A stretch of 64,000 nt of DNA, taken from positions 1 to 64,000 of the forward strand of contig NZ_WRPR01000007.1 in assembly GCF_010367455.1 (NCBI RefSeq), written 5' to 3'. A program made the translations under genes and the position numbers. The notes under the pieces were generated by a model. The model was not told the DNA's origin and made no database searches. It saw nothing but the letters and a program-made list of their open reading frames with translations. Position 1 is the stretch's first letter, and every line of letters begins with the position of its first letter. Positions 1-64,000 of the stretch are shown one piece after another. Source of the DNA: Candidatus Laterigemmans baculatus (lineage in GTDB: Bacteria > Planctomycetota > Planctomycetia > Pirellulales > Pirellulaceae).

Positions 1-21
1 CCCAGCAGTTGGCTACCAAGT

Positions 22-90
22 CGTTTAACGGCAAGCCGAAGGCGACTGTGTTTTAAAAAGCAGTCGCCTTCGGCTTGCCGTTAAACGATT
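22..90. repeat. Family A palindromic repeat, copy A1
   Basis: A near-perfect inverted repeat with 27-bp arms (core CGTTTAACGGCAAGCCG) around a short A/T-rich loop, followed on the plus strand by a run of T. It lies 3' of the minus-strand PQQ-propeller gene, which stops at 222. The 20 bases before it (1-20) recur before copy A3 at 18243-18262. It could act as a terminator or 3' mRNA stabiliser; this is inferred from shape and position. Confidence 0.85.
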
Positions 91-139
91 TTTCAGCGAG
101 CCGTCCTGCTCCGAGCCAATCCAAAGTAGCGCTGTCCAG

Positions 140-199
140 CTAGCCCCCGGTTGCTAAACATGCCGGGGAAACCGGACGCTAGCGCGTGGCGGCTGATGG
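140..199. repeat. Family B palindromic repeat, copy B1
   Basis: Imperfect inverted repeat of the type CTAGCCCCCGGTT ... AACCGGACGCTAGCG followed by TGGCGGCTGATGG. The same element recurs at about 18.1, 33.6, 40.4, 42.8 and 43.5 kb. It sits just 3' of the propeller gene that ends at 222. Confidence 0.8.
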
Positions 200-221
200 A
201 ATCGACGATCGGCATCCCTAC

Positions 222-1547
222 CTACGGCTGCTCGGCTAGGCAGTAGAGCCTCTGGCGGTTCTGATCGCCCTCGCGCTCGCTGACCCGCATGTAGATCCGA
301 CCTCCGCAGAAGGTCGGAGTGGCGAAGACTTCGTTGTTTCCCAGCTGGTTCTTGCCGATCAGCTCGAACTTTTGTGGATCGGCGCGGAAGATGAACGTTT
401 CGCCCGCTTCGTTGGTCGCAAAGATCTTGTCGCCAACTAGGACCGGCGAGGCGGTGAACGTGCCGCCAAGCCGCTCTTTCCAGAGCTCTTCACCGGTCTG
501 CGGATCCCAGCACGCGGCGACACCGGCGTCCATGACGCCAAACAGCACGCCGTCGACCGCCAGCAACGATGGCACGTAGACCCGCGTGTTGGTTCGCCAC
601 AGCGTTTCTCCCGAGCCGTCGGTGCGGATCGCCGACATGTGGCTCTCGGGATAGCCGCCGCTGGTGAACATCAGCTCGCCGATGGTGACCGTGGAGGTCA
701 CGCATTCGGTCGTCGCCCCGTCAATTTCCCACAGCGTCTTGCCGGTCCGCGGGTCGAGGCTCGTGGCCAGATCGGTCCCGGTCATCAGCAGCTGGTCGCG
801 GCCAGCGGTGTGGAGGATGATCGGCGAGGGATAGTTCGGCTTTTCCGCTCGCTCGCGTTTCCAGACGACTTCCCCCGACTGCCGATCGAGAGCGGCGATC
901 GCTCCGCCTGCCTTGGTGTCGGCCGAGACGAGAACCAGCGACTGGTAGAGGGCCGGCGAAGATCCGTAGCCTTGGTGGATTTGGTAGTCGGTGACTTTTG
1001 TTTGCCACAGCACCTTGCCATCGAGGCTGAGGGCCGTCGTGTAGACGGCTTGGCTGTTGGGAAAATTGATGAAGATCCGTTCGCCGTCGCAGGCCACGGT
1101 GCTCGAGGCATTGGACGATTTGACGTTCTTCTGCATTCCGCCGGAGGCATGCACCTCGGTCTGCCAGAGCCGTTGGCCGCTGCCGCGGTCGAAGCACAGG
1201 ACCGACTGCGAACCGCTCGTCTCGTCGGAGGTTGCCAGGAAAATCCGCTCGCCGACGACCGTGGGCGAGCCGTGGCCGCGGCCAGGAATCTCCGCCTTCC
1301 AGGCCACGTTCTTCGTCTCACTCCACTCGAGCGGGACCGATTGATCGGCTGCCGCGTGGCCGTTCCGCTGAGGCCCTCGCCACCACGGCCAGTCGGTCGT
1401 GGGGAACTCGAAGCCATCCTCGACCGCCGCCGCTTCCTGCTCGGTCGCGTCGCGGCTGCGCGGCTCAGCCGCCCGCGACGTCGCACCGGCAACTAGGAGC
1501 GAGGCGACCGCCAGCGCGGACAGCCGATGGATGAGGCGGACCGTCAT
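222..1547 (-). CDS. Exported PQQ-binding-like beta-propeller protein
   Basis: 441 residues with an N-terminal Sec signal peptide (SALAVASLLVAGATSRAAEP, cleavage expected near residue 27). The rest is a chain of WD/PQQ-like blades with recurring patterns such as VLCFDRGSGQRLWQTEV, AALDRQSGEVVWKRE and CWDPQTGEELWKERL, each ending in a Trp motif typical of pyrrolo-quinoline-quinone-like propellers. In planctomycetes such proteins are abundant periplasmic or surface proteins of unproven function; many lack PQQ chemistry and serve as binding scaffolds. The gene stands alone, followed by repeats B1 and A1. The family call is firm; substrate and enzymatic activity are unknown. Confidence 0.9.
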   Translation of the reverse strand: MTVRLIHRLSALAVASLLVAGATSRAAEPRSRDATEQEAAAVEDGFEFPTTDWPWWRGPQRNGHAAADQSVPLEWSETKNVAWKAEIPGRGHGSPTVVGERIFLATSDETSGSQSVLCFDRGSGQRLWQTEVHASGGMQKNVKSSNASSTVACDGERIFINFPNSQAVYTTALSLDGKVLWQTKVTDYQIHQGYGSSPALYQSLVLVSADTKAGGAIAALDRQSGEVVWKRERAEKPNYPSPIILHTAGRDQLLMTGTDLATSLDPRTGKTLWEIDGATTECVTSTVTIGELMFTSGGYPESHMSAIRTDGSGETLWRTNTRVYVPSLLAVDGVLFGVMDAGVAACWDPQTGEELWKERLGGTFTASPVLVGDKIFATNEAGETFIFRADPQKFELIGKNQLGNNEVFATPTFCGGRIYMRVSEREGDQNRQRLYCLAEQP

Positions 1548-1602
1548 AGACTCATTTCCCTAAAAACCGGACACAGCGGAAAGCGGCGCGAACCTCGCGT
1601 TC

Positions 1603-2856
1603 TCACTCAGGAATGATTTCGCCGCGGATCAGATCTTCGAACGTCTCTCGGCGGCGGATCAGTTTCGCTTCGCCGTCTTCGATCAGGACTTCGGCCGGAC
1701 GCGTCTTACTGTTGTAGTTGCTGGCCATCACGAAGCCATAAGCGCCGGCATTCTCGAGCAGCAGATAGTCGCCCACGCGAGCGATCGGCAGCCGCCGCGA
1801 ATCGACGTAGCCCCCTTCCTTCTGCGTAAAGATATCTCCCGATTCGCACAGCGGGCCACCGACCACGGCGTCGACTTCCGGGCGATCGGTCGCACCATCG
1901 CGAGGGGCGATTGCGATCGGGTGATAGGCCCCGTACATCACCGGCCGCGCCAAGTCGTTGAACCCGGCATCGACTAGGAAGAACAGATTGTCTCCCATCT
2001 TTTTGACCGCGCGGACTTCGGCGACCAAACACCCCGCCTCGGCAGCCAGGTACCGGCCCGGCTCGATCTCCAGACGGAGCGCGTGCCCAAAGGACTCGGC
2101 CAAGCGGTTGCGAGTCGCGTCCCACAAGCGGAAGTAGTCTTCGATGTTCACATACGTCTCGGTCGACCGGTACGGGACGGGGAGACCTCCGCCGGCGCTG
2201 ATCGTCGTCAGCGTGCGACCGACGACCTGGGCAATCCGCTCCATCGCCTCGCAGACCTGAGCCAAATGCTCCAGGTCGGTCCCCGAGCCGATGTGCATGT
2301 GCAGCCCAGTGACCGTGATCCCATACTGGTCGGCTCGGCGCAAACAGTCGTCGACTTGATCGTGCCAGATGCCGTGCTTGCTTTGAGGTCCGCCGGTGTT
2401 CGTCTTCTGGCTATGGCCGTGCCCAAAGCCAGGGTTCACGCGGAGGGTGACATCGGCCCCCGGCCGCACGTCGCCCAATTGGTCGATCATTTCGGGCGAG
2501 CCGCAGTTCACGTGCAGCTTGTGCTCGACGGCCAACTCCAGGGCGGCAGCGTCGAAGATGTCCGCGGTATAAACGATCTCCTCCGGCTGATAGCCGGCGG
2601 CCAGGGCTCGGCGGATTTCTCCCGCGCTGACGGCGTCGACCAACGCCCCGGCGCGGCGCACGCGGTCGAGAATCGCCAGATTGCTGCACGCCTTCTGGGC
2701 ATAACGGACCACATCGAAAGCCGCCAAGTCGGCAACTTTTTCGGCGATTACCTTAGCGTCGTACAGATAGGTGGGCGTTCCAAACTGTCGGGCCAAGTCG
2801 GCGATCGGAAGGCCAGCGAATTGGGTGCGGAGAGTCGAGAAAGTCGCGGTCGACAT
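1603..2856 (-). CDS. lysA: Diaminopimelate decarboxylase
   Basis: 417 residues. It catalyses the last step of lysine synthesis, PLP-dependent decarboxylation of meso-diaminopimelate, in the cytoplasm. The alanine-racemase-like barrel holds the PLP lysine in VRYAQKACSN, the phosphate-binding glycine stretch ISAGGGLPVPY, the HMHIGSGT motif, and the C-terminal CESGDIF motif whose Cys acts across the dimer, followed by ENAGAYGF. I start at the ATG at 2856 (MSTATFSTL). The longer frame begins with a TTG at 2910 inside repeat A2, and its 18 extra residues look non-genuine. The closely related carboxynorspermidine decarboxylase is less likely, since the fold order and CESGD motif match LysA. Confidence 0.95.
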   Translation of the reverse strand: MSTATFSTLRTQFAGLPIADLARQFGTPTYLYDAKVIAEKVADLAAFDVVRYAQKACSNLAILDRVRRAGALVDAVSAGEIRRALAAGYQPEEIVYTADIFDAAALELAVEHKLHVNCGSPEMIDQLGDVRPGADVTLRVNPGFGHGHSQKTNTGGPQSKHGIWHDQVDDCLRRADQYGITVTGLHMHIGSGTDLEHLAQVCEAMERIAQVVGRTLTTISAGGGLPVPYRSTETYVNIEDYFRLWDATRNRLAESFGHALRLEIEPGRYLAAEAGCLVAEVRAVKKMGDNLFFLVDAGFNDLARPVMYGAYHPIAIAPRDGATDRPEVDAVVGGPLCESGDIFTQKEGGYVDSRRLPIARVGDYLLLENAGAYGFVMASNYNSKTRPAEVLIEDGEAKLIRRRETFEDLIRGEIIPE

Positions 2857-2896
2857 TCGGTTCAGTGCTTTCAGTGCAATAGGGACGTGGGTTGAT

Positions 2897-3030
2897 TCGT
2901 TTAACGGCAAGCCGCAGGCGACGGTGTTTTCTACCGGAAGACGGAGTCCTCTTCCGTCGAATCACTACAGTGGACGAACCGGAGGGCGATCCTACGAAAA
3001 GCAGTCGCCTTCGGCTTGCCGTTAAACGAT
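2897..3030. repeat. Family A repeat, copy A2, with enlarged loop
   Basis: The two arms of the TTTAACGGCAAGCCG palindrome are present at 2897-2930 and about 2998-3030, but about 65 bp separate them instead of about 12. The inner sequence contains its own small dyad (GGAAGACGGAGTCCTCTTCC). The copy lies between the start of lysA and the stop of the dioxygenase gene at 3053. Confidence 0.8.
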
Positions 3031-3052
3031 TGCTAGCAGGTAACAGTCTCGC

Positions 3053-3799
3053 CTACAGCTGGGCATCGTCCGGCAATAGGTCGAGCGGCTGATAACGGTT
3101 GTGGCGTTTCAATTCATAAGGGTCGTTGCCCCGAGTGTTGTAACAGGCGATCAACGACCACCGCGGATCGGGGCTGGTGTTCGCATCGCTGCGGTGCAGC
3201 AGATTGCTGTGAAAGAACAATCCATCGCCCGGCTGCATCTCGACGTACATCAACGGCAAACGGTTGAGGACAGCCGCTACCCGCTCGGGATCGGCCCCGG
3301 TCTGCCCTCCCACTTTGCCGTGCTCGAGGCGGCCGAAATGATGCGACCCCGGGACGATCTGCAGGCAGCCATTCGCCTGGGTAGCTCGGTCGATGGCGAT
3401 GTAGCACGATCCCATGGCAGGATAGAGGCATCCGTAGGAATACCAATAGCCGTAATCCTGGTGCCATTCCCACGCACCGCCGACGCGCGGCTCTTTGAGC
3501 ATCAATTTGTGGTGGTAGTGATACACCTCATCGCCGAGCAGCCGAGACATCGACTCGGCGATCCGGCGGCTGCGGACGAGCCGCGAATAGATGTCGTCGC
3601 TGAGCGAGTCGCGAACCGCCAGGATGGTTTTGCCGCCGGCAGCGTCGCTCCGCGTCGTGGCCCCCTGCTCCATCGAGCGGTCGCGACGCGCGGTCACCGC
3701 CAGCCGTTCGGTCTCGGCGGCGTCGAGCAAACCCGGTACGAGCAAAAACCCGTCGCGGGCAAACGTCTCCACATCGGCGTCAGAGGCGAGGAAGGGCAT
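3053..3799 (-). CDS. Phytanoyl-CoA dioxygenase (PhyH) family protein
   Basis: 248 residues. PhyH-family enzymes are Fe(II)/2-oxoglutarate oxygenases with a double-stranded beta-helix. The iron-binding HxD is visible in WEWHQDYGYWYS and the distal His in FFHSNLLHRSDAN, with the 2-oxoglutarate Arg expected in the following DPRWSLIACYNTR. The N-terminus (FARDGFLLVPGLLDAAETE) is the usual opening of the family. I start at the ATG at 3799 (MPFLASDADVE); upstream in frame the sequence is repeat family F, giving residues such as GARAPGYCMSPLRGW that recur as translated repeat DNA. The substrate cannot be deduced, since the gene has no metabolic neighbours. Confidence 0.85.
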   Translation of the reverse strand: MPFLASDADVETFARDGFLLVPGLLDAAETERLAVTARRDRSMEQGATTRSDAAGGKTILAVRDSLSDDIYSRLVRSRRIAESMSRLLGDEVYHYHHKLMLKEPRVGGAWEWHQDYGYWYSYGCLYPAMGSCYIAIDRATQANGCLQIVPGSHHFGRLEHGKVGGQTGADPERVAAVLNRLPLMYVEMQPGDGLFFHSNLLHRSDANTSPDPRWSLIACYNTRGNDPYELKRHNRYQPLDLLPDDAQL

Positions 3800-3825
3800 T
3801 GAGGTTGTCGCTTGGGGGGAGCTCC

Positions 3826-4030
3826 AGCCGCGTAGCGGCGACATACAGTAGCCTGGGGCGCGAGCCCCAGGAATGCAACAAATCATGCGGGCAAGCCCCG
3901 GAGGGGCGACATCGATTTATTGCGGAATGCTCTGTCGCCCCGCTGGGGCTTCGCGGGGGGCCCTTGCCCCGAGACCAGGGGCTCACGCCCCTGGCTATTT
4001 TATTTCGCCGCTACGCGGCTGGGCTATTCC
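3826..4030. repeat. Family F repeat block (GAGCCCCAGG / GCAAGCCCCGGAGGGGCGAC)
   Basis: The stretch between the start of the PhyH gene and the stop of the DUF1501 gene consists of short inverted repeats: CTGGGGCGCGAGCCCCAG, GCCCCGGAGGGGCGACA paired with TGTCGCCCCGCTGGGGC, CCAGGGGCTCACGCCCCTGG, and CGCCGCTACGCGGCTGGG paired with the start of the block (CCGCGTAGCGGCGACATA). I see no gene in it. Confidence 0.75.
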
Positions 4031-4033
4031 CCC

Positions 4034-5473
4034 TCACGCCAAGATCGGCTTGATCAAATGGGCTGGCTCGACGCCGGTGAGTTTTTGATCGAGGCCCTGG
4101 AAGGGGTAGACGAACCGGTCGTGATCGATCCCCATCAAGTGCAGGATGGTGGCATTCAGATCGCGGATGTGGACGGGATCTTTGGTGATGTTGTACGAAA
4201 ACTCGTCCGTTTCGCCATGCACCGTCGCTCCTTTAATGCCGGCTCCGGCCATCCACATCGTAAAGCACTTCGGATGGTGGTCGCGGCCGTACATGGTCTT
4301 GCTGAGTTTCCCTTGGCAGTAGATCGTCCGCCCGAACTCTCCTCCCCACACGACGAGCGTGTCGTCGAGCATGCCGCGCTGCCGCAGGTCGGTCAGCAGG
4401 CCGGCCGAGGGTTGGTCGACGTCGCGGCATTGTTTGGGAAGGTCGCCGGGCAGGTTTCCGTGCTGGTCCCAGCCGCGATGGAAGATCTGCGTGAACCGCA
4501 CGCCCCGTTCGGCCATTCGCCGCGCCATCAGGCAGCAGTTGGCAAACGTTCCGGGAGTCTCGACATCGGGACCGTACAGATCCAGCACATGCTGCGGTTC
4601 GTCGGCGATATTGCTCAGCTCCGGGACGCTCGTTTGCATCCGGAACGCCATCTCGTACTGGGCGATCCGCGCGGCCGTTTCCGGATCGTTCGTCCGGTCG
4701 TAGGTTTCTTGGTTCAGCCGCGAGAGGGAGTCGAGCATCCGGCGACGGATCTTCGGATCGATTCCCTCGGGGTTCGACAAGTACAGCACGGGGTCGCCGC
4801 TGCTGCGGAGCGCCACGCCTTGATACTTGCTCGGCAAGAACCCGCTCCCCCACAGGCGGTTGTAGAGCGCCTGGGCCTGTTGGCGTCCGGTCCAGGAGGC
4901 GGTCATCACGAGGAACGCGGGGAGGTCCTCGTTCTCGGTTCCGAGGCCGTAGGAGAGCCACGATCCGAGGCTCGCTTTGCCCGGCAGCTGATTGCCGGTG
5001 CAGATGTAGGTGATCGCCGGGTCGTGGTTGATCGCCTCGGTCCACATCGATTTGACGACCGCCAACTCGTCGACTTTCTTGGCCGTGTGCGGCAGCAGCT
5101 CGGAGACCATCGTCCCGTTGTCGCCGTGGGGGGCGAACTTGTACATGCTCGGGGCGATCGGAAACCGAGCTTGGCCGCTGGTCATCGTCGTCAAACGCTG
5201 GCCTTGGCGAATCGAGTCGGGCAGGTCTTTGTCGAACCACTCGCCCATTTCGGGTTTGGGGTCCCACATGTCCATTTGGCTCGGACCGCCGGACATGAAC
5301 AGGTAGATCGCGCGTTTGGCTTGGGGTTCATGGTGGGGCAGCGACGGCAGTCCACCGACCCGTGCCGGGGCCGATGCGGCCGGAGCGTGCTGGGCGTCGA
5401 GCGCGGCCAGGGCCGCGCAGCCAAGACCCGCCGAAGTCCCAGCGAAAAAGTGGCGTCGGGTCAGAGGATTCAT
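4034..5473 (-). CDS. DUF1501 domain protein, TAT-exported
   Basis: 479 residues beginning with a twin-arginine signal ([20 protein letters not shown]). DUF1501 is a sulfatase/alkaline-phosphatase-like fold greatly expanded in planctomycetes. Visible family stretches include [18 protein letters not shown] near the N-terminus, [10 protein letters not shown] and [21 protein letters not shown]-like text (here [16 protein letters not shown]) and [20 protein letters not shown] at the end. The DUF1549/DUF1553 protein is encoded immediately upstream with a 46-bp gap; this pairing is a hallmark of the phylum and suggests the two are co-transcribed and act together outside the cytoplasmic membrane. Substrate unknown. 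Confidence 0.93.
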
Positions 5474-5519
5474 CGAAAGGGGGTCCTGTGAAAGTGAGCT
5501 TTCTACTCGTTCGAGCTTT

Positions 5520-8500
5520 CTACTTATTCAGGGCGGCGTCGAGATTGAGGATCGTCGAGGCCACGATCGTCTCGGCCGCCGCGGCCGGGGAGTCGACGCC
5601 GAGCGCTTCGGTCAGCTCGGGCTCCGCCGCGTAGAGTTGCTCGGCGTCTCGCCGCAGCGTTTGCAGTTCCTCCAGCTCCGACGCGTCCGGAGCTCGCGAG
5701 AGGACGGCTTTGAAGGCCCAGCGGATCTGCTCCGCTTCGTCACTGCCGGCCGCCTCGGCCGCCTCTCGAGCAAGTCCCTTGGCGGCCTCGACGTACTGCG
5801 GCTCGTTCATCAGCAGCAGGGCCTGCATGGGCGTGTTAGTCCGCTCGCGCCGCGCCGTGCAGCTCTCCCGGCTCGGTGCGTCGAAAGTCGTCATCTGAGG
5901 CGGCGGGCTGGTCCGCTTCCAGAACGTGTACAGGCTCCGTCGATAAATCTTCTCCCCCTCGTCGGGGACGAAGCGAACCGTGTTGCTGCCGCTGTACCCG
6001 ACGGCCGACCACAGCCCCTTCGGCTGGGGAGGTTTGACGCTCGGGCCGCCGAGCTTTTCCACCAGTTGGCCGCTGACGAACAAGGCTTGGTCGCGGAGCA
6101 TTTCGCCATCGAGGCGGAACCGGGGGCCGCGGGCCAGGAGCCGATTGGCCGGATCCTTGGCGAGCATTTCGGGCGTGGCCACGGCGGTGCGGCGATAGGC
6201 ATCGGTCATCACCAGCCGCTTGAGCAACTGCTTGACGTTCCAGCCTCCCTCGCGGAAATCGACCGCGAGGGTGTCGAGCAGCTGGGGGTGCGAGGGTGGC
6301 GTTCCCTGAGCACCAAAATCTTCGCTCGTCTTGACCAGTCCAGTGCCGAACAGCTGTTGCCAGAAGCGATTGACGGCGACGCGGGCCGTCAGCGGGTGCT
6401 CCGGAGCGGTCAGCCACTGCGCCAATCCGAGGCGATTGCGGGGCATCTCTTCGGCCATCGGCGGGAGCGACGCGGGGACTCCGCGGGAGACCGCTTCGCC
6501 CGGTTTGTCGTATTCGCCGCGAATCAGCACGTGAGCGGTCCGCGGCGTCTCCAGCTCGCGCCACACCAGCGTCGTCGGCACCGTGGCGAGGATCTCGTCT
6601 CGACGCTTGCGAAGTCCCTGCACCATGTCCTGCAGCACCAACCAATCGGGGTGAAGCGTGACGACGCGGCGGTAGTAGTCGCGGAGGGTTTTGGCCTCCG
6701 TGTCGGTGCGCTCCGCTGGGGGCTTGGCGGCGATCTCGCCAATCGCTTCTGGAAGCGGAGCCGAGGGAGAGCGGAAGGCGACGGCGAAGGCAGCCGGTCC
6801 TTCGTGGTTGATCGTCTTGATGTAAAGGTCGTTATCCCCTTGCTTCAGGTCGACCGTAATTTCATCACCGAGCGGAATCATTCCCCGCTCCCCACTCGAC
6901 TCCGCGACTTTCTTGCCGCCGAGCCAAACCTGCACCCCGTCTTCGGTCCCGAGCAGCACGGTCAGCTTCTGCGGAGTCGCCGCAGTGATCCGACGATGCA
7001 GCAGCATCACCGACGAACGATCAGCGACCGTCGGCAGTTCGTGGACCGCCGTCGGCTGGAAGTCCTCAAGGGCTTTCCACTGGAACTCTTTTTCCTGGTA
7101 GGTGAATTTTTCGTCCGCTTGAAATGCCCGGCTTTGGGAGGCGAATTCGCGGTAGTAGCCCGTCGCCGCGTTCTCGACTTCGAACGGCCCGACTTGGTGC
7201 CACGGTCCGAGTTTCAGCTGGCGTTCGGGCGAGGCGAGCGGCAGATCGCTCGAGACCGCCAGCCGGACTTGCTTGAATGCGTGCCCGGCGTACTGCGATT
7301 CGTACTTGAGCGTGACGCGGAACTGCGTCTCACGGTCGGGGCTGCCGAGCAGGCTATCGGCGACGAACCAGGCGCTTCGCGGGCCCGGTTTCTGATGGCC
7401 CCCGATCGCCCAACCCGCGTCGGCTTCGACTTTCCCGTCGATCGCGTAACTCAGGGCGAATTTGGGGCTGTCGGGTTGCTCGTGATCGGCTTCCCCGTAG
7501 ATCAGGCGGACCGGCAGGAAGTCTCCCTCGCTGTCAGAGGGGCGGACGGCGACTTCGATTTCGCTCAGCACGGCGTTCCCATTTTCGGCTCGGCCGGCCG
7601 GTTCGTCTCCCTTCTCGGTCAGCGCCTCCAGGCGGATCAACTGGTACGGCCCGCCGCTCGGCAGCGTCCCCTCGATCGTGAGCGCCTCTTTGGCGGGCAG
7701 CTCGCCGCCGGCGCGGACCGCGCCGTCTGCGAGGATTTCCTGAGTGCTTTCGCCGCTGCTGGTGGCCTTCTCGGGAACCAGCGGAATCCACTCGGTCGTG
7801 GTGGCCGATTCGCGGTTGGTGAGTCGCGCCGCCCACGCCTGCTCCGCTTCATCGACCGCCGGGAGCGGTCCGTTCATCTCCTTCTCCAAATCCGCCCGCA
7901 TCGCGTCGACTTCGGCCAACTGCTGGAGGTGCTGCTCCGAGGGGACCTGGGCGACCGGCGGATGGTCCTTAACGTTGCCGTCGAGCGCTTTGCCGTCGAG
8001 GCTGTTGAAGAAAGCCGAGAGCGAATAGAACTCGCGCTGCGAGATGGGATCGAATTTGTGGTCGTGACAGACGGCGCAACCGGTGGTCAATCCAAGGAAT
8101 ACGGTCCCAAACGCGTCGGTGCGGTCGGTCACGTTGCGGGCAAAGACCTCTTCGTAGATCGAGCCACCCTCGCTGGTCGTCACGTTCAAGCGATTGAAGC
8201 CGCTGGCAATCTGGTCGGCCAGGGTCGCATCGGGAAGCAGGTCGCCGGCCAGCTGCTCGGTCACAAAGGCGTCGAACGATTTGTTGTCGTTGAAAGCGGC
8301 GATGACCCAGTCGCGGTAGGGCCACATCTCGCGGTAGTTGTCCAGGTGCAGCCCGTGCGTGTCGCCGTAGCGAACCAGGTCCAACCAAAAGCGGGCCATG
8401 TGCTCGCCGTAGCGGGGCGATTGCAGCAACCGGTCGACGACCCGCTCGTACGCCTCGGGGGAGTCATCCGCGAGAAACGCGTCGAGTTCGCCGGGCGTCG

Positions 8501-9179
8501 GGGGCAGCCCCGTCAGGTCGAACGTAACCCGCCGCAGCAATGCTTCCCGATCGGCCGGTCCGGCTGCGGTCAGCCCCGCCTTGCGGAGTTTGGCCAGGAT
8601 GAACCCGTCGATCGGGTCAGCTGGATCGATCGGGTCGGGCGGATCGGTCGCGGAAGAGGTCGCTGCGTCCAGTTCGCTGGGGGGCGCGTCACTGGGAGGC
8701 GGTTCGTGCCGTACCGGTGGCACGAAGGACCAGTGGGCGGCGTACGGCGCTCCCCCCTCGATCCACCGCTCGAGCAGTACCTTTTGGGCTTCGCTCAGCG
8801 GCTTGTTCGCCTCCGGCGGCGGCATCATCTCGTAGGGCTCGGTTGCGCGGATCCGCGCGACCAGGGGGCTGGCTTCGACATCCCGCGGAACGATCGCTGG
8901 CTCGCCACTGTCGGCTTCGGCAAAAGCACTCTCGGCCTGATCGAGCCGCAGGCCCCCCTGCCGCTCGGCCTCGTCCGGACCATGACAGGCGAAGCAGTGG
9001 TCCGAAAGGATCGGTCGAATGTCGCTATTGAAATCGATTTCGGCGAGCTCCTCGGCCGTGGGCTTTGGGGTGCTCGAAGCGGCCGGTTCGGGCTCGGCCC
9101 CCCAAGCCGCCATCGCGGGCCCGAAGCAAAGGCTGGCCGAGAACAGCAGCATCCAGATCGACAGCGAAGTGCGCGGCAT
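5520..9179 (-). CDS. PSCyt1/DUF1549/DUF1553 domain protein (planctomycete cytochrome-like)
   Basis: About 1219 residues from the ATG at 9179 ([20 protein letters not shown], a signal peptide). Order: a PSCyt1 haem-type domain with CFACHG near residue 65 ([15 protein letters not shown]), DUF1549 ([11 protein letters not shown] ... [18 protein letters not shown] ... [20 protein letters not shown]), a second CxxCH-like site in [15 protein letters not shown], a long beta-rich middle with a predicted carbohydrate-binding-like section, and DUF1553 ([31 protein letters not shown] ... [23 protein letters not shown]). These proteins are thought to be secreted c-type cytochromes; polymer breakdown is an inference from their expansion in polysaccharide degraders. 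Downstream partner is DUF1501. A longer frame to 9293 lacks a signal peptide at its start. Confidence 0.92.
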
Positions 9180-9657
9180 CGGACTTTGGCGGGTAGGAGA
9201 CGGGGATCGTCGGCGGGAAAAAGTCCTTTCCAGTATATACCTTTCGCCGCGGCGACTCACGAGAAACTTCTTCACGGCGGTCTCTTCGCCCACTCGAGCC
9301 GACGGCGTTAGCCGCGGGTGCCGCAGCGGAAATCCCGGCGCTGCGAGGCCTGAGGCTGGCGCTTTGTCAGAAAACTAGCTCGATACCCTCCCCCCGGGCG
9401 TTGGCCTCTACACAAGTCCAAGGGCTACGAAAGGCACAGCCAATACCCTCCCCCCGGGAGGGTCGCGAGGAACGAGCGGGGAGGGTTTCCGCAACGGTGA
9501 GTTTCATTTGGGGCTATCGTCAGGGATTGCTCTCCCTCGCCTCGCTGACGCTCGACCCTCCCGGGGGGAGGGTCGAGGTCAGGTTGTGCGACTTGTGTAG
9601 AGACTAATGTCCCCCGGGAGGGTGGCGTCGAAGAGCGGTTTTCTGGCAACGCCTTGC
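9180..9657. repeat. Intergenic block with families E and C repeats
   Basis: This 478-bp gap holds no convincing gene. At about 9297-9330 there is a family E element (GAGCCGACGGCGTTAGCCGC). From 9379 to 9625 there are four family C segments built on CCCTCCCCCCGGGAGGG in both orientations, two flanked by TCGCGAGGAACGAGCGGGG. The short direct repeat CTACACAAGTCC / CTTGTGTAGAGACTA brackets the C block as an inverted pair. The block lies between two minus-strand genes, 3' of the S46 peptidase gene. Confidence 0.7.
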
Positions 9658-11718
9658 TCACTTCCCGAGCGACGCGGCCAGTTCGGGGGCGTTGTAGATC
9701 GTCTTGATCGCTTCGCGGATCCCGACGCCGGAGACCGAGACCGCTCGCGCCTGGACATCGCTGTAGAGATAGTCTGACGACAGGCTCTGGATGTTTCCGT
9801 CGAAGATCAGCCCCACGAGCGCTCCCTCACGGTCGACGACCGGACTGCCGCTGTTGCCCCCGATGATGTCGGCGGTGCAGACAAAATTCAGCTGCGTCGA
9901 CAGATCGAGCTCGTCCTTGGCCCGGTACCAGCTCTGGGGCAACTCCCAGTCCCCTTCGTTGTCATGCCCCGCGGCATGGGCAAAGGCGCCTTCGAAATCG
10001 GTCGAGGGCGGAATCTGCCGGCCGTCTTCCTGGTACCCGCTGACGAGTCCGAACGCCAAACGGAGCGTGAACGTCGCGTCAGGGTAATTTCCGGTTCCCT
10101 CGACGGCCACGGTCGCCTCGGTGATCTTCGCGTAGGCTTGGCGGAGTTCCTCTTCGACGCGTTCTCGTCGCTGGCGGGCCTCGCGGTAGGCCGGCTCCAT
10201 GATCTTCGCCAGGGCGATCAGCGGATCGTCCGAAGCCTCGATCGCGGTCGCTCCACCTTCGGCCAACTGCTTGCGAACCGCGACGTCCGCCAGGTTCGTC
10301 TTTTCAACCAGCTCCGCAGCCCGCTCGGCGGGGCCCTTGCCTTCGAGGACTTTGGCGACCAACGGGTCATCTCCACCGCGGCGCTCGACGAGGTAGGCGA
10401 TCTCATCGGCCAGCTTGGCCTGTTCCAAATCCTCGTAGATCGGAGCCTCGCTCAACAGATCTTGCATCAGCGACTCGCGTCCGGCTTGCCCGAACTCTCG
10501 CAGCCGTTCGTTGTTGGGCTTGGCGTCTTCGGCGGCCATCAGGTTCAGCGTCTGGGCGATCTCATAAAGCCGACTTCGGAACGATGTCACCTCGCCGAGC
10601 ATTGCGCGCTGTTCGTCCTGCAGGCTCGCGACCGTCTCCCAAGCGGATGCCAAATCTTTGAGTTCGGGATCGGCGGCGATTCTTTCCAAGATGGTTTTCT
10701 CGCGGCGCTGCTTCACCTCGAACGTGACCGGTGCCTGTAGTCCGGCCAGCATTCCCGTGTAGGCTTTTCGCGAATTCTGGATCCCAAACAATTCATCGCG
10801 GGCGCGTCGCTTCTGCTCGGGGCCTTCGAGTCCGAACTGCTGGAGCATGATTTCTTTGCGGCGGAGGTAATCGAGCACATAGGGGAGCCGATGGTCTCGC
10901 AGGTACTTGAGAGCCGCGACAGTGAAAATGCGTTGCGTCCGCCCCGGGTTGCCCGAGACGAATACCAGATCTCCATCGGTGGCCGGGGTGTCGCTCCACT
11001 TGAGGAAATGCTCGATCTTTGCCGGCTCGCCGTCCTCATAAACTCGCACCAGCGTCGCATCGAGGTTGTAACGCGGGTACTCAAAGTTATCGGCATCGCC
11101 GCCAAAAAATGCCGCCTTCGTCTCCGGAGCCCAAACGAGTCGGACGTCGGTGAACTTTTTGTAGCGATAGAGGTGGTAGCGAGCGCCGCCGTACAGCGTG
11201 ATCACGTCGCTTCGCAGTCCCGTCTGGTCAAGCGATTCTTTTTCGATCTCCGCGATCCGGCCGCGGCGGGCCTTGGCGGCCTCCTCGACTTCCATCTCAC
11301 CGGTGACCGCTTCGGCAACCCGCTCGGTGACGTCGATGATTTCCACCAATTGATTCAGCTCTAGATCGGGAGCCTTGAGCTCCTCTTCCCGAGTTCGTGC
11401 CAAATACCCCTCCTCCATGATGTTCCGTTCGGGAGTGCTCAGCTTGAACAGAGTGTCGGAGGCGACGTGGTGATTGGTGAGCACCAGTCCGTCGCTCGAG
11501 ACAAACGACCCCGAGCCGCCGGAGTTGAAACGCACCGAGGCCAGCATCAGATTCTGAGCCCAGGGTTCCGTGGCGTCGAAATCATGCCGCTCTTTCAAGA
11601 GTTGCCGTGGTAGCTCATTGAACAACCACATCCCTTCGTCTGCTTGGCTGATGCGTGGAAGATTCAGGGATCCGGTAAGGCAGCATGTCATCACAACCAG
11701 AACTCGCAAAGTATTCAT
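9658..11718 (-). CDS. S46 family dipeptidyl-peptidase (DPP7/DPP11-like), exported
   Basis: 686 residues with a signal peptide (NTLRVLVVMTCCLTGSLNL). S46 peptidases are periplasmic serine dipeptidyl-peptidases with a chymotrypsin-like fold. The catalytic His lies in LVLTNHHVASD, the Asp probably in FGGDADNFEYPRYNLD, and the Ser in IIGGNSGSPVVDREG near residue 620; the N-terminal DEGMWLFNELP is also a family signature. The ATG at 11718 overlaps the TGA of the upstream DUF1592 gene by one base (TGATG), so translation is probably coupled. A TTG three bases further upstream is less likely. DPP7 versus DPP11 specificity cannot be settled by eye. Confidence 0.93.
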   Translation of the reverse strand: MNTLRVLVVMTCCLTGSLNLPRISQADEGMWLFNELPRQLLKERHDFDATEPWAQNLMLASVRFNSGGSGSFVSSDGLVLTNHHVASDTLFKLSTPERNIMEEGYLARTREEELKAPDLELNQLVEIIDVTERVAEAVTGEMEVEEAAKARRGRIAEIEKESLDQTGLRSDVITLYGGARYHLYRYKKFTDVRLVWAPETKAAFFGGDADNFEYPRYNLDATLVRVYEDGEPAKIEHFLKWSDTPATDGDLVFVSGNPGRTQRIFTVAALKYLRDHRLPYVLDYLRRKEIMLQQFGLEGPEQKRRARDELFGIQNSRKAYTGMLAGLQAPVTFEVKQRREKTILERIAADPELKDLASAWETVASLQDEQRAMLGEVTSFRSRLYEIAQTLNLMAAEDAKPNNERLREFGQAGRESLMQDLLSEAPIYEDLEQAKLADEIAYLVERRGGDDPLVAKVLEGKGPAERAAELVEKTNLADVAVRKQLAEGGATAIEASDDPLIALAKIMEPAYREARQRRERVEEELRQAYAKITEATVAVEGTGNYPDATFTLRLAFGLVSGYQEDGRQIPPSTDFEGAFAHAAGHDNEGDWELPQSWYRAKDELDLSTQLNFVCTADIIGGNSGSPVVDREGALVGLIFDGNIQSLSSDYLYSDVQARAVSVSGVGIREAIKTIYNAPELAASLGK

Positions 11719-14186
11719 CAACGCAGGGACTCCATTTCTGAGGGTTCGGTTGCCGACACCGTAGCTACTTCGATCAACAATTGCCGAATATTGAAGTCGC
11801 TCGCGGCGAATTCGTTTCGCAATCGGTCAAAGCTCTCCTTCCCGTAGGCCGGAAGGGGTTGTTTGACAAAGTGCTGGAAGACGCGATGGATAAAAGTGTC
11901 ATGCACTTCCTGGTGGTTCGCCAGGAACTCGGCCAGCGGCCGCACCCCGGTGAACGTCTCCTTCTTTCCGTCGAGCGTTTGGTACCAGCCCGACGCGTCG
12001 ATCGGCTTGTCGCCGGCTGAGGTGCGATACCGGCCGATCGCGTCGTAATTTTCGAGCGCGAAGCCGAGCGGGTTAATGATCGCGTGGCATTTTTGGCACT
12101 CAGCCGGTTCGGTTTGCAATGCAACTCGCTCGCGGGTGCTCAGGTCCGCGTGCAACTCGGCCGGCAGGGGAGTAAAGTCCTGCGGCGGCGAGCGGAGCGT
12201 GCGGCCGATCACGTTGCGAGTGAGAAAAACGCCGCGGTGGATCGGCGAGGTGTCGTCTTGATAGGCAAAACCGGCCATCAGCAAGGGGTGGGAGAGAATC
12301 CCGGCGCGCTGCTGGGGATCGACCTCTCGTTTCTCAAATCCCGCATTCTCGGAGAGTTCGATGCCGTAGAGCTTGGCCAAGCGATCATTCACATACAATT
12401 CATCGCTTGTCAGTAATTTGCGAAAGTCAGCGTCCCCTTCCCAAACTAAATCGTCCAGGTGGAGTTCGAGAGAACGCTTGAGATCGGTCGCGACCGCAGC
12501 GTTGAATTCGCCAAACTTGTCGCGGTCCTTGGGCAGTTCCGCGAAGTGATCGAACATCAACCACCACTCAAAAAATTCCCGGGTCTTGGCGCGAGTCCGG
12601 GGATCGTCGAGCATCCGCTCGGCCCACTCGGAAACCGCTTCGGGAGAATCGACTGAGCCTTCGGCCGCCGCTTCGAGCATTGCATCATCGGGAATCGAAT
12701 CCCACAGCGTCAGGGCAAGCCGAGACATCACCGCATAGCCGTCGAGCTGCGGTGCGCTCTCGCTGGTCGGCTCCAAGGATGCGGAGGATTCTGGATTGGA
12801 GGGCCGATGGGTGCTGAGCCCAGGATAGAGGAACCGCGGTGATTTGAGCGTCAATAAGATGCTGCGGCGGACGGCGGTCAGGTCATCCTCGGAGGCCTCG
12901 AACGAAGCATCGACGAAGAAGGCTTTCTCAGAATCACTCAGCGGCCGACGGAAGGCGCGTTTGGCGAACGTTTGGGCGAATCGTCGTAGTCGCTCCTCCT
13001 GCGACCCTCCTTGCTTTGCTTTGAGATTCGCCAGACGGTCGAGATCGGCGATGACTTTGTCCGCGACTTCGATCGCAGCCAAGGTCGCCGCTTCGTCCCA
13101 TTCGCGGGAGATCGATGTGCCTCGCGCGTAGCCGGTGCTCTCATCGTCCGGTGGAAACTTCGTCGCTACGGCGAGTGTTTCGGGATAGGATCCAGAGCCG
13201 AGATAGAGGCGGGGAATGACTTCCTCGGTTCCCTCGGGGGGCTTCCATCGCAATGCAATTCGAGCCGTCTTCTGACTGTATTTGAAAGTTTCGAGTTCGA
13301 TTGGATAAGGTCGGCCGCCGATCAAAAACAGGGTGCTGCGAAACTCGGTCGCGTCACCCGACTTGACCCATCGATCGATCAGCGGTGTTCGCGTGTCATT
13401 GATCGACAATTTAAATCCGCAGTCCGATTCGACGATGAATTCATAGAATCCGGTCTGCGGGGCGAAGAGACCGCCCCGCCAGCGGATGGCAAATTCTTTG
13501 TCGCTGATCTTGTCCGGCAGCGGACTGGCGGTTTCGAAGTCGAAGTCGATCTCTGCATCTTTCCGCTCCAGACGCAGTTTATTGCTCCGGAAGTTTTTGC
13601 CGTTGTAATACTCCCCGTCCAAACCACCGCCCCCTTTCCAGACTCCGCGGCCTCGGAAACCGGCGACGATATCCGCGACGCTCGTGCGATACTGCTTGAC
13701 CGTCAGTCGCGTGAGTTCGATCCGCGGCGGTGCATTGCGGAGTTGGGCGGCGGGCGAATAGAAGGCTTGATGGATGTACGCGGCAACGGCCTCCGCGTCG
13801 GCATCGACGATTGCTGCGGGATCGTCTTCGGGCATCGTGTCGGTGATGATTTTCGCGAGCTCGGGAAGCGGATGGTCTCCATGGAGCGGTTCGCCGCCGG
13901 AGGCTTCAGAGCCTTCGCCTTCCGCGCCGTGGCAGGCAGCACACTGGGAGCGGTAGATCGCTTCGCCGCGGTCGAGCACTTCGTCAGACGATTGCGACGC
14001 TCGGGGCTCGGCCGCAGCCGCGCTTCGAAGTGAGCTCAGCTCGCCCCCCAGCAGATCCGAGAGCACGAGACCCGCGAACATGAGACCCGAGAACGCGAGA
14101 ACCGCGAACACGAGACTAGCGAACACCACGAGAAACGAGACCGCCCGTCGAAGCGAGAGCGGCGGTAAACCTGGGAGCGCGGGCAT
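11718..14186 (-). CDS. DUF1587/PA14-like/DUF1592/DUF1588/DUF1585 exported protein with haem motif
   Basis: About 822 residues from the ATG at 14186 (MPALPGLPPLSLRRAVSFLV), which gives a signal or anchor segment; a longer frame to 14510 overlaps the neighbouring gene and has no signal. Near residue 75 a cytochrome c motif CAACHG follows SQ. Then come a DUF1587-type stretch (IELTRLTVKQYRTSVADIV), a PA14-like lectin section (GLDGEYYNGKNF ... GGLFAPQTGFYEFIVESDCG), DUF1592 (YAVMSRLALTLWDSIPDD), DUF1588 (RAGILSHPLLMAGFAYQDD ... SPIHRGVFLTRNVIG) and DUF1585 (FTGVRPLAEFLANHQEVHD). It contains a further CxxCH in CQKCHAIINPLGF. The family is planctomycete-specific and of unknown reaction. It is coupled to the downstream S46 peptidase. 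Confidence 0.9.
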   Translation of the reverse strand: MPALPGLPPLSLRRAVSFLVVFASLVFAVLAFSGLMFAGLVLSDLLGGELSSLRSAAAAEPRASQSSDEVLDRGEAIYRSQCAACHGAEGEGSEASGGEPLHGDHPLPELAKIITDTMPEDDPAAIVDADAEAVAAYIHQAFYSPAAQLRNAPPRIELTRLTVKQYRTSVADIVAGFRGRGVWKGGGGLDGEYYNGKNFRSNKLRLERKDAEIDFDFETASPLPDKISDKEFAIRWRGGLFAPQTGFYEFIVESDCGFKLSINDTRTPLIDRWVKSGDATEFRSTLFLIGGRPYPIELETFKYSQKTARIALRWKPPEGTEEVIPRLYLGSGSYPETLAVATKFPPDDESTGYARGTSISREWDEAATLAAIEVADKVIADLDRLANLKAKQGGSQEERLRRFAQTFAKRAFRRPLSDSEKAFFVDASFEASEDDLTAVRRSILLTLKSPRFLYPGLSTHRPSNPESSASLEPTSESAPQLDGYAVMSRLALTLWDSIPDDAMLEAAAEGSVDSPEAVSEWAERMLDDPRTRAKTREFFEWWLMFDHFAELPKDRDKFGEFNAAVATDLKRSLELHLDDLVWEGDADFRKLLTSDELYVNDRLAKLYGIELSENAGFEKREVDPQQRAGILSHPLLMAGFAYQDDTSPIHRGVFLTRNVIGRTLRSPPQDFTPLPAELHADLSTRERVALQTEPAECQKCHAIINPLGFALENYDAIGRYRTSAGDKPIDASGWYQTLDGKKETFTGVRPLAEFLANHQEVHDTFIHRVFQHFVKQPLPAYGKESFDRLRNEFAASDFNIRQLLIEVATVSATEPSEMESLR

Positions 14187-14323
14187 GGTGGATGTCCAGC
14201 AACCGTTCGAGGGCGGCTGCCGTCGGTGGCAGGGGACTGGCAGGCAGGGATCGCATTTTAGGACTGGCCGGTTTGGGCGGTCAAACGAGCCGAGTCCGCT
14301 GCCGGTCGGCTGCGAATGGCCGC

Positions 14324-16006
14324 TCAGCGGTGGAGCCGTTCGCCGCCGGCGCGAGTCAGCATAGCGGCGAACAGCGCGGGCTCGATCGTGTGAGTGATCA
14401 AGCGGACAGCTCCGTCCATAAAGGCGGCGTTGAATCCTCGCGGATTCGCCTTGTTCATCTTCGCGAGCGGGGCATCGAAATCGATGACCGCATCGGCGGG
14501 CTGGGTCCACGGAACGGCGTGGTCGGCATCGACTTCGACCAGGGCGAGCGTGTTGCTCAGGCCGTCGGTAAAGTCGCTGAATCGGGTCACGCCGTCCGGT
14601 TCGAAGCCGAGCCCCTCGCCCACGACAGCTTGGTAGACCGTTTTACCCGGAGGAAGCGTCTGGCCGGGATGTTTAAAAATCGCCGGCATGCGGGGAATCA
14701 GCGCCGCGTTGTGCTCGCTGTTCCATGGCTCGTTGAGGTGGAACTCTTGGTACAGCTGTGCCTCGCCGACGAAGGGAAGGATGGCGACTCGCCAGCTGAG
14801 CAGCGGTTGACCTTCGGCGTTGCGGGAAGCCGGTTGGGGAAGCTGTTCAAAGGCGTTGTGGTAGTTGTGCAGCGCCAGCAGGATCTGCTTGAGGTTGTCT
14901 GCTGAGCTCCTCCGCAGTGCCGCCTCACGGCTGGCCTGGATGGTGGGTAAGAGCAAGCTGACGACGATGCCGGTGGTCGCGAGCCCTTGGTTGTCCACCT
15001 CGATTGTCAGCCGCCGGCCGCTGCGGCGAGGTTTCAACATCGCGACGATTTCACCGGCGAGCCGCTGGATGTAGCGGCGGGTGGCTTCGGTGATCGGGTC
15101 GCTTCCGTCGATTCGCTGCAGGCTCTCGGCGGTCGCCGCTTCGCGAGCGTACTGAAGCGCCTCGCCGACGACTTTCTCCAGCTCGATCGCTGCATCTTCA
15201 TTGCGGCCGAGCAGCATCACTCGCAGCTTCCCGCTTGGGCGAACATCGGCGGCGACGACGATCGCGTCGAGCAGCTTGGGGATTTGGGTGGCGCCGGCCA
15301 GCGGTGGGGGCAGCTGGTCAGCCACTTGGACGGCCATCGCGTTCAGCTGCTCACGGACCGGCTCGACGACCGCCGCCGCCATCACGGGGGAAAGCTGAGG
15401 CAGGTCGGCGACCAGCCGCGGAAGGGGGCCCTGCCCTTCGTTGGCAGCGATCATCGGCATCAGATAGTTGCGGGTCGCAACCACCGCGGTGCGGGGTCCG
15501 TTCTGGTGCAGGTACAGATCTGGGGTGTGGGCCAGGGGCAGTGCCCGATAGCCATCGATTTCGATGGCGGGGCCTGCGAACAGGCTGGAATTGAGCTGCT
15601 GGACTTCGAAATCTTTGGTGAGCCGAACGGCGAAGCCAAAGTCGACCTGTTGCAGGCTCGGCGCTCCCGCCACGGCCACGACATAGTCCACGTCGGCGAA
15701 GTCGATTCCAATATTCTCCACGCCCCAGGCCCGGACGATCTCGGTCGGCATCAGCTTCAGCTCTTCAGCGCCGAGCAGCGGACCGGGGAAGAGGAAAGCG
15801 CAGCTCAGGGCGGAATCAGGAATGAAGCGCGTCGGCAGGCGAGCCGGGCTCGCCTCGGAGGCTTTCTGAGAGACTTTTTCGAGGCCTTGCTCAGCGGCGT
15901 CTGCGCGGGTTTGGGCGAAGGCAGGTGAGCTCAGGGCGGCGGTGGTGGCGAGGACGAGAGCAATTTGCAAAAACGCGCAGCGGCGAAGCCGTTGAAGATC
16001 AGGCAT
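14324..16006 (-). CDS. Exported DUF1559 domain protein with long N-terminal domain
   Basis: 560 residues. It opens with a Sec signal (CAFLQIALVLATTAALSSPAFAQ), then about 280 residues without a recognised family, then a C-terminal DUF1559-like region from LLLPTIQASREAALRRSSADNLKQI through LHNYHNAFEQLP, FSDFTDGLSNTLALVEV and the final FMDGAVRLITHTI. Most DUF1559 proteins begin with a type IV pilin-like methylation motif; here that part is missing and the domain is carried C-terminally, as in a planctomycete subgroup. An ATG at 16006 has an AAGGTG ribosome site about 8 bp upstream and is preferred to the GTG at 16015. Function unknown, probably cell-surface. Confidence 0.85.
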   Translation of the reverse strand: MPDLQRLRRCAFLQIALVLATTAALSSPAFAQTRADAAEQGLEKVSQKASEASPARLPTRFIPDSALSCAFLFPGPLLGAEELKLMPTEIVRAWGVENIGIDFADVDYVVAVAGAPSLQQVDFGFAVRLTKDFEVQQLNSSLFAGPAIEIDGYRALPLAHTPDLYLHQNGPRTAVVATRNYLMPMIAANEGQGPLPRLVADLPQLSPVMAAAVVEPVREQLNAMAVQVADQLPPPLAGATQIPKLLDAIVVAADVRPSGKLRVMLLGRNEDAAIELEKVVGEALQYAREAATAESLQRIDGSDPITEATRRYIQRLAGEIVAMLKPRRSGRRLTIEVDNQGLATTGIVVSLLLPTIQASREAALRRSSADNLKQILLALHNYHNAFEQLPQPASRNAEGQPLLSWRVAILPFVGEAQLYQEFHLNEPWNSEHNAALIPRMPAIFKHPGQTLPPGKTVYQAVVGEGLGFEPDGVTRFSDFTDGLSNTLALVEVDADHAVPWTQPADAVIDFDAPLAKMNKANPRGFNAAFMDGAVRLITHTIEPALFAAMLTRAGGERLHR

Positions 16007-16059
16007 CGAAAGCACCTTGAGAGGAGCGGACCCAAGGCGGCAATTGTAGCGGGAAATGG

Positions 16060-16095
16060 AAAAACCCGCGGGAGCCGCATGGGCACCCGCGGGTT
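16060..16095 (-). terminator. Intrinsic terminator of the HtrA gene
   Basis: On the minus strand a perfect 10-bp stem (AACCCGCGGG at 16095-16086 pairing with CCCGCGGGTT at 16072-16063) has a 13-base loop and runs into five T residues. It starts 57 bp after the HtrA stop at 16152 and lies before the DUF1559 start, so it ends the HtrA transcript. Confidence 0.85.
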
Positions 16096-16151
16096 CGATG
16101 GCGTGTTGCGACGCTTGGATGGCAACTCGGGGATGAGTTGCGGAGAGGCTT

Positions 16152-17669
<1,518 letters not shown>

Positions 17670-18363
17670 CAAACCTCTCCCAACCCCAGGGGCCGCAAAA
17701 CAGACGTACTCTAGTTCGCTAGATCAGACGTTATTACTGTGCAAACGCCCTCAATGGTTCGAAAAAAAGCTGGGGGCAAAAATCGCGCCGGGGAGCCCCA
17801 GAGGCGGATTGAGAGAAGCACGCAGGAGAAAGCCACGGGAGCTGTGTCAGGGGTGCTGGACGAAACCGAGGGCTAGCTCTGTTAGCAAACCCCCTCTCAG
17901 TATCATCCTCCCCCCGGGAGGGCCGGGATCTTAGGCCCGGGGAGGGCCTGCTGCATCGCGCCGCATGGAGGCTCTACGTTGCGCATTACCCTCCCCGGTC
18001 GTTCCTCGCGACCCTCCCGGGGGGAGGGTGTCGTTGCGCGTTGTCTGACAGAGCCGAGGTAGATTATTCATCAGCCCCCGGTTCTGAAAAACGCCGCAAG
18101 AACCGGACGCTAGCCCGGATTATTCATCAGCCGCCGGGCGCTAGCCCCCGGTTCTCGAAAACGCCGTGGGAACCGGACGCTAGCGCGTGGCGGCTGATGA
18201 GATGAGAAATTCTCACGCTGAATTGCCATAACGTCAGTCGTGCCCAGCAGTTGGCTACCAAGTCGTTTAACGGCAAGCCGAAGGCGACTGCTTTCTAAAA
18301 CACAGTCGCCTTCGGCTTGCCGTTAAATGATTTTTCGGCGAGCCGTTGCTTTGCTAGCAAATC
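17670..18363. repeat. Repeat-filled intergenic region (families C, B and A)
   Basis: No gene is visible in this 694-bp gap. Family C segments occupy about 17906-18031 (CCCTCCCCCCGGGAGGG, an inverted copy, and TCGTTCCTCGCGACC). A doubled family B element covers 18069-18200. Family A copy A3 is at 18263-18330, preceded at 18243-18262 by the same 20 bases that precede A1 at the start of the window. The first 150 bases, upstream of HtrA, may hold its promoter, but I cannot assign boxes with confidence. Confidence 0.75.
18263..18330. repeat. Family A palindromic repeat, copy A3
   Basis: Inverted repeat with the CGTTTAACGGCAAGCCG core and a T-run after the right arm. One base of the right arm differs (TTAAATGA instead of TTAAACGA). 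It lies 34 bp after the stop of the minus-strand glycosyltransferase gene at 18364. Confidence 0.85.
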
Positions 18364-18975
18364 CTAGGTGGCCGGAGTCAAGCACTGGGAGGTGGTGAGG
18401 TGCTCGGCTTCGAGGCGGAGATGGGAGCCCGAGCGGCTGGCGAGCAGCTGCAGATGGGGCCGCCGCACCATCTGCAGTCCGCGCGTGGAGGAGGCGGCGA
18501 TCGGTTCGGCGGCTGCGTCCTGCCGGAGCGATTCGGCGGCAGCGGCGCCCCACGCTTTCAGCCGCCGGAGGAGCGGTCCCTGCGACGGTTGGAGCTGACT
18601 TTGGGCTCTCGCGGCGACCACCGTTTCGTCCCGCCCGACGTGGTACAGCTGACGGAGGTCGGCAAGCCGCACCGGGCTGTCGTCTTCTTGAATGAAGACC
18701 AAGTCGCCGGTGGCCCGTTCCAGCCCGGTCTGGCCGGCCGCTTCCATGCCGAGACGCCGATTGTGCCTTGCGATCCGGACTTGGGGATAGCGCGTGCGAA
18801 GTTCGTCGAGCACTTCGGCCGTGGCATCGCGGCTGCCATCGTCGACGAGGATGATCTCCACCGCACCATGCGTCAGCTCGGACAGGGCTTCCAAAACCCG
18901 CTCGACTTCGGCTGCGATCCGACTTTGGGCGTTGTGGACTGGAAGCACGACGCTCAATTTGGCGGTGCGGCTCAT
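18364..18975 (-). CDS. Family 2 glycosyltransferase, short form
   Basis: 203 residues. The N-terminal half is a GT-A domain: LSVVLPVHNAQSRI at the start, IILVDDGSRDATAEVL with the nucleotide-binding Asp, LGMEAAGQTGLERATGDLVFIQEDD with the DxD-like metal site. The C-terminal 80 residues are low in recognisable features and there is no membrane segment, so this is a soluble or truncated relative of dolichol-phosphate-mannose-synthase-like enzymes. Donor and acceptor are unknown. It stands alone, with repeat A3 directly 3'. Confidence 0.8.
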   Translation of the reverse strand: MSRTAKLSVVLPVHNAQSRIAAEVERVLEALSELTHGAVEIILVDDGSRDATAEVLDELRTRYPQVRIARHNRRLGMEAAGQTGLERATGDLVFIQEDDSPVRLADLRQLYHVGRDETVVAARAQSQLQPSQGPLLRRLKAWGAAAAESLRQDAAAEPIAASSTRGLQMVRRPHLQLLASRSGSHLRLEAEHLTTSQCLTPAT

Positions 18976-19176
18976 AGAGTGGTTTCCTGGAACGGGGGAC
19001 GCAGCGGGGGGAGGTGCTCGCTTTCCGCGATCTCCTTTTCGTTCGGCCCGCCAGCGCCATCGGCTGCAGTGCGGGGCGAGCGGTGACTGCCTATACCCGT
19101 CGTATGGTTCGCGCGGCCTTGCCCTATAATCGATCTATCCGGAAGCGACCGATCTGGGGCGACCCCTGACACCTCC

Positions 19177-19213
19177 CATTCCATTCCATTCCATTCCAGC
19201 TCATTCCATTCCA
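19177..19213. repeat. ATTCC pentamer microsatellite before hisI
   Basis: The five-base unit CATTC/ATTCC repeats about four times, is broken by CAGCT, and repeats about twice more, ending 11 bp before the hisI start. No Shine-Dalgarno sequence is visible between it and the start codon. Confidence 0.85.
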
Positions 19214-19223
19214 GCCCGTGGCT

Positions 19224-19619
19224 ATGCCTGCTTCGAATTTAGATCCTGCTACCGTCTCGGTTCCCGACTTTTCTCGCGGCGTCGAGGGGCTTTTGCCAGC
19301 GGTCGCTCAAGATGCGACCGATGGCACTGTCCTGATGCTGGCGTGGATGAATCGCGAGGCTTGGGAGGCGACGCTCCGCACTGGCCGGGCGACCTATTTC
19401 AGCCGCAGCCGGAATGGGTTGTGGCGAAAAGGGGACACCAGCGGCCATGCGCAACAAGTCATCGAGGCCCGGATCGACTGCGATGCCGATGCGATCCTGC
19501 TGCGCGTCGAGCAGACCGGTGCGGCTTGCCATGAGAACTACCGCAGTTGCTTCTTTCGAACGATCGACAGCGACGGAACGGTCGTCATCAATCAGCCGCG
19601 GCTGAGCGGCTCGGCTTGA
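19224..19619 (+). CDS. hisI: Phosphoribosyl-AMP cyclohydrolase
   Basis: 131 residues from the ATG at 19224 (a GTG six bases upstream is an alternative). HisI opens the adenine ring of phosphoribosyl-AMP in the third step of histidine synthesis, in the cytoplasm. The conserved core is complete: [37 protein letters not shown], and the Mg/Zn site [19 protein letters not shown] followed by YRSCFFR. No HisE domain is fused, so phosphoribosyl-ATP hydrolysis must be encoded elsewhere. The gene is alone on its strand, with RidA about 100 bp downstream. A pentamer microsatellite replaces a normal ribosome site. Confidence 0.95.
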
Positions 19620-19721
19620 GAGCGAGCTCCCCCTTGCAGGGCGGCTCATTTCGACGACAACACCAGGCTCGGAGGCGATTCGCCTGATTTCCCCCTTGCT
19701 TCTTCCTACTCGTGGGATGCC

Positions 19722-20183
19722 ATGTCTGCCGAAGCCAAACTTGCCGCTCTCCAGCTCGAGCTGCCGCCAGCCCCGAAGGCGATGGGTGTGTACAAGCCGA
19801 TCGTGATCATCGGGAACCTCGCCTATCTCTCTGGCCACGGACCGCTGAAGCCCGACAAGACGTTGATCACCGGGCGGCTCGGCGAAGACATGGATGTCGA
19901 AGCTGGCTATCAAGCGGCACGCGCCACCGGGTTGGCGCTGCTCGCCACGCTTCGCGAAAATCTCGGCAGCCTCGATCGCGTCGCCCGGCTCGTGAAAGTG
20001 CTCGGCCTGGTCCGCTCGACCGACGAGTTCGATGCCCAGCCGGCAGTCATCAACGGCTGCAGCGAGCTGTTCCGCGAAGTCTTCGGCGAGGACGCAGGCG
20101 TGGCCGCTCGGAGCGCCATCGGCACCAACGCCCTTCCCGGCGGAATCGCCGTCGAGATCGAAGCCATTTTCGAGCTGCGGTAG
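19722..20183 (+). CDS. RidA/YjgF family protein
   Basis: 153 residues of the YjgF/YER057c/UK114 superfamily, whose best-known members hydrolyse reactive enamine/imine intermediates from PLP enzymes. Motifs: VIIGNLAYLSGHGPLKPD, a middle VARLVKVLGLVRSTDEFDAQP, and the C-terminal AARSAIGTNALPGGIAVEIEAIFEL, in which the substrate-binding Arg precedes SAIG. The N-terminal 20 residues extend beyond the usual 130-residue form and match the YjgF-like subgroup rather than strict RidA. Located behind hisI and followed by repeat A4. Confidence 0.9.
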   Translation: MSAEAKLAALQLELPPAPKAMGVYKPIVIIGNLAYLSGHGPLKPDKTLITGRLGEDMDVEAGYQAARATGLALLATLRENLGSLDRVARLVKVLGLVRSTDEFDAQPAVINGCSELFREVFGEDAGVAARSAIGTNALPGGIAVEIEAIFELR

Positions 20184-20213
20184 CAGGCCCGCGACACTTG
20201 CTCACGCGGAAAA

Positions 20214-20281
20214 GTCGTTTAACGGCAAGCCGCAGGCGACTGTGTTTTGAAAAGCAGTCGCCTGCGGCTTGCCGTTAAACA
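20214..20281. repeat. Family A palindromic repeat, copy A4 (compensatory arm change)
   Basis: Same palindrome as A1 but with CCGCAGG in the left arm and CCTGCGG in the right, where A1 has CCGAAGG and CCTTCGG; both arms changed together so pairing is kept. It lies in the 149-bp gap between the convergent RidA and helicase genes, 31 bp past the RidA stop. Confidence 0.85.
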
Positions 20282-20332
20282 AATGACTCTGGCGGCAGCA
20301 CGCGGTGCCGCCGCCGTGGGGTGAAGCTTACT

Positions 20333-21610
20333 TTAGCGGCGTCGCCGGGTGCTTTTCCGCATCATCGGATTGAGCGTCCGCCGGGTTGGCGTCGCGCTCT
20401 CGGAGTCTGCAGACGCCTGCCGCTCGGCCTCGGCTTGCCGCCGGGCCGTCACTTCGGGGAGCGGATCGAAGCCCTCGATCGAATCTTTGATCAGCAGTTT
20501 ATCGATCCGGGCTTCGATGCCAGTCAAAAAGTCCCCTTCGCCGGGAGCGATGAAGGTGTAGGCCACCCCCTCGCGTCCCATCCGCCCGGTGCGTCCGACG
20601 CGGTGGACATAGTCGTCGGAGTCTTGCGGCACGTCGTAGTTGATGATGTGCGAGATCGTGCTCACGTCGATCCCGCGGCCGACGACGTCGGTGGCGACGA
20701 GGATCTGCAGCTTGCGGTCGCGGACGCTCTGCATCACGCGGTCGCGATCGCGTTGGTTCATGTCGCCATGGATGCAATCGCAGCGTTTCCAGCGGCTGCT
20801 CAGCTTTCGCTGCAGTTTATCGGTGCCCCGCTTGGTGCGGCAGAAGATGATCGCCTGCTCGGGCTGGTCGCGTTCGAGCAGCCGCTCGAGCAGCTCAAAC
20901 TTGCGATCCGGAGCGACCGTGAAGTAGTGCTGCTCGATCGTGGCGACCGACATTCCGGTGGTCGAACAGTCGATCACTTCGGGCTCGGTCATGTACCGCT
21001 CGGCCAGTTTCCGCACCGTCGGCGGAAGCGTGGCGGAGAGCAGCAAGGTCTGGCGATCCGACGGGCATTGGCGGAGGATTTTTTCGATCTGCGGCCGAAA
21101 CCCGATGTCGAGCATCCGGTCGGCTTCGTCGAGGACCAAGCACCACAGCGAGTCGGTCCGCAGCGTCCGCCGCGAGAGGTGGTCGGCAACGCGGCCGGGC
21201 GTCCCGACTGCGATTTGCACTCCCGCCTTCAGCTCGCGGAGTTGGCTGTTCATGTTTTTGCCGCCCGCGAGGACGGTGATCCGCGTCGGCACGCCCCAGG
21301 CCAGCCGTTCCAGCTCGCGGCCCACCTGGTCGGCCAGCTCGCGGGTCGGAACCAAGATCAAGGCTTGCGGATCGTGGCATTCCTCGAGCGGATCGAGCTG
21401 CTCGAGGATCGGAATCCCGAACGCAGCCGTCTTGCCCGTCCCGGTCCGCGCTTGGCCGATCACGTCGTAGCCTTCGAGCGCAAGGGGGATCAGCCCCGCT
21501 TGAATGGGCGTGGCCGTCTCGAAGCCCGCTCGCGCGAGGGCCTTGAGCATGATCGGCGAAAGATCGAGGTCCGCGAACCGCGTCGGTTCTGGTCCGGCGG
21601 GTTTGTCCAT
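20333..21610 (-). CDS. DEAD-box ATP-dependent RNA helicase
   Basis: 425 residues. Nearly all helicase motifs are visible in order: Q motif (FETATPIQAGLIPLAL), Walker A (ARTGTGKTAAFG), Ia (LVPTRELADQV), DEAD box (VLDEADRMLDIGF), SAT (LLLSATLPPTV), then domain 2 with AIIFCRTKRGTDKL, LVATDVVGRGIDV and HRVGRTGRMGREG. The C-terminal tail is basic (MMRKSTRRRR), as in RhlE/DeaD-type helicases of ribosome assembly and RNA turnover. The specific paralogue cannot be named. Single gene, stop facing RidA across repeat A4. Confidence 0.95.
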   Translation of the reverse strand: MDKPAGPEPTRFADLDLSPIMLKALARAGFETATPIQAGLIPLALEGYDVIGQARTGTGKTAAFGIPILEQLDPLEECHDPQALILVPTRELADQVGRELERLAWGVPTRITVLAGGKNMNSQLRELKAGVQIAVGTPGRVADHLSRRTLRTDSLWCLVLDEADRMLDIGFRPQIEKILRQCPSDRQTLLLSATLPPTVRKLAERYMTEPEVIDCSTTGMSVATIEQHYFTVAPDRKFELLERLLERDQPEQAIIFCRTKRGTDKLQRKLSSRWKRCDCIHGDMNQRDRDRVMQSVRDRKLQILVATDVVGRGIDVSTISHIINYDVPQDSDDYVHRVGRTGRMGREGVAYTFIAPGEGDFLTGIEARIDKLLIKDSIEGFDPLPEVTARRQAEAERQASADSESATPTRRTLNPMMRKSTRRRR

Positions 21611-21694
21611 TAGCCAGTCGTCAATTGAGTGAGTGCGACGAATAGCCTTTGTTTTACGGTAGCCGAGGGTGATTGGCGAGACGGGGCGAGGCAG

Positions 21695-24637
21695 TTATCC
21701 CCGATTCGCACCCGCCACGCGGTCCGACTTTCGCCGCCGCGGCGGAGGTGTCGGCCGAATATGGTCGTGCGAACTCATCACCGCTCCCTGGCTTCGCAGG
21801 AGCGTCGCGACCAGCGCCGTCCACCCCGTTTGGTGGCTCGCCCCCAACCCCCGACCGTCGTCGCCGTGGAAGTACTCGTAGAACAAAATTAAATCCTTCC
21901 ACCGCGGATCGTCGCGATACCGCGGATCGCCGCCATGCGCCGGACGATCTCCCTCGGCGTTCGGCTGGAAGATCGAGATCAGCCGCCGTTCCAGCTCGTG
22001 AGCCACCTCCAGCAGCGTCATCATGTTGCCGCTGCCAGTCGGGCATTCGACCTGGAAGCTGTCGCCGTAGAAGCTGTGGTAGCGGCGGAGCGACTGGACG
22101 ATCAGATAATTCAGCGGGAACCAAACCGGCCCTCGCCAGTTGCTGTTACCGCCGAACATCCCGCTGTCGCTCTCCCCCGGAACGTACCGCACCTCGTGCC
22201 GCTGGCCGCCGAGCTCGAACACGAACGGCTCGTGCAAATGGGCCGCCGAAAGGCTGCGGATCCCGTGGGGCGAGAGGAACTCGGCTTCGTCGAGCATCAC
22301 TGCGAGCAACCGCCGGAAGCGATCCTCCGAGGGAATCGCGAGCAACCGCCGCCGCGGGAACCCCTCGCGGCCTGCGTCCTCGCTCTCCATGTAAGTCATA
22401 TGTTGGGTGCGATGCCCGCGATTGGCGACGAACCACTCGGTGCGGCGGTTGAAGCCGGGCAATTGCTCGATCACCGCGTCTTCGATGATCACCGACGTGA
22501 GCAGCGGAATCAGCCCGACCAGCGAGCGGATCCGCATCGGGATCCCGTGGTCCTCCAAATACAGATGGTCGTAGTAAAAACCATCTTCTTCGTCCCACAA
22601 TCCGGTCCCGTCGAGCGAATTCATCGCCTCGGCAATCGCGATGTAGTGCTCGAAAAATTTGCTCGCCATGTCGCCGTACGCCGGGTTGCCGTCGGCCAGC
22701 TCGAGGGCGATCCGCAGCATCGAGCCGCAGTAAAACGCCATCCACGCCGTGCCGTCCGCCTGCTCCAAATAGCCGCCTGGGAGCGGTTTGCTGCGGTCGA
22801 AAATCCCGATGTTGTCGAGCCCCAGGAAGCCGCCGGTGAAGACGTGCCGCCCGCGAGGATCCTTGCGGTTGACCCACCAGGTGAAGTTCAGCAGCAGCTT
22901 CTGAAACACCCGGGCCAGGAACAGCGTGTCGCGCTGCTTGGGAGGCCCGGTCATCTTGTAAACCTGCCAGCACGCCCAAGCATGCACCGGCGGATTCACG
23001 TCCGAGAGCTTCCACTCGTACGCCGGGATCTGACCGTTGGGGTGCATGTACCATTCGCGAAGGAACAGAATCAGCTGCTCCTTGGCAAAGTGCGTATCGA
23101 GGTCGGCCATCGGCACCATGTGAAAAGCGCTGTCCCAGGCCGCGTACCAGGGATACTCCCACTTGTCGGGCATCGCCAGCAAATCGCGGTTGAAGAGGTG
23201 CCGCCAGTCGGAGTTGCGGACATGCTTTCGCTCCGGCGGCGGCTCGGGACCCGCCGGATCCCCCTCCAGCCAGGGCTCGATGCTGTAGTAATAAAACTGC
23301 TTGCTCCACAGCATCCCGGCATACGCTTGCCGCATCGTCCGCCGCGATTCTTCGTCGAGCGTCTCCGGAATTCGCAGCGCATAAAACTCATCCGCCTCTC
23401 GCTGCCGAAGCGTGAAAACTTGTTCGAATTCGGCTCCAAAGAGCGGCCCCAACGAGGACTTCACCGCAGAGGCTTGGGCAGCCGTTGGAGTGGCCGTTTT
23501 CACAGCCGTTTTCACAGCCGTTTCCGCTGAGGGCTCGTGGTCCAGTTCGCGTTCGATCGCGGGGACGTGGAGGGCCGGTTCGCCGTTCGGTTCGCCGCTC
23601 GGTTTGGGCGCTTCGCTGGGGAGCGACTCCTGGGCCCGCAGCCGCAGCCGAATCTGACGCCGCTCGCCAGCGGGGATCACCAGCAGGCTGTACGCGGCGG
23701 CTTTGGTGCCCCGGCGATGCGGATTCACGGCCGCCGTGTTGCCGCGAATCACGTACTGGTGGAAGGCGTCCTTAAAATACTCCGAACCGCTCGGCAGCCC
23801 TGGATGGCGGTGCGGGTTGGTGTCATTGTCGGTGAAGATCCACTCGGTGCTGCTGGCACCGCCGGGCGGTTCGGCAAAAACTTCGAAGCCGCCAAGCGTT
23901 TGGTGCTCGCCCCGCACCACGTCACCGTCGAGCCACATCCGGGGCCGCTCGTGGCGGCCCTCCTCGGTGCACTCCCAGGTCCAGGTGTTGCGAAACCAGA
24001 CCTGCGGCAAGACGTGGAGGATCGCGGCCTGCGGTCCCGCGTTGGTGATCGTGTAGCGGAAGAGAATATCGTTTGGCGCCGCCTTGGCGTACTCGATCAG
24101 CACGTCGAAGTAGCGATCGCCATCGAAGAGCCCGGTGTCGGTCAGCTCGTACTCCGGGTCGCTCCGGTCTCGCGCCCGATTCATCTCGGTCAGATCTTCA
24201 TAGGGGAACCGAGCTTGCGGGTATTTGTAGAGCCCGCGGGCGTAGGAGTGGGTGGGAGTGCTATCGAGGTAGTAGTAGCATTCCTTGACGTCCTCGCCGT
24301 GGTTTCCCTCGGGACCATTGAGCCCGAACAGCCGCTCCTTGAGGATCGGATCGCGACCGTTCCAGAGGGCCAGCGAGACGCACAGCCGGCACTCGCGGTC
24401 GCTCCAGCCGAGCAACCCGTCTTCGCCCCAGCGGTACGCGCGGCTGCGGGCATGGTCGTGCGGAAAATAGTTCCAGCTATCACCGTGGGGAGAATAGTCC
24501 TCGCGAACCGTTCCCCACTGCCGCTCCGAGAGGTAGGGGCCCCACCGCTGCCAGTTCTCCTCGCGGTGCTCGCTCAGCGCAAGGCGGTGATCTTCGGTAC
24601 TCCGGAAAAGGTCTCGATCGCTACAGGGAACAGTCAT
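21695..24637 (-). CDS. GH63-like (MGH1-type) glucosidase
   Basis: 980 residues without a signal peptide. The C-terminal two-thirds form an (alpha/alpha)6 glycosidase domain like mannosylglycerate hydrolase and GH63 enzymes: WEYPWYAAWDSAFHMVPMADLD, PNGQIPAYEWKLSDVNPPVHAWA, GGFLGLDNIGIFDRS, EEDGFYYDHLYL, and SNWRGPVWFPLNYLIVQSL near the end, which include the usual catalytic acid/base Asp and Glu candidates. The N-terminal third is beta-rich. About 35 residues rich in Ala-Val-Lys-Thr (AVKTAVKTATPTAAQ) sit in the middle. The ATG at 24637 overlaps the TerB-like stop by ATGA. Probably intracellular alpha-glucoside use; exact substrate is unknown. Confidence 0.88.
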   Translation of the reverse strand: MTVPCSDRDLFRSTEDHRLALSEHREENWQRWGPYLSERQWGTVREDYSPHGDSWNYFPHDHARSRAYRWGEDGLLGWSDRECRLCVSLALWNGRDPILKERLFGLNGPEGNHGEDVKECYYYLDSTPTHSYARGLYKYPQARFPYEDLTEMNRARDRSDPEYELTDTGLFDGDRYFDVLIEYAKAAPNDILFRYTITNAGPQAAILHVLPQVWFRNTWTWECTEEGRHERPRMWLDGDVVRGEHQTLGGFEVFAEPPGGASSTEWIFTDNDTNPHRHPGLPSGSEYFKDAFHQYVIRGNTAAVNPHRRGTKAAAYSLLVIPAGERRQIRLRLRAQESLPSEAPKPSGEPNGEPALHVPAIERELDHEPSAETAVKTAVKTATPTAAQASAVKSSLGPLFGAEFEQVFTLRQREADEFYALRIPETLDEESRRTMRQAYAGMLWSKQFYYYSIEPWLEGDPAGPEPPPERKHVRNSDWRHLFNRDLLAMPDKWEYPWYAAWDSAFHMVPMADLDTHFAKEQLILFLREWYMHPNGQIPAYEWKLSDVNPPVHAWACWQVYKMTGPPKQRDTLFLARVFQKLLLNFTWWVNRKDPRGRHVFTGGFLGLDNIGIFDRSKPLPGGYLEQADGTAWMAFYCGSMLRIALELADGNPAYGDMASKFFEHYIAIAEAMNSLDGTGLWDEEDGFYYDHLYLEDHGIPMRIRSLVGLIPLLTSVIIEDAVIEQLPGFNRRTEWFVANRGHRTQHMTYMESEDAGREGFPRRRLLAIPSEDRFRRLLAVMLDEAEFLSPHGIRSLSAAHLHEPFVFELGGQRHEVRYVPGESDSGMFGGNSNWRGPVWFPLNYLIVQSLRRYHSFYGDSFQVECPTGSGNMMTLLEVAHELERRLISIFQPNAEGDRPAHGGDPRYRDDPRWKDLILFYEYFHGDDGRGLGASHQTGWTALVATLLRSQGAVMSSHDHIRPTPPPRRRKSDRVAGANRG

Positions 24638-25026
24638 GGGCAATGGGTCAGCCGGTCGATCAGCTCATTCACACGCGAGGCATCAAAATTCATTTTCGCA
24701 GCCGCTACCGAGAACAACCGCTTTTCCGGTTCGCTCAGGCGTCCATCGGCCGCCATCATCCGCATCAAGTCGGCGAGCAGTGCTTCTTGCTCCGCCGGCT
24801 CCTGTGGTAACTGGATTGCAGCCTGGTTCGATAACCCGAACGCGATCGCCGTTTGCAATTGGTTCTCGTCGAGCCCCAGCTCGCAGCATCGCTCGGCCAG
24901 CAAAGCCAACTCGGGTTCGCCGAGCGAGCCATCGGCGACCGCCATCACGACCAGGTTCTTCAGTTGCTCGATCTGTTGCATCGGTTCGCTCGTCGGCTCG
25001 AGAGGTGGAAGCAGGAAGGGCTCCAT
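24634..25026 (-). CDS. TerB-like helical protein
   Basis: 130 residues, two similar helical units: LVVMAVADGSLGEPELALLAERC and LMRMMAADGRLSEPEKRLFSVAA, each with the acidic ADGxLxxxE pattern of TerB/DjlA N-terminal domains. Such domains bind metal or partner proteins at the membrane; a tellurite role is not implied. Its stop overlaps the start of the GH63-like gene by four bases, so the two are likely translated together. What they share is not evident. Confidence 0.75.
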   Translation of the reverse strand: MEPFLLPPLEPTSEPMQQIEQLKNLVVMAVADGSLGEPELALLAERCCELGLDENQLQTAIAFGLSNQAAIQLPQEPAEQEALLADLMRMMAADGRLSEPEKRLFSVAAAKMNFDASRVNELIDRLTHCP

Positions 25027-25303
25027 TGTAGCGCACGAGCGCCACGCCTTCAGCCGACGGCGCTAGCCGCGGGTTCCGTCGCGCGGACCCAGCGGACCTG
25101 CGCCCACCATCAACCTCATCAACTCTTGAGCCGACGGCGCTAGCCGCGGGTTCCGACGCGCTGCCGAGCGGATCGAGCTTGTGGTGGAACGCCGCTGCGG
25201 CGCAACGTTCTTCCACGGCGCGGACCGGATTGGGCCCGAGGCTAGCGCCTTCGGCTCAAAGGGCCCGCACAGATAACCTAGCTCGCGGAATCGCGCGGCG
25301 ACT
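25027..25303. repeat. Family E repeats in a 277-bp gap
   Basis: Three family E segments: CAGCCGACGGCGCTAGCCGC at about 25059, GAGCCGACGGCGCTAGCCGC at about 25132, and an inverted, weaker match (GAGGCTAGCGCCTTCGGCTC) at about 25238-25258. The two outer parts enclose a TGGAACGCCGCTGCGGCGCAACGTTCTTCCA-like hairpin near 25185-25217. The gap separates the TerB-like gene from the small exported protein gene. No gene seen. Confidence 0.7.
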
Positions 25304-25672
25304 TCAGTGATGGTGAGTGGTTTCGAAACCGTACTTCTTGAGCCACTGTTCCCACTGGTGGGCCGAAGCGTGATCCTTCAGTTGCAGCTCCTGCCACCCT
25401 TTGCAGCGGTAGCGGACGTCGATGTGGTTGCCGTGGCTTGACTGCTGGACTTCGCATTTGAGTTGGCTCAGCGTCGCGGCCAGTTTCTTTGCCTGCGCTT
25501 CGTTGCTGGTATGCACCGCCCGCCAGTCGGCCAGCCGGTAGCGAACGATCTCTTTCGACGCAGCGGGGGAGGCCACGGCCGGGGTGGCGGCCGAGGCCGA
25601 CGGCAGCGAGCCCAGCGAAGCGGCGATCGACAGCGGGAGCACGATGGCGATCAGACGGAACATCATGGTCAT
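25304..25672 (-). CDS. Small exported protein of unknown function
   Basis: 122 residues with a clear signal peptide (FRLIAIVLPLSIAASLGSLPSASA). The mature part has IVRYRLADWRAVHTSNEAQAKKLAATL and CEVQQSSHGNHIDVRYRCKGWQELQL, with two Cys that could form a disulfide, and ends in a His cluster (FETTHHH). I do not recognise the family. Its ATG overlaps the TGA of the S9 peptidase gene (ATGA), so it is the distal gene of a two-gene unit and may modulate or accompany that peptidase. Confidence 0.75.
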   Translation of the reverse strand: MTMMFRLIAIVLPLSIAASLGSLPSASAATPAVASPAASKEIVRYRLADWRAVHTSNEAQAKKLAATLSQLKCEVQQSSHGNHIDVRYRCKGWQELQLKDHASAHQWEQWLKKYGFETTHHH

Positions 25673-28323
25673 TCATCCTTGAACGAACTCGGGGAGAAAC
25701 CCGCAAAGCGCGAGACGGCCGCCGAGGGTATGCCGGAGGCGGAAGTCGAGGAAAGACCAGTCCGGAGCAGCTCCCGCTCGAGGAACTGCGTCATCAGCTC
25801 GTACAGGTGGTACAGCTGCTTGGCGTCGGCCACCCCGTGCGTCTCTCCCGGGTAGAGCATCAGGTCGAACTGCTTGCCCGCTCGCTGCAGCGCGGCGACC
25901 AGCTGCAAGGTGTTGCCGAGGTGGACGTTGTCGTCGAGCTCGCCATGGATCAGCAGCAACCGGCCGTGCAGATCGGCCGCGCTGGCCGTGACGCTCGCGT
26001 CGCGATACCCCGCTTCATTGTTCTGCGGCGTGTCCATGTACCGCTCGGTGTAGAACGCATCGTAGTTCCGCCAATCGGTCACGCTGCCACCGGCAATCCC
26101 CGCCGCAAAGGCGTCGCTGTGCGTCAGGGCGTATGCCGTGTAGTACCCACCGTAGCTCCAGCCGCGGATCGCCAATCGCTCGCCATCGACCCACCGCTGC
26201 GACTTGAGCCACGCGACTGCGTCGAGCAGATCGGCCAACTCCTGCACGCCCAACCGCCGGTGAATGCTCCACGTGTCGGCGATCCCCCGCCCTCCACTGC
26301 TGCGGTTGTCGACGACCAACACCCCGATCCCCCGCGACGCCAAGAATTGGTGGTACAGCCCATTGCGGCCGTTCCAGCGATCGACCGCCGCGGGCGCTTG
26401 CGGGCCGCCGTAGGTGTAGACCAGCACCGGATAGCGGCGCTCCGAATCGCCGCCGGGGCTTTCGCGATCCGAGTCCTCGCCCAATGCCGCTTCACCCCCT
26501 CCAGCCTCCGCCAGCGGGCTCGGAGGGATCAGGTAAGCGGGCAAGGGAACGCCGTCGCGGGTCGTGATCTCCACCCACTGGGGCTGGGGAAGCTCCAGCG
26601 TCTGCCAAGGAGCGGGCGCGTCGGCCTCCGCCTCGTCGGTCGCCTCATCGGTCGCCGCCTTATCGGTCGCCGCGGCAGGCTCGTCGGCGCCGCCCGAAGC
26701 CGCCGCACTCGGGCTCGTCTCCTCGGTGGGTGTCTCTTCGGTGGGTGTCTCTTCGGTGGGTGTCTCTTCGGTGGGTGTCTCTTCGGTGGGCGTCTCTTCG
26801 GTTGCCGCATGGGGGTCGGTCGGCTGCGGTTCCCGGGTGGCGTTCTGGAGTGGGCGGCGAACGTCGCTGTCGACGCCGACGAGCGTCTTGTCGGGTTCAC
26901 TCCGCAGCGTGCTGAACGTATCGGTGAACCACGCGCCATCGGGTGAGACGTCGACGGCGTGCCAGCCGGGGGCAGTGGTCAGGGGAGTGACTTCGCCGAG
27001 CGGCAGTGCTGGCCCTCGGCGGGAGCCCTGCCCTTCCGCCGCGTCGCGCCAGTGGACGCGGTACAGCTGCTGGCCGCGGACGCCCCGCTGGCGATCGCCG
27101 GTGACAAAGGCTTCCTGTTGTTCGGGCACGACCGCGACCAGCTCGCGAATGTCCCAGTCGCCGCTGGTCACCGGCGTCCGGCGGCTGCCGTCGGCGGATA
27201 CTTTCCAGAGATGGCGACGGCCAGCGGGGAGGTCGCTCAGCCAGAGGAAATCGCCGCCGGGCAACCAGCGCGGTTCGCCGAGGATCTCGATCCACGCCGG
27301 ACCTTGCTCGCGGAGCAGCACGCGTCGCGAGCCGCTCGCCGGATCGGCCTCGCGAAGCTCCAGCCACGTCTGGATGCGGTTCTGAATCTGGTAAGTCAGG
27401 GCATCGCCGTCGGGCCGCCAGGTGACCCGCACCACCAACGTCTCGGCTTCGTCGCCTCGCGGCTGGTGGATCGGCGTCAGCTGCAGCGAGTCGAGGCCGA
27501 CGACCCACAGCCCGGCGCGGGGAATCGGATCGCCCGCTTTGGGATAGGCCACGACGTGGGTGCTGCCGCGCGGCGTCTCGCTCCCGGTCACGGTGAACGA
27601 GAGCACGTCGCTCGTGTCGATTCGCAGCAGCGCGATCCGCCGGCTGTCGGGGCTCCACCAAAAGCCTTTGAAGTTGCCGCGGCCGTAGATCTCTTCTTGG
27701 TACGTCCAGTCGAGGCGACCATTGAGCCGGGTTGGCGAACCGTCGTGGGTCAGCCGCAGGCTTTCGCCAGTCTCGACGCGGACGACGTACAGGTCGTTTT
27801 CGCGGACGAAGGCCACGGCCGATCCGTCCGGGCTGAGCGTGGGCGTTTGCCAGCTCGCCGCATCGCGCGTGACCAGCCGCGGAGCCTTGCCGCCACCGAC
27901 GACCGCCAGCCCGCCGCCGACCTCGATCATCACCGGGCGGTCGATGCGGCTGATCTGCTGAGCGGCCGCGCGGACCGCGGCCTCAATCGCGGTCGCCGAG
28001 AGGCCACTGATCTTCGCAAGCTCTTCGCGGAGCCGCTCCGGCAGATCCCAGGGCCGCGTCTCACCGCTGCCCGGATCCATCACTCGCCACTGGTCGCGGC
28101 CGCGGATCGCCAGCTGGGAATCGGCCGTCCACTGCGTCGCCGGAGGTGGGCTGCTGAAGTAATTGAAGCGGTCGTCGGGATGAAACAGCGTCCGCACCGA
28201 GAGCGGCGGGACTTGCTCCGCTGGTGCGCGCTCCGCCGTGGCTGGTGGGGTCTGCGCGGAAGTTTGCCCCTGCAGGCTAGTCGCCCACAAGCAGAGCCCG
28301 ATCAGCACGAGATGGCGGAGCAT
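25669..28323 (-). CDS. Exported S9 family prolyl/dipeptidyl peptidase (DPP4-like)
   Basis: 884 residues with a signal peptide (HLVLIGLCLWATSLQGQ). An N-terminal beta-propeller (about residues 90-480; RLNGRLDWTYQEEIYGRGNFKGFWWSPDSRRIA is the DPP-IV N-terminal signature region) leads to a C-terminal alpha/beta hydrolase. The Ser nucleophile is in IRGWSYGGYYTAYAL, the Asp probably in IHGELDDNVHLG, the His in YPGETHGVAD. Between them lies a low-complexity segment with six Thr-Pro-Thr-Glu-Glu units and an Ala/Asp/Glu-rich tail, absent from ordinary DPP-IV. It would remove N-terminal dipeptides in the periplasm. Confidence 0.92.
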   Translation of the reverse strand: MLRHLVLIGLCLWATSLQGQTSAQTPPATAERAPAEQVPPLSVRTLFHPDDRFNYFSSPPPATQWTADSQLAIRGRDQWRVMDPGSGETRPWDLPERLREELAKISGLSATAIEAAVRAAAQQISRIDRPVMIEVGGGLAVVGGGKAPRLVTRDAASWQTPTLSPDGSAVAFVRENDLYVVRVETGESLRLTHDGSPTRLNGRLDWTYQEEIYGRGNFKGFWWSPDSRRIALLRIDTSDVLSFTVTGSETPRGSTHVVAYPKAGDPIPRAGLWVVGLDSLQLTPIHQPRGDEAETLVVRVTWRPDGDALTYQIQNRIQTWLELREADPASGSRRVLLREQGPAWIEILGEPRWLPGGDFLWLSDLPAGRRHLWKVSADGSRRTPVTSGDWDIRELVAVVPEQQEAFVTGDRQRGVRGQQLYRVHWRDAAEGQGSRRGPALPLGEVTPLTTAPGWHAVDVSPDGAWFTDTFSTLRSEPDKTLVGVDSDVRRPLQNATREPQPTDPHAATEETPTEETPTEETPTEETPTEETPTEETSPSAAASGGADEPAAATDKAATDEATDEAEADAPAPWQTLELPQPQWVEITTRDGVPLPAYLIPPSPLAEAGGGEAALGEDSDRESPGGDSERRYPVLVYTYGGPQAPAAVDRWNGRNGLYHQFLASRGIGVLVVDNRSSGGRGIADTWSIHRRLGVQELADLLDAVAWLKSQRWVDGERLAIRGWSYGGYYTAYALTHSDAFAAGIAGGSVTDWRNYDAFYTERYMDTPQNNEAGYRDASVTASAADLHGRLLLIHGELDDNVHLGNTLQLVAALQRAGKQFDLMLYPGETHGVADAKQLYHLYELMTQFLERELLRTGLSSTSASGIPSAAVSRFAGFSPSSFKDE
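26718..26806. repeat. 15-bp in-frame minisatellite within the S9 peptidase gene
   Basis: On the plus strand TCTTCGGTGGGTGTC repeats about five times with one variant at each end. Read on the minus strand it encodes a repeated Thr-Pro-Thr-Glu-Glu. Because the unit is a multiple of three, copy changes would not alter frame. Confidence 0.9.
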
Positions 28324-28365
28324 CGTGGAGCATCCTCATAAGGAGATTGCCTCCCCCCTAACTCT

Positions 28366-28500
28366 CACCCTCCCCCCGGGAGGGTCGCGAGGAACGAGCG
28401 GGGAGGGGCAATGTGCTGCGGGGTGAAGTTCGCTCAGTTCGCGGGGAAACGCCGGACGGGAGACCCTCCCCGGGCCTAAGAGCCCGACCCTCCCGCAAGC
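28366..28500. repeat. Family C repeat pair
   Basis: Two opposed segments (CCCTCCCCCCGGGAGGG with GCGAGGAACGAGCGGGGAGG, then CCCTCCCCGGGCCTAAGAGC and GACCCTCCCGC) fill the gap between the S9 peptidase start and the lpd stop. The same pair recurs at 17.9, 40.5 and 51.7 kb. No gene seen. Confidence 0.8.
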
Positions 28501-28542
28501 GGGCGGGTGACAGGGAAGGCTGGCGCCGCATCCACTTCCCCT

Positions 28543-29949
28543 TTACGCGGTGTGGATCGCTCGGTCGTCGACGGCCAGGGCCGCTTCGTGGACCGCTTCG
28601 GCGAGCGTCGGGTGGGCGTGGCAGGTGCGGGCGATATCTTCGCTGCTGGCACCGAACTCCATCGCCGCGGCCGCTTCGGCAATCAGGTCGCCGGCCCGCG
28701 CCCCGATGATGTGGACCCCGAGCACGCGATCGGTATCCGCGTCGGCCAGGATCTTCACCCGCCCTTCGGGATCGCCGAGCGTGCGAGCGCGGCCGTTGGC
28801 ACCGAAGGGGCAGACTCCCTTGCGATATTTTACGCCCGCCTCTTTCAACTGGTCCTCGGTCTTGCCGACGCTGGCGATTTCCGGATGGGTGTAGACGATC
28901 GCTGGGATGACGTCGTAGTTGCAGTGGCTTTGCATCCCGATCATGCGTTCGACGCAGACCACGCCCTCTTCCATCGCTTTGTGGGCGAGCATCATTCCGC
29001 CGATGCAGTCCCCGATGGCGTAGATGTTTTTGACACCCGTCCAGTAGTTCTTGTCGACCGACAGGAAACCGCGGCCGTCGGTCTGCAGCCCGGCCTGTTC
29101 GAGTCCCGCTTCGAAGGTCGCCGGGACGCGCCCGGTGGCGACCAGCACGCGGTCGGCTTCGAGCGTCTCGCCGTCTTTGATTTTGACGACGCACCGCTCG
29201 CCTTCGACTTTCGCCGAATCGACGAACGTCCCGGTGCGGAACTCGATCCCCTGCTTCTTGAACGTCCGGTGGGCGATCTGGCCGATCTCGGTATCCATCC
29301 CCGGCAGGATCCGGTCGAGCGCTTCGAGCGTGATCACTTCGCTGCCGAGCCGGTTCCAGACGCTGCCGAGCTCGAGCCCGATGTAGCCGCCGCCGATCAC
29401 GATCAGCCGCTCGGGAACTTCGCTGTAGGAGAGCGCTGAGGTGCTGTTGCCGATCCGCCGTCCATCCTCCTCGACTCCGCGAAGCCGGGCCGGACGGCTG
29501 CCGAGGGCCAGCAGGATTCGATCGCCCTGGACCAGCATCGGGCCAGTCGACTCGTCGACCGTCGGCTCGACCTCGATCGATTCGGCGTCTCGCATCCGAC
29601 CGCGGCCACGGTAGAACGAGATCTTGTGTTTTTTGAAGAGCATGTCGATGCCGCCGGTCAGCGTGTCGACGATCGCTTCCTTGCGGGCCAGCATCTGCGA
29701 CACGTCGAGCGTGACTTCGCCGACCGACAGCCCGTGCTCGCCGAATTTGGTTTTCGCTTCGTGATAGAGGTGGCTCGATTCGAGCAGCGCTTTGCTGGGA
29801 ATGCAGCCGACCCGGACGCAGGTGCCGCCGAGCCGACTATTCTCGTCGATCACAGCGGTATTGATGCCGAGCTGAGCGGCTCGAATCGCGGCGACATAAC
29901 CGGCCGGGCCACCACCGAGCACAACGAGATCATGGCGAACAGTCTTCAT
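28543..29949 (-). CDS. lpdA: Dihydrolipoyl dehydrogenase (E3)
   Basis: 468 residues from the ATG at 29949 (MKTVRHDLVVLGGGPAGYVA); a longer frame to 30009 is less likely. FAD-dependent disulfide oxidoreductase that reoxidises dihydrolipoamide in 2-oxoacid dehydrogenase complexes and the glycine cleavage system. The FAD fold (VVLGGGPAGYVAAIRAAQLG), redox disulfide (GGTCVRVGCIPSKALL), NAD fold (LIVIGGGYIGLELGSVWNRLG), second FAD motif (NIYAIGDCIGGMMLAHKAMEEG) and catalytic His-Glu (CHAHPTLAEAVHEAAL) are all present. No E1/E2 genes adjoin it, so it may serve several complexes. Confidence 0.96.
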   Translation of the reverse strand: MKTVRHDLVVLGGGPAGYVAAIRAAQLGINTAVIDENSRLGGTCVRVGCIPSKALLESSHLYHEAKTKFGEHGLSVGEVTLDVSQMLARKEAIVDTLTGGIDMLFKKHKISFYRGRGRMRDAESIEVEPTVDESTGPMLVQGDRILLALGSRPARLRGVEEDGRRIGNSTSALSYSEVPERLIVIGGGYIGLELGSVWNRLGSEVITLEALDRILPGMDTEIGQIAHRTFKKQGIEFRTGTFVDSAKVEGERCVVKIKDGETLEADRVLVATGRVPATFEAGLEQAGLQTDGRGFLSVDKNYWTGVKNIYAIGDCIGGMMLAHKAMEEGVVCVERMIGMQSHCNYDVIPAIVYTHPEIASVGKTEDQLKEAGVKYRKGVCPFGANGRARTLGDPEGRVKILADADTDRVLGVHIIGARAGDLIAEAAAAMEFGASSEDIARTCHAHPTLAEAVHEAALAVDDRAIHTA

Positions 29950-30316
29950 GCGGAAACCGACCTTCGAGGCGAAAACAGAGGAGCGGAGATAACGGGGGCG
30001 GAGAACCAACGATCGCGGGTTTGGTAAAGTTTAGCGCGAGGGGCGCGAGGCGCACACCGGGAGAGCCCCAACGTGCAGGCTAGAGCCCCAGTGCCCCCCG
30101 GGAGAGCCCCAGTGCCCCTCTCGCTCGCACTCCACGGTCGCTATAACCGACCGCCTCCCACGCCCATCGCTTCGCGCGCCGCTGGCGTGCCCCGCGGTGC
30201 CTCGCGTGCCTCGCGTGCCTCGCCGTGCCTCGCGTGCCTCGCGTGCCTCGCGGGGCGCGCGTTTGGGAGGAGCGCCCTCTTTCCCCAGCCTTTTTTCCGC
30301 CGAAAGCAATTCGCGA
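29950..30316. repeat. Intergenic region with GCCTCGCGT nonamer repeats
   Basis: The gap between divergent lpd and the YbhN-like gene. Around 30065-30120 the phrase GAGAGCCCCAGTGCCCC recurs. From about 30188 to 30252 the nine-base unit GCCTCGCGT repeats six to seven times. Translated plus-strand text across this is Arg/Ala/Ser-rich (RRASRASRASRG) and looks spurious. Promoters of the two genes must lie here. Confidence 0.7.
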
Positions 30317-31276
30317 GTGTTCCAACGCCTCCGCGCCATCGCCGGACCTCTGCTCGGCTTGATCCTGTTTGCCGCGGCGATCGTGCTGCTGGTCCGCGAA
30401 GCTCAGGAGATCGAGTGGGAAGATTTCGTGGCCGGGCTGACCGGCGTGCCGCGAATCTATCTGGCCTTCGCCGCGCTGCTGATCGCGCTGAACTACTGCC
30501 TGCTGATGACCTACGACTTGCTGGCGCTCCGCTATGTGCGGCGAGCGCTGCCGCTGCGTCGAGTGGCGCTGGTGGGCTTTCTCGGCTATGCCCTCGGAAA
30601 CAATCTGGGCACCCTGATTGCCGCGACTCCCTTGCGGTTTCGCTTTTATTCTTCCTGGGGGGTGCCGCCGCGGCAGGTGATGGCGATCTGCATCCTGCTC
30701 GGGCTGACCTTCTGGAGCGGCGTGAGTTGGCTCGGCGGGATCGTGCTGCTGGCGGTTCCTCTGGAGCTGCCGGCGGGAATCGATCTGCCGGTTTCGACTC
30801 GCGTGCTGGGGGGCTGCCTGCTTTCGCTCGGCATTTTCTACGCTGCGGTCTGCATCTTTTGGCAACGTCCGCTGCCGATCCGCACGCTGCACGTGCGGCC
30901 GCCGAGGCCGAGTTTGATGGGGCTGCAGACCTCGGTGGCGATGCTCGATTTGACGATCTCGGCGACCGCCCTGTACCTGGTCCTGCCGCCGACGGCGACC
31001 GTCCCGTTCGCACTCGTGCTCGCCGCCTACTTGGTCGGCATCGCCGCTTCGCTGCTGACGCAGATTCCCGGCGGGCTGGTCGTCCTCGAGCTGATTCTGC
31101 TCAAGCTGCTCGAAGACTCGGTCGGCAAAGCGGTGATCGGCTCGCTGCTGATCTTCCGGCTGATGTACTACGTCGCGCCGTTGCTGATCGCCGTCCCGGT
31201 GCTCTTCATCTACGAGCTGCTCCGGGCCCGGGCCGCCCGCCGACAAGCGAAGGAAGTACTGAGTACAAAGTACTGA
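30317..31276 (+). CDS. YbhN/UPF0104-like integral membrane protein (lysylphosphatidylglycerol synthase TM region family)
   Basis: 319 residues if begun at the GTG at 30317 (MFQRLRAIAGPLLGLILFAAAIVLLV). About seven to eight hydrophobic segments follow, including LIALNYCLLMTYDLLALRYV, ALPLRRVALVGFLGYALGNNLG and PGGLVVLELILLKLL, the last matching the GGxGxxE-type motif of this family. Related membrane domains occur in MprF, where they flip or transport a lipid; this protein lacks the MprF synthase domain. A longer frame from 30197 contains only translated nonamer repeats. The start is uncertain, the family fairly sure. It ends four bases from the convergent glyA stop. Confidence 0.82.
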   Translation: MFQRLRAIAGPLLGLILFAAAIVLLVREAQEIEWEDFVAGLTGVPRIYLAFAALLIALNYCLLMTYDLLALRYVRRALPLRRVALVGFLGYALGNNLGTLIAATPLRFRFYSSWGVPPRQVMAICILLGLTFWSGVSWLGGIVLLAVPLELPAGIDLPVSTRVLGGCLLSLGIFYAAVCIFWQRPLPIRTLHVRPPRPSLMGLQTSVAMLDLTISATALYLVLPPTATVPFALVLAAYLVGIAASLLTQIPGGLVVLELILLKLLEDSVGKAVIGSLLIFRLMYYVAPLLIAVPVLFIYELLRARAARRQAKEVLSTKY

Positions 31277-31280
31277 GTGC

Positions 31281-32543
31281 TCAGACGCTGGCCACCGTCG
31301 GGGCCTGGTTGGCGGGGACCGGGAAGCTTTGGCAGAGTTCGCGGACGCGGCCGTGGATCTCGCCGAGCACGCTCTCGTCATCCGGGTGCGACAGCGCGGT
31401 GTGGATCCAGTCGCCGATCTGCCGCATCTCGTCGGTCCCCATGCCGCGCGTCGTGAGGGCGGCGGTGCCGATGCGAATCCCCGAAGGATCCATCGGTTTG
31501 CGCGTGTCGAAGGGAATCATGTTCATGTTGACCGTGATCCCGCAGCGACCGAGGGTCGACTCGGCCGTTTTGCCGCCGATCCCGAGCGGGGTCACGTCGA
31601 TCAGCAGCAGATGGTTGTCGGTGCCGCCGCTGATCAGCCGCAGTCCGCGGGTGCTGAGCGCTTCGGCCAGCGTGCGGGCATTTTCCACGACCGCTCGTCC
31701 GTAGGCCTGGAACTTTTCGCTGGCCGCTTCGGCAAAGCAGACCGCCTTGGCGGCGACGATGTGCATCAACGGCCCTCCCTGGGTTCCCGGGAAGACGTTG
31801 CGGTTGACCAGTTTCAGGTGCTCGTCGCGGCAGAGGATCAAGCCGCTGCGGGGCCCGCGGAGAGTCTTGTGGGTGGTGGTGGTGACGTAATCGGCATACG
31901 GCACCGGGTTGTTGTGCACTTTGGCGGCGACCAGCCCCGCGTAGTGCGCCATGTCGACCATCAACTTCGCCCCGACGTCGGCGGCGATTTCGGCAAACCG
32001 GTCGTGCGGGATTTCCCGCGGGTAAGCGCTCGCTCCGGCGACGATCAGCTTCGGTTTGTGCTCGCGAGCCAGCCGCGCGATCTGGTCGAAGTCGAGTCGG
32101 TGCGTCTCGGGATCGACGCCGTAGCTGATGAAGTTGTACAGCCGGCCGCTGATGTTCAGCTTCATCCCGTGCGTCAGGTGCCCGCCCTGAGCCAAGTCCA
32201 ATCCGAGCACCGTGTCGCCGACTTCCAAAGCCGCCAGGTAGACCGCCGTGTTGGCCTGCGAGCCCGAGTGGGGTTGGACGTTGGCCGCGTCGGCACCAAA
32301 CAGGCTGCAGGCCCGCTCGATCGCCAGTCGCTCGATGACGTCGACGAACTCGCAGCCACCGTAGTAGCGACGGCCGGGATAGCCTTCGGCGTACTTGTTC
32401 GTCAGGATGCTGCCCGCCGCTTCCATGATCGCCGGACTGGTGTAGTTTTCACTGGCGATCATTTCCAAGCCTTCCTGCTGACGGACGGCTTCAGAGGCGA
32501 TCGCTTCCCAGATCTGGGGATCTTGGCTCTGCAGAATACTCAT
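31281..32543 (-). CDS. glyA: Serine hydroxymethyltransferase
   Basis: 420 residues. PLP enzyme that interconverts serine and glycine, charging tetrahydrofolate with a one-carbon unit. Family features: [38 protein letters not shown] at the N-terminus (the E/Y substrate residues), [14 protein letters not shown] with the PLP Asp-x-x-His, and [18 protein letters not shown] with the Schiff-base Lys. Length is typical for bacterial SHMT. Faces the YbhN-like gene; a PHP phosphatase lies upstream on the same strand after 90 bp. Confidence 0.97.
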
Positions 32544-32633
32544 GGCTACCTAGAGCGACGGAGGGTGCGGGCGGTTGAGGGTGAATTGTCGGCTTTTTAA
32601 AGCTCTGGGCAAGGGAGGATTGTCCCCGCCGGT

Positions 32634-33461
32634 TCAGCGCCGCGCCGCGTCGCTGAGGCTGGCCGCGGCCGCTGCGATCGGAACCTGCCGCGGCTGGCGG
32701 TCGACAAAGTAGGTGACGTGCTCGAAGCCAGCATCCGCGAGCAGCGCCAGAGCTTCCGGATAACCCTCACCGACGCGGTGCGGGACGTGCGCGTCGGCCC
32801 CGATGACGACCGGAATGTTCCGCTCCCGCATCATCCGCAGCATCTCGGGGAAGGGATTCATCTCCGGAATGCGCTTCAGCCGCCCGCTGGTATTCAGCTC
32901 CATCGCGGTGCCGCTCGCGGCGATCCGGTCGAGCGCTTCGGCAATCACGTCCAAAACCCGCTCCGGTTCCCAGGCGTCGGCCGTCTCGTTCTTGATCAAG
33001 TCGGGATGGGAGATCGCATCGAACAGACCCGTCTCGGCGGCCTCGGCCAACATCCGAAAATAGGTCCGCTGGTGTTCAACCGGATCGGGGCTGCCAAACC
33101 GCTCGCGATACTCGGCAATCTGCGGATGCACCGAGCCGATCACGTAGCTCAGCGGCGCCGAAGCGATTTGCTGCTCCAGCCACGGTTCGTACCCCGGAAA
33201 AAAATCGGCTTCCAGCCCCAGCCGCACATCGACCTCGTCCCGCCAGTGGTCGGTCGCTTCGGCCACGATCCGCTGGTACTCGTCCCACTCCTCGGGATCC
33301 ATCCGGACATGGGCCGAAAAGCCGTCGGGCATCGGGTTGTGGCAAGTGATCGTGATCCCCGCGAGCCCGGCTCGCTTGGCTGCCAGACCGTACTCGATCG
33401 GCAGGCCTTGGGCGTGTTTGCAGAGAGGCGTATGGCTGTGGGATTCGTACAGCAAAGTCAT
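32634..33461 (-). CDS. PHP-domain histidinol-phosphatase-like protein
   Basis: 275 residues. PHP metal sites are visible: YESHSHTPLCKHAQG (first His pair and downstream His), GLEADFFPGYE (Glu), YVIGSVHP (His), DAISHPDLIK (His-Asp), AMELNTSGRLKR (Glu) and VVIGADAHVPHRVG (Asp-His). This set is that of the HisJ/HisK-type histidinol-phosphate phosphatase, which makes histidinol; other PHP phosphoesterases are possible. The other histidine genes in the window (hisI, hisA) are far off, so function rests on sequence alone. Confidence 0.85.
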   Translation of the reverse strand: MTLLYESHSHTPLCKHAQGLPIEYGLAAKRAGLAGITITCHNPMPDGFSAHVRMDPEEWDEYQRIVAEATDHWRDEVDVRLGLEADFFPGYEPWLEQQIASAPLSYVIGSVHPQIAEYRERFGSPDPVEHQRTYFRMLAEAAETGLFDAISHPDLIKNETADAWEPERVLDVIAEALDRIAASGTAMELNTSGRLKRIPEMNPFPEMLRMMRERNIPVVIGADAHVPHRVGEGYPEALALLADAGFEHVTYFVDRQPRQVPIAAAAASLSDAARR

Positions 33462-33540
33462 CAGCTTCCGGGTTTTGGAGGTTCGCGTGAGCTCGGGTCC
33501 GTGGCTAATGAATTGACCGGCCGCGGAAAGATTGCTTAAC

Positions 33541-33607
33541 GATAGTCGCCTTTCGCTCCGCGAAAGTAGCGGTCACATAGTCGCCTTTCGCTCCGCGAAA
33601 GTAGCGT
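33541..33607. repeat. Family D repeat, two direct copies
   Basis: ATAGTCGCCTTTCGCTCCGC followed by GAAAGTAGCG occurs twice in tandem with a few bases between. The unit is itself a hairpin (TTTCGC...GCGAAA). It recurs at 37069-37187. Confidence 0.85.
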
Positions 33608-33619
33608 TTCTGTGAATCC

Positions 33620-33690
33620 TGAGCCGACGGCGCTAGCCGCCGGTTCCCCAAATCGCCGCGGAAACCGGACGCTAGCGCGTGGCGGCTGAC
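33620..33690. repeat. Family B/E composite repeat, copy B3
   Basis: Starts as family E (GAGCCGACGGCGCTAGCCGC) and ends as family B (AACCGGACGCTAGCGCGTGG then CGGCTGAC), with paired arms around the GCTAGC cores. It lies 16 bp past the stop of the minus-strand pgl gene. Confidence 0.8.
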
Positions 33691-33705
33691 GTTGCCAAAC
33701 CTAAG

Positions 33706-34431
33706 CTACTCTGGCACCGCTTCGCGGCCGACGAACCAGCGGAGTTCGCCGTCGCTCGGGGCGACCAGCTGCGACGGGTACTGTTCTGGGTTCCGCTCGC
33801 TGCCCCACACCTGAGCGAGTGCCGTGCGTTTGTTCTCGCCGGTGATCAAGAACCACACGTTCGCCGCGGCGTTGATCACCGGGGCGGTCATCGTCAGCCG
33901 GTAGGCGTCGAACTTCGGCACCCAGTTCTCCACAAACCAGCGGCCGTCGGCACTCAAGGCGTCGGTTTCGGGGAACAGCGATGCGGTGTGGGCGTCGTCT
34001 CCCATCCCGAGCAAGATCAGGTCGAACCGCGGCCACGAACCATCGCCGAACTGCTCCCGCAGCGTCGCCTCGTACTGCCGGGCCGCGGCGGCGGGGTCCT
34101 CGATTTGGATCGGCACCGGGAAGACTTGGGAGGCAGGGACGCTGGCCTGGTCGAGCATCGCTTCGCGGACCATCCGGTAATTGCTCTCAGCATCCCCCGG
34201 CGGCACGTTTCGCTCATCCCCCCAGTACCACTCGATCCGGTCCCAAGGAAGCTCGCTCGCGCCGAGCCGCTGGTAGAGTTGTTTGGGGGTCGAGCCGCCG
34301 GAGAGCGAGATTCGGCACACGCCCTGCGCCTCGACCGTCTTCTCGATCAGCGCCACCAGCTCGCGGTGGATCGCGTCGAGCATCGAGTGCGGAGCGTCGT
34401 AAGTGTGCAGCGTGCCGACCGAAGGTTGCAT
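33706..34431 (-). CDS. pgl: 6-phosphogluconolactonase (DevB/Pgl family)
   Basis: 241 residues from the ATG at 34431 (MQPSVGTLHTYDAPHSML). It hydrolyses 6-phosphogluconolactone in the oxidative pentose phosphate pathway. Motifs: ISLSGGSTPKQLYQRL (phosphate loop), IEWYWGDERNVPPGDAESNY, and LILLGMGDDAHTASLFPETDA. The relation to glucosamine-6-phosphate deaminase is seen in the fold, but the GDERxV motif and length indicate Pgl. No zwf or gnd gene adjoins it. A GTG 36 bases upstream gives a longer form running into the tandem repeats behind panB. Confidence 0.92.
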   Translation of the reverse strand: MQPSVGTLHTYDAPHSMLDAIHRELVALIEKTVEAQGVCRISLSGGSTPKQLYQRLGASELPWDRIEWYWGDERNVPPGDAESNYRMVREAMLDQASVPASQVFPVPIQIEDPAAAARQYEATLREQFGDGSWPRFDLILLGMGDDAHTASLFPETDALSADGRWFVENWVPKFDAYRLTMTAPVINAAANVWFLITGENKRTALAQVWGSERNPEQYPSQLVAPSDGELRWFVGREAVPE

Positions 34432-34465
34432 GAATCGTTCCCATCGCGAAGGAGAAATTCGGATC

Positions 34466-34560
34466 ACTTGAAGGAGTGTCGATCACCTGAAAGAGTGTGC
34501 GTCACTTGAAGGTGTGTCGATCACTTGCAGGTATGTCGATCACTTGAAAGTGTGTTCGGG
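34466..34560. repeat. About 19-bp degenerate tandem array at the panB 3' end
   Basis: On the minus strand, units close to CACACTTTCAAGTGATCGA occur five times. The first unit contains the last codons of panB and its TGA stop; the next four repeat that sequence after the stop. Unit lengths vary from about 17 to 21 bp. Confidence 0.85.
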
Positions 34561-35340
34561 GCCCGGATAACGGCGGGAGCGGACGTCTTCGCAGTAATTC
34601 TTGGCGGCTTCGGTGATCGTCGCTCCGGTGGCCGCGTAGGGTTTGACGAACCGCGGCAAATAGCCCTCGCTGAGTCCGACCAGGTCGTGGAAGACCAGTA
34701 CCTGACCGCTGGTGTCCGGTCCGGCGCCGATCCCGATCGTCGGAATCTCGATCGCCCGGGTGATCTCTTCGCCCACCTTCGCCGGGACGCACTCGATGAG
34801 CACCGCGAAAGCGCCCGAGGCTTCGGCCACGCGGGCGTCGGTGATCAACTTCTGGGCATCCCGCTGCACGCGGTAGCCGCCATCGACGTGGACGTTTTGG
34901 GGACGCAGGCCGACGTGCGCCATCACAGGGATGCCCGCGGCCGCCAGGGCTTCGATCCGCTGGGCCTGCTCCGCTCCCCCTTCGAGTTTCACCGCCGTCG
35001 CCCGCGTTTCCTTGAGGACCCGAGCTGCCGCTTCGACGGTTCGTTCGATCGACAACTGGCCTTCGGGGAACGGCAGATCGACCAGGACCATCGCCCGCTC
35101 CGCTGCCCGCGCGACCATCTCGGCGTGATAGATCATCTGGTCGAGCGTGACCGGCAACGTCGTCGAATGCCCCTGGACGACCATCGCCAACGAATCGCCC
35201 ACCAGCAGCACATCGACGCCAGCCGCATCGAGTAGCCGCGCGGTGGGATAGTCGTAGGCGGTCAGCATGCTGATCGGCTGGTTCTCCAGACGCATCGCGG
35301 CCAGCGTGCGGGTGGTCACGCGGTTGGGCCTGGCACTCAT
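34540..35340 (-). CDS. panB: 3-methyl-2-oxobutanoate hydroxymethyltransferase
   Basis: 266 residues. It makes ketopantoate from 2-oxoisovalerate and methylene-tetrahydrofolate, the first committed step to pantothenate and CoA. Conserved: LTAYDYPTARLLDAAGVDVLLVGDSLAMVVQGH (metal Asp residues), AVKLEGG, GIPVMAHVGLRPQ, FAVLIECVPA with the catalytic Glu, and PTIGIGAGPDTSGQVLVFHD. The C-terminal residues HTFK and the stop codon lie in a tandemly repeated unit. Other pan genes are not nearby. Divergent from fabF across a hexamer-repeat region. Confidence 0.96.
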   Translation of the reverse strand: MSARPNRVTTRTLAAMRLENQPISMLTAYDYPTARLLDAAGVDVLLVGDSLAMVVQGHSTTLPVTLDQMIYHAEMVARAAERAMVLVDLPFPEGQLSIERTVEAAARVLKETRATAVKLEGGAEQAQRIEALAAAGIPVMAHVGLRPQNVHVDGGYRVQRDAQKLITDARVAEASGAFAVLIECVPAKVGEEITRAIEIPTIGIGAGPDTSGQVLVFHDLVGLSEGYLPRFVKPYAATGATITEAAKNYCEDVRSRRYPGPEHTFK

Positions 35341-35809
35341 CGGCGGTTACCTGCTTCACATGGGCGTGCTCATAACTCTGGACTGGCGGACGCGGGGCGG
35401 CCATCCACGAGGTCGATTGTGACCGCCCTCCCCAATTTTTGTCACCCGGGGTGAGGCGAGTGCCCTTCACTCCTATCTCCTACTCGTACTCGTACTCAGC
35501 GAAGCGGTACTCGTACTCGTACTCGAATCCAGCGCCGGCGATCCGAGTACGAGTACGAGTACGAGTACGAGTACGAGTACGAGTACGAAAGGATTTCCCC
35601 TCCCCCCGTCCCCCACCAGCCCTCGCTTCCGTGCTTTTCCGTGTCCTTCCGTGGCCCCCCTTCCCCCACCAGCCCTCGCTTCCGTGTCCTTCCGTGGCCC
35701 CCCTTCCACTCGCCGCTCGCTTCTCGCCGCTCCTCCTCTCCTCTACGATTGCCTCAGACTTTTCCGTCTCCGCTTTTCGCTCCCTCGAATCCTTCAGGCT
35801 CCACCCGCA
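35341..35809. repeat. Repeat-rich divergent panB-fabF intergenic region
   Basis: Between 35477 and 35526 TACTCG hexamers are repeated in two blocks; between about 35541 and 35586 the reverse complement GAGTAC is repeated about seven times, so the whole can fold into a large hairpin around AATCCAGCGCCGGCGATC. From about 35598 to 35705 a segment of about 50 bp containing CCCACCAGCCCTCGCTTCCG is duplicated with a small deletion. No gene is seen. The fabF promoter must be within or after it. Confidence 0.85.
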
Positions 35810-37057
35810 ATGCCAAGCAACCGCGACGTCGTGATCACTGGAATGGGGCTGGCCAGCCCGCTCGGTTGTGAGCTGGGAGCGTTTTGGAAGGCGATTGCCG
35901 CCGGTGAAAGTGGCGTCGCGGAGATCACTCGCTTTGACGCCGCCGGGTTGCCGGTCCGATTCGCTGGCGAGGTGAAGGACTGGGAGGGGGTCAGCGACCA
36001 GTTTTTCGACAGCAAGGAACGCAAGCGGCTCGACCGCTTTTGCCAGTTTGCCCTCTGGGCGGCCGATCGCGCGGTCGCCCACGCGGGGATCGACTTTGCC
36101 GCCGTCGACCGCACGCGGTGTGGGGTCGCGATCGGCAGCGCGATCGGGGGGATGGAAGAGTTCGAGGAGCAGCACACGCGGCTGCTCGACGGGGGGCCGC
36201 GGAAGGTTTCTCCCTACATGATCCCCAAGCTCTTGGCCAATAGCGCGAGCGGCTTGGTTTCGATCCGCTACGGGCTGCAAGGGCCGACGACTTGCGTCGC
36301 CACGGCCTGTGCCTCGGCCAACCAGTCGATCGCCGACGCGTTTCAGATGATCCGCAGTGGAATGGCTGACGTGATGATTGCCGGCGGTGCCGAAGCGGCG
36401 ATCGTGCCGTCGGCGATCAGCGGGTTTGCCCGGATGCAGGCCCTCTCGACGCACCACGAGAATCCGGCCGCCGCCTCGCGTCCCTGGGATCAGGCGCGTG
36501 ATGGTTTCGTGATGGCCGAAGGTTCTGCCGCGTTCATTCTCGAGACGGCCGAGCACGCCCGCACCCACGGTCGGCAGCCGATCGCCCGGTTGCTCGGCAG
36601 CGGGATCAGCAGCGACGGGTACCACATCACTTCCCCCTTGGCCGGCGGCGAAGGGGCCGCGGCGGCGATGCAGTTGGCGCTCCGCTGTGCCGGGCTTGCC
36701 CCCGAGGCGATCGACTACGTCAACGCCCACGGCACCAGCACGCCAATGGGCGATTTAGCCGAAACGCGGGCGATTCACCGCGTGTTTGGTGAGCACGCCC
36801 GGCGATTGGCGGTCAGTAGCACGAAGAGCCAGGTGGGGCATTTGCTCGGAGCCAGTGGAGCGGTCGAACTGGTCGCCTGCATCGAAGCCCTCCGGCACCA
36901 GATCGCCCCCCCCACGATCAACCTCGAGAACCCGGGCGAAGGCTGCGATCTCGACTATGTGGCTGGAACTGCACGGCCGATGGCGCTCCGCACCGTGATG
37001 TCCAACAGTTTTGGGTTCGGCGGCCACAATGCCACGCTGGTCATCGGCCGCGCCTAG
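35810..37057 (+). CDS. fabF: Beta-ketoacyl-ACP synthase II (KAS I/II type)
   Basis: 415 residues from the ATG at 35810 (MPSNRDVVITGMGLASPLGC). It elongates acyl-ACP with malonyl-ACP in fatty acid synthesis. The catalytic triad is complete: Cys in CVATACASANQSI, His in DYVNAHGTSTPMGD, His in STKSQVGHLLGASGAVE; the C-terminal NSFGFGGHNATLVIG is typical. The frame is open further upstream through the duplicated C-rich sequence, but this has no family match. No acpP or fabG adjoins it, so it could also serve a secondary pathway. Confidence 0.94.
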   Translation: MPSNRDVVITGMGLASPLGCELGAFWKAIAAGESGVAEITRFDAAGLPVRFAGEVKDWEGVSDQFFDSKERKRLDRFCQFALWAADRAVAHAGIDFAAVDRTRCGVAIGSAIGGMEEFEEQHTRLLDGGPRKVSPYMIPKLLANSASGLVSIRYGLQGPTTCVATACASANQSIADAFQMIRSGMADVMIAGGAEAAIVPSAISGFARMQALSTHHENPAAASRPWDQARDGFVMAEGSAAFILETAEHARTHGRQPIARLLGSGISSDGYHITSPLAGGEGAAAAMQLALRCAGLAPEAIDYVNAHGTSTPMGDLAETRAIHRVFGEHARRLAVSSTKSQVGHLLGASGAVELVACIEALRHQIAPPTINLENPGEGCDLDYVAGTARPMALRTVMSNSFGFGGHNATLVIGRA

Positions 37058-37068
37058 CGGCGGACCAT

Positions 37069-37187
37069 AGTCGCCTTTCGCTCCGCGAAAGTAGCGCAAG
37101 CATAGTCGCCTTTCGCTCCGCGAAAGTTGTGTCAGCACGCTACTTTCGCGGAGCGAAAGGCGACTATGACGGAGCGAGAGGCGACTC
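37069..37187. repeat. Family D repeats, three copies in both orientations
   Basis: Two plus-oriented copies (ATAGTCGCCTTTCGCTCCGC, then GAAAGTAGCG or GAAAGTTGTG) and one inverted copy (GCTACTTTCGCGGAGCGAAA, GGCGACTATG), followed by a partial GGAGCGAGAGGCGACT. They fill the gap between the convergent fabF and rph stops and could fold into long stems, acting as a bidirectional terminator. Confidence 0.85.
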
Positions 37188-37202
37188 TTTTTCAGGCCGC
37201 CT

Positions 37203-38033
37203 CTAGCGGCCGAGGGCTTTGCGTTGGAGTGCGGTCAGCTCGGCGATCCCTTTGCGGCCGAGGGCCAACATCTCGCTCAGTTGCTGGTCGTCGAACGTCG
37301 CCTCTTCGCCGGTGCCTTGGATTTCCACAAACCGTCCGCTGCCGGTCATCACAATGTTCATGTCGACGTCGGCCGCCACGTCCAAGGCATAGTCGAGGTC
37401 GAGCCGGACGCTGCCGTCGACCACCCCCACGCTGATCGCGGCCACGCTATCGACCAGCGGACCATGCCCGATCTCGCCCCATGAGCCGTGGGCGCTAGCC
37501 CCGGGTGAGCCGTGGGCGCTAGCCCCGGGTGAGCCGTGGGCGCTAGCCCCGAGTGAGCCGTGGGCGCTAGCCCCGGGCGAGCCGCTGGCGTAAGCCTCCG
37601 GCGGGGCGAGCGTGCGAATCGCTTCGGCCAGGGCGATGAAGCCGCCGGTGATCGCTGCGGTCCGCGTCCCGCCGTCGGCTTGCAGCACGTCGCAGTCGAC
37701 CGTCACCGTCCGCTCGCCGAGCGCGAACAGATTGACGACTGCCCGCAGGCTGCGGCCGATCAGCCGCTGGATCTCGGTCGTCCGGCCGTCGACTTTGCCG
37801 TCTCGGTCGCGGCGTTTGCGAGTCGGCGTGCTGCCGGGCAGCATGTTGTACTCGGCAGTCACCCAGCCCTTGCCCTTGCCCTCCATCCACGGCGGGACTT
37901 TTTCTTCCACGCTGGCCGTGCAGAGGACAACCGTCTCGCCGCTGCGATAGAGCACGTTAGCAGCCGCATTGCCCAAATAGTTTCGCTCGATCTGAACCGG
38001 ACGAAGAGCGTTGGCAGCACGAGGATCAAGCAT
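37203..38033 (-). CDS. rph: Ribonuclease PH with an internal repeat-derived insertion
   Basis: 276 residues from the ATG at 38033 (MLDPRAANALRPVQIERNYL). RNase PH trims tRNA 3' ends phosphorolytically. The family stretches are intact: VLCTASVEEKVPPWMEGKGKGWVTAEYNMLPGST, RKRRDRDGKVDGRTTEIQRLIGRSLRAVVN, VTVDCDVLQADGGTRTAAITGGFIAL, then VAAISVGVVDGSVRLDLDYA and DVDMNIVMTGSGRFVEIQGTGEE. Between the last two blocks about 40 extra residues are inserted after APPEAY, consisting of Gly-Ser-Pro-Gly-Ala-Ser-Ala-His units encoded by family E DNA (37483-37601). Normal RNase PH is about 240 residues. Fold should survive because the site is a surface loop; this is inferred. It follows argF by 66 bp. Confidence 0.93.
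   Translation of the reverse strand: MLDPRAANALRPVQIERNYLGNAAANVLYRSGETVVLCTASVEEKVPPWMEGKGKGWVTAEYNMLPGSTPTRKRRDRDGKVDGRTTEIQRLIGRSLRAVVNLFALGERTVTVDCDVLQADGGTRTAAITGGFIALAEAIRTLAPPEAYASGSPGASAHGSLGASAHGSPGASAHGSPGASAHGSWGEIGHGPLVDSVAAISVGVVDGSVRLDLDYALDVAADVDMNIVMTGSGRFVEIQGTGEEATFDDQQLSEMLALGRKGIAELTALQRKALGR
37483..37601. repeat. 24-bp tandem repeat of family E inside rph
   Basis: Four units of 24 bp (each starting GAGCCGTGGGCGCTAGCCCC on the plus strand) at 37483-37578, the first two identical, and a fifth degenerate unit to about 37601. Each is eight codons in the minus-strand frame. The unit is the same as the intergenic family E element seen at 25.1, 33.6, 48.9 and 53.6 kb. Confidence 0.95.
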
Positions 38034-38098
38034 GCGAGGTTTCAGGGAGCAGGGAGCAGGGAGCAGGGAGCAGGGATGAGGGATGAGATTTAAAATTC

Positions 38099-39049
38099 TC
38101 AGTACTCTGGCACATTTTGTTCGACCCAGTTGCGATTCAAGAGCCACGCTAGCAGGCCTTTTTGAGCGTGCATCCGATTGGCCGCTTGGCGGATCACGGC
38201 GCTTTGCGGGCCGTCGATCACGGCGGCGGCGATCTCTTCTCCGCGGACCGCGGGCAAGCAGTGGAGCACGATGGCGTGCTTCGGTGCGAGCTTCATCAGC
38301 GGCTGGTCGACTTTAAAGTTGCAGAAGATTTTCCGCCGCGCTTCGCGCTCCGCCTCCTGCCCCATGCTGGTCCAGACATCGGTGTAGATCGCGTCGGCAT
38401 CTCGCACGGCGTCGCGAGGATCGCACGCGCGTTCGATTTTGGCGTTGGGGTACTGCTGGTGGATTCGGTCCAGCCACGCCTGGTCGATCTCATAACCGCT
38501 CGGGCAGGCCAGGGTGAAGCGCATGTCGAGCATCGCGCAGGCCAGCGCCATGCTGCGGGCGACGTTGTTGCCATCGCCAACGAATACGACATGCCGACCC
38601 GTGACGTCGCCAAACGATTGGCGGATCGTCAGCACGTCGGCCAGCGATTGGCAGGGGTGGCTGAGGTCGGTCAGTCCATTGATCACGGGCAACGCGTTGA
38701 ACTGCGCGAGCTCCTCGACTCGCTGGTGCGATTTGGCGCGACACACGACGGCGTCCAGGAACTGGCCGAGCACGTGGGTGAAATCGGCCGGCGATTCGCG
38801 CTTGCCCCAGCCGACGTCTTCGCCGAGGAACAGGCTGCTGCCGCCGAGATGCACCATTCCTGCTTCGAAACTGACGCGCGTCCGCAGGCTCGGCTTTTCG
38901 AACAGCAGCCCGATGCACCGCCGCTCGAGGATCGAAGGACGCTCGCCGGCAGTGTGCAAATCGCAAAGCCGTTGGCCGGTGGCCAAGATCTGTCGGGTCT
39001 CGCTCGGAGTCAGGTCGAACAGGGTCAGTAGATGACGCATGCCGTTCAT
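38099..39049 (-). CDS. argF: Ornithine carbamoyltransferase
   Basis: 316 residues from the ATG at 39049, with GGAAG about eight bases upstream. It joins carbamoyl phosphate to ornithine to give citrulline in arginine synthesis. Motifs: carbamoyl-phosphate loop [20 protein letters not shown] (Ser-x-Arg-Thr-Arg), [17 protein letters not shown] (HPxQ), [14 protein letters not shown], and the ornithine-binding [11 protein letters not shown]. It follows argD by 36 bp and precedes rph on the same strand. The HCLP motif separates it from aspartate carbamoyltransferase. Confidence 0.96.
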
Positions 39050-39085
39050 CGGCGTCGCTTCCAAGATTATAAGAAAAGCAGGGGT

Positions 39086-40315
39086 TTAGACTTCGGCCGG
39101 TTCGCCTTCGGCCCTCTCGAGCACGCCTCGCAGAATTTCCAATCCGCGATCCGCCTCTTCGTCGCTCAAGTTCATCGCCGGCAGCAGCCGGAGCGTCGTC
39201 TGTTGGGTGCAGTTGAGCAACAGGCCCTGCCGCATGCACTCCTCCACGATCGAGCTGCCTTCGATCTCCAACTCTAATCCGAGCATCAATCCAACCGCGC
39301 GGACTTCGCGAACGAACTCGAACTGCTCAGCCATTGCCTGCAGCCCTTCGACCAGCCGTTGGCTGATCTGTTGGGCTCGCTCGAGCAAGCCTTCCGCCTC
39401 GATCGTTTCGATCATTGCGATTCCCGCCGCCGCGGCGATCGGGTTGCCGCCAAAGGTCGCCGCGTGGGTCCCCGGGCGCAAACTGGTGGCGACTTCGGGG
39501 CGAGCCAGCATCGCGCCACCAGCCACCCCCGCGCAGAGCGATTTCGCGAGCGTGATGATATCGGGAGTGACGTTGAAGTACTGGTGGCCAAACCACTGGC
39601 CGGTCCGCCCGCAGCCGGTTTGGACTTCGTCGAAGATCAGCAGCAGTTCGTTCTGGTCGGCGATCTCCCGGAGTTCGGCCAAGAAACCTTCGGGCGGAAT
39701 CCGCACGCCCCCTTCGCCTTGGATCGGCTCGAGCAGGATCGCCGCGGTGCTCTCGTCGACAGCGGCCCGCACCGCTTCGATGTCGCCGAACGGGCAGTAG
39801 GTAAAGCCGGCCACGAGCGGGCCGAGCCCCTCGTGATATTTGGGCTGGGCGGTCGCCGTCAGGCTGCCGAGGGTGCGACCGTGGAATCCGCCGGTGAAGG
39901 TGATGATCTTGTACCGCTCTGGCGGAGTGGCCAGGCGAGCGAGTTTGATCGCCGCCTCGTTGGCTTCGGTGCCGCTGTTGCAAAAGAACGCTTGGCCGCC
40001 AAACGCGGTCCGCGTGCTGAGCATCTCCGCCCAGCGTCCCTGCTGCTCGGTGTACCAGGTGTTGGGGACGTGGATCAGCGTCGCGGCTTGTCGCTGGACC
40101 GCCTCGACCACGCGCGGCGGGCAGTGGCCGAGCAGATTGCAGCCCCAGCCGGGGAACAGATCGAGGTATTCCCGGCCCTCGCTGTCCCAGACCCGCGAGC
40201 CCTCGCCCCGCACGAGGCTGACCGGAAAGCGACGGTAGTTGGCGATCACGTAGTCATCGAATAACTCGATGGTGGCGTCGGTCGAAAGCGGAGCGGTGTC
40301 GGTCGAAGCGGGCAT
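39086..40315 (-). CDS. argD: Acetylornithine aminotransferase
   Basis: 409 residues. Class-III PLP aminotransferase acting on N-acetylglutamate semialdehyde. Visible: [83 protein letters not shown], and [20 protein letters not shown] with the PLP Lys, then [15 protein letters not shown]. It could also act on succinyl-diaminopimelate, but argB and argF on either side support an arginine role. Probably one transcript with argF and rph. Confidence 0.95.
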
Positions 40316-40369
40316 GGGCGGTCGGGAGCAGAGGGCTGTGGGATGGAGTCAGCGAAGCAGTGTGTCGAT

Positions 40370-40583
40370 TCAGCCGCCACGCTTCTTGCGTCCGGTTGTC
40401 GTTGTGTTTTCGGGAACCGGGGGCTAGCGCCCGGCGGCTGATGGTTTCTTCATCATTACCCTCCCCCCGGGAGGGTCGGGCTCTTAGGCCCGGGGAGGGC
40501 TAGCTGAATTCATTTCGCAGAGGGCTCGACGGTGCGGATCTCCCTCCCCGCTCGTTCCTCGCGACCCTCCCGGGGGGAGGGTG
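40370..40583. repeat. Families B and C repeats in the argD-argB gap
   Basis: Copy B4 (CAGCCGCCACGCTTCTTGCG ... CCGGGGGCTAGCGCCCGGCG) at 40370-40443 and an opposed family C pair at 40458-40583 fill the 292 bp between argB and argD. No gene seen. If the three arg genes form one transcript, it has to pass through these hairpins. Confidence 0.8.
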
Positions 40584-40603
40584 TCGTTTTACCTTTTCTG
40601 AGC

Positions 40604-40628
40604 GGGGCTAGCGCCCGGCGGCTGATGG
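40604..40628. repeat. Family B half-element overlapping the argB stop codon
   Basis: Right half of family B (GGGGCTAGCGCCCGGCGGCT followed by GATGG). Read on the minus strand it forms the last codons of argB and its TAG stop, part of the GCGCTAGC core. Confidence 0.9.
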
Positions 40629-41510
40629 TTGTGAGGCCACGGAAGTGTCGCGGACGATCTCGGTGCCGACGCCTTCGGTGGTAAAGATTTCCAGCAGCAG
40701 CGAGTGCCGCAGCCGGCCATCGATGATATGCACTTTGCCGACGCCCCGGTCGAGGGTCTCGAGACAGGCTTCGACTTTGGGGATCATCCCCCCGGCGATC
40801 ACTCCTTCGGCGATCAGCTCGCGGGACTGAGCGGCCGAGAGCGAGTGGATGATCGAGGTGGGATCTTCCGGATTGCGGCGAACGCCATTGACGTCGCTCA
40901 GGAAGACCAGCTTCTCGGCCCCGAGTGCCTGGGCGACCGCCATCGCCGCGGTGTCGGCGTTGACGTTCAGCTTTTGCCCCGTCGGGTCTTCGCACATCGA
41001 GGGGATGATCGGGACTTGATTGGTGTAGGAGAGGCTCTCAATCGGTTGGCGGTCGACGCGGGTGACTTCGCCGACGAAGCCCAGGTCGTCGCCGTCGGTG
41101 CGGAGCTTTTCGCCGAACAGGATGTTGTTGCCGTTGGCGAAGTTGAGATTCATCGCCCGCCCGCCGAGCGCCTCGATCTCCGCCGTCAGGGCCGCATTGA
41201 GCTCGGTCGCCAAGACGCGTTCGACGACTTTCAGCGTGGCGGCGTCGGTGACCCGCCGGCCGCGAATGAACTGCGGCTCGATCTGTTCTTCGGCCAAGGC
41301 GCGGTTAATTGCTTTGCCGCCACCATGGACAACCACCGGATGGAGCCCTACGGTTTCCAAGAAGATGACGTCCAGCAAGATGTGGCGGAGCGCCTCGGCG
41401 TCATCCAACACGCTGCCTCCGAGCTTGATCACGGTCGTCTTGCCGCGGAACCGACGGATCCATCCCATCGCTTCGATCAAGACGTTCGCTTTGGCGATCG
41501 CTTCGTCCAA
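40608..41510 (-). CDS. argB: Acetylglutamate kinase with repeat-derived C-terminus
   Basis: 300 residues. It phosphorylates N-acetylglutamate, the usual control step of arginine synthesis. Amino-acid-kinase motifs: [37 protein letters not shown]-type core (here [10 protein letters not shown]), [27 protein letters not shown] and [30 protein letters not shown]. The true domain ends near VGTEIV; the last residues QPSAAGR and the stop codon are encoded by the family B repeat at 40604-40628. The N-terminal helix of about 20 residues ahead of the kinase core is the type linked to arginine inhibition, which would be a reasonable mode of control. Confidence 0.96.
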
Positions 41511-41609
41511 GGGTTGCTCTCTCCGGTCGCTTTGGCTCGGGAAAAACCGCTCAAGCTAGGCAGCGGAGTGGAGAGCTGTCAATCCTCGTAACCCCTCTCT
41601 CACAAGCCC

Positions 41610-42449
41610 ATGATCGAGCGAAGCGTATTGATGATCGGTGGCGGCCGCATGGGCCGCGCTCTGGCCCAAGGCATGATCCGCGGCGGGGCTCTGGCTGCCG
41701 AGCGGCTCGTGGTGGCCGACCACAATCAGCAGTCACAACGCTGGTGGGCCGAAAACGTTCCCCAAGCCACCGTCGTTCCGTCGGCCGCCGAAGCGTTTGC
41801 CGACGACAGCGGCAAAGCGGAAGAGCGGATCGTGCTCTTGGCGGTCAAGCCGAACCGGATCGAGTCGCTTATTCGGCAGATCCGCTCGAGCGACGAGACC
41901 GTGTGGCAAAAGTCGCTGGTGATTTCCGTGGCCGCCGGCGTGGGGCTGGAGCAGTTGGCCGAGCTGCTCGCCAGCGAGCGGGTGGTCCGCGTGATGCCCA
42001 ATACCCCCTCGCTGGTCGGCGCTGGAGCGAGCGCCTACTGCAGCGGCGCGGCGGTCAGCGAGGCGGATGATCGCGATCTGCGGACGATCCTCGAGTCGGT
42101 CGGCGAAGTCGTCGCGGTTCCTGAATACCAAATGGATGCCGTCACGGGCGTCAGCGGCTCGGGCCCGGCGTATGTCTTTTTGTTCATCGAAGCCCTCGCC
42201 GACGGCGGGGTCCTGGCCGGTTTGCCGCGGGCGACCGCGATGCAGTTGGCCACCCAGACCGTGCTCGGGGCAGCCCAAATGGTCGCCGAAACAGGCGAGC
42301 ACCCCGGCCAGCTCAAAGACGCAGTCGCCAGCCCGGGGGGAACGACCATTGCCGCTCTCCGGACTCTCGAACACAATGCATTTCGAGCCGCCGTGATCGA
42401 TGCCGTCAAAGCTTCGGCTGATCGAAGCCGTGAACTCAGTGGCGGTTGA
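41610..42449 (+). CDS. proC: Pyrroline-5-carboxylate reductase
   Basis: 279 residues. NAD(P)H-dependent last step of proline synthesis. An N-terminal Rossmann fold (VLMIGGGRMGRALAQGMIRGG) and the C-terminal family signature MDAVTGVSGSGPAYVFLFIEALADGGV with DAVASPGGTTIAALRTLEHNAFRAAV. The Ala/Glu-rich middle carries RVMPNTPSLVGAGASAYC. Length is typical. Divergent from argB with 99 bp between, so the arginine and proline genes share a control region. Confidence 0.96.
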   Translation: MIERSVLMIGGGRMGRALAQGMIRGGALAAERLVVADHNQQSQRWWAENVPQATVVPSAAEAFADDSGKAEERIVLLAVKPNRIESLIRQIRSSDETVWQKSLVISVAAGVGLEQLAELLASERVVRVMPNTPSLVGAGASAYCSGAAVSEADDRDLRTILESVGEVVAVPEYQMDAVTGVSGSGPAYVFLFIEALADGGVLAGLPRATAMQLATQTVLGAAQMVAETGEHPGQLKDAVASPGGTTIAALRTLEHNAFRAAVIDAVKASADRSRELSGG

Positions 42450-42482
42450 GCGACAATCCCATACAGTCCCCTCGGGAGTCCG

Positions 42483-42737
42483 ATGGATTCACCATTCGTT
42501 CTGGTCGACGACAAGCACGTTCCGCTGTACCGCATCATGTGGGTCGCGGCGACGCCCCATTTCTGCGGCGAAGAAGACTGCGCCCGTGAGGGGCAGTACG
42601 AGGTTCGTCTGGAGATGGACGAGTCGCTGTGGGCCAACGGTGACGAGCGAGATCAGGTGCTGCAGGCGCTGACCGTGTGGTGCGGCGAAGGGCCCGAGCC
42701 CGATAGCGACGCCGAAGAAGACGGCCCCCCCTGGTAG
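42483..42737 (+). CDS. Small conserved-looking hypothetical protein
   Basis: 84 residues. GGGAG lies five bases before the ATG. It begins DSPFVLVDDKHVPLYRIMWVAATPHFCGEEDC and ends acidic (DSDAEEDGPPW). The spaced Cys-x4-Cys and a later Cys (VWCGEG) and one His could hold a metal, but I recognise no family. It is 33 bp after proC in the same direction and may be co-transcribed with it. Confidence 0.7.
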   Translation: MDSPFVLVDDKHVPLYRIMWVAATPHFCGEEDCAREGQYEVRLEMDESLWANGDERDQVLQALTVWCGEGPEPDSDAEEDGPPW

Positions 42738-42765
42738 CGCACCGCTGGTCGGCGTTGTTTCGAAA

Positions 42766-42839
42766 TCAGCCGCCACGCGCTAGCGTCCGGTTATCGCGGC
42801 ATGTTGGGAAACCGGGGGCTAGCGCCCGGCGGCTGATGG
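42766..42839. repeat. Family B palindromic repeat, copy B5
   Basis: Nearly complete family B element: TCAGCCGCCACGCGCTAGCG, loop, AACCGGGGGCTAGCGCCCGG and CGGCTGATGG. It follows the small hypothetical gene by 30 bp. Confidence 0.85.
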
Positions 42840-42899
42840 ATAGTCCGGGCGACTGCCCAACCCCCCTCCCCCTCTGCTCGCGTTTGGAGAGCTGCGAAA

Positions 42900-43466
42900 G
42901 TGCTGCAAGCTAAGGAAATTAAGCCCGGTGTGGTCGTGGTCAGCGACGGCGCGCCGATTCTGATCGAAGGAATGACGGTCCAGACGCCCTCGGCTCGCGG
43001 AGCGGCGACGCTCTACAAGTTTCGCGGACGCAACGTGCTGACCCGGCAGAAGACCGACATCACCCTCAAAGGGGGCGATGTGCTGCCGATGGCCGATTTC
43101 TCCAAGCGGCCGGTCACGATGATGTTCACCGACACCTCGCACCTCCACCTGATGGATGCCGAAACCTTCAACCAGTACGAATTGCCGCTCGAGGATGCTG
43201 AGGAGCAGCTGCCGTACATCACCGAAGGAATCGAAGGGATGCGGGCCCTGATCTACAACGACAACTGCGTGGGGCTCGAAGTGCCCGCCTCGGTCGAGCT
43301 GGAAATCATCCAGTGCGACCCGAGCATCAAAGGCAACTCGGCTACTGCCCGCACCAAACCGGCGACGCTCGAGACCAAGCTGGTCGTGCAAGTCCCGGAA
43401 TACATCAAGGAAGGGGAACGGATCAAAGTCGACACCCGCACCGGCGAGTTTCTCTCGCGAGCGTGA
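42900..43466 (+). CDS. efpL: Elongation factor P paralogue of the EfpL (YeiP) subfamily
   Basis: 188 residues from a GTG at 42900, with GGAGAG upstream. EF-P proteins bind between the P and E sites and rescue ribosomes stalled on proline runs. Three beta domains are seen. The tip loop reads TPSARGAATLYKFRGR, as in E. coli YeiP/EfpL (Arg33 at the tip), not the PGKGxA loop of EF-P, so no lysine for lysylation or hydroxylation is present at this place. The C-terminus also matches YeiP: SIKGNSATARTKPATLETKL followed by VVQVPEYIKEGERIKV. A standard EF-P may exist elsewhere in the genome. The gene name is by subfamily resemblance. Confidence 0.85.
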   Translation: MLQAKEIKPGVVVVSDGAPILIEGMTVQTPSARGAATLYKFRGRNVLTRQKTDITLKGGDVLPMADFSKRPVTMMFTDTSHLHLMDAETFNQYELPLEDAEEQLPYITEGIEGMRALIYNDNCVGLEVPASVELEIIQCDPSIKGNSATARTKPATLETKLVVQVPEYIKEGERIKVDTRTGEFLSRA

Positions 43467-43482
43467 TCGGAGCGGTGTCTAT

Positions 43483-43558
43483 TCATCAGCCGCCACGCGC
43501 TAGCGTCCGGTTCTCACGGCATTTTCGAGAACCGGGGGCTAGCGCCCGGCGGCTGATT
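43483..43558. repeat. Family B palindromic repeat, copy B6
   Basis: Full family B element (CATCAGCCGCCACGCGCTAG ... GGGGGCTAGCGCCCGGCGGC) placed between the convergent EfpL stop (43466) and the deoC stop (43563), leaving only four bases to the latter. A likely two-way terminator. Confidence 0.85.
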
Positions 43559-43562
43559 ATGC

Positions 43563-44288
43563 TCAGTATCCCCCCACCGCTTCGCCCGCGCCGCTGCGGA
43601 TCGGGGGCAGGCCGAGCCGTTGCCGGGCCTCGTCGAGGATCGCTGCAGTGGCGCTCGCTCCGCAGCGGCTCGCCCCGATCTCGCGGGCGGCGAGCAAGGC
43701 GTCGAGGTCGCGAATTCCGCCCGCGGCTTTGACTTGCACGTGCGACGCAGCCGCTTGCCGCATGAGTCGCAGATCGTCGAGCGTCGCTCCCCCGCTGCCG
43801 TAGCCCGTGGAGGTCTTCACCCAGTCGGCTCGCAGCTCGCTGCAGATTTCGCACAGCCGCCGCTTGTCGGAGTCCTGCAAGTAGCAGTTCTCGAAGATGA
43901 CTTTGACTTTCCGGTCAGCCGCGTGGGCGGCGTCGCAGATCGCGCGGATCTCGTCGCGGACGTAAGCGAAGTCGCCGCTGAGGACTTTGGAAATGTTGAC
44001 GACCAGATCCAATTCCTGGCCGCCGTCGGCGATTGCCCGCTCGGCCTCGGCCAGCTTGATTGCGGTGGTCTGTCCGCCGTGCGGAAAGCCGATCACGGTG
44101 CTCGGCAAGACTCCGCTGCCAGCGAGCCGCTCGCTGCACCGCTTCAGGTAGTAGGGAAGGATGCAGACGCTGGCCACGTCGTAGGCGATCGCCAGCTCGA
44201 TCCCCGCTTCGAGCTGGTCGACGGTCGTCGTCGGAGCGAGCAACGCGTGGTCGATCATTTTGGCGATGTCGGAATATTGATAATCCAT
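43563..44288 (-). CDS. deoC: Deoxyribose-phosphate aldolase
   Basis: 241 residues from the ATG at 44288 (MDYQYSDIAKMIDHALLAP); a GTG three codons upstream is also possible. It cleaves 2-deoxyribose-5-phosphate to acetaldehyde and glyceraldehyde-3-phosphate in nucleoside catabolism. Motifs: IDHALLAPTTT, VASVCILPYYL, ELDLVVNISKVLSGDF, KVIFENCYL with the second Lys, and ADWVKTSTGYGSGGATLDDL with the Schiff-base Lys. Ends VKAAGGIRDLDALLAAREIGASRCG. No deoA or deoB adjoins it. Confidence 0.95.
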   Translation of the reverse strand: MDYQYSDIAKMIDHALLAPTTTVDQLEAGIELAIAYDVASVCILPYYLKRCSERLAGSGVLPSTVIGFPHGGQTTAIKLAEAERAIADGGQELDLVVNISKVLSGDFAYVRDEIRAICDAAHAADRKVKVIFENCYLQDSDKRRLCEICSELRADWVKTSTGYGSGGATLDDLRLMRQAAASHVQVKAAGGIRDLDALLAAREIGASRCGASATAAILDEARQRLGLPPIRSGAGEAVGGY

Positions 44289-44358
44289 TCGATGCACTCT
44301 GAGTTCGTTTTGGCGGGCCTCTGCCTGCCAGTATCACAGCAGAACGTTCGCGAGAAAT

Positions 44359-44426
44359 TCGTTTAACGGCAAGCCGCAGGCGACTGCTTTTCAAAACACC
44401 GACGCCTTCGGCTTGCCGTTAAACGA
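44359..44426. repeat. Family A palindromic repeat, copy A5
   Basis: Arms TTTAACGGCAAGCCGCAGGC and GCCTTCGGCTTGCCGTTAAA with one internal mismatch pair and a few mutated bases next to the loop. It ends 14 bp beyond the YaiI-like stop at 44441 and lies upstream of deoC. Confidence 0.8.
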
Positions 44427-44440
44427 TGGCCCAAGCGGCT

Positions 44441-44908
44441 TCACGAGCGGCTGGCGTTTTTGAGGGCGCGGGTGAGCGCGCGGTCGAGGGCTCCGGCGAA
44501 AGCCTTTTTATCCTTCGCGTCGTACGGGGCGGCTCCGCCGGTCTGAATCCCTGCCCCGCGAACCGCGTCCATGAAGTCGCGGGCGGCGAGCCGGCCGCGG
44601 ATGTTCGCCGGCGTGTACTCCTCGCCCCGCGGATCGATCACCACGACGCCTTTCTCCACCAGCTTGGAAGCGAGCGGAATATCGGCGGTGACCGCGATGT
44701 CTCCCCGCTCGCTCTGCTCGGCGATATAGCGATCGGCGACATCGGCACCGGCGGCGACCTGAATCGTCGACACCGTGTCGGCGTTGGCCGGGATGCTCAA
44801 GGGGCCGTTGGCCACCAGGATCGTCTCCAGCTTCAGCCGACGGGCTGCGCGGTAGATGACCTCCTTAGCGTCGCGGGGTGCGGCGTCGGCATCGACCCAC
44901 AATTTCAT
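44441..44908 (-). CDS. YaiI/YqxD family protein (UPF0178, DUF188)
   Basis: 155 residues from the ATG at 44908 ([20 protein letters not shown]). PIN-like fold protein of unknown function; the conserved acidic and small motifs are VDADAAP at the start, [46 protein letters not shown], and [27 protein letters not shown] nuclease role is a structural guess only. The longer frame to 44995 is unlikely. Stands alone with A5 at its 3' end. Confidence 0.9.
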
Positions 44909-45180
44909 CGAGGCAGCTCGCATGCTGAATCTAGTGCCACGCGAACGGGGGCGTGGGAGGAGTTGGAAAGCGATTTCGCCGGCGGCAACTCCCATGCCTG
45001 CCGTCGCTTCGGTTCCGGCGGCATCCGAGTTGCCCGACCGGCGGCCGAGGGCCTATGCTGAAACAGGGCGCGAGCGGCATGGGGCGCGGTTCCTGCCGGT
45101 CGGAGTGTGGGCTCGGGAGCGCAGGGGTGCAAGACCGCGTCTTCTAGAATGCGGCAGATCGAGATGGAGTGGGGGGCTGG

Positions 45181-47136
45181 ATGGGAACGACGACCTACTT
45201 TCGCACCGCATGCTTCGCTCTCTCGCTGGCCGTTTTGCCGGTAGGGGTCGCGACCGAACGGGCTCAGGCGGCGGACCCGCCGGCGCGCGGTGAAGCCGGG
45301 TTAGCGGCTGAGATCCGCCAGTTGATCGAACAGCTCGGGCATCCCAGCTACGCTCGTCGGGTTCGCGCCCGCGGGGAACTCGAACGCTTGGGACTGATCG
45401 CGCTCGATGCGATTCGCGAGGCGGAGGACTCGGCCGACAGCGAAATCGCCTTGGCCGCTCGCTATCTGATGAGCAGCCTGGAAGTCCGCTGGTCGAAGGA
45501 ATCCGACCCGCTCGCGGTGCGGCAGATCCTCGACGAGTACGGAGCCCAGCCCGACGCGGAGCGGAAGAGCCGGATGGATCAGCTGGCCGGGCTGCCCGAC
45601 CGCCAGGGGCTGCGGGCGCTGGCCCGGCTGGCTCGCTTCGAGCGGAATCTGCGGCTCTCTCGGCTCGCCGCGCTCCTGGCGATGCGTCCCGGGACTCGGC
45701 TGTCTCCACCGGGAGAAGTCGAAGCGGCCGTGGTTCGCGACGTGATCGGTGACAGCCAACGTGCGGCGTCCCAGTGGCTCGCCCAGTACGCCGCCGACGC
45801 TGCTGCCGGCGACTACGACGCGCGGGCTTGGCGAGCGCTGATCGACGCGGAGCGGGCGTTGGCGGTCGGCGAGAGCGACCAGCAGCGTCGCACGACGCAC
45901 ACCGACGCGGAAATCTTGCTCGAACTCTATCGGTTGTCGGCCGAACGAGCCTTGGGCAACGAGGAGCGGGAGGAGGCGTTGAGGCTCGCGATCGACAGCC
46001 TCGATTCGGTGCTGCCGCGACGCGAAGAGCTGATGGACGCAGTCGATTGGGCCCTCGACACCCAGCTCTACGAAGTCGTGCTCGAGCTGCAGCAGCGGGA
46101 GACCGAGCGGTTCGAGAGCGAACCCGAATTGATGTATGCCGCCGCCGAAGCCTACGAGTCGATGGGGCAGGAGCAAAGGGTCGAGACCTATCGGCAACGG
46201 GCTCTGGAGATCGACGCCCTGCCCTTGGCCGACGCGGCGGCCGACTCGCAACTGCCAGCCGATGAGATCGAACAGCGGGCCCGCCGCCATCGGGAGATCG
46301 GTCGCGTGCTAGAGACCCGCGGTCGCTTCGACTGGGCCGAAGGCGAATACCGGCACGTCATCGAACGGATGCCGGTCGATGCAATCGCTTCGGCAGTCGT
46401 TCGCGCTCAACTGGCGACGATGCTCGGGCACCTCGAGCGGCATGCGGACGTGGTCGAGGTGTTGGAACCGCTGGTCGAGCGGCTGCAGCGGGACCAGACG
46501 TTTCGCGCCCGGTTCCAGCAACAGGGTTTGCTCGACCCGGAATACGTCAGCAGCCGACTCTTCTACCACCGCGGACTGGCCGCCGAAGGGGATGCCGCCC
46601 GCGAAGCGCTCCGGCTCGCCCTGCAACAAAGTCCCGAGGATGCCGATGTGCTGATCGCGATGCATCGCCAGCCGGGTGACGCAGCGTGGAAGGCGGAGGT
46701 CCAGCAAGCCATCGACAAAGTCACGAGGCGGTTCGAGCTGATCATCGAGCAACTCGAGCGGGTCGTTCGCGAGAGCCGCGGGGGAAGCCAGGAACGATTC
46801 GCCCTGGCGATCGCCTGCAACCAATACGCGTGGCTGGTCAGCAATACCGACGGAGACGCGAAGAAAGCGCTCGAGTGCAGTCTGCGGTCGGTCGAGTTGA
46901 TGCCCGGCGAAGCCGCTTTCCTCGATACGCTCGCTCGCTGCTACTATGCCAACGGACAGATCGATCAAGCAATCGCCAGCCAGGAGCGGGCTCTGCGGCT
47001 CGAGCCGCACACGGTGCCGCTGCAGCGACAGATGGAGTGGCTGCGGAGTGAACGCGAGCGAATGCAAACGACCGGCGACGATGCCGCACCACCGGCGGAT
47101 CTCCCCGAAGCCGATACCCCGCCGGTCGAGCAATGA
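45181..47136 (+). CDS. Exported TPR-repeat protein
   Basis: 651 residues from the ATG at 45181 with a signal peptide (TACFALSLAVLPVGVATERAQA). After it comes a helical segment seen in many planctomycete proteins (IRQLIEQLGHPSYARRVRARGELERLG ... ALDAIREAEDSADSEIALAARYLMSSLEV). The rest is helical with tetratricopeptide-like units, clearest near the end (LMPGEAAFLDTLARCYYANGQIDQAIASQERALRLEP). Such proteins usually mediate protein contacts. Its TGA overlaps the ATG of the DUF2752 gene (ATGA), so the two are coupled. Function unknown. Confidence 0.85.
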   Translation: MGTTTYFRTACFALSLAVLPVGVATERAQAADPPARGEAGLAAEIRQLIEQLGHPSYARRVRARGELERLGLIALDAIREAEDSADSEIALAARYLMSSLEVRWSKESDPLAVRQILDEYGAQPDAERKSRMDQLAGLPDRQGLRALARLARFERNLRLSRLAALLAMRPGTRLSPPGEVEAAVVRDVIGDSQRAASQWLAQYAADAAAGDYDARAWRALIDAERALAVGESDQQRRTTHTDAEILLELYRLSAERALGNEEREEALRLAIDSLDSVLPRREELMDAVDWALDTQLYEVVLELQQRETERFESEPELMYAAAEAYESMGQEQRVETYRQRALEIDALPLADAAADSQLPADEIEQRARRHREIGRVLETRGRFDWAEGEYRHVIERMPVDAIASAVVRAQLATMLGHLERHADVVEVLEPLVERLQRDQTFRARFQQQGLLDPEYVSSRLFYHRGLAAEGDAAREALRLALQQSPEDADVLIAMHRQPGDAAWKAEVQQAIDKVTRRFELIIEQLERVVRESRGGSQERFALAIACNQYAWLVSNTDGDAKKALECSLRSVELMPGEAAFLDTLARCYYANGQIDQAIASQERALRLEPHTVPLQRQMEWLRSERERMQTTGDDAAPPADLPEADTPPVEQ

Positions 47137-47663
47137 CTTCTGATGTCGGAGTCGAAGCGGCCCTCGTCGAAGCGGCCCTCGTCGAAGAGCCGGCCGCCGA
47201 GCCCGTCGCGGCGAGGGCTTGTGCCGACCATCCGCTCGCGCCGACCGCGCATCGGCTGCTCGCCTACGGCTGGCTCGTGTGGCTCGTCGGCAGCGGAGGC
47301 ATTTTGCTGTTGGCGGCGGTTCTCGAGTTTCGCCCGCCGCGAACGATCGTGGTTCCGCTCCTCGAATTCTCGCTGCCAGAGACTTGCACAGCCCAGCAGA
47401 TGTTGGGGATCAACTGTCCGGGGTGCGGAATGACTCGAAGTTTCGTGTTGGCGGCGGACGGGGAATTGGCTCGCGCGTGGGCGATGCACCCCATCGGGAC
47501 GCTGCTGTTCTTACTGCTGGTGCTGCAGATTCCCTGGCGGCTGTGGCAAGGCTGGCAGACGGTGCGCGGCCAGCCGGTCTGGCGAACAGGACAACTCGAG
47601 TGGCGAATCGGAGTCGCCCTCGTCGCCGCCTCGTTCCTGTGGTGGGCACTTTCCTTCGTTTAA
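47133..47663 (+). CDS. DUF2752 membrane protein
   Basis: 176 residues. The DUF2752 signature LGINCPGCGMTRSFVLAADGELARAWAMHPIGTLLFLLLVLQIPW is clear: a Cys-rich entry to a short hydrophobic helix pair. Another helix lies near residue 50 (WLVWLVGSGGILLLAAVL) and one at the end (IGVALVAASFLWWALSFV). The N-terminus has a repeated EAALVEAALVEE. Coupled to the TPR gene. The stop codon TAA lies in family A copy A6: the codons after SFV enter the palindrome. Function unknown. Confidence 0.88.
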   Translation: MTSDVGVEAALVEAALVEEPAAEPVAARACADHPLAPTAHRLLAYGWLVWLVGSGGILLLAAVLEFRPPRTIVVPLLEFSLPETCTAQQMLGINCPGCGMTRSFVLAADGELARAWAMHPIGTLLFLLLVLQIPWRLWQGWQTVRGQPVWRTGQLEWRIGVALVAASFLWWALSFV

Positions 47664-47723
47664 CGGCAAGCCGAAGGCGACTGTGTTTCGAAAAGCAGTC
47701 GCCTTCGGCTTGCCGTTAAACGA
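47656..47723. repeat. Family A palindromic repeat, copy A6, carrying a stop codon
   Basis: Intact palindrome with CGTTTAACGGCAAGCCG arms. The TAA within GTTTAACGG is the stop codon of the DUF2752 gene, so the gene ends inside the left arm of the hairpin. Confidence 0.9.
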
Positions 47724-47848
47724 TCACAGCGGTTCATGCTGCGTCCGGTGACAACGGCGGATTAAAAAAAACTGTGGTGGTGCTTCTTTCGCCGTCGACA
47801 ATGCGGATGAACCCCCGATTCATCCACGCTTTTGGGAATCCCCCACCG

Positions 47849-48061
47849 ATGGAACCGCTGAGCAATGTCCGCCAGAATGTGAGCGGATTACTGAAGGTTG
47901 TCGAGCAGCGCGAGAAGACGGCGAACGAGGTCGCGTTTGCCGTGCTGAACAAGCAGCAAGAAGCCACCAAGCAGGCTGGCGCCGCGGTCAATGAAATGCT
48001 CAGCCAAGCGGTCGAAATGAGTCGTCAGCTGGCCGCCGGGCAGCTCGACGTCCGTGCATAG
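47849..48061 (+). CDS. Putative YjfB-like small protein
   Basis: 70 residues from the ATG at 47849 (MEPLSNVRQNVSGLLKV); an upstream frame to 47774 is possible. The pattern EVAFAVLNKQQEATKQAGAAVNEMLSQAVEM and the final LAAGQLDVRA resemble the YjfB 'putative motility protein' family, which has a helical pair and ends in a short Asp-x-Arg/Gln-Ala motif. The likeness is modest and function is unknown. It is followed after 33 bp by the alpha/beta hydrolase. Confidence 0.6.
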   Translation: MEPLSNVRQNVSGLLKVVEQREKTANEVAFAVLNKQQEATKQAGAAVNEMLSQAVEMSRQLAAGQLDVRA

Positions 48062-48094
48062 CCGGTGCTGGATCTCGAGGGAGAGTCAACCCTG

Positions 48095-48913
48095 ATGTCG
48101 ATGACCGAACCCCGCACGATCGCTGTCGATTCTCTCGAGGTGAGCTTCCAAATCGCCGGTCGCGCCGACGCACCTCGGCTCGTGTTGTTGCACGGTTTTC
48201 CGCTGGACCGGCGGATGTGGACTCCCGCGCTGGACCGGCTAGGGGAGCAGTTCCACGTCTACGCGTTCGATCTGCCGGGGTTCGGTGGCAGCGCGCGGAT
48301 CGCGGACTCAGAGACGATGCCGATGCTGGCCGACTGGCTCGCGCGGGTGCTGCCGGCGGCCGAGATCGACTCGCCGATCATCCTCTGCGGGTTGTCGATG
48401 GGAGGCTACATCGCGCTCGAATTCGCCGCCCGCCATCGGGAATGGCTCTCGCACCTGGTGCTGTGCGACACCAAGACAGCGGCTGATACCGAGGAAGCGC
48501 GAGCCGGTCGGCTGGCGCTCGCCGATTCGGTGGGCGAAACGGGCATGGAACCGGTGGCCGCGACGATGCTGGAGAAACTGGTCGCTCCGGAAACGCTCGC
48601 CGACAACCGGCCGCTGGTCGCGTCGGTGCAAAAGATGATGCTAGACAGCGATCCGGCTTCGGTCGCTGCGGTCTCCCGAGGAATGGCGGCCCGCCGCGAT
48701 ACGAGCGACGTGGTCGCAGGACTCACGATCCCGCTACTGAGCATTGTCGGAGAGAGCGACAGCCTGACTTCGCCCGGAATGATGGACGAGTTCACGCGGC
48801 GGGCCCGCAACGGACGCTTGGTCGTCATCCCCGCAGCGGGACATCTCTCCCCAATGGAGCAGCCGAAGGCATTCGCCGCTGCGGTAATCGAATTCGTGAG
48901 CCGAAGGCGCTAG
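48095..48913 (+). CDS. Alpha/beta hydrolase with repeat-derived C-terminus
   Basis: 272 residues from the ATG at 48095, with GAGGGAGAG eight bases before. The fold is standard: LVLLHGFPLDRRMW (oxyanion HG), nucleophile in IILCGLSMGGYIALEFAA, acid near LSIVGESDSLTSP, His in VVIPAAGHLSPMEQP. Similar to 3-oxoadipate enol-lactonase/MenH-like hydrolases, but the substrate is unclear. The last codons read VSRRR then TAG; GTGAGCCGAAGGCGCTAG is the start of a family E repeat, so the terminus and stop codon come from it. Confidence 0.88.
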   Translation: MSMTEPRTIAVDSLEVSFQIAGRADAPRLVLLHGFPLDRRMWTPALDRLGEQFHVYAFDLPGFGGSARIADSETMPMLADWLARVLPAAEIDSPIILCGLSMGGYIALEFAARHREWLSHLVLCDTKTAADTEEARAGRLALADSVGETGMEPVAATMLEKLVAPETLADNRPLVASVQKMMLDSDPASVAAVSRGMAARRDTSDVVAGLTIPLLSIVGESDSLTSPGMMDEFTRRARNGRLVVIPAAGHLSPMEQPKAFAAAVIEFVSRRR

Positions 48914-49030
48914 CCTCGGGTGCATTCCGGTTCGCGGCGCGGGGAATCTTTGCCTTGCAGCGGCATTTTACCTCAAGGCTCGAGCCGGTCGGCAGCGCGA
49001 CGGAACCCGCGGCTAGCGCCGTCGGCTCAC
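48898..49030. repeat. Family E inverted pair
   Basis: GAGCCGAAGGCGCTAGCCTC at 48899 and its inverted counterpart GCGGCTAGCGCCGTCGGCTC at about 49010-49029 enclose about 90 bp that also contains related text (CCGGTTCGCGGCGCG / GGCAGCGCGACGGAACC). The left copy overlaps the end of the hydrolase gene. Confidence 0.8.
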
Positions 49031-49052
49031 CCGCTCACGCAGCCCCTGCCCC

Positions 49053-49259
49053 TCATTCACCGTCCGGGTTCTGCACGTCGAGATTCACTGGGGCGTCTGG
49101 ATCGAGTTCGTCGACCTCGACGTTTTCGCCCTCGAACGTTTCGGGCCGGATCACGTCGTCGCGGACTTGCTGATCCCCGGCGTCGCAGCCGACGAGTGCG
49201 GGAAGGGCAAAACATCCGCAGAAGGCTGCGGCTAGAAGACGACTGGTTCGCCGTTGCAT
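49053..49259 (-). CDS. Small lipoprotein of unknown function
   Basis: 68 residues from the ATG at 49259 (MQRRTSRLLAAAFCGCFAL). The lipobox LPALVGC gives an acylated Cys near residue 24. The mature part is short and very acidic (DQQVRDDVIRPETFEGENVEVDELDPDAPVNLDVQ). Such mini-lipoproteins are common and usually uncharacterised. No obvious partner; it is divergent from hisA with 141 bp between. Confidence 0.75.
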   Translation of the reverse strand: MQRRTSRLLAAAFCGCFALPALVGCDAGDQQVRDDVIRPETFEGENVEVDELDPDAPVNLDVQNPDGE

Positions 49260-49400
49260 GGCTGGGTATCCACAGGGAAGGAGGGAGCACTTAGACAGAG
49301 GGCAATCTGGCAATTCGCGTACCACCCTCCCCTCCCCCGATCGCTCGAGGCTCGTAGACTTGCATGCTTCCGTTTACGAACCACTCCGGAGCGACGCGTT

Positions 49401-50132
49401 ATGGAACTGTGGCCCGCCATCGACTTGCGACACGGTCGCTGTGTGCGGTTGAAGCAGGGAGACTATGACCGCGAGACGGTTTTTGGGGAGGATCCCGCGG
49501 CGATGGCCCGGCACTGGGTCGAAGCCGGCGCGCGTCGTCTGCACTTGGTTGACCTCGATGCGGCTCGCGGGGAGCCGAGCGACGAGAATCGGGCAGCGAT
49601 CCTTGCGATCGTCGAAGCCGCCGGAGTTCCCTGCCAGCTCGGCGGCGGCGTTCGCGACGACGGCTCGATCCGCTCGCTGCTGAATCTCGGGCTCGAACGG
49701 TTGATTGTCGGTAGCGCTGCACTCAAACGCCCCGACTGGTTTGCCAACGCCTGCGATGCTAATCCGGGAAAGCTGGCCGCCGGAATCGACGCTCGCAATG
49801 GCATGGTCGCGACCGATGGTTGGCTCGAGACCAGTTCCACGCCAGCGACCGAACTGGCTCGCGACTTGCGGCGGCGGACCAGCGAGATCTCGGCGATCAT
49901 CTACACCGACATCGCCCGCGACGGAATGATGAGCGGCCCGAACGTCGAAGCGCTGCGAGAGATGGAAGCGGCGACCGATATTCCCGTGATCGCCAGCGGC
50001 GGCGTGACCACGATCGACGACGTGCGGATGCTCGCCGAGTCGGGCACCTACGCCGCAATCATCGGCCGCGCCCTCTATGAAGGGACGATCGATCTCAAGG
50101 AAGCCACCCAAATCGCCGAACCCGCAGCGTAG
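49401..50132 (+). CDS. hisA: Phosphoribosylformimino-AICAR-phosphate isomerase
   Basis: 243 residues from the ATG at 49401 (MELWPAIDLRHGRCVRLKQG). A (beta/alpha)8 isomerase, fourth step of histidine synthesis. Catalytic Asp residues are in PAIDLRHG and IYTDIARDGMMSG; phosphate loops are in CQLGGGVRDDGSIRSLL and IASGGVTTIDDVRML. TrpF-type substrate use (PriA) cannot be excluded but is not expected outside actinomycetes. Ends two bases from the convergent SDR stop. hisI lies 30 kb away; other his genes are not in the window. Confidence 0.95.
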   Translation: MELWPAIDLRHGRCVRLKQGDYDRETVFGEDPAAMARHWVEAGARRLHLVDLDAARGEPSDENRAAILAIVEAAGVPCQLGGGVRDDGSIRSLLNLGLERLIVGSAALKRPDWFANACDANPGKLAAGIDARNGMVATDGWLETSSTPATELARDLRRRTSEISAIIYTDIARDGMMSGPNVEALREMEAATDIPVIASGGVTTIDDVRMLAESGTYAAIIGRALYEGTIDLKEATQIAEPAA

Positions 50133-50134
50133 TA

Positions 50135-50911
50135 CTAGCGGGCGGTCCAGCCACCGTCGACGACCAGCATGCTTCCGGTCACATAGCTCGACGCATCACT
50201 CGCCAAAAAGATCGCCGCTCCTTGGATCTCCTCCATCCGACCCCAGCGGTTCAGGGCGGTGGCGCCGAGGATGAACTGTTTGGCCTCTTCCGAATCGGCG
50301 ATCGGTTCGTTCATCGGAGTCAGGAAGGGGCCGGGGCAGATCGCGTTGACGTTGATTCCGGCTGGAGCCAGTTCCAGGGCGAGCGCCCGCGTCATCTGGA
50401 CGACCGCTCCTTTGCTCGACGCATAGGGGGTGCGGTTGGCCAACCCGACCAAGCCGAGGGTGCTGGCCATGTTGATGATTCGCCCCCTGCCGGCTTGCTT
50501 CAGATGGGGCACCGCCGCGCGGGTCATCAGCCACATCCCGTCGACGTTGATCGACTGGACGCGGCGAAACTCTTCAAAGCTCAGCTCCTCGATCGCTCCC
50601 CGAAGATTGATCCCGGCATTGTTGACCAGGATGTCGAGCGTTCCCATCCGTTCGATCGATTGCTCGACCACCCGCTCCACGTCCTCCGCCGCGGTGATGT
50701 CTCCTGCGAGCCCGATCGACTCCGTGCCATAATCGGCAGCCAATTGACGTGCGGTCTCGCGGACCTCCGCTTCGTTGCGGCTGACCAGCACCGTCCGGGC
50801 GCCGGCCGAAGCGAGCCCCGCGGCCATCGCCGCCCCGAGCCCTTTCGAGCCGCCAGTGACCACTGCCACTCGCCCACTCAAATCGAACTGTTGGATCCCC
50901 GGGAGCGTCAT
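50135..50911 (-). CDS. SDR family oxidoreductase
   Basis: 258 residues, classical short-chain dehydrogenase. NAD(P) site VVTGGSKGLGAAMAAGLASAG, NNAGINLRGAIEE, catalytic Ser in IINMASTLGLV, Tyr-Lys in TPYASSKGAVVQMTRAL, and CPGPFLTPMN. The set resembles gluconate 5-dehydrogenase/FabG-like enzymes; a fatty acid role is unlikely because no fab genes adjoin it. Substrate is unknown. It begins 175 bp from ruvX (divergent). Confidence 0.9.
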   Translation of the reverse strand: MTLPGIQQFDLSGRVAVVTGGSKGLGAAMAAGLASAGARTVLVSRNEAEVRETARQLAADYGTESIGLAGDITAAEDVERVVEQSIERMGTLDILVNNAGINLRGAIEELSFEEFRRVQSINVDGMWLMTRAAVPHLKQAGRGRIINMASTLGLVGLANRTPYASSKGAVVQMTRALALELAPAGINVNAICPGPFLTPMNEPIADSEEAKQFILGATALNRWGRMEEIQGAAIFLASDASSYVTGSMLVVDGGWTAR

Positions 50912-51086
50912 GATGGATATCGGTTCCTCGTGTCGAGTCCCAACGAAAGCCGAGCGTCACTGAAAGCGCGAGGCGGATGGAACGAGCTTCAAAACATACC
51001 CGACCACCGCTTCGCCGGTTACCATGGCCGCCGTTTTGATGGTTTCCTTCTGAGAGCGGAGTCCCTTGAGCACATCTCCCGAGAAT

Positions 51087-51614
51087 ATGCCTCCCACCAG
51101 CACGCCGCACCCGAGCACGCTGGCCGCTTTTCCCGAGAGCGGACGTTTGGCCGCGGTTGATTACGGCACGGTGCGGATCGGGATCGCGATCTGCGATCCC
51201 GGGCGGATTTTGGTCAGCCCGCATGCGGTGCATACCCGTGGTCGTGCCGAAGCCGAGGCTGAGTTTTTTCGCCGCTTGGCGGTCGAGGAGCGGGTGGCCG
51301 GGTTTGTCGTGGGGCTGCCGATTCACTGCGATGGAGGGGAGAGCCCAAAATCGATCGAGGCTCGCGCGTTCGCCCGTTGGCTGCACGAACTGACCGGTCT
51401 TCCGACTCGACTGTTCGACGAACGGTTTACGACCGCCCAGGCCCAGCGGCGGCTTCGCCCCTCCAAGCTGACGCACAAGCACCGCAAGCAGAGGATTGAC
51501 GCCGTCGCCGCCCAGGTGCTACTGGAAGCTTTCCTCGAGGTTGCCGAGTACACCGGAGAACTCCCCGGTCAAGCCATCGATGCCCCCAGCGAGGGAGACG
51601 AATCACTCGACTAA
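51087..51614 (+). CDS. ruvX: RuvX/YqgF-type putative Holliday junction resolvase
   Basis: 175 residues from the ATG at 51087; a TTG at 51066 with GGAG just before gives 182. RNase H-fold nuclease implicated in pre-16S rRNA processing and branched-DNA resolution. The family motifs are LAAVDYGTVRIGIAICDPG, GFVVGLPIHCDGGESPKSIEARAFARWL, LPTRLFDERFTTAQAQRRL and KQRIDAVAAQVLLEAFLE. The C-terminus extends about 25 acidic residues past the usual end. A single gene between repeats. Confidence 0.9.
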   Translation: MPPTSTPHPSTLAAFPESGRLAAVDYGTVRIGIAICDPGRILVSPHAVHTRGRAEAEAEFFRRLAVEERVAGFVVGLPIHCDGGESPKSIEARAFARWLHELTGLPTRLFDERFTTAQAQRRLRPSKLTHKHRKQRIDAVAAQVLLEAFLEVAEYTGELPGQAIDAPSEGDESLD

Positions 51615-51936
51615 CTACGGTCAATCCATCAGCCGCCGGGCTCCTTGCGTGCGACACCCTCCCCCCGGGAGGGTCGCGAGGGACGAGCGGGGAGGGAGAT
51701 TCGCGATGTGGGGCACATAAGAGGAATGGATCCAGCGAGCCCTCCCCGGGCCTGAGAGCCCGACCCTCCCGGCGGGAGGGTGATGGTGACGAATAATTTT
51801 TTGACAGAACCAGACGCCCCGCGGCTGACCAATCCGTGAGAAAACTTTGCAGCAGGGAGCGGACCTTCGATCTCCCTCCTCGCGACTTTCTGGCGGATAA
51901 TCCGGCATAAGCGAATCGCCCCCGGTTCGTACTCAG

Positions 51937-51952
51937 GAAAATCGAGATTTTC
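51937..51952. promoter_or_regulatory. Perfect 16-bp dyad, possible operator
   Basis: GAAAATCGAGATTTTC is a perfect inverted repeat that lies four bases before the GGAACTT box. It could be a regulator binding site; no regulator is known. Confidence 0.45.
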
Positions 51953-51956
51953 GGGA

Positions 51957-51987
51957 GGAACTTTACCCCCTTGTACTGCATCGAATC
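51957..51987 (+). promoter_or_regulatory. Candidate ECF (sigma-E-like) promoter
   Basis: GGAACTT at 51957-51963, 17 bases, then TCGAATC at 51981-51987. GGAACTT is the usual -35 box of sigma-E-type promoters; the -10 is a looser match. It would give a leader of about 190 bases to the anti-sigma-like gene. Confidence 0.45.
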
Positions 51988-52186
51988 CTCGCTTTCACCG
52001 ATCGATCACGGTCCCGTCGCGATCCGGACCCGCATCGGGACGAGCGATTCAACAGCGACACCGAGTTGAAATCTTCCTGCACCGTTTGTTGACTTGCGGG
52101 ATCCTCCTGAACGGGAATCGGGGGATGTAGAGACCCGCAGGTCGGAATCGCTGCTTTTCCACTACTTCGGCCAACCGAGCCCTGTC

Positions 52187-53545
52187 ATGAGTCTCCCTCG
52201 GGAACTCCTCGATGAATTGCTCAGCGCATACATGGATGGTGAGCTGAGCGCCGACGAGCACGCCCGCGTCGAACAGATGCTGGCGGCCGATCCGGAGCTG
52301 CGCGAATCGCTGCGGCTGCTCGAGAAGCAAGCGGAGGCGATTCGCCACTCGCTCCAGTCGGCTCCCCGGCTCGGCTGCGACTTTTCCGAGCGAGTTCTGG
52401 CGGCCACGTTCGCCGAAGCCCAGCGGCAATCGCTCGATCCGGCCCACCCGGTCCGAAAAGCGGCCGCCCAGCCGGCGCCGCAGCAACCCGCACCCGGGCA
52501 CTCCTTCCCGGTTCGCCGCCCCGATCGCTCCGGCGGACTCCGCGAGCCCTCGCATCGCCGCGTCGGGGGCAGTGCCTTCGGCCGTCGGCACTACATCGCT
52601 GGGTTGGCGATCGCTGCCAGCTTGGCCTTAGCCGCCGTCTTCTACCGGGGGCAAGACGGCGAGCGGCCGCTTGCCAAAGTTGACGTGCCGGGCCACGGCC
52701 CGCTCGAGGTCGAGCAGCTCCCTCAAGCTCCGCTGCTCGAAGCGGTGGACCAACTCGCCGAGGCCGAGGACCTGCTTCCCGAGGCTGGACCCGACTCCGC
52801 GGTCGCCGCCAGTCCTGTACCAGCCGCCGAGCAGCCTGCGGCGAGTGCCGCCGAGGCGCCGCGGATGGCAGCAAACGCTCCGGCGGCCACTTCTCCGGCT
52901 GCCACTTCTCCGGGGATCCGCACGGCGGAGGCCGAGGCGTCTCGGGCGGCGGCGATTGCGAGCGATCAAGTGGCGCTGCGGGCGGTGCTGGTGTACGAAG
53001 TGAACCTCACGCCGCTCGGTCGCCAGCAGAACGTCGTCAACCGCGCGTTTCGCGAAGCGCAGATCCGCACCGCCGATCAGCGGGAAATCGACGAGTCGCT
53101 CGTCAGCTACCTCCGTAGCGGAGGCGTGATCGGAGGAATCGAAGAGAGGCAGACGGCGAGCGACGGCAGCGAAGTCAGCGTGCTGTTTCTGGAGGGTTCC
53201 GGGAAGCGGCTCGAAAAATTGATGCTGACGCTGCTTGCGGCGACCGAGGAAGTCCACAGCGTCGGCTTTTCGCTGGCCATGGATCCGCCGGTGATGGCGG
53301 CGATCGATTCGCTCCGCGAGGTCGACCCGACCAAGATCCGAGGAGACGCGGCGAGCGTGCTTGCCCAACCGCTTGCACCGCAGGGGCTGGCCGATCGCGT
53401 CGGCGGGTTTACCGCCGGCAGCCGCAGCTTTACGCCACTCAACCGCGACGCGCTCCAGGCCATGGCCGGGTTGGGCGGGATGACCTCGGGCGAAGAGACC
53501 GACATCACCGCGATGACGTTCCTCATCATCCGTTCGCAGCCATAG
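52187..53545 (+). CDS. Anti-sigma-factor-like membrane protein
   Basis: 452 residues from the ATG at 52187 (MSLPRELLDELLSAYMDGEL). The start DELLSAYMDGELSADEHARVEQMLAADPELRESLRLL is the N-terminal form of planctomycete anti-sigma factors, without the HxxxCxxC zinc site. One membrane helix (YIAGLAIAASLALAAVFY) lies near residue 150. The outer part is Ala/Pro/Glu-rich, then a folded C-terminal region (LRAVLVYEVNLTPLGRQQNVVNRAF ... VSVLFLEGSGKRLEKLMLTLL). No sigma factor gene is directly upstream, so its partner is probably elsewhere; the sigma gene at 55888-56535 is on the other strand. Confidence 0.75.
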   Translation: MSLPRELLDELLSAYMDGELSADEHARVEQMLAADPELRESLRLLEKQAEAIRHSLQSAPRLGCDFSERVLAATFAEAQRQSLDPAHPVRKAAAQPAPQQPAPGHSFPVRRPDRSGGLREPSHRRVGGSAFGRRHYIAGLAIAASLALAAVFYRGQDGERPLAKVDVPGHGPLEVEQLPQAPLLEAVDQLAEAEDLLPEAGPDSAVAASPVPAAEQPAASAAEAPRMAANAPAATSPAATSPGIRTAEAEASRAAAIASDQVALRAVLVYEVNLTPLGRQQNVVNRAFREAQIRTADQREIDESLVSYLRSGGVIGGIEERQTASDGSEVSVLFLEGSGKRLEKLMLTLLAATEEVHSVGFSLAMDPPVMAAIDSLREVDPTKIRGDAASVLAQPLAPQGLADRVGGFTAGSRSFTPLNRDALQAMAGLGGMTSGEETDITAMTFLIIRSQP

Positions 53546-53569
53546 CCGCCCCGCGCTAGCGTCCGATCA

Positions 53570-53780
53570 TTCATCAGCCGCAACGCGCTAGCGTCCGGTT
53601 TCCCCGGCTTGAGCCGTAGGCGCTAGCCTCGGGCCCGCTGCGGTCCGCGCCGTGGAGAAACGTTGCTCGGCCGCGGCGTTTAACTCCGAGTTCGATCCGT
53701 TCAGCAGCGTGACCGAACCCGCGGCTAGCGCCGTCGGCTCAAAAGTAGATGGCATTCGGCTAGCACCCGGCGGCTGACGT
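53570..53780. repeat. Families B and E repeats between anti-sigma-like and small membrane protein genes
   Basis: Left family B half (CATCAGCCGCAACGCGCTAG) at 53570, an inverted family E pair (GAGCCGTAGGCGCTAGCCTC at 53611 and GCGGCTAGCGCCGTCGGCTC at about 53722-53741), then a right B half (GGCTAGCACCCGGCGGCTGA) at 53758. The E pair is thus nested inside the B pair. It fills the convergent gap. Confidence 0.8.
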
Positions 53781-53814
53781 GAAGGCCCAAGACCCGCCAG
53801 TTGCCAGTTGTGCT

Positions 53815-54105
53815 TCACCCCGAGCGGCGGCGTTCGAAGTACCGCCAGAACCCGAGCAGGGTCGAGAGCACTCCGGCCAAGAGCAGCGGTGCGGTGTAGG
53901 TGAACATCACGAAGATGACGTGCATCTTCCGGCTCCCCGAGCCGCTGCCGCCGCCGCTTCCGCCGAGCAGCACGCTCACCTCACTGGCCACCGCCGGCAC
54001 CCGCGACGCCCAATAAACCGCTCCGGCGAGCACGCAGAAGATGACGTTCATCAGCAACATAAAGCTGAGGCTCATCTGCGGCGGTTTGCGGTGAGGTGGC
54101 GACAC
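53815..54105 (-). CDS. Small two-helix membrane protein
   Basis: 96 residues from a GTG at 54105, or 86 from the ATG at 54075. Two hydrophobic segments (FMLLMNVIFCVLAGAVYWAS and VIFVMFTYTAPLLLAGVLSTLLGFW) are separated by a Gly/Ser-rich loop (LLGGSGGGSGSGS). The end is basic (RYFERRRSG). I do not recognise the family. It follows the kinase gene by about 105 bp on the same strand and may belong to the sigma/kinase unit. Confidence 0.65.
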   Translation of the reverse strand: MSPPHRKPPQMSLSFMLLMNVIFCVLAGAVYWASRVPAVASEVSVLLGGSGGGSGSGSRKMHVIFVMFTYTAPLLLAGVLSTLLGFWRYFERRRSG

Positions 54106-54210
54106 GTGGGGCGAACCTGGCGGTGGAACGATTGCTGCCGAAGGTGGAGGCGAACCGGCGCCGCATCGCTGCGGTAGCCCGGCTCGCCATTTTATACCGC
54201 GCCGCGGCGG

Positions 54211-55860
54211 CTACGAGGCATTGAGCGTCCGCTGGCGATGATACTTCAGCCCGGGAAGGAACAGGCAGGGAGCGATCACGAAGCCGAAGATGAGCAGGTC
54301 GAAGCGGGGGAACACGGCCATAGCGACCGCCGCTGCCAGCAGCGCCACGGCCTGGGCGTAGAAAGCGCCGCTGAAAATACCGGCCGAGATGATAAAGGCC
54401 GCCGATGCGGTGACAGCGATCAAGGGTGAAAGGGTGAGGACTCGGAGGCTCAACCACCACTCGAGCAGAAACAGAGTCCCAATGGCAATGAGAGCGGCCG
54501 CCCAGACATGAGCTGTCTGCCGCTCGACGAACGTCACTGGCCCCATCCGCCGTCGCTGTCGCCAAAAGACGACTCCCCAGGCTCCGGTGCCGATGGTCCA
54601 GAGGGCCGCGTAGACGGCGCGGTGGTTCACGTCAACGTACTCGAAAATCCAGGTCGCCATGCTGACGATCCACAGGACTAGGCTGTTCCACATCCAGAGC
54701 CGTCCCCAATTCTCCAACACGGCCGCGTGATGGGTTTCGCGAAACAGCCGGGCGAAAACTTGGCTGAAGCGACCCGAGCGAGCCGAGACCCGCTCGTCCT
54801 TGAGGAACGCTTCCAGATCGTCGGCCAGTTCATCGGCCGTCTCATATCGCAGGTCGACCGGCTTCTGCAGGCAGCGGACGACGATCATCTCCAGGTCGCG
54901 ATCGAGCTGCGGCCGCAGCGCTCGCGGCGGCGGCGGGTCTTGCTCGAGGATCAACAGCATCATTTCGACCGGCGAGTCGGCCGCCAGCGGCGGTCGCCCG
55001 GTCAAGGCATGGTAGAGGACGCATCCGAGGGCATAGATATCACTGGCCGGTCCGACCGTGCCCCGCTTTCCCGCCGCCTGCTCGGGAGCCATGTACGCCG
55101 GCGTCCCCAGCACCATCCCGCTCCGCGTCAGCTGCGCGTCGTTGGCGCCCTGCTTGGCGAGTCCGAAATCGGTCAAGTGCGGAATGCCCTGCTCGTCGAG
55201 CAAAATATTCGAGGGCTTCACGTCCCGGTGCAGGACGCCTTGACGGTGGGCGTAGCCGATTGCCCGCGCCGCCTGAGCCACCAGCTGAGCTGCTTCCCGC
55301 TCCGGAAGCGGACCTTCGGCCAATCGCTCGGCCAGCGTTTGCCCGCGGATCATCTGCATGCTGAAGTACGGCCGGCCGTCCACGTCGCCGACGTCGTAGA
55401 CCGGAACGATGTTCGGATGCTCGAGCCTCGCCGTGGCGGTCGCCTCGGCGAAAAAACGCTGCAGGTCGGCTTCGCTGGCCAGCCGCCCGCGGAGGATCAT
55501 CTTCACCGCCACTTCGCGGTTCAAGCTGACCTGCCGCGCTCGAAAGACGACCCCCATGCCCCCCCGCCCGAGCTCTTCGAGCAGCTCGTAGTCGCCGATC
55601 AGAATCGGCAGCTCGAGCCCCCGCCACCGCTCGGTCCCCTCAGCCGCTGGCACTTCGTCCTGCGAGACCCCGACCGCGTCGGTCACCAGCACGGCGCCCC
55701 AAAGATTTCGCAGATCGTCCGCCAGATCCGGCTGAGCGCGGCAGACCCGTTCGAGGTCGACCGGCTGACCGCGGGCGACTTCATCGGCCATTTCCGAGAG
55801 CAGGATCGCCAGCCGCTGCTCCCGCTCGTCCGCCTCGTCCTGCTCTGGATCCCCGATCAA
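54211..55860 (-). CDS. Membrane Ser/Thr protein kinase (PknB-like)
   Basis: 549 residues. Residues 1-85 precede a Hanks-type kinase: Gly loop LGRGGMGVVFRARQ, Lys in VAVKMILRG, HRD in GVLHRDVKPSNILLDEQ, DFG in HLTDFGLAKQG, and the APE-type segment GTPAYMAPEQAAGKRGTVGPASDIYALGC. From about residue 395 on there are five to six hydrophobic segments (LVLWIVSMATWIF, VWAAALIAIGTLFLLEWW, AASAAFIIS-type). No PASTA domain. The sigma factor gene begins upstream, 27 bp away, so a sigma-kinase pair that senses an envelope signal is the likely role. Confidence 0.93.
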   Translation of the reverse strand: MIGDPEQDEADEREQRLAILLSEMADEVARGQPVDLERVCRAQPDLADDLRNLWGAVLVTDAVGVSQDEVPAAEGTERWRGLELPILIGDYELLEELGRGGMGVVFRARQVSLNREVAVKMILRGRLASEADLQRFFAEATATARLEHPNIVPVYDVGDVDGRPYFSMQMIRGQTLAERLAEGPLPEREAAQLVAQAARAIGYAHRQGVLHRDVKPSNILLDEQGIPHLTDFGLAKQGANDAQLTRSGMVLGTPAYMAPEQAAGKRGTVGPASDIYALGCVLYHALTGRPPLAADSPVEMMLLILEQDPPPPRALRPQLDRDLEMIVVRCLQKPVDLRYETADELADDLEAFLKDERVSARSGRFSQVFARLFRETHHAAVLENWGRLWMWNSLVLWIVSMATWIFEYVDVNHRAVYAALWTIGTGAWGVVFWRQRRRMGPVTFVERQTAHVWAAALIAIGTLFLLEWWLSLRVLTLSPLIAVTASAAFIISAGIFSGAFYAQAVALLAAAVAMAVFPRFDLLIFGFVIAPCLFLPGLKYHRQRTLNAS

Positions 55861-55887
55861 TCTTCCAACCCTTGCTCCAGCCTCGTC

Positions 55888-56535
55888 TCAGTCCCCAATC
55901 CCCTCGTATTCTTCCTCGAGCAGCTGCCGCAAACGTCGCACGGCCCGCAGGTACCGCATGCTGGCCGCCGGAGGGTTGAGATCCAGGGCGGTGGCGATTT
56001 CCAGATTGGTCAGATGTTCGTAGTGCCGCATCATGATCACCTCGCGGTCCGGATCGTCGAGCCGCTCGATGGCCCCTTCGACGCGGCGGGCGATCTCCCG
56101 CTGCGCAGCCGCGGCGGCCGGAGTCATGCCGGGATCGCAAAGCTGCACGGCCAGCTCGACCGCCGAGCGATCCGGGCCCGCGTTGGCCGTCATCGATTGC
56201 TCGCGGTCGATGTTCCGCTTCGCGCTGACGCGGTGGCGGCGGTAGGTGTCGATGATGTGGTCCCAGGCGATCTGCCGCAGCCAGAGATGGAACGCCATCT
56301 CGGGATTCTCGAGATACTTTTGCAGCCGCTTGCTCGCCTCGGTCATCACCTCCTGGACGACATCGCTGACATCAACGCGGCGCTGCACTTTGCGATCGAG
56401 ACGAACCTGGACCAGCCGCCGCACCGAATTGCGATGTTTCTCGAGCAACTCGTTGACCGCCGCATCGTCCCCCTTGCGCGCTGCCGAAAGTAGCTCTTCG
56501 GTCTGTTCTCCCTCGGGCCAAAGTTTCTTTGCCAT
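55888..56535 (-). CDS. ECF-like RNA polymerase sigma factor
   Basis: 215 residues. Region 2 is seen in VDVSDVVQEVMTEASKRLQKYL and MAFHLWLRQIAWDHIIDTYRRHR; region 4 in LDDPDREVIMMRHYEHLTNLEIATALDLNPPAASMRYLRAVRRLRQLL, a helix-turn-helix for the -35 box. This is the planctomycete ECF group often encoded next to a Ser/Thr kinase, here 27 bp downstream. The N-terminus is basic and hydrophilic (AKKLWPEGEQTEELLSAARKGD). Regulation through phosphorylation is inferred from the pairing only. Confidence 0.9.
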   Translation of the reverse strand: MAKKLWPEGEQTEELLSAARKGDDAAVNELLEKHRNSVRRLVQVRLDRKVQRRVDVSDVVQEVMTEASKRLQKYLENPEMAFHLWLRQIAWDHIIDTYRRHRVSAKRNIDREQSMTANAGPDRSAVELAVQLCDPGMTPAAAAAQREIARRVEGAIERLDDPDREVIMMRHYEHLTNLEIATALDLNPPAASMRYLRAVRRLRQLLEEEYEGIGD

Positions 56536-56678
56536 GCTTCACTTTCCTGCCACCGTCGCGTGGATGCAACTACATGGGCCATCATACCGTTTTAAGGACC
56601 CACCCCGAGCCCCCGCCGCGATTAAACTGAGCGATCCTGCGTAGGCTCCGCTCGTTCCCTTCGGTCGCAAAGTTCCCG

Positions 56679-56998
56679 ATGTCGCTTCCGCTCCTGCGTC
56701 GCTCTCCGCTGAATCGTCCCACGCGGCTTCCCTCGACGCGGCTCGCACCCGTCGCCGCGGCGTTGGTCGCCGGGCTGCTCTGCCTCGCCGCCCTGCCCCG
56801 TGCCACCGCTGCTTCCCCCCCAGCCCGCTTCCCCGCATCCCGCGTTCCCACAAGCAGCCAGCGAGCCGGACGCAGCCAGCGAGCCGGACGCAGCCGAGCA
56901 GCCCGCCGAAGGGGAGTGGATCGACCTGCTCGCCGGCAACGAGCTCGCCGAGCACTGGACGACCACCGGCAACTGGAGCATCGACGAGTCCGCGACAG
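56679..56998 (+). pseudogene. DUF1080-type protein remnant, split at a poly-C tract and truncated
   Basis: From the ATG at 56679 a signal peptide is encoded (LAPVAAALVAGLLCLAALPRATA). At 56815-56821 there is a run of seven C. One C fewer would join the next frame, which reads SEPDAASEPDAAEQPAEGEW and then IDLLAGNELAEHWTTTGNWSIDES, the typical start of a DUF1080 (3-keto-disaccharide hydrolase) domain. After about 25 residues of the domain the similarity stops at 56990-57000 and different sequence follows. About 150 residues of the domain are gone. An 18-bp unit (GCAGCCAGCGAGCCGGAC) is duplicated in tandem in the linker. Confidence 0.65.
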
Positions 56999-57154
56999 CT
57001 GAGCCTGAGCGACCTGTTCGCGATCGTCACCTTGGCGGCACTCCTGTTCGCCATGGCTGCCCCATTTCTGCGCGTGATCGGTCCTGAAAACATCCCACGG
57101 CTGCTGGCTATGGCGGGGATTCTCCACGAGGGGCGGCGGCGTGAAGCTGTATGA
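56999..57154 (+). pseudogene. Fragment of a small membrane protein, start lost
   Basis: An open stretch in the third frame reads LSLSDLFAIVTLAALLFAMA then PFLRVIGPENIPRLLAMAG and ends TGA at 57152-57154. It looks like a common planctomycete N-terminal membrane helix (SLRDLLA-type) but has no ATG, GTG or TTG at its head; the join to DUF1080 text lies there. It overlaps the start of the next gene by 14 bases. Confidence 0.5.
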
Positions 57155-57407
57155 CTACTGCAAACTCTTGGTCCTCGGGACCATCTGCATCGGTTTCCTG
57201 CTCTACGCTGCGTTCCACCTGTGGAAGATGGCAGGGCTCGCTCCGGCGCTCTGGTTCGCGTCACTCGCTCTGCCAATGGCGGTGATGGTGGTGCTCCTCC
57301 CGTGGGCGATCCGCGTGGAACAACGTCAAATTCGGAGACGGAGAGAAGAAGCAGGCGAGCCCTCGCAGGATTCGGAAGCCGACCAGTGGTGGCGGCTGGG
57401 AGGATGA
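57141..57407 (+). CDS. Small membrane protein of unknown function
   Basis: 88 residues from a GTG at 57141 with GGGGCGGCGG just before. Two hydrophobic helices (LLVLGTICIGFLLYAAFHLW and ALWFASLALPMAVMVVLLPW) are followed by a basic, then acidic tail (RVEQRQIRRRREEAGEPSQDSEAD). No family recognised. It overlaps the 3' end of the preceding fragment and was likely translated with it. Confidence 0.65.
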   Translation: MKLYDYCKLLVLGTICIGFLLYAAFHLWKMAGLAPALWFASLALPMAVMVVLLPWAIRVEQRQIRRRREEAGEPSQDSEADQWWRLGG

Positions 57408-57546
57408 GCGTGCGAGTCACGGCAGAGACCATGTATTAGCCTCGCCAACAATAATTACCAGATCCATGGCACCGACGAGCGACGACTCCGTGTTTTGCAA
57501 TTTGGTGTTGGCCGGTCGATCGAGCAAGCGACCGTGCGGGAATTTC

Positions 57547-58794
57547 TCATCGATCACTCACTGCAGCACCATGATCTCGAGGCAATCCATCCGGGCGGTC
57601 CACCGGCGGTACGGCGTGCGGCCGCCGGAGGCGAATCGTCCCGCTCCCACGGCTCAGCCCCGCCGCTCCGAACTTTTCTCGGACCGCATCGGTCACCCGG
57701 TCGAGTTGCCGCTGTTTGGCGTGGCATTCGTCAGCCTCACTCTCAAACAGAGTCTGCTGGACCAGCCGGTTGCCACGGAACCCGCTCACGCCGACCCCCA
57801 GTAGCCGCACCCCGAGGTGACTCGCCCGCAATGCGTCCGCGAGCAACTCTCTCGCGGCCTGGCAAATGTCGTAAGTTGCGTCGGTGGATCGTGACAGGGT
57901 CCGCGACCGAGTAATCGTACGGAAATCGGCAAAGCGAACTTTAATGTGCACGGCCCGGCCTTGCTGTTGCTGCCGTCGAAGCCGGCGGCCGACCTGCTCG
58001 CTTAATTCGAGCAGCCATGCCCGCAGCGCCTCGACGTCGGAAATGTCGGCGGCGAATGTCGTCTCGTGCGAAAGGGACTTCGCCTCCCGGTCCGGTACCA
58101 CCGCGCGGTTGTCGATGCCGTGAGCCAGCCGCCAGAAATGCTCGCCCTGTTTTCCGAACTGCTGTTGGAGAGTCTCGAGTGACAGGCGGCGAAGCTGTTC
58201 GATCGTGTGGACTCCCAGCCGGTTGAGGACCCCGTGCGTGGCTTTCCCCACGCCCCAGATCCGTCCCACCGACAGCGGATCAAGAAACTCCTGAACGCGT
58301 TCGGGTGACACGACGACCAGGCCGTCGGGTTTCTCCAGGTCGCTGGCAATTTTGGCGAGGAACTTGTTAGGAGCCACGCCGACCGAAGCGACCAATCCTG
58401 TGTCTGCCTTGATCTCGCATTTAAGCTGCTGGGCGATCCGCTCGGCCTTTCCGAAAAGTCTTTCAGTGCCGGTGACGTCCAGAAACGCTTCATCCAGCGA
58501 GAGCGGCTCGACCAACGGCGTGTACCGGAAAAAGATCTTGCGGATCTGCCGGGAAATGGCCGCGTAATGGCTCATCCGGACCGGCAGCACGGTCGCTTGA
58601 GGGCACAGCCGGAGGGCCGTGGCCGTCGGCATCGCGCTATGCACGCCGAACTTGCGGGCCGCGTAATTCGCCGCAGCCACAACCCCCCGCCCCTCGGACG
58701 TGCCGCCGACAATCAGTGGTCGACCAGCCAATTCGGGACGGTCCCGTTCTTCGACCGAAGCATAGAAGGCATCCATGTCGGCGTGGACGATCAT
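57547..58794 (-). CDS. dinB: DNA polymerase IV (Y family)
   Basis: 415 residues. Translesion polymerase. Motifs: IVHADMDAFYASVEERDRPELAGRPLIVGG (first metal Asp and steric gate Tyr), YTPLVEPLSLDEAFLDVTG (SLDEA with Asp-Glu), VGVAPNKFLAKIASDLEKPDG, and the helix-hairpin VGRIWGVGKATHGVL. In the little finger the text VQQTLFESE gives a likely beta-clamp-binding motif (QQTLF). It is divergent from the HigB-HigA genes with 259 bp between. Confidence 0.95.
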   Translation of the reverse strand: MIVHADMDAFYASVEERDRPELAGRPLIVGGTSEGRGVVAAANYAARKFGVHSAMPTATALRLCPQATVLPVRMSHYAAISRQIRKIFFRYTPLVEPLSLDEAFLDVTGTERLFGKAERIAQQLKCEIKADTGLVASVGVAPNKFLAKIASDLEKPDGLVVVSPERVQEFLDPLSVGRIWGVGKATHGVLNRLGVHTIEQLRRLSLETLQQQFGKQGEHFWRLAHGIDNRAVVPDREAKSLSHETTFAADISDVEALRAWLLELSEQVGRRLRRQQQQGRAVHIKVRFADFRTITRSRTLSRSTDATYDICQAARELLADALRASHLGVRLLGVGVSGFRGNRLVQQTLFESEADECHAKQRQLDRVTDAVREKFGAAGLSRGSGTIRLRRPHAVPPVDRPDGLPRDHGAAVSDR

Positions 58795-58971
58795 AGTGGG
58801 GGCTCGTGGGTGGCGGGTGGCCCGGAGTGAGCGAAGCTGGGTGAGTCGGCGGCGCTGGGCCTGAACCCGCCCGCGGTCTAAATCTGAAGGAATTTTGAGA
58901 TGAAGGCAACATCCGCATAGCCCAAGCCGCCTGCGACCAACACCGGCCTAACGTGGGCACAGGGCAAGGTT

Positions 58972-58988
58972 GTTCGGATTTCGCGAAC
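58972..58988. promoter_or_regulatory. HigBA operator-like palindrome O1
   Basis: GTTCGGATTTCGCGAAC, differing at one base from O2. Its centre is 29 bp before that of O2. It lies upstream of the promoter and could bind a second regulator dimer, or serve the divergent dinB gene. Confidence 0.65.
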
Positions 58989-58994
58989 TTAGCG

Positions 58995-59023
58995 TTGTCT
59001 GTTCGCATTTCGCGAACTAGAAT
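58995..59023 (+). promoter_or_regulatory. Promoter of higBA
   Basis: TTGTCT at 58995-59000 and TAGAAT at 59018-59023 are a -35/-10 pair 17 bp apart. The start codon of higB is 30 bp past the -10 box, with GGGGGAG at 59041. Confidence 0.65.
59001..59017. promoter_or_regulatory. HigBA operator-like palindrome O2, exactly in the promoter spacer
   Basis: GTTCGCATTTCGCGAAC is a dyad (GTTCGC and GCGAAC around five bases) that fills the 17 bp between the -35 and -10 boxes. A protein bound here would block RNA polymerase, as expected for autoregulation by the antitoxin. Confidence 0.7.
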
Positions 59024-59053
59024 GGGAGGGATTGCCGATAGGGGGAGTGGCGG

Positions 59054-59428
59054 ATGCGGGTTATTTCGAAATCACGCCTGCGGGAGTTCTGGGAGAGGAC
59101 CGAGCGCGGCGACGCTGAAGGGCCGCTCAGGGCGTGGCATACGCGTGTCAGCAGCCGGACGGTCGTGTGGCATTCGTGGGGAGATGTCAAATCAGAGATC
59201 GGCTCGGCGAGCCTTGTGGGAAGGTGCGTTGTCTTCAACGTCGGAGGCAACAAATATCGGCTCGTGACTCGCATCCTCGACGCGAGCCAGAAGGTTCTCA
59301 TCCTCAAGGTGATGACTCACGGCGAATACGACGACGACAGATGGAAGATTGAGTGTGGCTGCTTCGAGCCGTCTTCTCAGTCGAAGCCAACAAAGAGGAT
59401 GGGAAGTCAAAAACGCAAAGGACGGTGA
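59054..59428 (+). CDS. higB: HigB-family mRNA interferase toxin
   Basis: 124 residues. The toxin precedes the antitoxin, as usual for the HigB group. Family stretches: MRVISKSRLREFWE, PLRAWHTRVSSRTVVWHSWGDVKSEIG, VVFNVGGNKYRLVTRILDASQKVLILKVMTHGEYD. These match the HigB_toxin domain (RelE/ParE superfamily), in which the FNIGGNKYRL segment and the end His/Tyr form the active site. A basic tail (PTKRMGSQKRKGR) extends past the domain. The antitoxin ATG follows the stop by three bases. Confidence 0.92.
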   Translation: MRVISKSRLREFWERTERGDAEGPLRAWHTRVSSRTVVWHSWGDVKSEIGSASLVGRCVVFNVGGNKYRLVTRILDASQKVLILKVMTHGEYDDDRWKIECGCFEPSSQSKPTKRMGSQKRKGR

Positions 59429-59431
59429 GCG

Positions 59432-59863
59432 ATGGCGACCAGAACTGAATTCGGCTTAAAGAAGAAGGACCGAGATTCCTATCTCGAACTGGTGATCAGA
59501 TTCCCGCTGACCTCGATCAAGTCAGAGGAGCATCTGGCGGAGGCGCAGGCAGTAATCGATAGGTTGCTGACCGAAGGGCAATTTGATCATGGCAAGGAGG
59601 TGTACCTTGACGCTTTGAGCGATCTTGTTGGGACTTACGAGGACGCTTACCACGCCATCGAACCCGCCTCGGATGCCGACATGCTGCGGCACCTGCTTGA
59701 AGCAAAAGGCGTGACCCAGGCTCAGCTCAGCAAGGAGACAGGACTGGCGAAGTCGTCACTCTCGGAAGTCCTGTCGGGGAAGAAAAAATTCAGCCGTCAG
59801 ATGATTCGCATCCTCGCCGATTACTTTCATGTCGACAAAAGCGTTTTGGCGGCAAATCTCTAA
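59432..59863 (+). CDS. higA: HigA-type antitoxin with XRE helix-turn-helix
   Basis: 143 residues. The N-terminal half (KSEEHLAEAQAVIDRLLTEGQFDHGKEVYLDALSDLVGTYED) is the HigA toxin-binding type; the C-terminal half is an XRE helix-turn-helix (MLRHLLEAKGVTQAQLSKETGLAKSSLSEVLSGKKKFS). The order antitoxin domain first, then DNA-binding, is typical of the HigA set with HigB. It should neutralise HigB and repress the pair at O1/O2. The ribosome site (AAAGGACGG) lies in the end of higB, so the two are coupled. Confidence 0.9.
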   Translation: MATRTEFGLKKKDRDSYLELVIRFPLTSIKSEEHLAEAQAVIDRLLTEGQFDHGKEVYLDALSDLVGTYEDAYHAIEPASDADMLRHLLEAKGVTQAQLSKETGLAKSSLSEVLSGKKKFSRQMIRILADYFHVDKSVLAANL

Positions 59864-59917
59864 CTCGTCCGCGTCACTGATGACTCAAACCGGTCGCGAG
59901 CGTCTGCGAGAGATAGC

Positions 59918-60856
59918 TTAAACATCGCACACGCTTGCGGCGTGTCGGAGCGCGAGTTGGTGGTCCTTCCAAGTCGGAATGAACTCGTGCGTCACGTAAC
60001 CGTCGTAGCCGGTCGCGAGAATCTCCTGCATGATCGCCCGATAATTGATCTCCTGGGTGCCGTCGATCTCTCCTCGGCCGGGATTGCCCGCGGTGTGGTA
60101 GTGGGCGATCACATCTTGATACTGGCGGATGCGACGGATGATGTCGCCGTTCATGATCGAGACGTGATAGATGTCGAACAATAGCTTCATGTTCGGTGAA
60201 TCGACTCGCCGAATCAGCTCCACACAAAAATCGACGTCGTCTCCAAAGTACCCCGGATGCCCCTTCATCGAATGGCTGTCGTCGCGGGAGTTCAGGTGTT
60301 CGAGGACCAGATTGACCCCTCGAGCTTCCGCTAGCGGCATCACCGCCTTCCAGCAATCGACGCAACCGGCGGCAGCTTCGTCGTCATCCATGCCGTCGTA
60401 ACGCATCCCGGTGAAGGTGATAACGTTGCGGGTGCCCAGTCCGGCAGCCAGTTCCACCGCGCGGCTCAGTTGATCAATTACAAACTGGCGGTGCCTCGGA
60501 TCGCACGGCCCTTTGGAGAACCCGTGGCCGCCGCTGACCAGCGAAATCTCGAGCCCCAGATCGCGGACCTGCGGGTAAAAACTTTCCGCGATCCCTTCGA
60601 TCGCGACCAGGCCAATCTCGCGGCCCAATCGTGCCAAGTCGAGCATCTCCATCCGGTCCTGGTAGGTCCAACCCATGATCGATTGGCGAATGCGTCCCTT
60701 GCTGATTTGAAAGTTGGGGTCCACTTGCGGCTCGCCTTCTGCCGCGACCGCCGGCATGGCGAGAGCGGCCGGCATGGCGAGAGCAGCCGGAGCGGCCACC
60801 GCCGCCAAGAAATTGCGGCGTGAGAGCGAAGGCGAGGCAGTTGGGCGGCCATTCAT
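59918..60856 (-). CDS. TAT-exported hydroxypyruvate-isomerase-like TIM-barrel protein
   Basis: 312 residues from the ATG at 60856, with GGGGAGAAAT before it. The start has a twin-arginine signal ([20 protein letters not shown], with a duplicated AALAMP). The remainder is a xylose-isomerase-like barrel with metal ligands visible in [37 protein letters not shown] and [17 protein letters not shown], and [13 protein letters not shown]. These are the Glu, Asp, His and Glu sites of the Hyi/IolE group. The frame stays open upstream to 61015 because the tail of the decayed TIGR03067 gene is in the same frame. Substrate unknown, probably a sugar derivative in the periplasm. Confidence 0.88.
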
Positions 60857-60927
60857 CGATTTCTCCCCGGTTTGTTGGAGCCGCCCGATCATCCGGTTGG
60901 TATAGGAGGTGGGGGGCTCACATGCTG

Positions 60928-61318
60928 TCGACCGCCCCAATTCTAACGCGTGATGACGGGGCTTCCCAATCCACTGTTTATCCTTCCAGATACCGACGAC
61001 GCAGCAGACTTTCAACTTATCGCCCTCAAGCTCGCAGATTCCGGGAGCATCGCCTCCCGTCTCTTACGACTCATCCGAACGGTGGTCCCAGACCTTCGGT
61101 GTCACTGTAGGGTCGAGGTCAAAGGTTTCGGCCCACAGTTCCTGATTCTCGGCATTGAGTGCAGCATACGTACGGTCCTTGCGGAAGACCAATCGTTTGG
61201 CATCTTTCGTGCTACCCGGCGGCTGGATATCAACGATCTCCCAGGTTCCGGCGAAGGCTTTCAGCGACTGCTCGATGGCCCTTGATTCCGCGTCCTTTAA
61301 TTTGGGCGTGTCCCCCAT
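60928..61318 (-). pseudogene. TIGR03067-domain gene interrupted by an in-frame stop
   Basis: From 61318 the frame reads [40 protein letters not shown] and [20 protein letters not shown], then TAA at 61064-61066. After this stop the same frame goes on with [20 protein letters not shown] and [15 protein letters not shown], the expected C-terminal half of a TIGR03067 domain. Upstream of 61318 the same frame continues ([20 protein letters not shown]) without a good start or signal. The gene was thus about 130 or more residues long and has decayed. A secreted protein family of unknown function, very abundant in planctomycetes. Confidence 0.75.
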
Positions 61319-61459
61319 CCCGTCGACAAGCCGGGCCAGTAGCGTCGGCTGCCGGTTGGCGTCGAATCGTTCGAACAGCGGAGGCTTCCTCGGGAGATTT
61401 CGACGCTTTGGTCCACATTCGTCCGGCGACCATCAGCATCAGAGCGGCAATCCGGCAGT

Positions 61460-61744
61460 TTACTTTGAGCCATAACGCCCTTCGATGCAGCGAACGATAT
61501 CTTTCAGGTGCGGTTCGGCAACGGAGTAATAGATCTTGCGTCCGTCCCGGCGGCTAGTTAGCAGACCTACCCGCTGCATCAACCGCAAATGCTCAGAGGC
61601 CATGTGTGGCTGGATTCCACAAGCCTCAGCCAGTTCAGCGACCATGTAGTCGCCTTCGAGGAGCAGTTGAATCATTCGCAACCGGTACGGGTGGGCCACC
61701 GTCCTGAGGCACTCGGCAGCCTCCTCCAGTACCTCGATTGGCAT
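61460..61744 (-). CDS. ArsR-family transcription regulator
   Basis: 94 residues from the ATG at 61744 (MPIEVLEEAAECLRTVAHPYRL); a TTG at 61777 gives 105. The winged helix-turn-helix is clear: VAELAEACGIQPHMASEHLRLMQRVGLLTSRRDGRKIYYSV. Three Cys are present (about residues 12, 42 and 86 from this ATG); the spacing of the first or second and the last suits a thiol switch like that of BigR/SqrR, persulfide sensors of the same family, although the positions are not an exact match. It is divergent from the MBL-rhodanese gene, which it probably controls. Confidence 0.88.
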   Translation of the reverse strand: MPIEVLEEAAECLRTVAHPYRLRMIQLLLEGDYMVAELAEACGIQPHMASEHLRLMQRVGLLTSRRDGRKIYYSVAEPHLKDIVRCIEGRYGSK

Positions 61745-62018
61745 CAGTTCCAATGGTCTACGTCGGGTCACCTGCAAACTCCATTGTCTGCTACCTGCTT
61801 ATAGAGAAGACGTCGCCGGTGGAAAGGCAGCGCACTCAGGTGGCAGTGCAGATCATATGCCGGTCACATGCCGGGCGAAAGGTGAATGGCATGCTGGCAC
61901 GCCAAGCGTCGACAGGTCGGGAGGGTACGATTCTTGCAGTCACTGCATGCTGAATCGGGCCGCGGGGGTGAGCGGCTCGCGCCGCCAACGGTATCGCGAT
62001 CGATTTAGGAGGTCTCCG

Positions 62019-63419
62019 ATGACAATGGTCTTTGAAAGCGTCCAGACTGCGGGTATTGCTCAGCTATCGTACTTGATCGGAGATGACGGCAGCCAGACAG
62101 CCGCCGTGGTTGATCCGCGACCAGAAGTCGAGATCTACATCGAGTTGAGCCGCAAGCACGGCGTCACGATTACCCACATTTTTGAAACGCATATCCACGC
62201 CGACTTCATGAGCGGCGCTCGGGAGCTCGAGCAGCGTGTCGGGTCGGCCAAGATCTACGCCAGCGGCGAGGGAAATGCGAGTTATGACTTTCCGGTTCAG
62301 AAGATTCGCGGGGGGGATCGCTTCGAGTTTGGCTCGGTTGTCCTCACCGCACGCCACACGCCCGGTCATACACCGGAACATATGTCCTACGAACTCGCGG
62401 AGAAGGACCGCGTCAAAGATCCATGGGGCGTCCTGACCGGAGACTCGTTGTTTGTTAGTTCGGCCGGTCGGCCAGATCTGCTCGGCGAGGAAGAGACCGA
62501 AGAGCTCACGGAGCAGTTGTTCCACACGCTTCGCGACTATTACCTAAAGCTCGACGACGGCGTCATCGTGTATCCCTGCCACGGTGCGGGCTCGGCCTGC
62601 GGAGCAGACATTGGCGAGCGACCGATGAGCACGATCGGTTACGAGCGGCGGACAAACGATTTCCTGCAGCACGCTGACTTTGAGGCATTCAAGTCCTTTG
62701 TCAAAGAAGGCGCTCCGCCGGTACCGCAGCATTACCCGATCCTCAAAAAGATTAACGCCAAAGGACCAGAGGTGATTGGGACTGCCCCGGCGATTCCAGG
62801 CTTGCCTCCGGAAGAGTTTCAGAAGGCAGTCAAACAAGGCAACTCGCAACTCGTCGACACCCGGCAAATGCTGGCCTTTGGCGGAGGCCACATTTCTGGT
62901 GCGATCAATATCGGGGACCGGCCGGAACTTTCGGTCTGGGCGGGCGACATGCTCTCCTACGAAAAGCCGATTTTGCTCGTCGTGGAAGATGAGACGCAGC
63001 TTGACTGGATTGGATGGCACTTCGCCTACGTGGGGTTGACGAACTTTACTGGTTATCTAGCTGGCGGCATGAAGGCCTGGGACAACAAAGGCCTACCTCT
63101 CGCGACATTGCCGCAGGTTTCGGTCCAGCAGCTCGCTGAAGAGAAAGACAAATTTCAGATACTCGATGTGCGCTCGCCAAGCGAGTTTGAGAACGGCCGA
63201 ATCGGCGGGGCGAAGCACAAGTTCGTATCTGAGATGCGGGACGGCGTTGATGGTGACTTCGGCCTTGATCCCAACAAGCCAGTAGCCGTGTATTGTGGCA
63301 GTGGCTATCGGGCTAGCATCGCCGCGAGCCTGATGAAGCGAGATGGTTTCAAGGAGGTCTTCAACGTGCCCGGCAGCATGCAAGCGTGGAAGAACGCTGG
63401 CCTGAGTGTGGAGAAGTGA
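62019..63419 (+). CDS. MBL-fold persulfide-dioxygenase-like protein fused to two rhodanese domains
   Basis: 466 residues from the ATG at 62019, with AGGAGGT five bases before. Residues 1-250 are an ETHE1/Blh-type metallo-beta-lactamase fold: IFETHIHADFMSGARELEQRVG, TARHTPGHTPEHMSYEL, GDSLFVSSAGRPDLLG and YPCHGAGSACGADIG. Two rhodanese domains follow. The first (LVDTRQMLAFGGGHISGAINI ... ILLVVEDETQLD) has lost its Cys; the second (ILDVRSPSEFENGRIGGAKH ... VAVYCGSGYRASIAASLM) keeps the active Cys426. It probably oxidises glutathione or other persulfides, the rhodanese part handling sulfane sulfur. With ArsR and the YeeE/YedE-like gene it forms a sulfide-handling group. Confidence 0.92.
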   Translation: MTMVFESVQTAGIAQLSYLIGDDGSQTAAVVDPRPEVEIYIELSRKHGVTITHIFETHIHADFMSGARELEQRVGSAKIYASGEGNASYDFPVQKIRGGDRFEFGSVVLTARHTPGHTPEHMSYELAEKDRVKDPWGVLTGDSLFVSSAGRPDLLGEEETEELTEQLFHTLRDYYLKLDDGVIVYPCHGAGSACGADIGERPMSTIGYERRTNDFLQHADFEAFKSFVKEGAPPVPQHYPILKKINAKGPEVIGTAPAIPGLPPEEFQKAVKQGNSQLVDTRQMLAFGGGHISGAINIGDRPELSVWAGDMLSYEKPILLVVEDETQLDWIGWHFAYVGLTNFTGYLAGGMKAWDNKGLPLATLPQVSVQQLAEEKDKFQILDVRSPSEFENGRIGGAKHKFVSEMRDGVDGDFGLDPNKPVAVYCGSGYRASIAASLMKRDGFKEVFNVPGSMQAWKNAGLSVEK

Positions 63420-63453
63420 CGCAACTGAACGCCTGGGTGGTGGGAGACGTTTG

Positions 63454-63903
63454 ATGAGCAATCTCTTTGCGAAGAAGTCATGGTCGCCCTACCTAGTGGG
63501 GGTGGGGATCGGCATGCTGAGCTGGTTCGCCTTCTGGAGCGCCGACCATCCGCTGGGAATCACCACGCTGTTCGAGCATACCGCCGCTCTGGTGCTCGAG
63601 GCGACGGTTCCCCGGCTGGCGGAGTCCAACAGTTACTATCTGGAAAATTCGCCGAAGATCGGCTGGGAATGGATGCTAGTCGTCGGCGTGTTTCTGGGCA
63701 GCGTCATCAGTTCGTTCGCATCTGGAGATCGAGAGCCAATCGTTGTGCCGCCGCTATGGAAGAGCCGGTTCGGCTCGAGCGCTGCACTGCGGCTGACGGT
63801 TGCATTGCTGGCAGTCGGAGCATTGGGGTTGTCTGCTCGCCGTTCCGGTGGCGGAACACCGCGTCTGCACGAAGAAGCACGCCAGCGGCACAGCGCCGTT
63901 TAA
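63454..63903 (+). CDS. YeeE/YedE-like membrane protein, altered C-terminus
   Basis: 149 residues from the ATG at 63454. Similar to half-size YeeE/YedE thiosulfate/sulfur transporters: WSPYLVGVGIGMLSWFAFWSADHPLGITT, then YYLENSPKIGWEWMLVVGVFLGSVISSFASGD, PPLWKSRFGSSAALRL. In the family the next helix ends in a Gly-Gly-Cys-Thr-Ser-Gly-His motif needed for sulfur transfer. Here the text is ARRSGGGTPRLHEEARQRHSAV, with no Cys, and the protein stops. Truncation or frameshift decay is likely; a partner half would be expected downstream. It follows the MBL-rhodanese gene by 34 bp. Confidence 0.7.
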   Translation: MSNLFAKKSWSPYLVGVGIGMLSWFAFWSADHPLGITTLFEHTAALVLEATVPRLAESNSYYLENSPKIGWEWMLVVGVFLGSVISSFASGDREPIVVPPLWKSRFGSSAALRLTVALLAVGALGLSARRSGGGTPRLHEEARQRHSAV

Positions 63904-63950
63904 AGAATGGAAAAGCTATGCGAGGGCCGTATGGCAAAGGAATACCGTCT

Positions 63951-64000
63951 ATGAAACTTCAAGCATGCCTCCTGACAATGGTCCTGCTCTGGCCGGCAAC
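63951..64000 (+). CDS. Start of an exported protein, cut by the window edge
   Basis: An ATG at 63951 with AAAGGA ten bases upstream opens MKLQACLLTMVLLWPA, which looks like the beginning of a signal peptide; the window ends there. It is co-directional with the sulfide group. Confidence 0.5.
   Translation, partial: MKLQACLLTMVLLWPA

Follow-up and report, generated by a model that had tools for sequence, protein, structure and literature searches.

Repeats that supply the stop codon of a gene have been reported from other bacteria. GTAG-tagged REPs have, in the account given by PMC3733652, termini that often provide a TAG stop to flanking ORFs, and the enterobacterial repeat RU-1 is described in PMC2759123 as fused to the amidase ECA3499, where it removed the normal stop. 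BIMEs, as well as transposases associated with REPs, are described in PMC2817692, and from planctomycetes PMC6006769 presents class 3 TnpA-Y1 transposases that are flanked by atypical hairpins. REPs situated within 15 nt of a stop are stated in PMC12306157, citing earlier work, to lower translation in E. coli.

The present study concerns the argB gene of Candidatus Laterigemmans baculatus (Pirellulaceae), which ends inside a short repeat that we term family B. The gene lies in the window, i.e. the whole analysed stretch of 64,000 nucleotides (contig NZ_WRPR01000007.1, positions 1 to 64,000). Since repeat-supplied gene stops are already published (PMC3733652, PMC2759123), argB is a new instance of such a stop, formed by an apparently undescribed repeat family: in the literature searched, and our claim extends to that search, we found no description of family B.

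Several likenesses to the described systems are evident. Like the GTAG-tagged REPs of PMC3733652, family B consists of short, high-copy palindromes near gene 3' ends, which often give a TAG stop. However, the TAG of those REPs is part of the terminal tag, whereas that of family B is found in the core of the hairpin, and its edges bear no GTAG or CGTC tag. RU-1 in ECA3499 (PMC2759123) resembles the repeat in argB as a small repeat at a 3' end; it took away the normal stop and extended the protein past the conserved domain, as the repeat would have done in argB, but RU-1 measures 127 bp and adds about 34 residues, in contrast to the approximately 20 bases and five added residues in argB. The hairpins of the class 3 TnpA-Y1 elements (PMC6006769) are, like family B, planctomycete, high-copy and suspected to be REP-like; they possess the foot CnGA and flank a class 3 gene, whereas no transposase gene was found beside family B.

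The repeat-encoded end of argB

The ORF in question belongs to ArgB, as its match to TIGR00761 (argB) scores 222.2 bits against a curated cut-off of 151.3; its best PDB relative is 2jj4 (E 2.7e-75). The features at its 3' end are:

40608..41510 (-): argB, acetylglutamate kinase; 300 aa, TTG start according to the ORF listing, ending in SAAGR and the stop
40608..40610 (-): TAG stop of argB, at the centre of the GCTAGC core 40607-40612
40611..40625 (-): five repeat-encoded argB codons, TCA GCC GCC GGG CGC (SAAGR)
40604..40626 (+): REP-like half-unit of family B, GGGGCTAGCGCCCGGCGGCTGAT; its tail edge is 40626, and below 40604 it diverges from the family consensus
40447..40603: 157-base spacer separating two identical 27-base stretches, mostly another repeat family of the CCCTCCCCCCGGGAGGGT type (CCTCCC-type, about 40458-40586)
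40381..40446 (+): decayed family B pair in the gap downstream of argB; its last 27 bases (40420-40446) equal 40604-40630
39086..40315 (-): following gene, encoded on the strand of argB and 292 bases past the argB stop; ORF and called gene

Our data confirm that the family B repeat across the argB 3' end, which gives the gene its last five codons and its stop, is real and beyond chance. The conserved repeat edge ATCAGCC begins at 40626, on the last base of the proline codon CCA, and the repeat thus supplies SAAGR, the stop and this last base; the Q codon and most of the P codon lie outside the family B consensus. An earlier, sequence-only reading of this DNA had proposed that a repeat supplies the last argB codons and the stop, which is borne out by the position of the TAG (40610-40608) inside GCTAGC (40607-40612). 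It had further equated QPSAAGR plus TAG exactly with family B; this is correct for SAAGR and the stop and overstated for QP, and the 20-base string it quoted for QPSAAGR is too short, encoding six codons plus two bases.

The 27 bases at 40604-40630 are identical to 40420-40446 (family D14 of the repeat listing), and the identity extends into the Q codon of argB. The argB copy may therefore have been duplicated locally instead of having arrived independently. The 292-base gap between argB and the gene at 39086-40315, whose product we take to be an aminotransferase of the ArgD kind, is largely composed of repeats, namely the decayed B pair, the CCTCCC-type repeat and the B half-unit. The 157-base stretch with the CCTCCC-type repeat, flanked by the two 27-base identities, might represent a local duplication around an inserted repeat. 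Repeats of the CCCTCCCCCCGGGAGGGT type are present in the window at 9445-9485, 17905-17945, 28367-28407, 40458-40498 and 51656-51696, and at argB their inverted halves lie about 100 bases apart.

Neither the argB half-unit (z -0.20) nor the decayed pair (40378-40446, z -0.27) folds better than its shuffles. A scan of the whole window and of the argB end against Rfam found no RNA family at the repeat and two weak matches far below the gathering scores, and a scan of 40250-40750 gave no promoter-like site and a single terminator-like one, which is on the plus strand (0.7 expected). Elsewhere in the window, Acido-Lenti-1 RNA (RF01687) occurs twice in opposite orientation, at 3826-3871 (-) and 3975-4020 (+), 103 bases apart and both over the gathering score.

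For comparison, argB was retrieved from 60 genomes (58 with a match, 30 loci extracted, our own included) and from 80 named contigs. The 109 relative loci comprise 101 with distinct 3' ends, the window's own L004, L005, L009 and L006 (partial) being left out. Beyond the conserved TEI these 101 relatives possess tails of 2-21 residues with a median of 4 (at least 14 residues in 12 and at least 15 in 3 relatives); the tail of the argB studied here has 15 residues, and the nine between TEIV and the repeat are non-repeat sequence. In none of the 101 does the argB stop lie in GCTAGC or the protein end in AAGR. Repeat-free orthologues with the same final residues, which the sequence-only reading had named as the observation that would speak against it, are likewise missing among them (0 of 101), and its proposal stands in this respect. 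The argB genes of the closest relatives are 73-76% identical to the one studied here, and among the relatives examined we found no close relative whose argB is without the repeat; the earlier stop of argB is therefore unseen.

Most near relatives have an argB tail of two residues, and the tail of one genome (G011) has 14. In this genome, which contains no exact B copy, the tail reads VKDPKSAGQPTGSA followed by the stop and has D, A, Q and P placed as in the nine residues that precede the repeat. Shuffles attain this likeness in 0.005 of trials with respect to G011 alone and in 0.09 if the highest-scoring among 13 long tails is used, and it is no more than suggestive of a longer tail that may predate the repeat. 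Given the nine non-repeat residues, the normal tail range of 2-21 residues and G011, the change made by the repeat may be confined to about five residues, replaced in or added to a tail that was already present. The idea in the sequence-only reading that the C-terminus near VGTEIV was replaced or extended is the weaker part of its interpretation, which as a whole is partly right; the idea may hold in this narrow sense, but it does not extend to the preceding nine residues, and tails of this kind are normal. None of 22 PDB matches to ArgB extends into the repeat-coded residues 296-300, the furthest reaching residue 295. Judged from these comparisons, the part of argB changed by the repeat would be only a variable tail behind the catalytic fold.

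Family B, a REP-like hairpin

At up to three mismatches the window contains 14 matches to the 17-base core GCTAGCGCCCGGCGGCT, where 0.91 would be expected, and none of 100 shuffles reaches 14. In the whole genome (5.76 Mb) the 20-base pattern GCTAGCGCNNNGCGGCTGAT has 274+256 = 530 exact matches, in contrast to 0+0 if it is read backwards. Exact family B copies are present in 20 of 116 relatives searched, with a maximum of 71 (G019), followed by 56 in G014, 41 in G116, 39 in G028, 34 in G076 and 32 in G055. At its two variable positions, where GG covaries with CC and AC with GT, the stem is complementary in 264 of 282 units, while shuffles reach a mean of 134.5 and a maximum of 156. An inverted partner is found 37-41 nt away in 193 of 302 sampled B units, and folding z-scores of -6.40, -9.32 and -9.48 were obtained for the three pairs that are intact in the window. 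The consensus of 164 B units from the first 1.24 Mb has the tail edge ATCAGCC and the head CCGGTT; a conserved GTAG or CGTC tag is absent from the edges of this consensus, and CGTC occurs only within the AC/GT stem subtype.

In the sampled genome, 299 of 302 B cores are not wholly within a called gene. Sorted by gap, 114 of the 302 units are convergent, 134 unidirectional and 31 divergent, with 18 in genes and 5 at edges. The intergenic bases available amount to 55,358 in convergent, 198,591 in unidirectional and 107,246 in divergent gaps, and by this measure B units favour gene 3' sides (convergent and unidirectional gaps).

High copy number, a covarying palindrome, pairs that fold together and an extragenic position near 3' ends are features of REPs and REPINs that family B shares, and it is a REP-like hairpin, mostly arranged in inverted pairs like REPINs. 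REPINs, or BIMEs, are inverted pairs of REPs. Family B resembles them in the two opposite units with outward tails that fold as one long hairpin; unlike in REPINs and BIMEs, no transposase gene was found beside family B, and the argB copy is a half-unit. A RAYT flanked by the same repeat was likewise not found for family B: the genome contains three matches to Y1_Tnp (Pfam), and their loci of 3.2-3.3 kb contain no GCTAGC; a RAYT that lacks a Pfam match may exist in addition. We rejected the third of these matches, which is RAYT-like, as the family B transposase, as it is flanked by a different repeat family.

A RAYT-like protein is encoded at C30:41611-42243 of this genome (L121, L164) and matches NF047646, the REP-associated tyrosine transposase, with 49 bits, below the cut-off of 80. 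Around its gene the TCGTTTAACGGCAAGCCG repeat, which is high-copy genome-wide, has three copies upstream and one inverted copy downstream. With this flanking, high-copy repeat the protein looks like a transposase with a REP family of its own. In the window the TCGTTTAACGGCAAGCCG repeat occurs at 21-99, 2897-3030, 18263-18341, 20205-20289, 44348-44429 and 47652-47724. A tandem 35-base repeat with ATAGTCGCCTTTCGCTCCGCGAAAGTAGCG is present at 33539-33607 and 37064-37132, and its 15-mer GTCGCCTTTCGCTCC is the commonest in the sampled genome apart from N runs (172, both strands).

Reading frames of genes that run into the repeats

The sample for the frame test comprised 2,569,598 bases in 61 contig pieces (44.6% of the genome, 10,235 N), the first part of which was picked from contigs listed with exact repeat hits. 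Genes (1790) were called by our own dicodon model trained on long ORFs, and the gene counts depend on that caller. A count of stops in GCTAGC against chance, which the sequence-only reading had suggested for the whole genome, gave an only mildly raised value in this sample: among the 1790 called genes 33 of 591 TAG stops lie in GCTAGC, compared to 20.8 expected from base composition. This raw count is too blunt, and the frame test was therefore used instead.

Of the called genes, 17 extend into a B tail. The core TAG is the stop of 15 of them (P 4.5e-6 for a one-in-three chance), and two read through in other frames; one of these two lies on C21, and the other, on C34, is a weak call of 303 bases. 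From the B tail edge to 60 nt past the core, stops of called genes are found at no other position. The 15 genes include argB, accA, selA, yjbQ and those for citramalate synthase and prephenate dehydratase. An initial test on the first 1.24 Mb (6/6) is superseded by these figures over 2.57 Mb. In a count independent of the caller (frames open for 60 codons or more whose coding score exceeds 8) the frames that enter a B tail are distributed 1:1:14, in contrast to 16:35:30 at points 30 nt upstream (P 4.7e-5 from the upstream share); the two sets overlap, 11 of these 14 being among the 15. It is clear that genes running into family B mostly do so in the one frame that closes at once. The proposal that insertion of a GCTAGC core near a gene end tends to close the frame agrees with both counts, 15 of 17 called genes and 14 of 16 entering coding frames. 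On the tail side, 206 called genes end between 400 nt before and 200 nt after the core, of which 15 use the core.

The match to the family model stops just short of the repeat in SelA (482/487), YjbQ (137/143), AccA (319/327) and prephenate dehydratase (365/374), which is what a repeat placed at the natural end of the gene would give. In 12 relatives the matches end at 318-324/327 for AccA, 365-368/374 for prephenate dehydratase and 138-143/143 for YjbQ. Past the aligned end, AccA has 2-31 residues in the same 12 relatives and 10 here, so that the repeat-coded tail is within the normal AccA range. Citramalate synthase ends in the repeat, too, with the model end at 530/565 and about 35 residues unmatched. 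Orthologue searches for this enzyme and for a peptidase-like protein yielded mixed or long unmatched tails, and both are excluded from our main claim. In the first 1.24 Mb, 14 B tails are immediately preceded by the linker CTAGCCCGGATTATTC, with a core-to-core distance of 31 bases, and at least two called genes stop at a GCTAGC preceding CTAGCCCGGATTATTC, namely C43:26386-28071 and, via a neighbouring core, C92:21750-23807.

A second GCTAGC family, family D (TGAGCCG..GGCGCTAGC), has 307 units in the sample. It carries stops as TGA at the tail edge, as TAG in the GTAG variant and as TAG in the core; from the tail side it closes two frames, and the GTAG variant closes all three. Twenty-seven called genes enter a D tail. 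The stop lies within it in 21 of them, at TGA in 13, at a TGA displaced by one base in 1, at GTAG in 5 and at the core in 2, while the other 6 genes read through it. Within the window, a D core closes the gene at 48065-48913 (+), and at 37494-37571 four GCTAGC cores exactly 24 bases apart form tandem D-like units inside the called gene 37203-38033.

Explanations for the repeat at gene ends

The most convincing explanation, which we hold with considerable confidence, is that a half copy of family B came to the 3' end of argB, that the stop was lost and the new tail tolerated, and that selection left the closing frame. The REP-like half copy would either have transposed to argB or have been duplicated locally from the copy that lies 184 bases away. 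With the loss of the earlier stop, translation would now read five repeat codons (SAAGR) before it terminates at the core TAG. The repeat may be tolerated because only a variable tail behind the catalytic fold is altered. Likewise at other gene ends, B would close one frame of three early and leave the other two open across it, and selection against long read-through, which we infer as the cause from the counts, would leave mostly the closing frame. Tolerance and filtering would be the simplest account of the frame bias.

The same bias can be read differently. On the one hand, a hairpin with a built-in stop could have been kept as useful, acting on termination, on mRNA 3' ends or on the expression of the next gene. 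The frame bias at B tails (15/17; 1:1:14) fits this reading as well, as do the concentration of B units at gene 3' sides, the stops carried by family D tails (21 of 27 entering called genes stop inside) and the lowered translation that PMC12306157 mentions for REPs near a stop in E. coli. Nevertheless, most B tails follow a gene's own stop, as only 15 of the 206 genes that end nearby use the core, filtering accounts for the bias without any usefulness, and the argB hairpin alone is not unusually stable (z -0.20). We thus consider it improbable that usefulness maintained the repeat, and the wider notion that the REP-like hairpins of this lineage (B and D) are portable translation-stop modules, kept since a stop plus a hairpin is useful, appears to us equally doubtful. 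On the other hand, the repeat might insert specifically at or near stop codons, and the frame bias would then reflect target choice and not selection. That the overlaps in SelA, YjbQ, AccA and prephenate dehydratase are close to where these proteins naturally end is in line with such targeting, but the stop that is used lies in the core of the repeat and not on its border, and the genes that precede B tails terminate at widely varying distances and in every frame (16:35:30 for points 30 nt upstream), which makes targeting less probable still. That the SAAGR end of argB resembles the repeat by coincidence is barely credible: Ala/Gly tails are common at 64% G+C, and locus L094 ends in SPSAGRG and a stop without a GCTAGC core, yet 27 of 27 bases are identical to the copy 184 bases away, and the family pattern has 530 matches against none reversed.

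The additional point of interest of our study is the clear reading-frame bias, for which we claim novelty only with respect to the literature searched. The bias puts numbers on a process otherwise described from single cases, in which repeats at gene ends would be sorted according to reading frame, with mostly the closing frame surviving. For annotators this means that SAAGR or SAATR tails on housekeeping enzymes of this genome are to be regarded as repeat-derived and not as conserved protein features.
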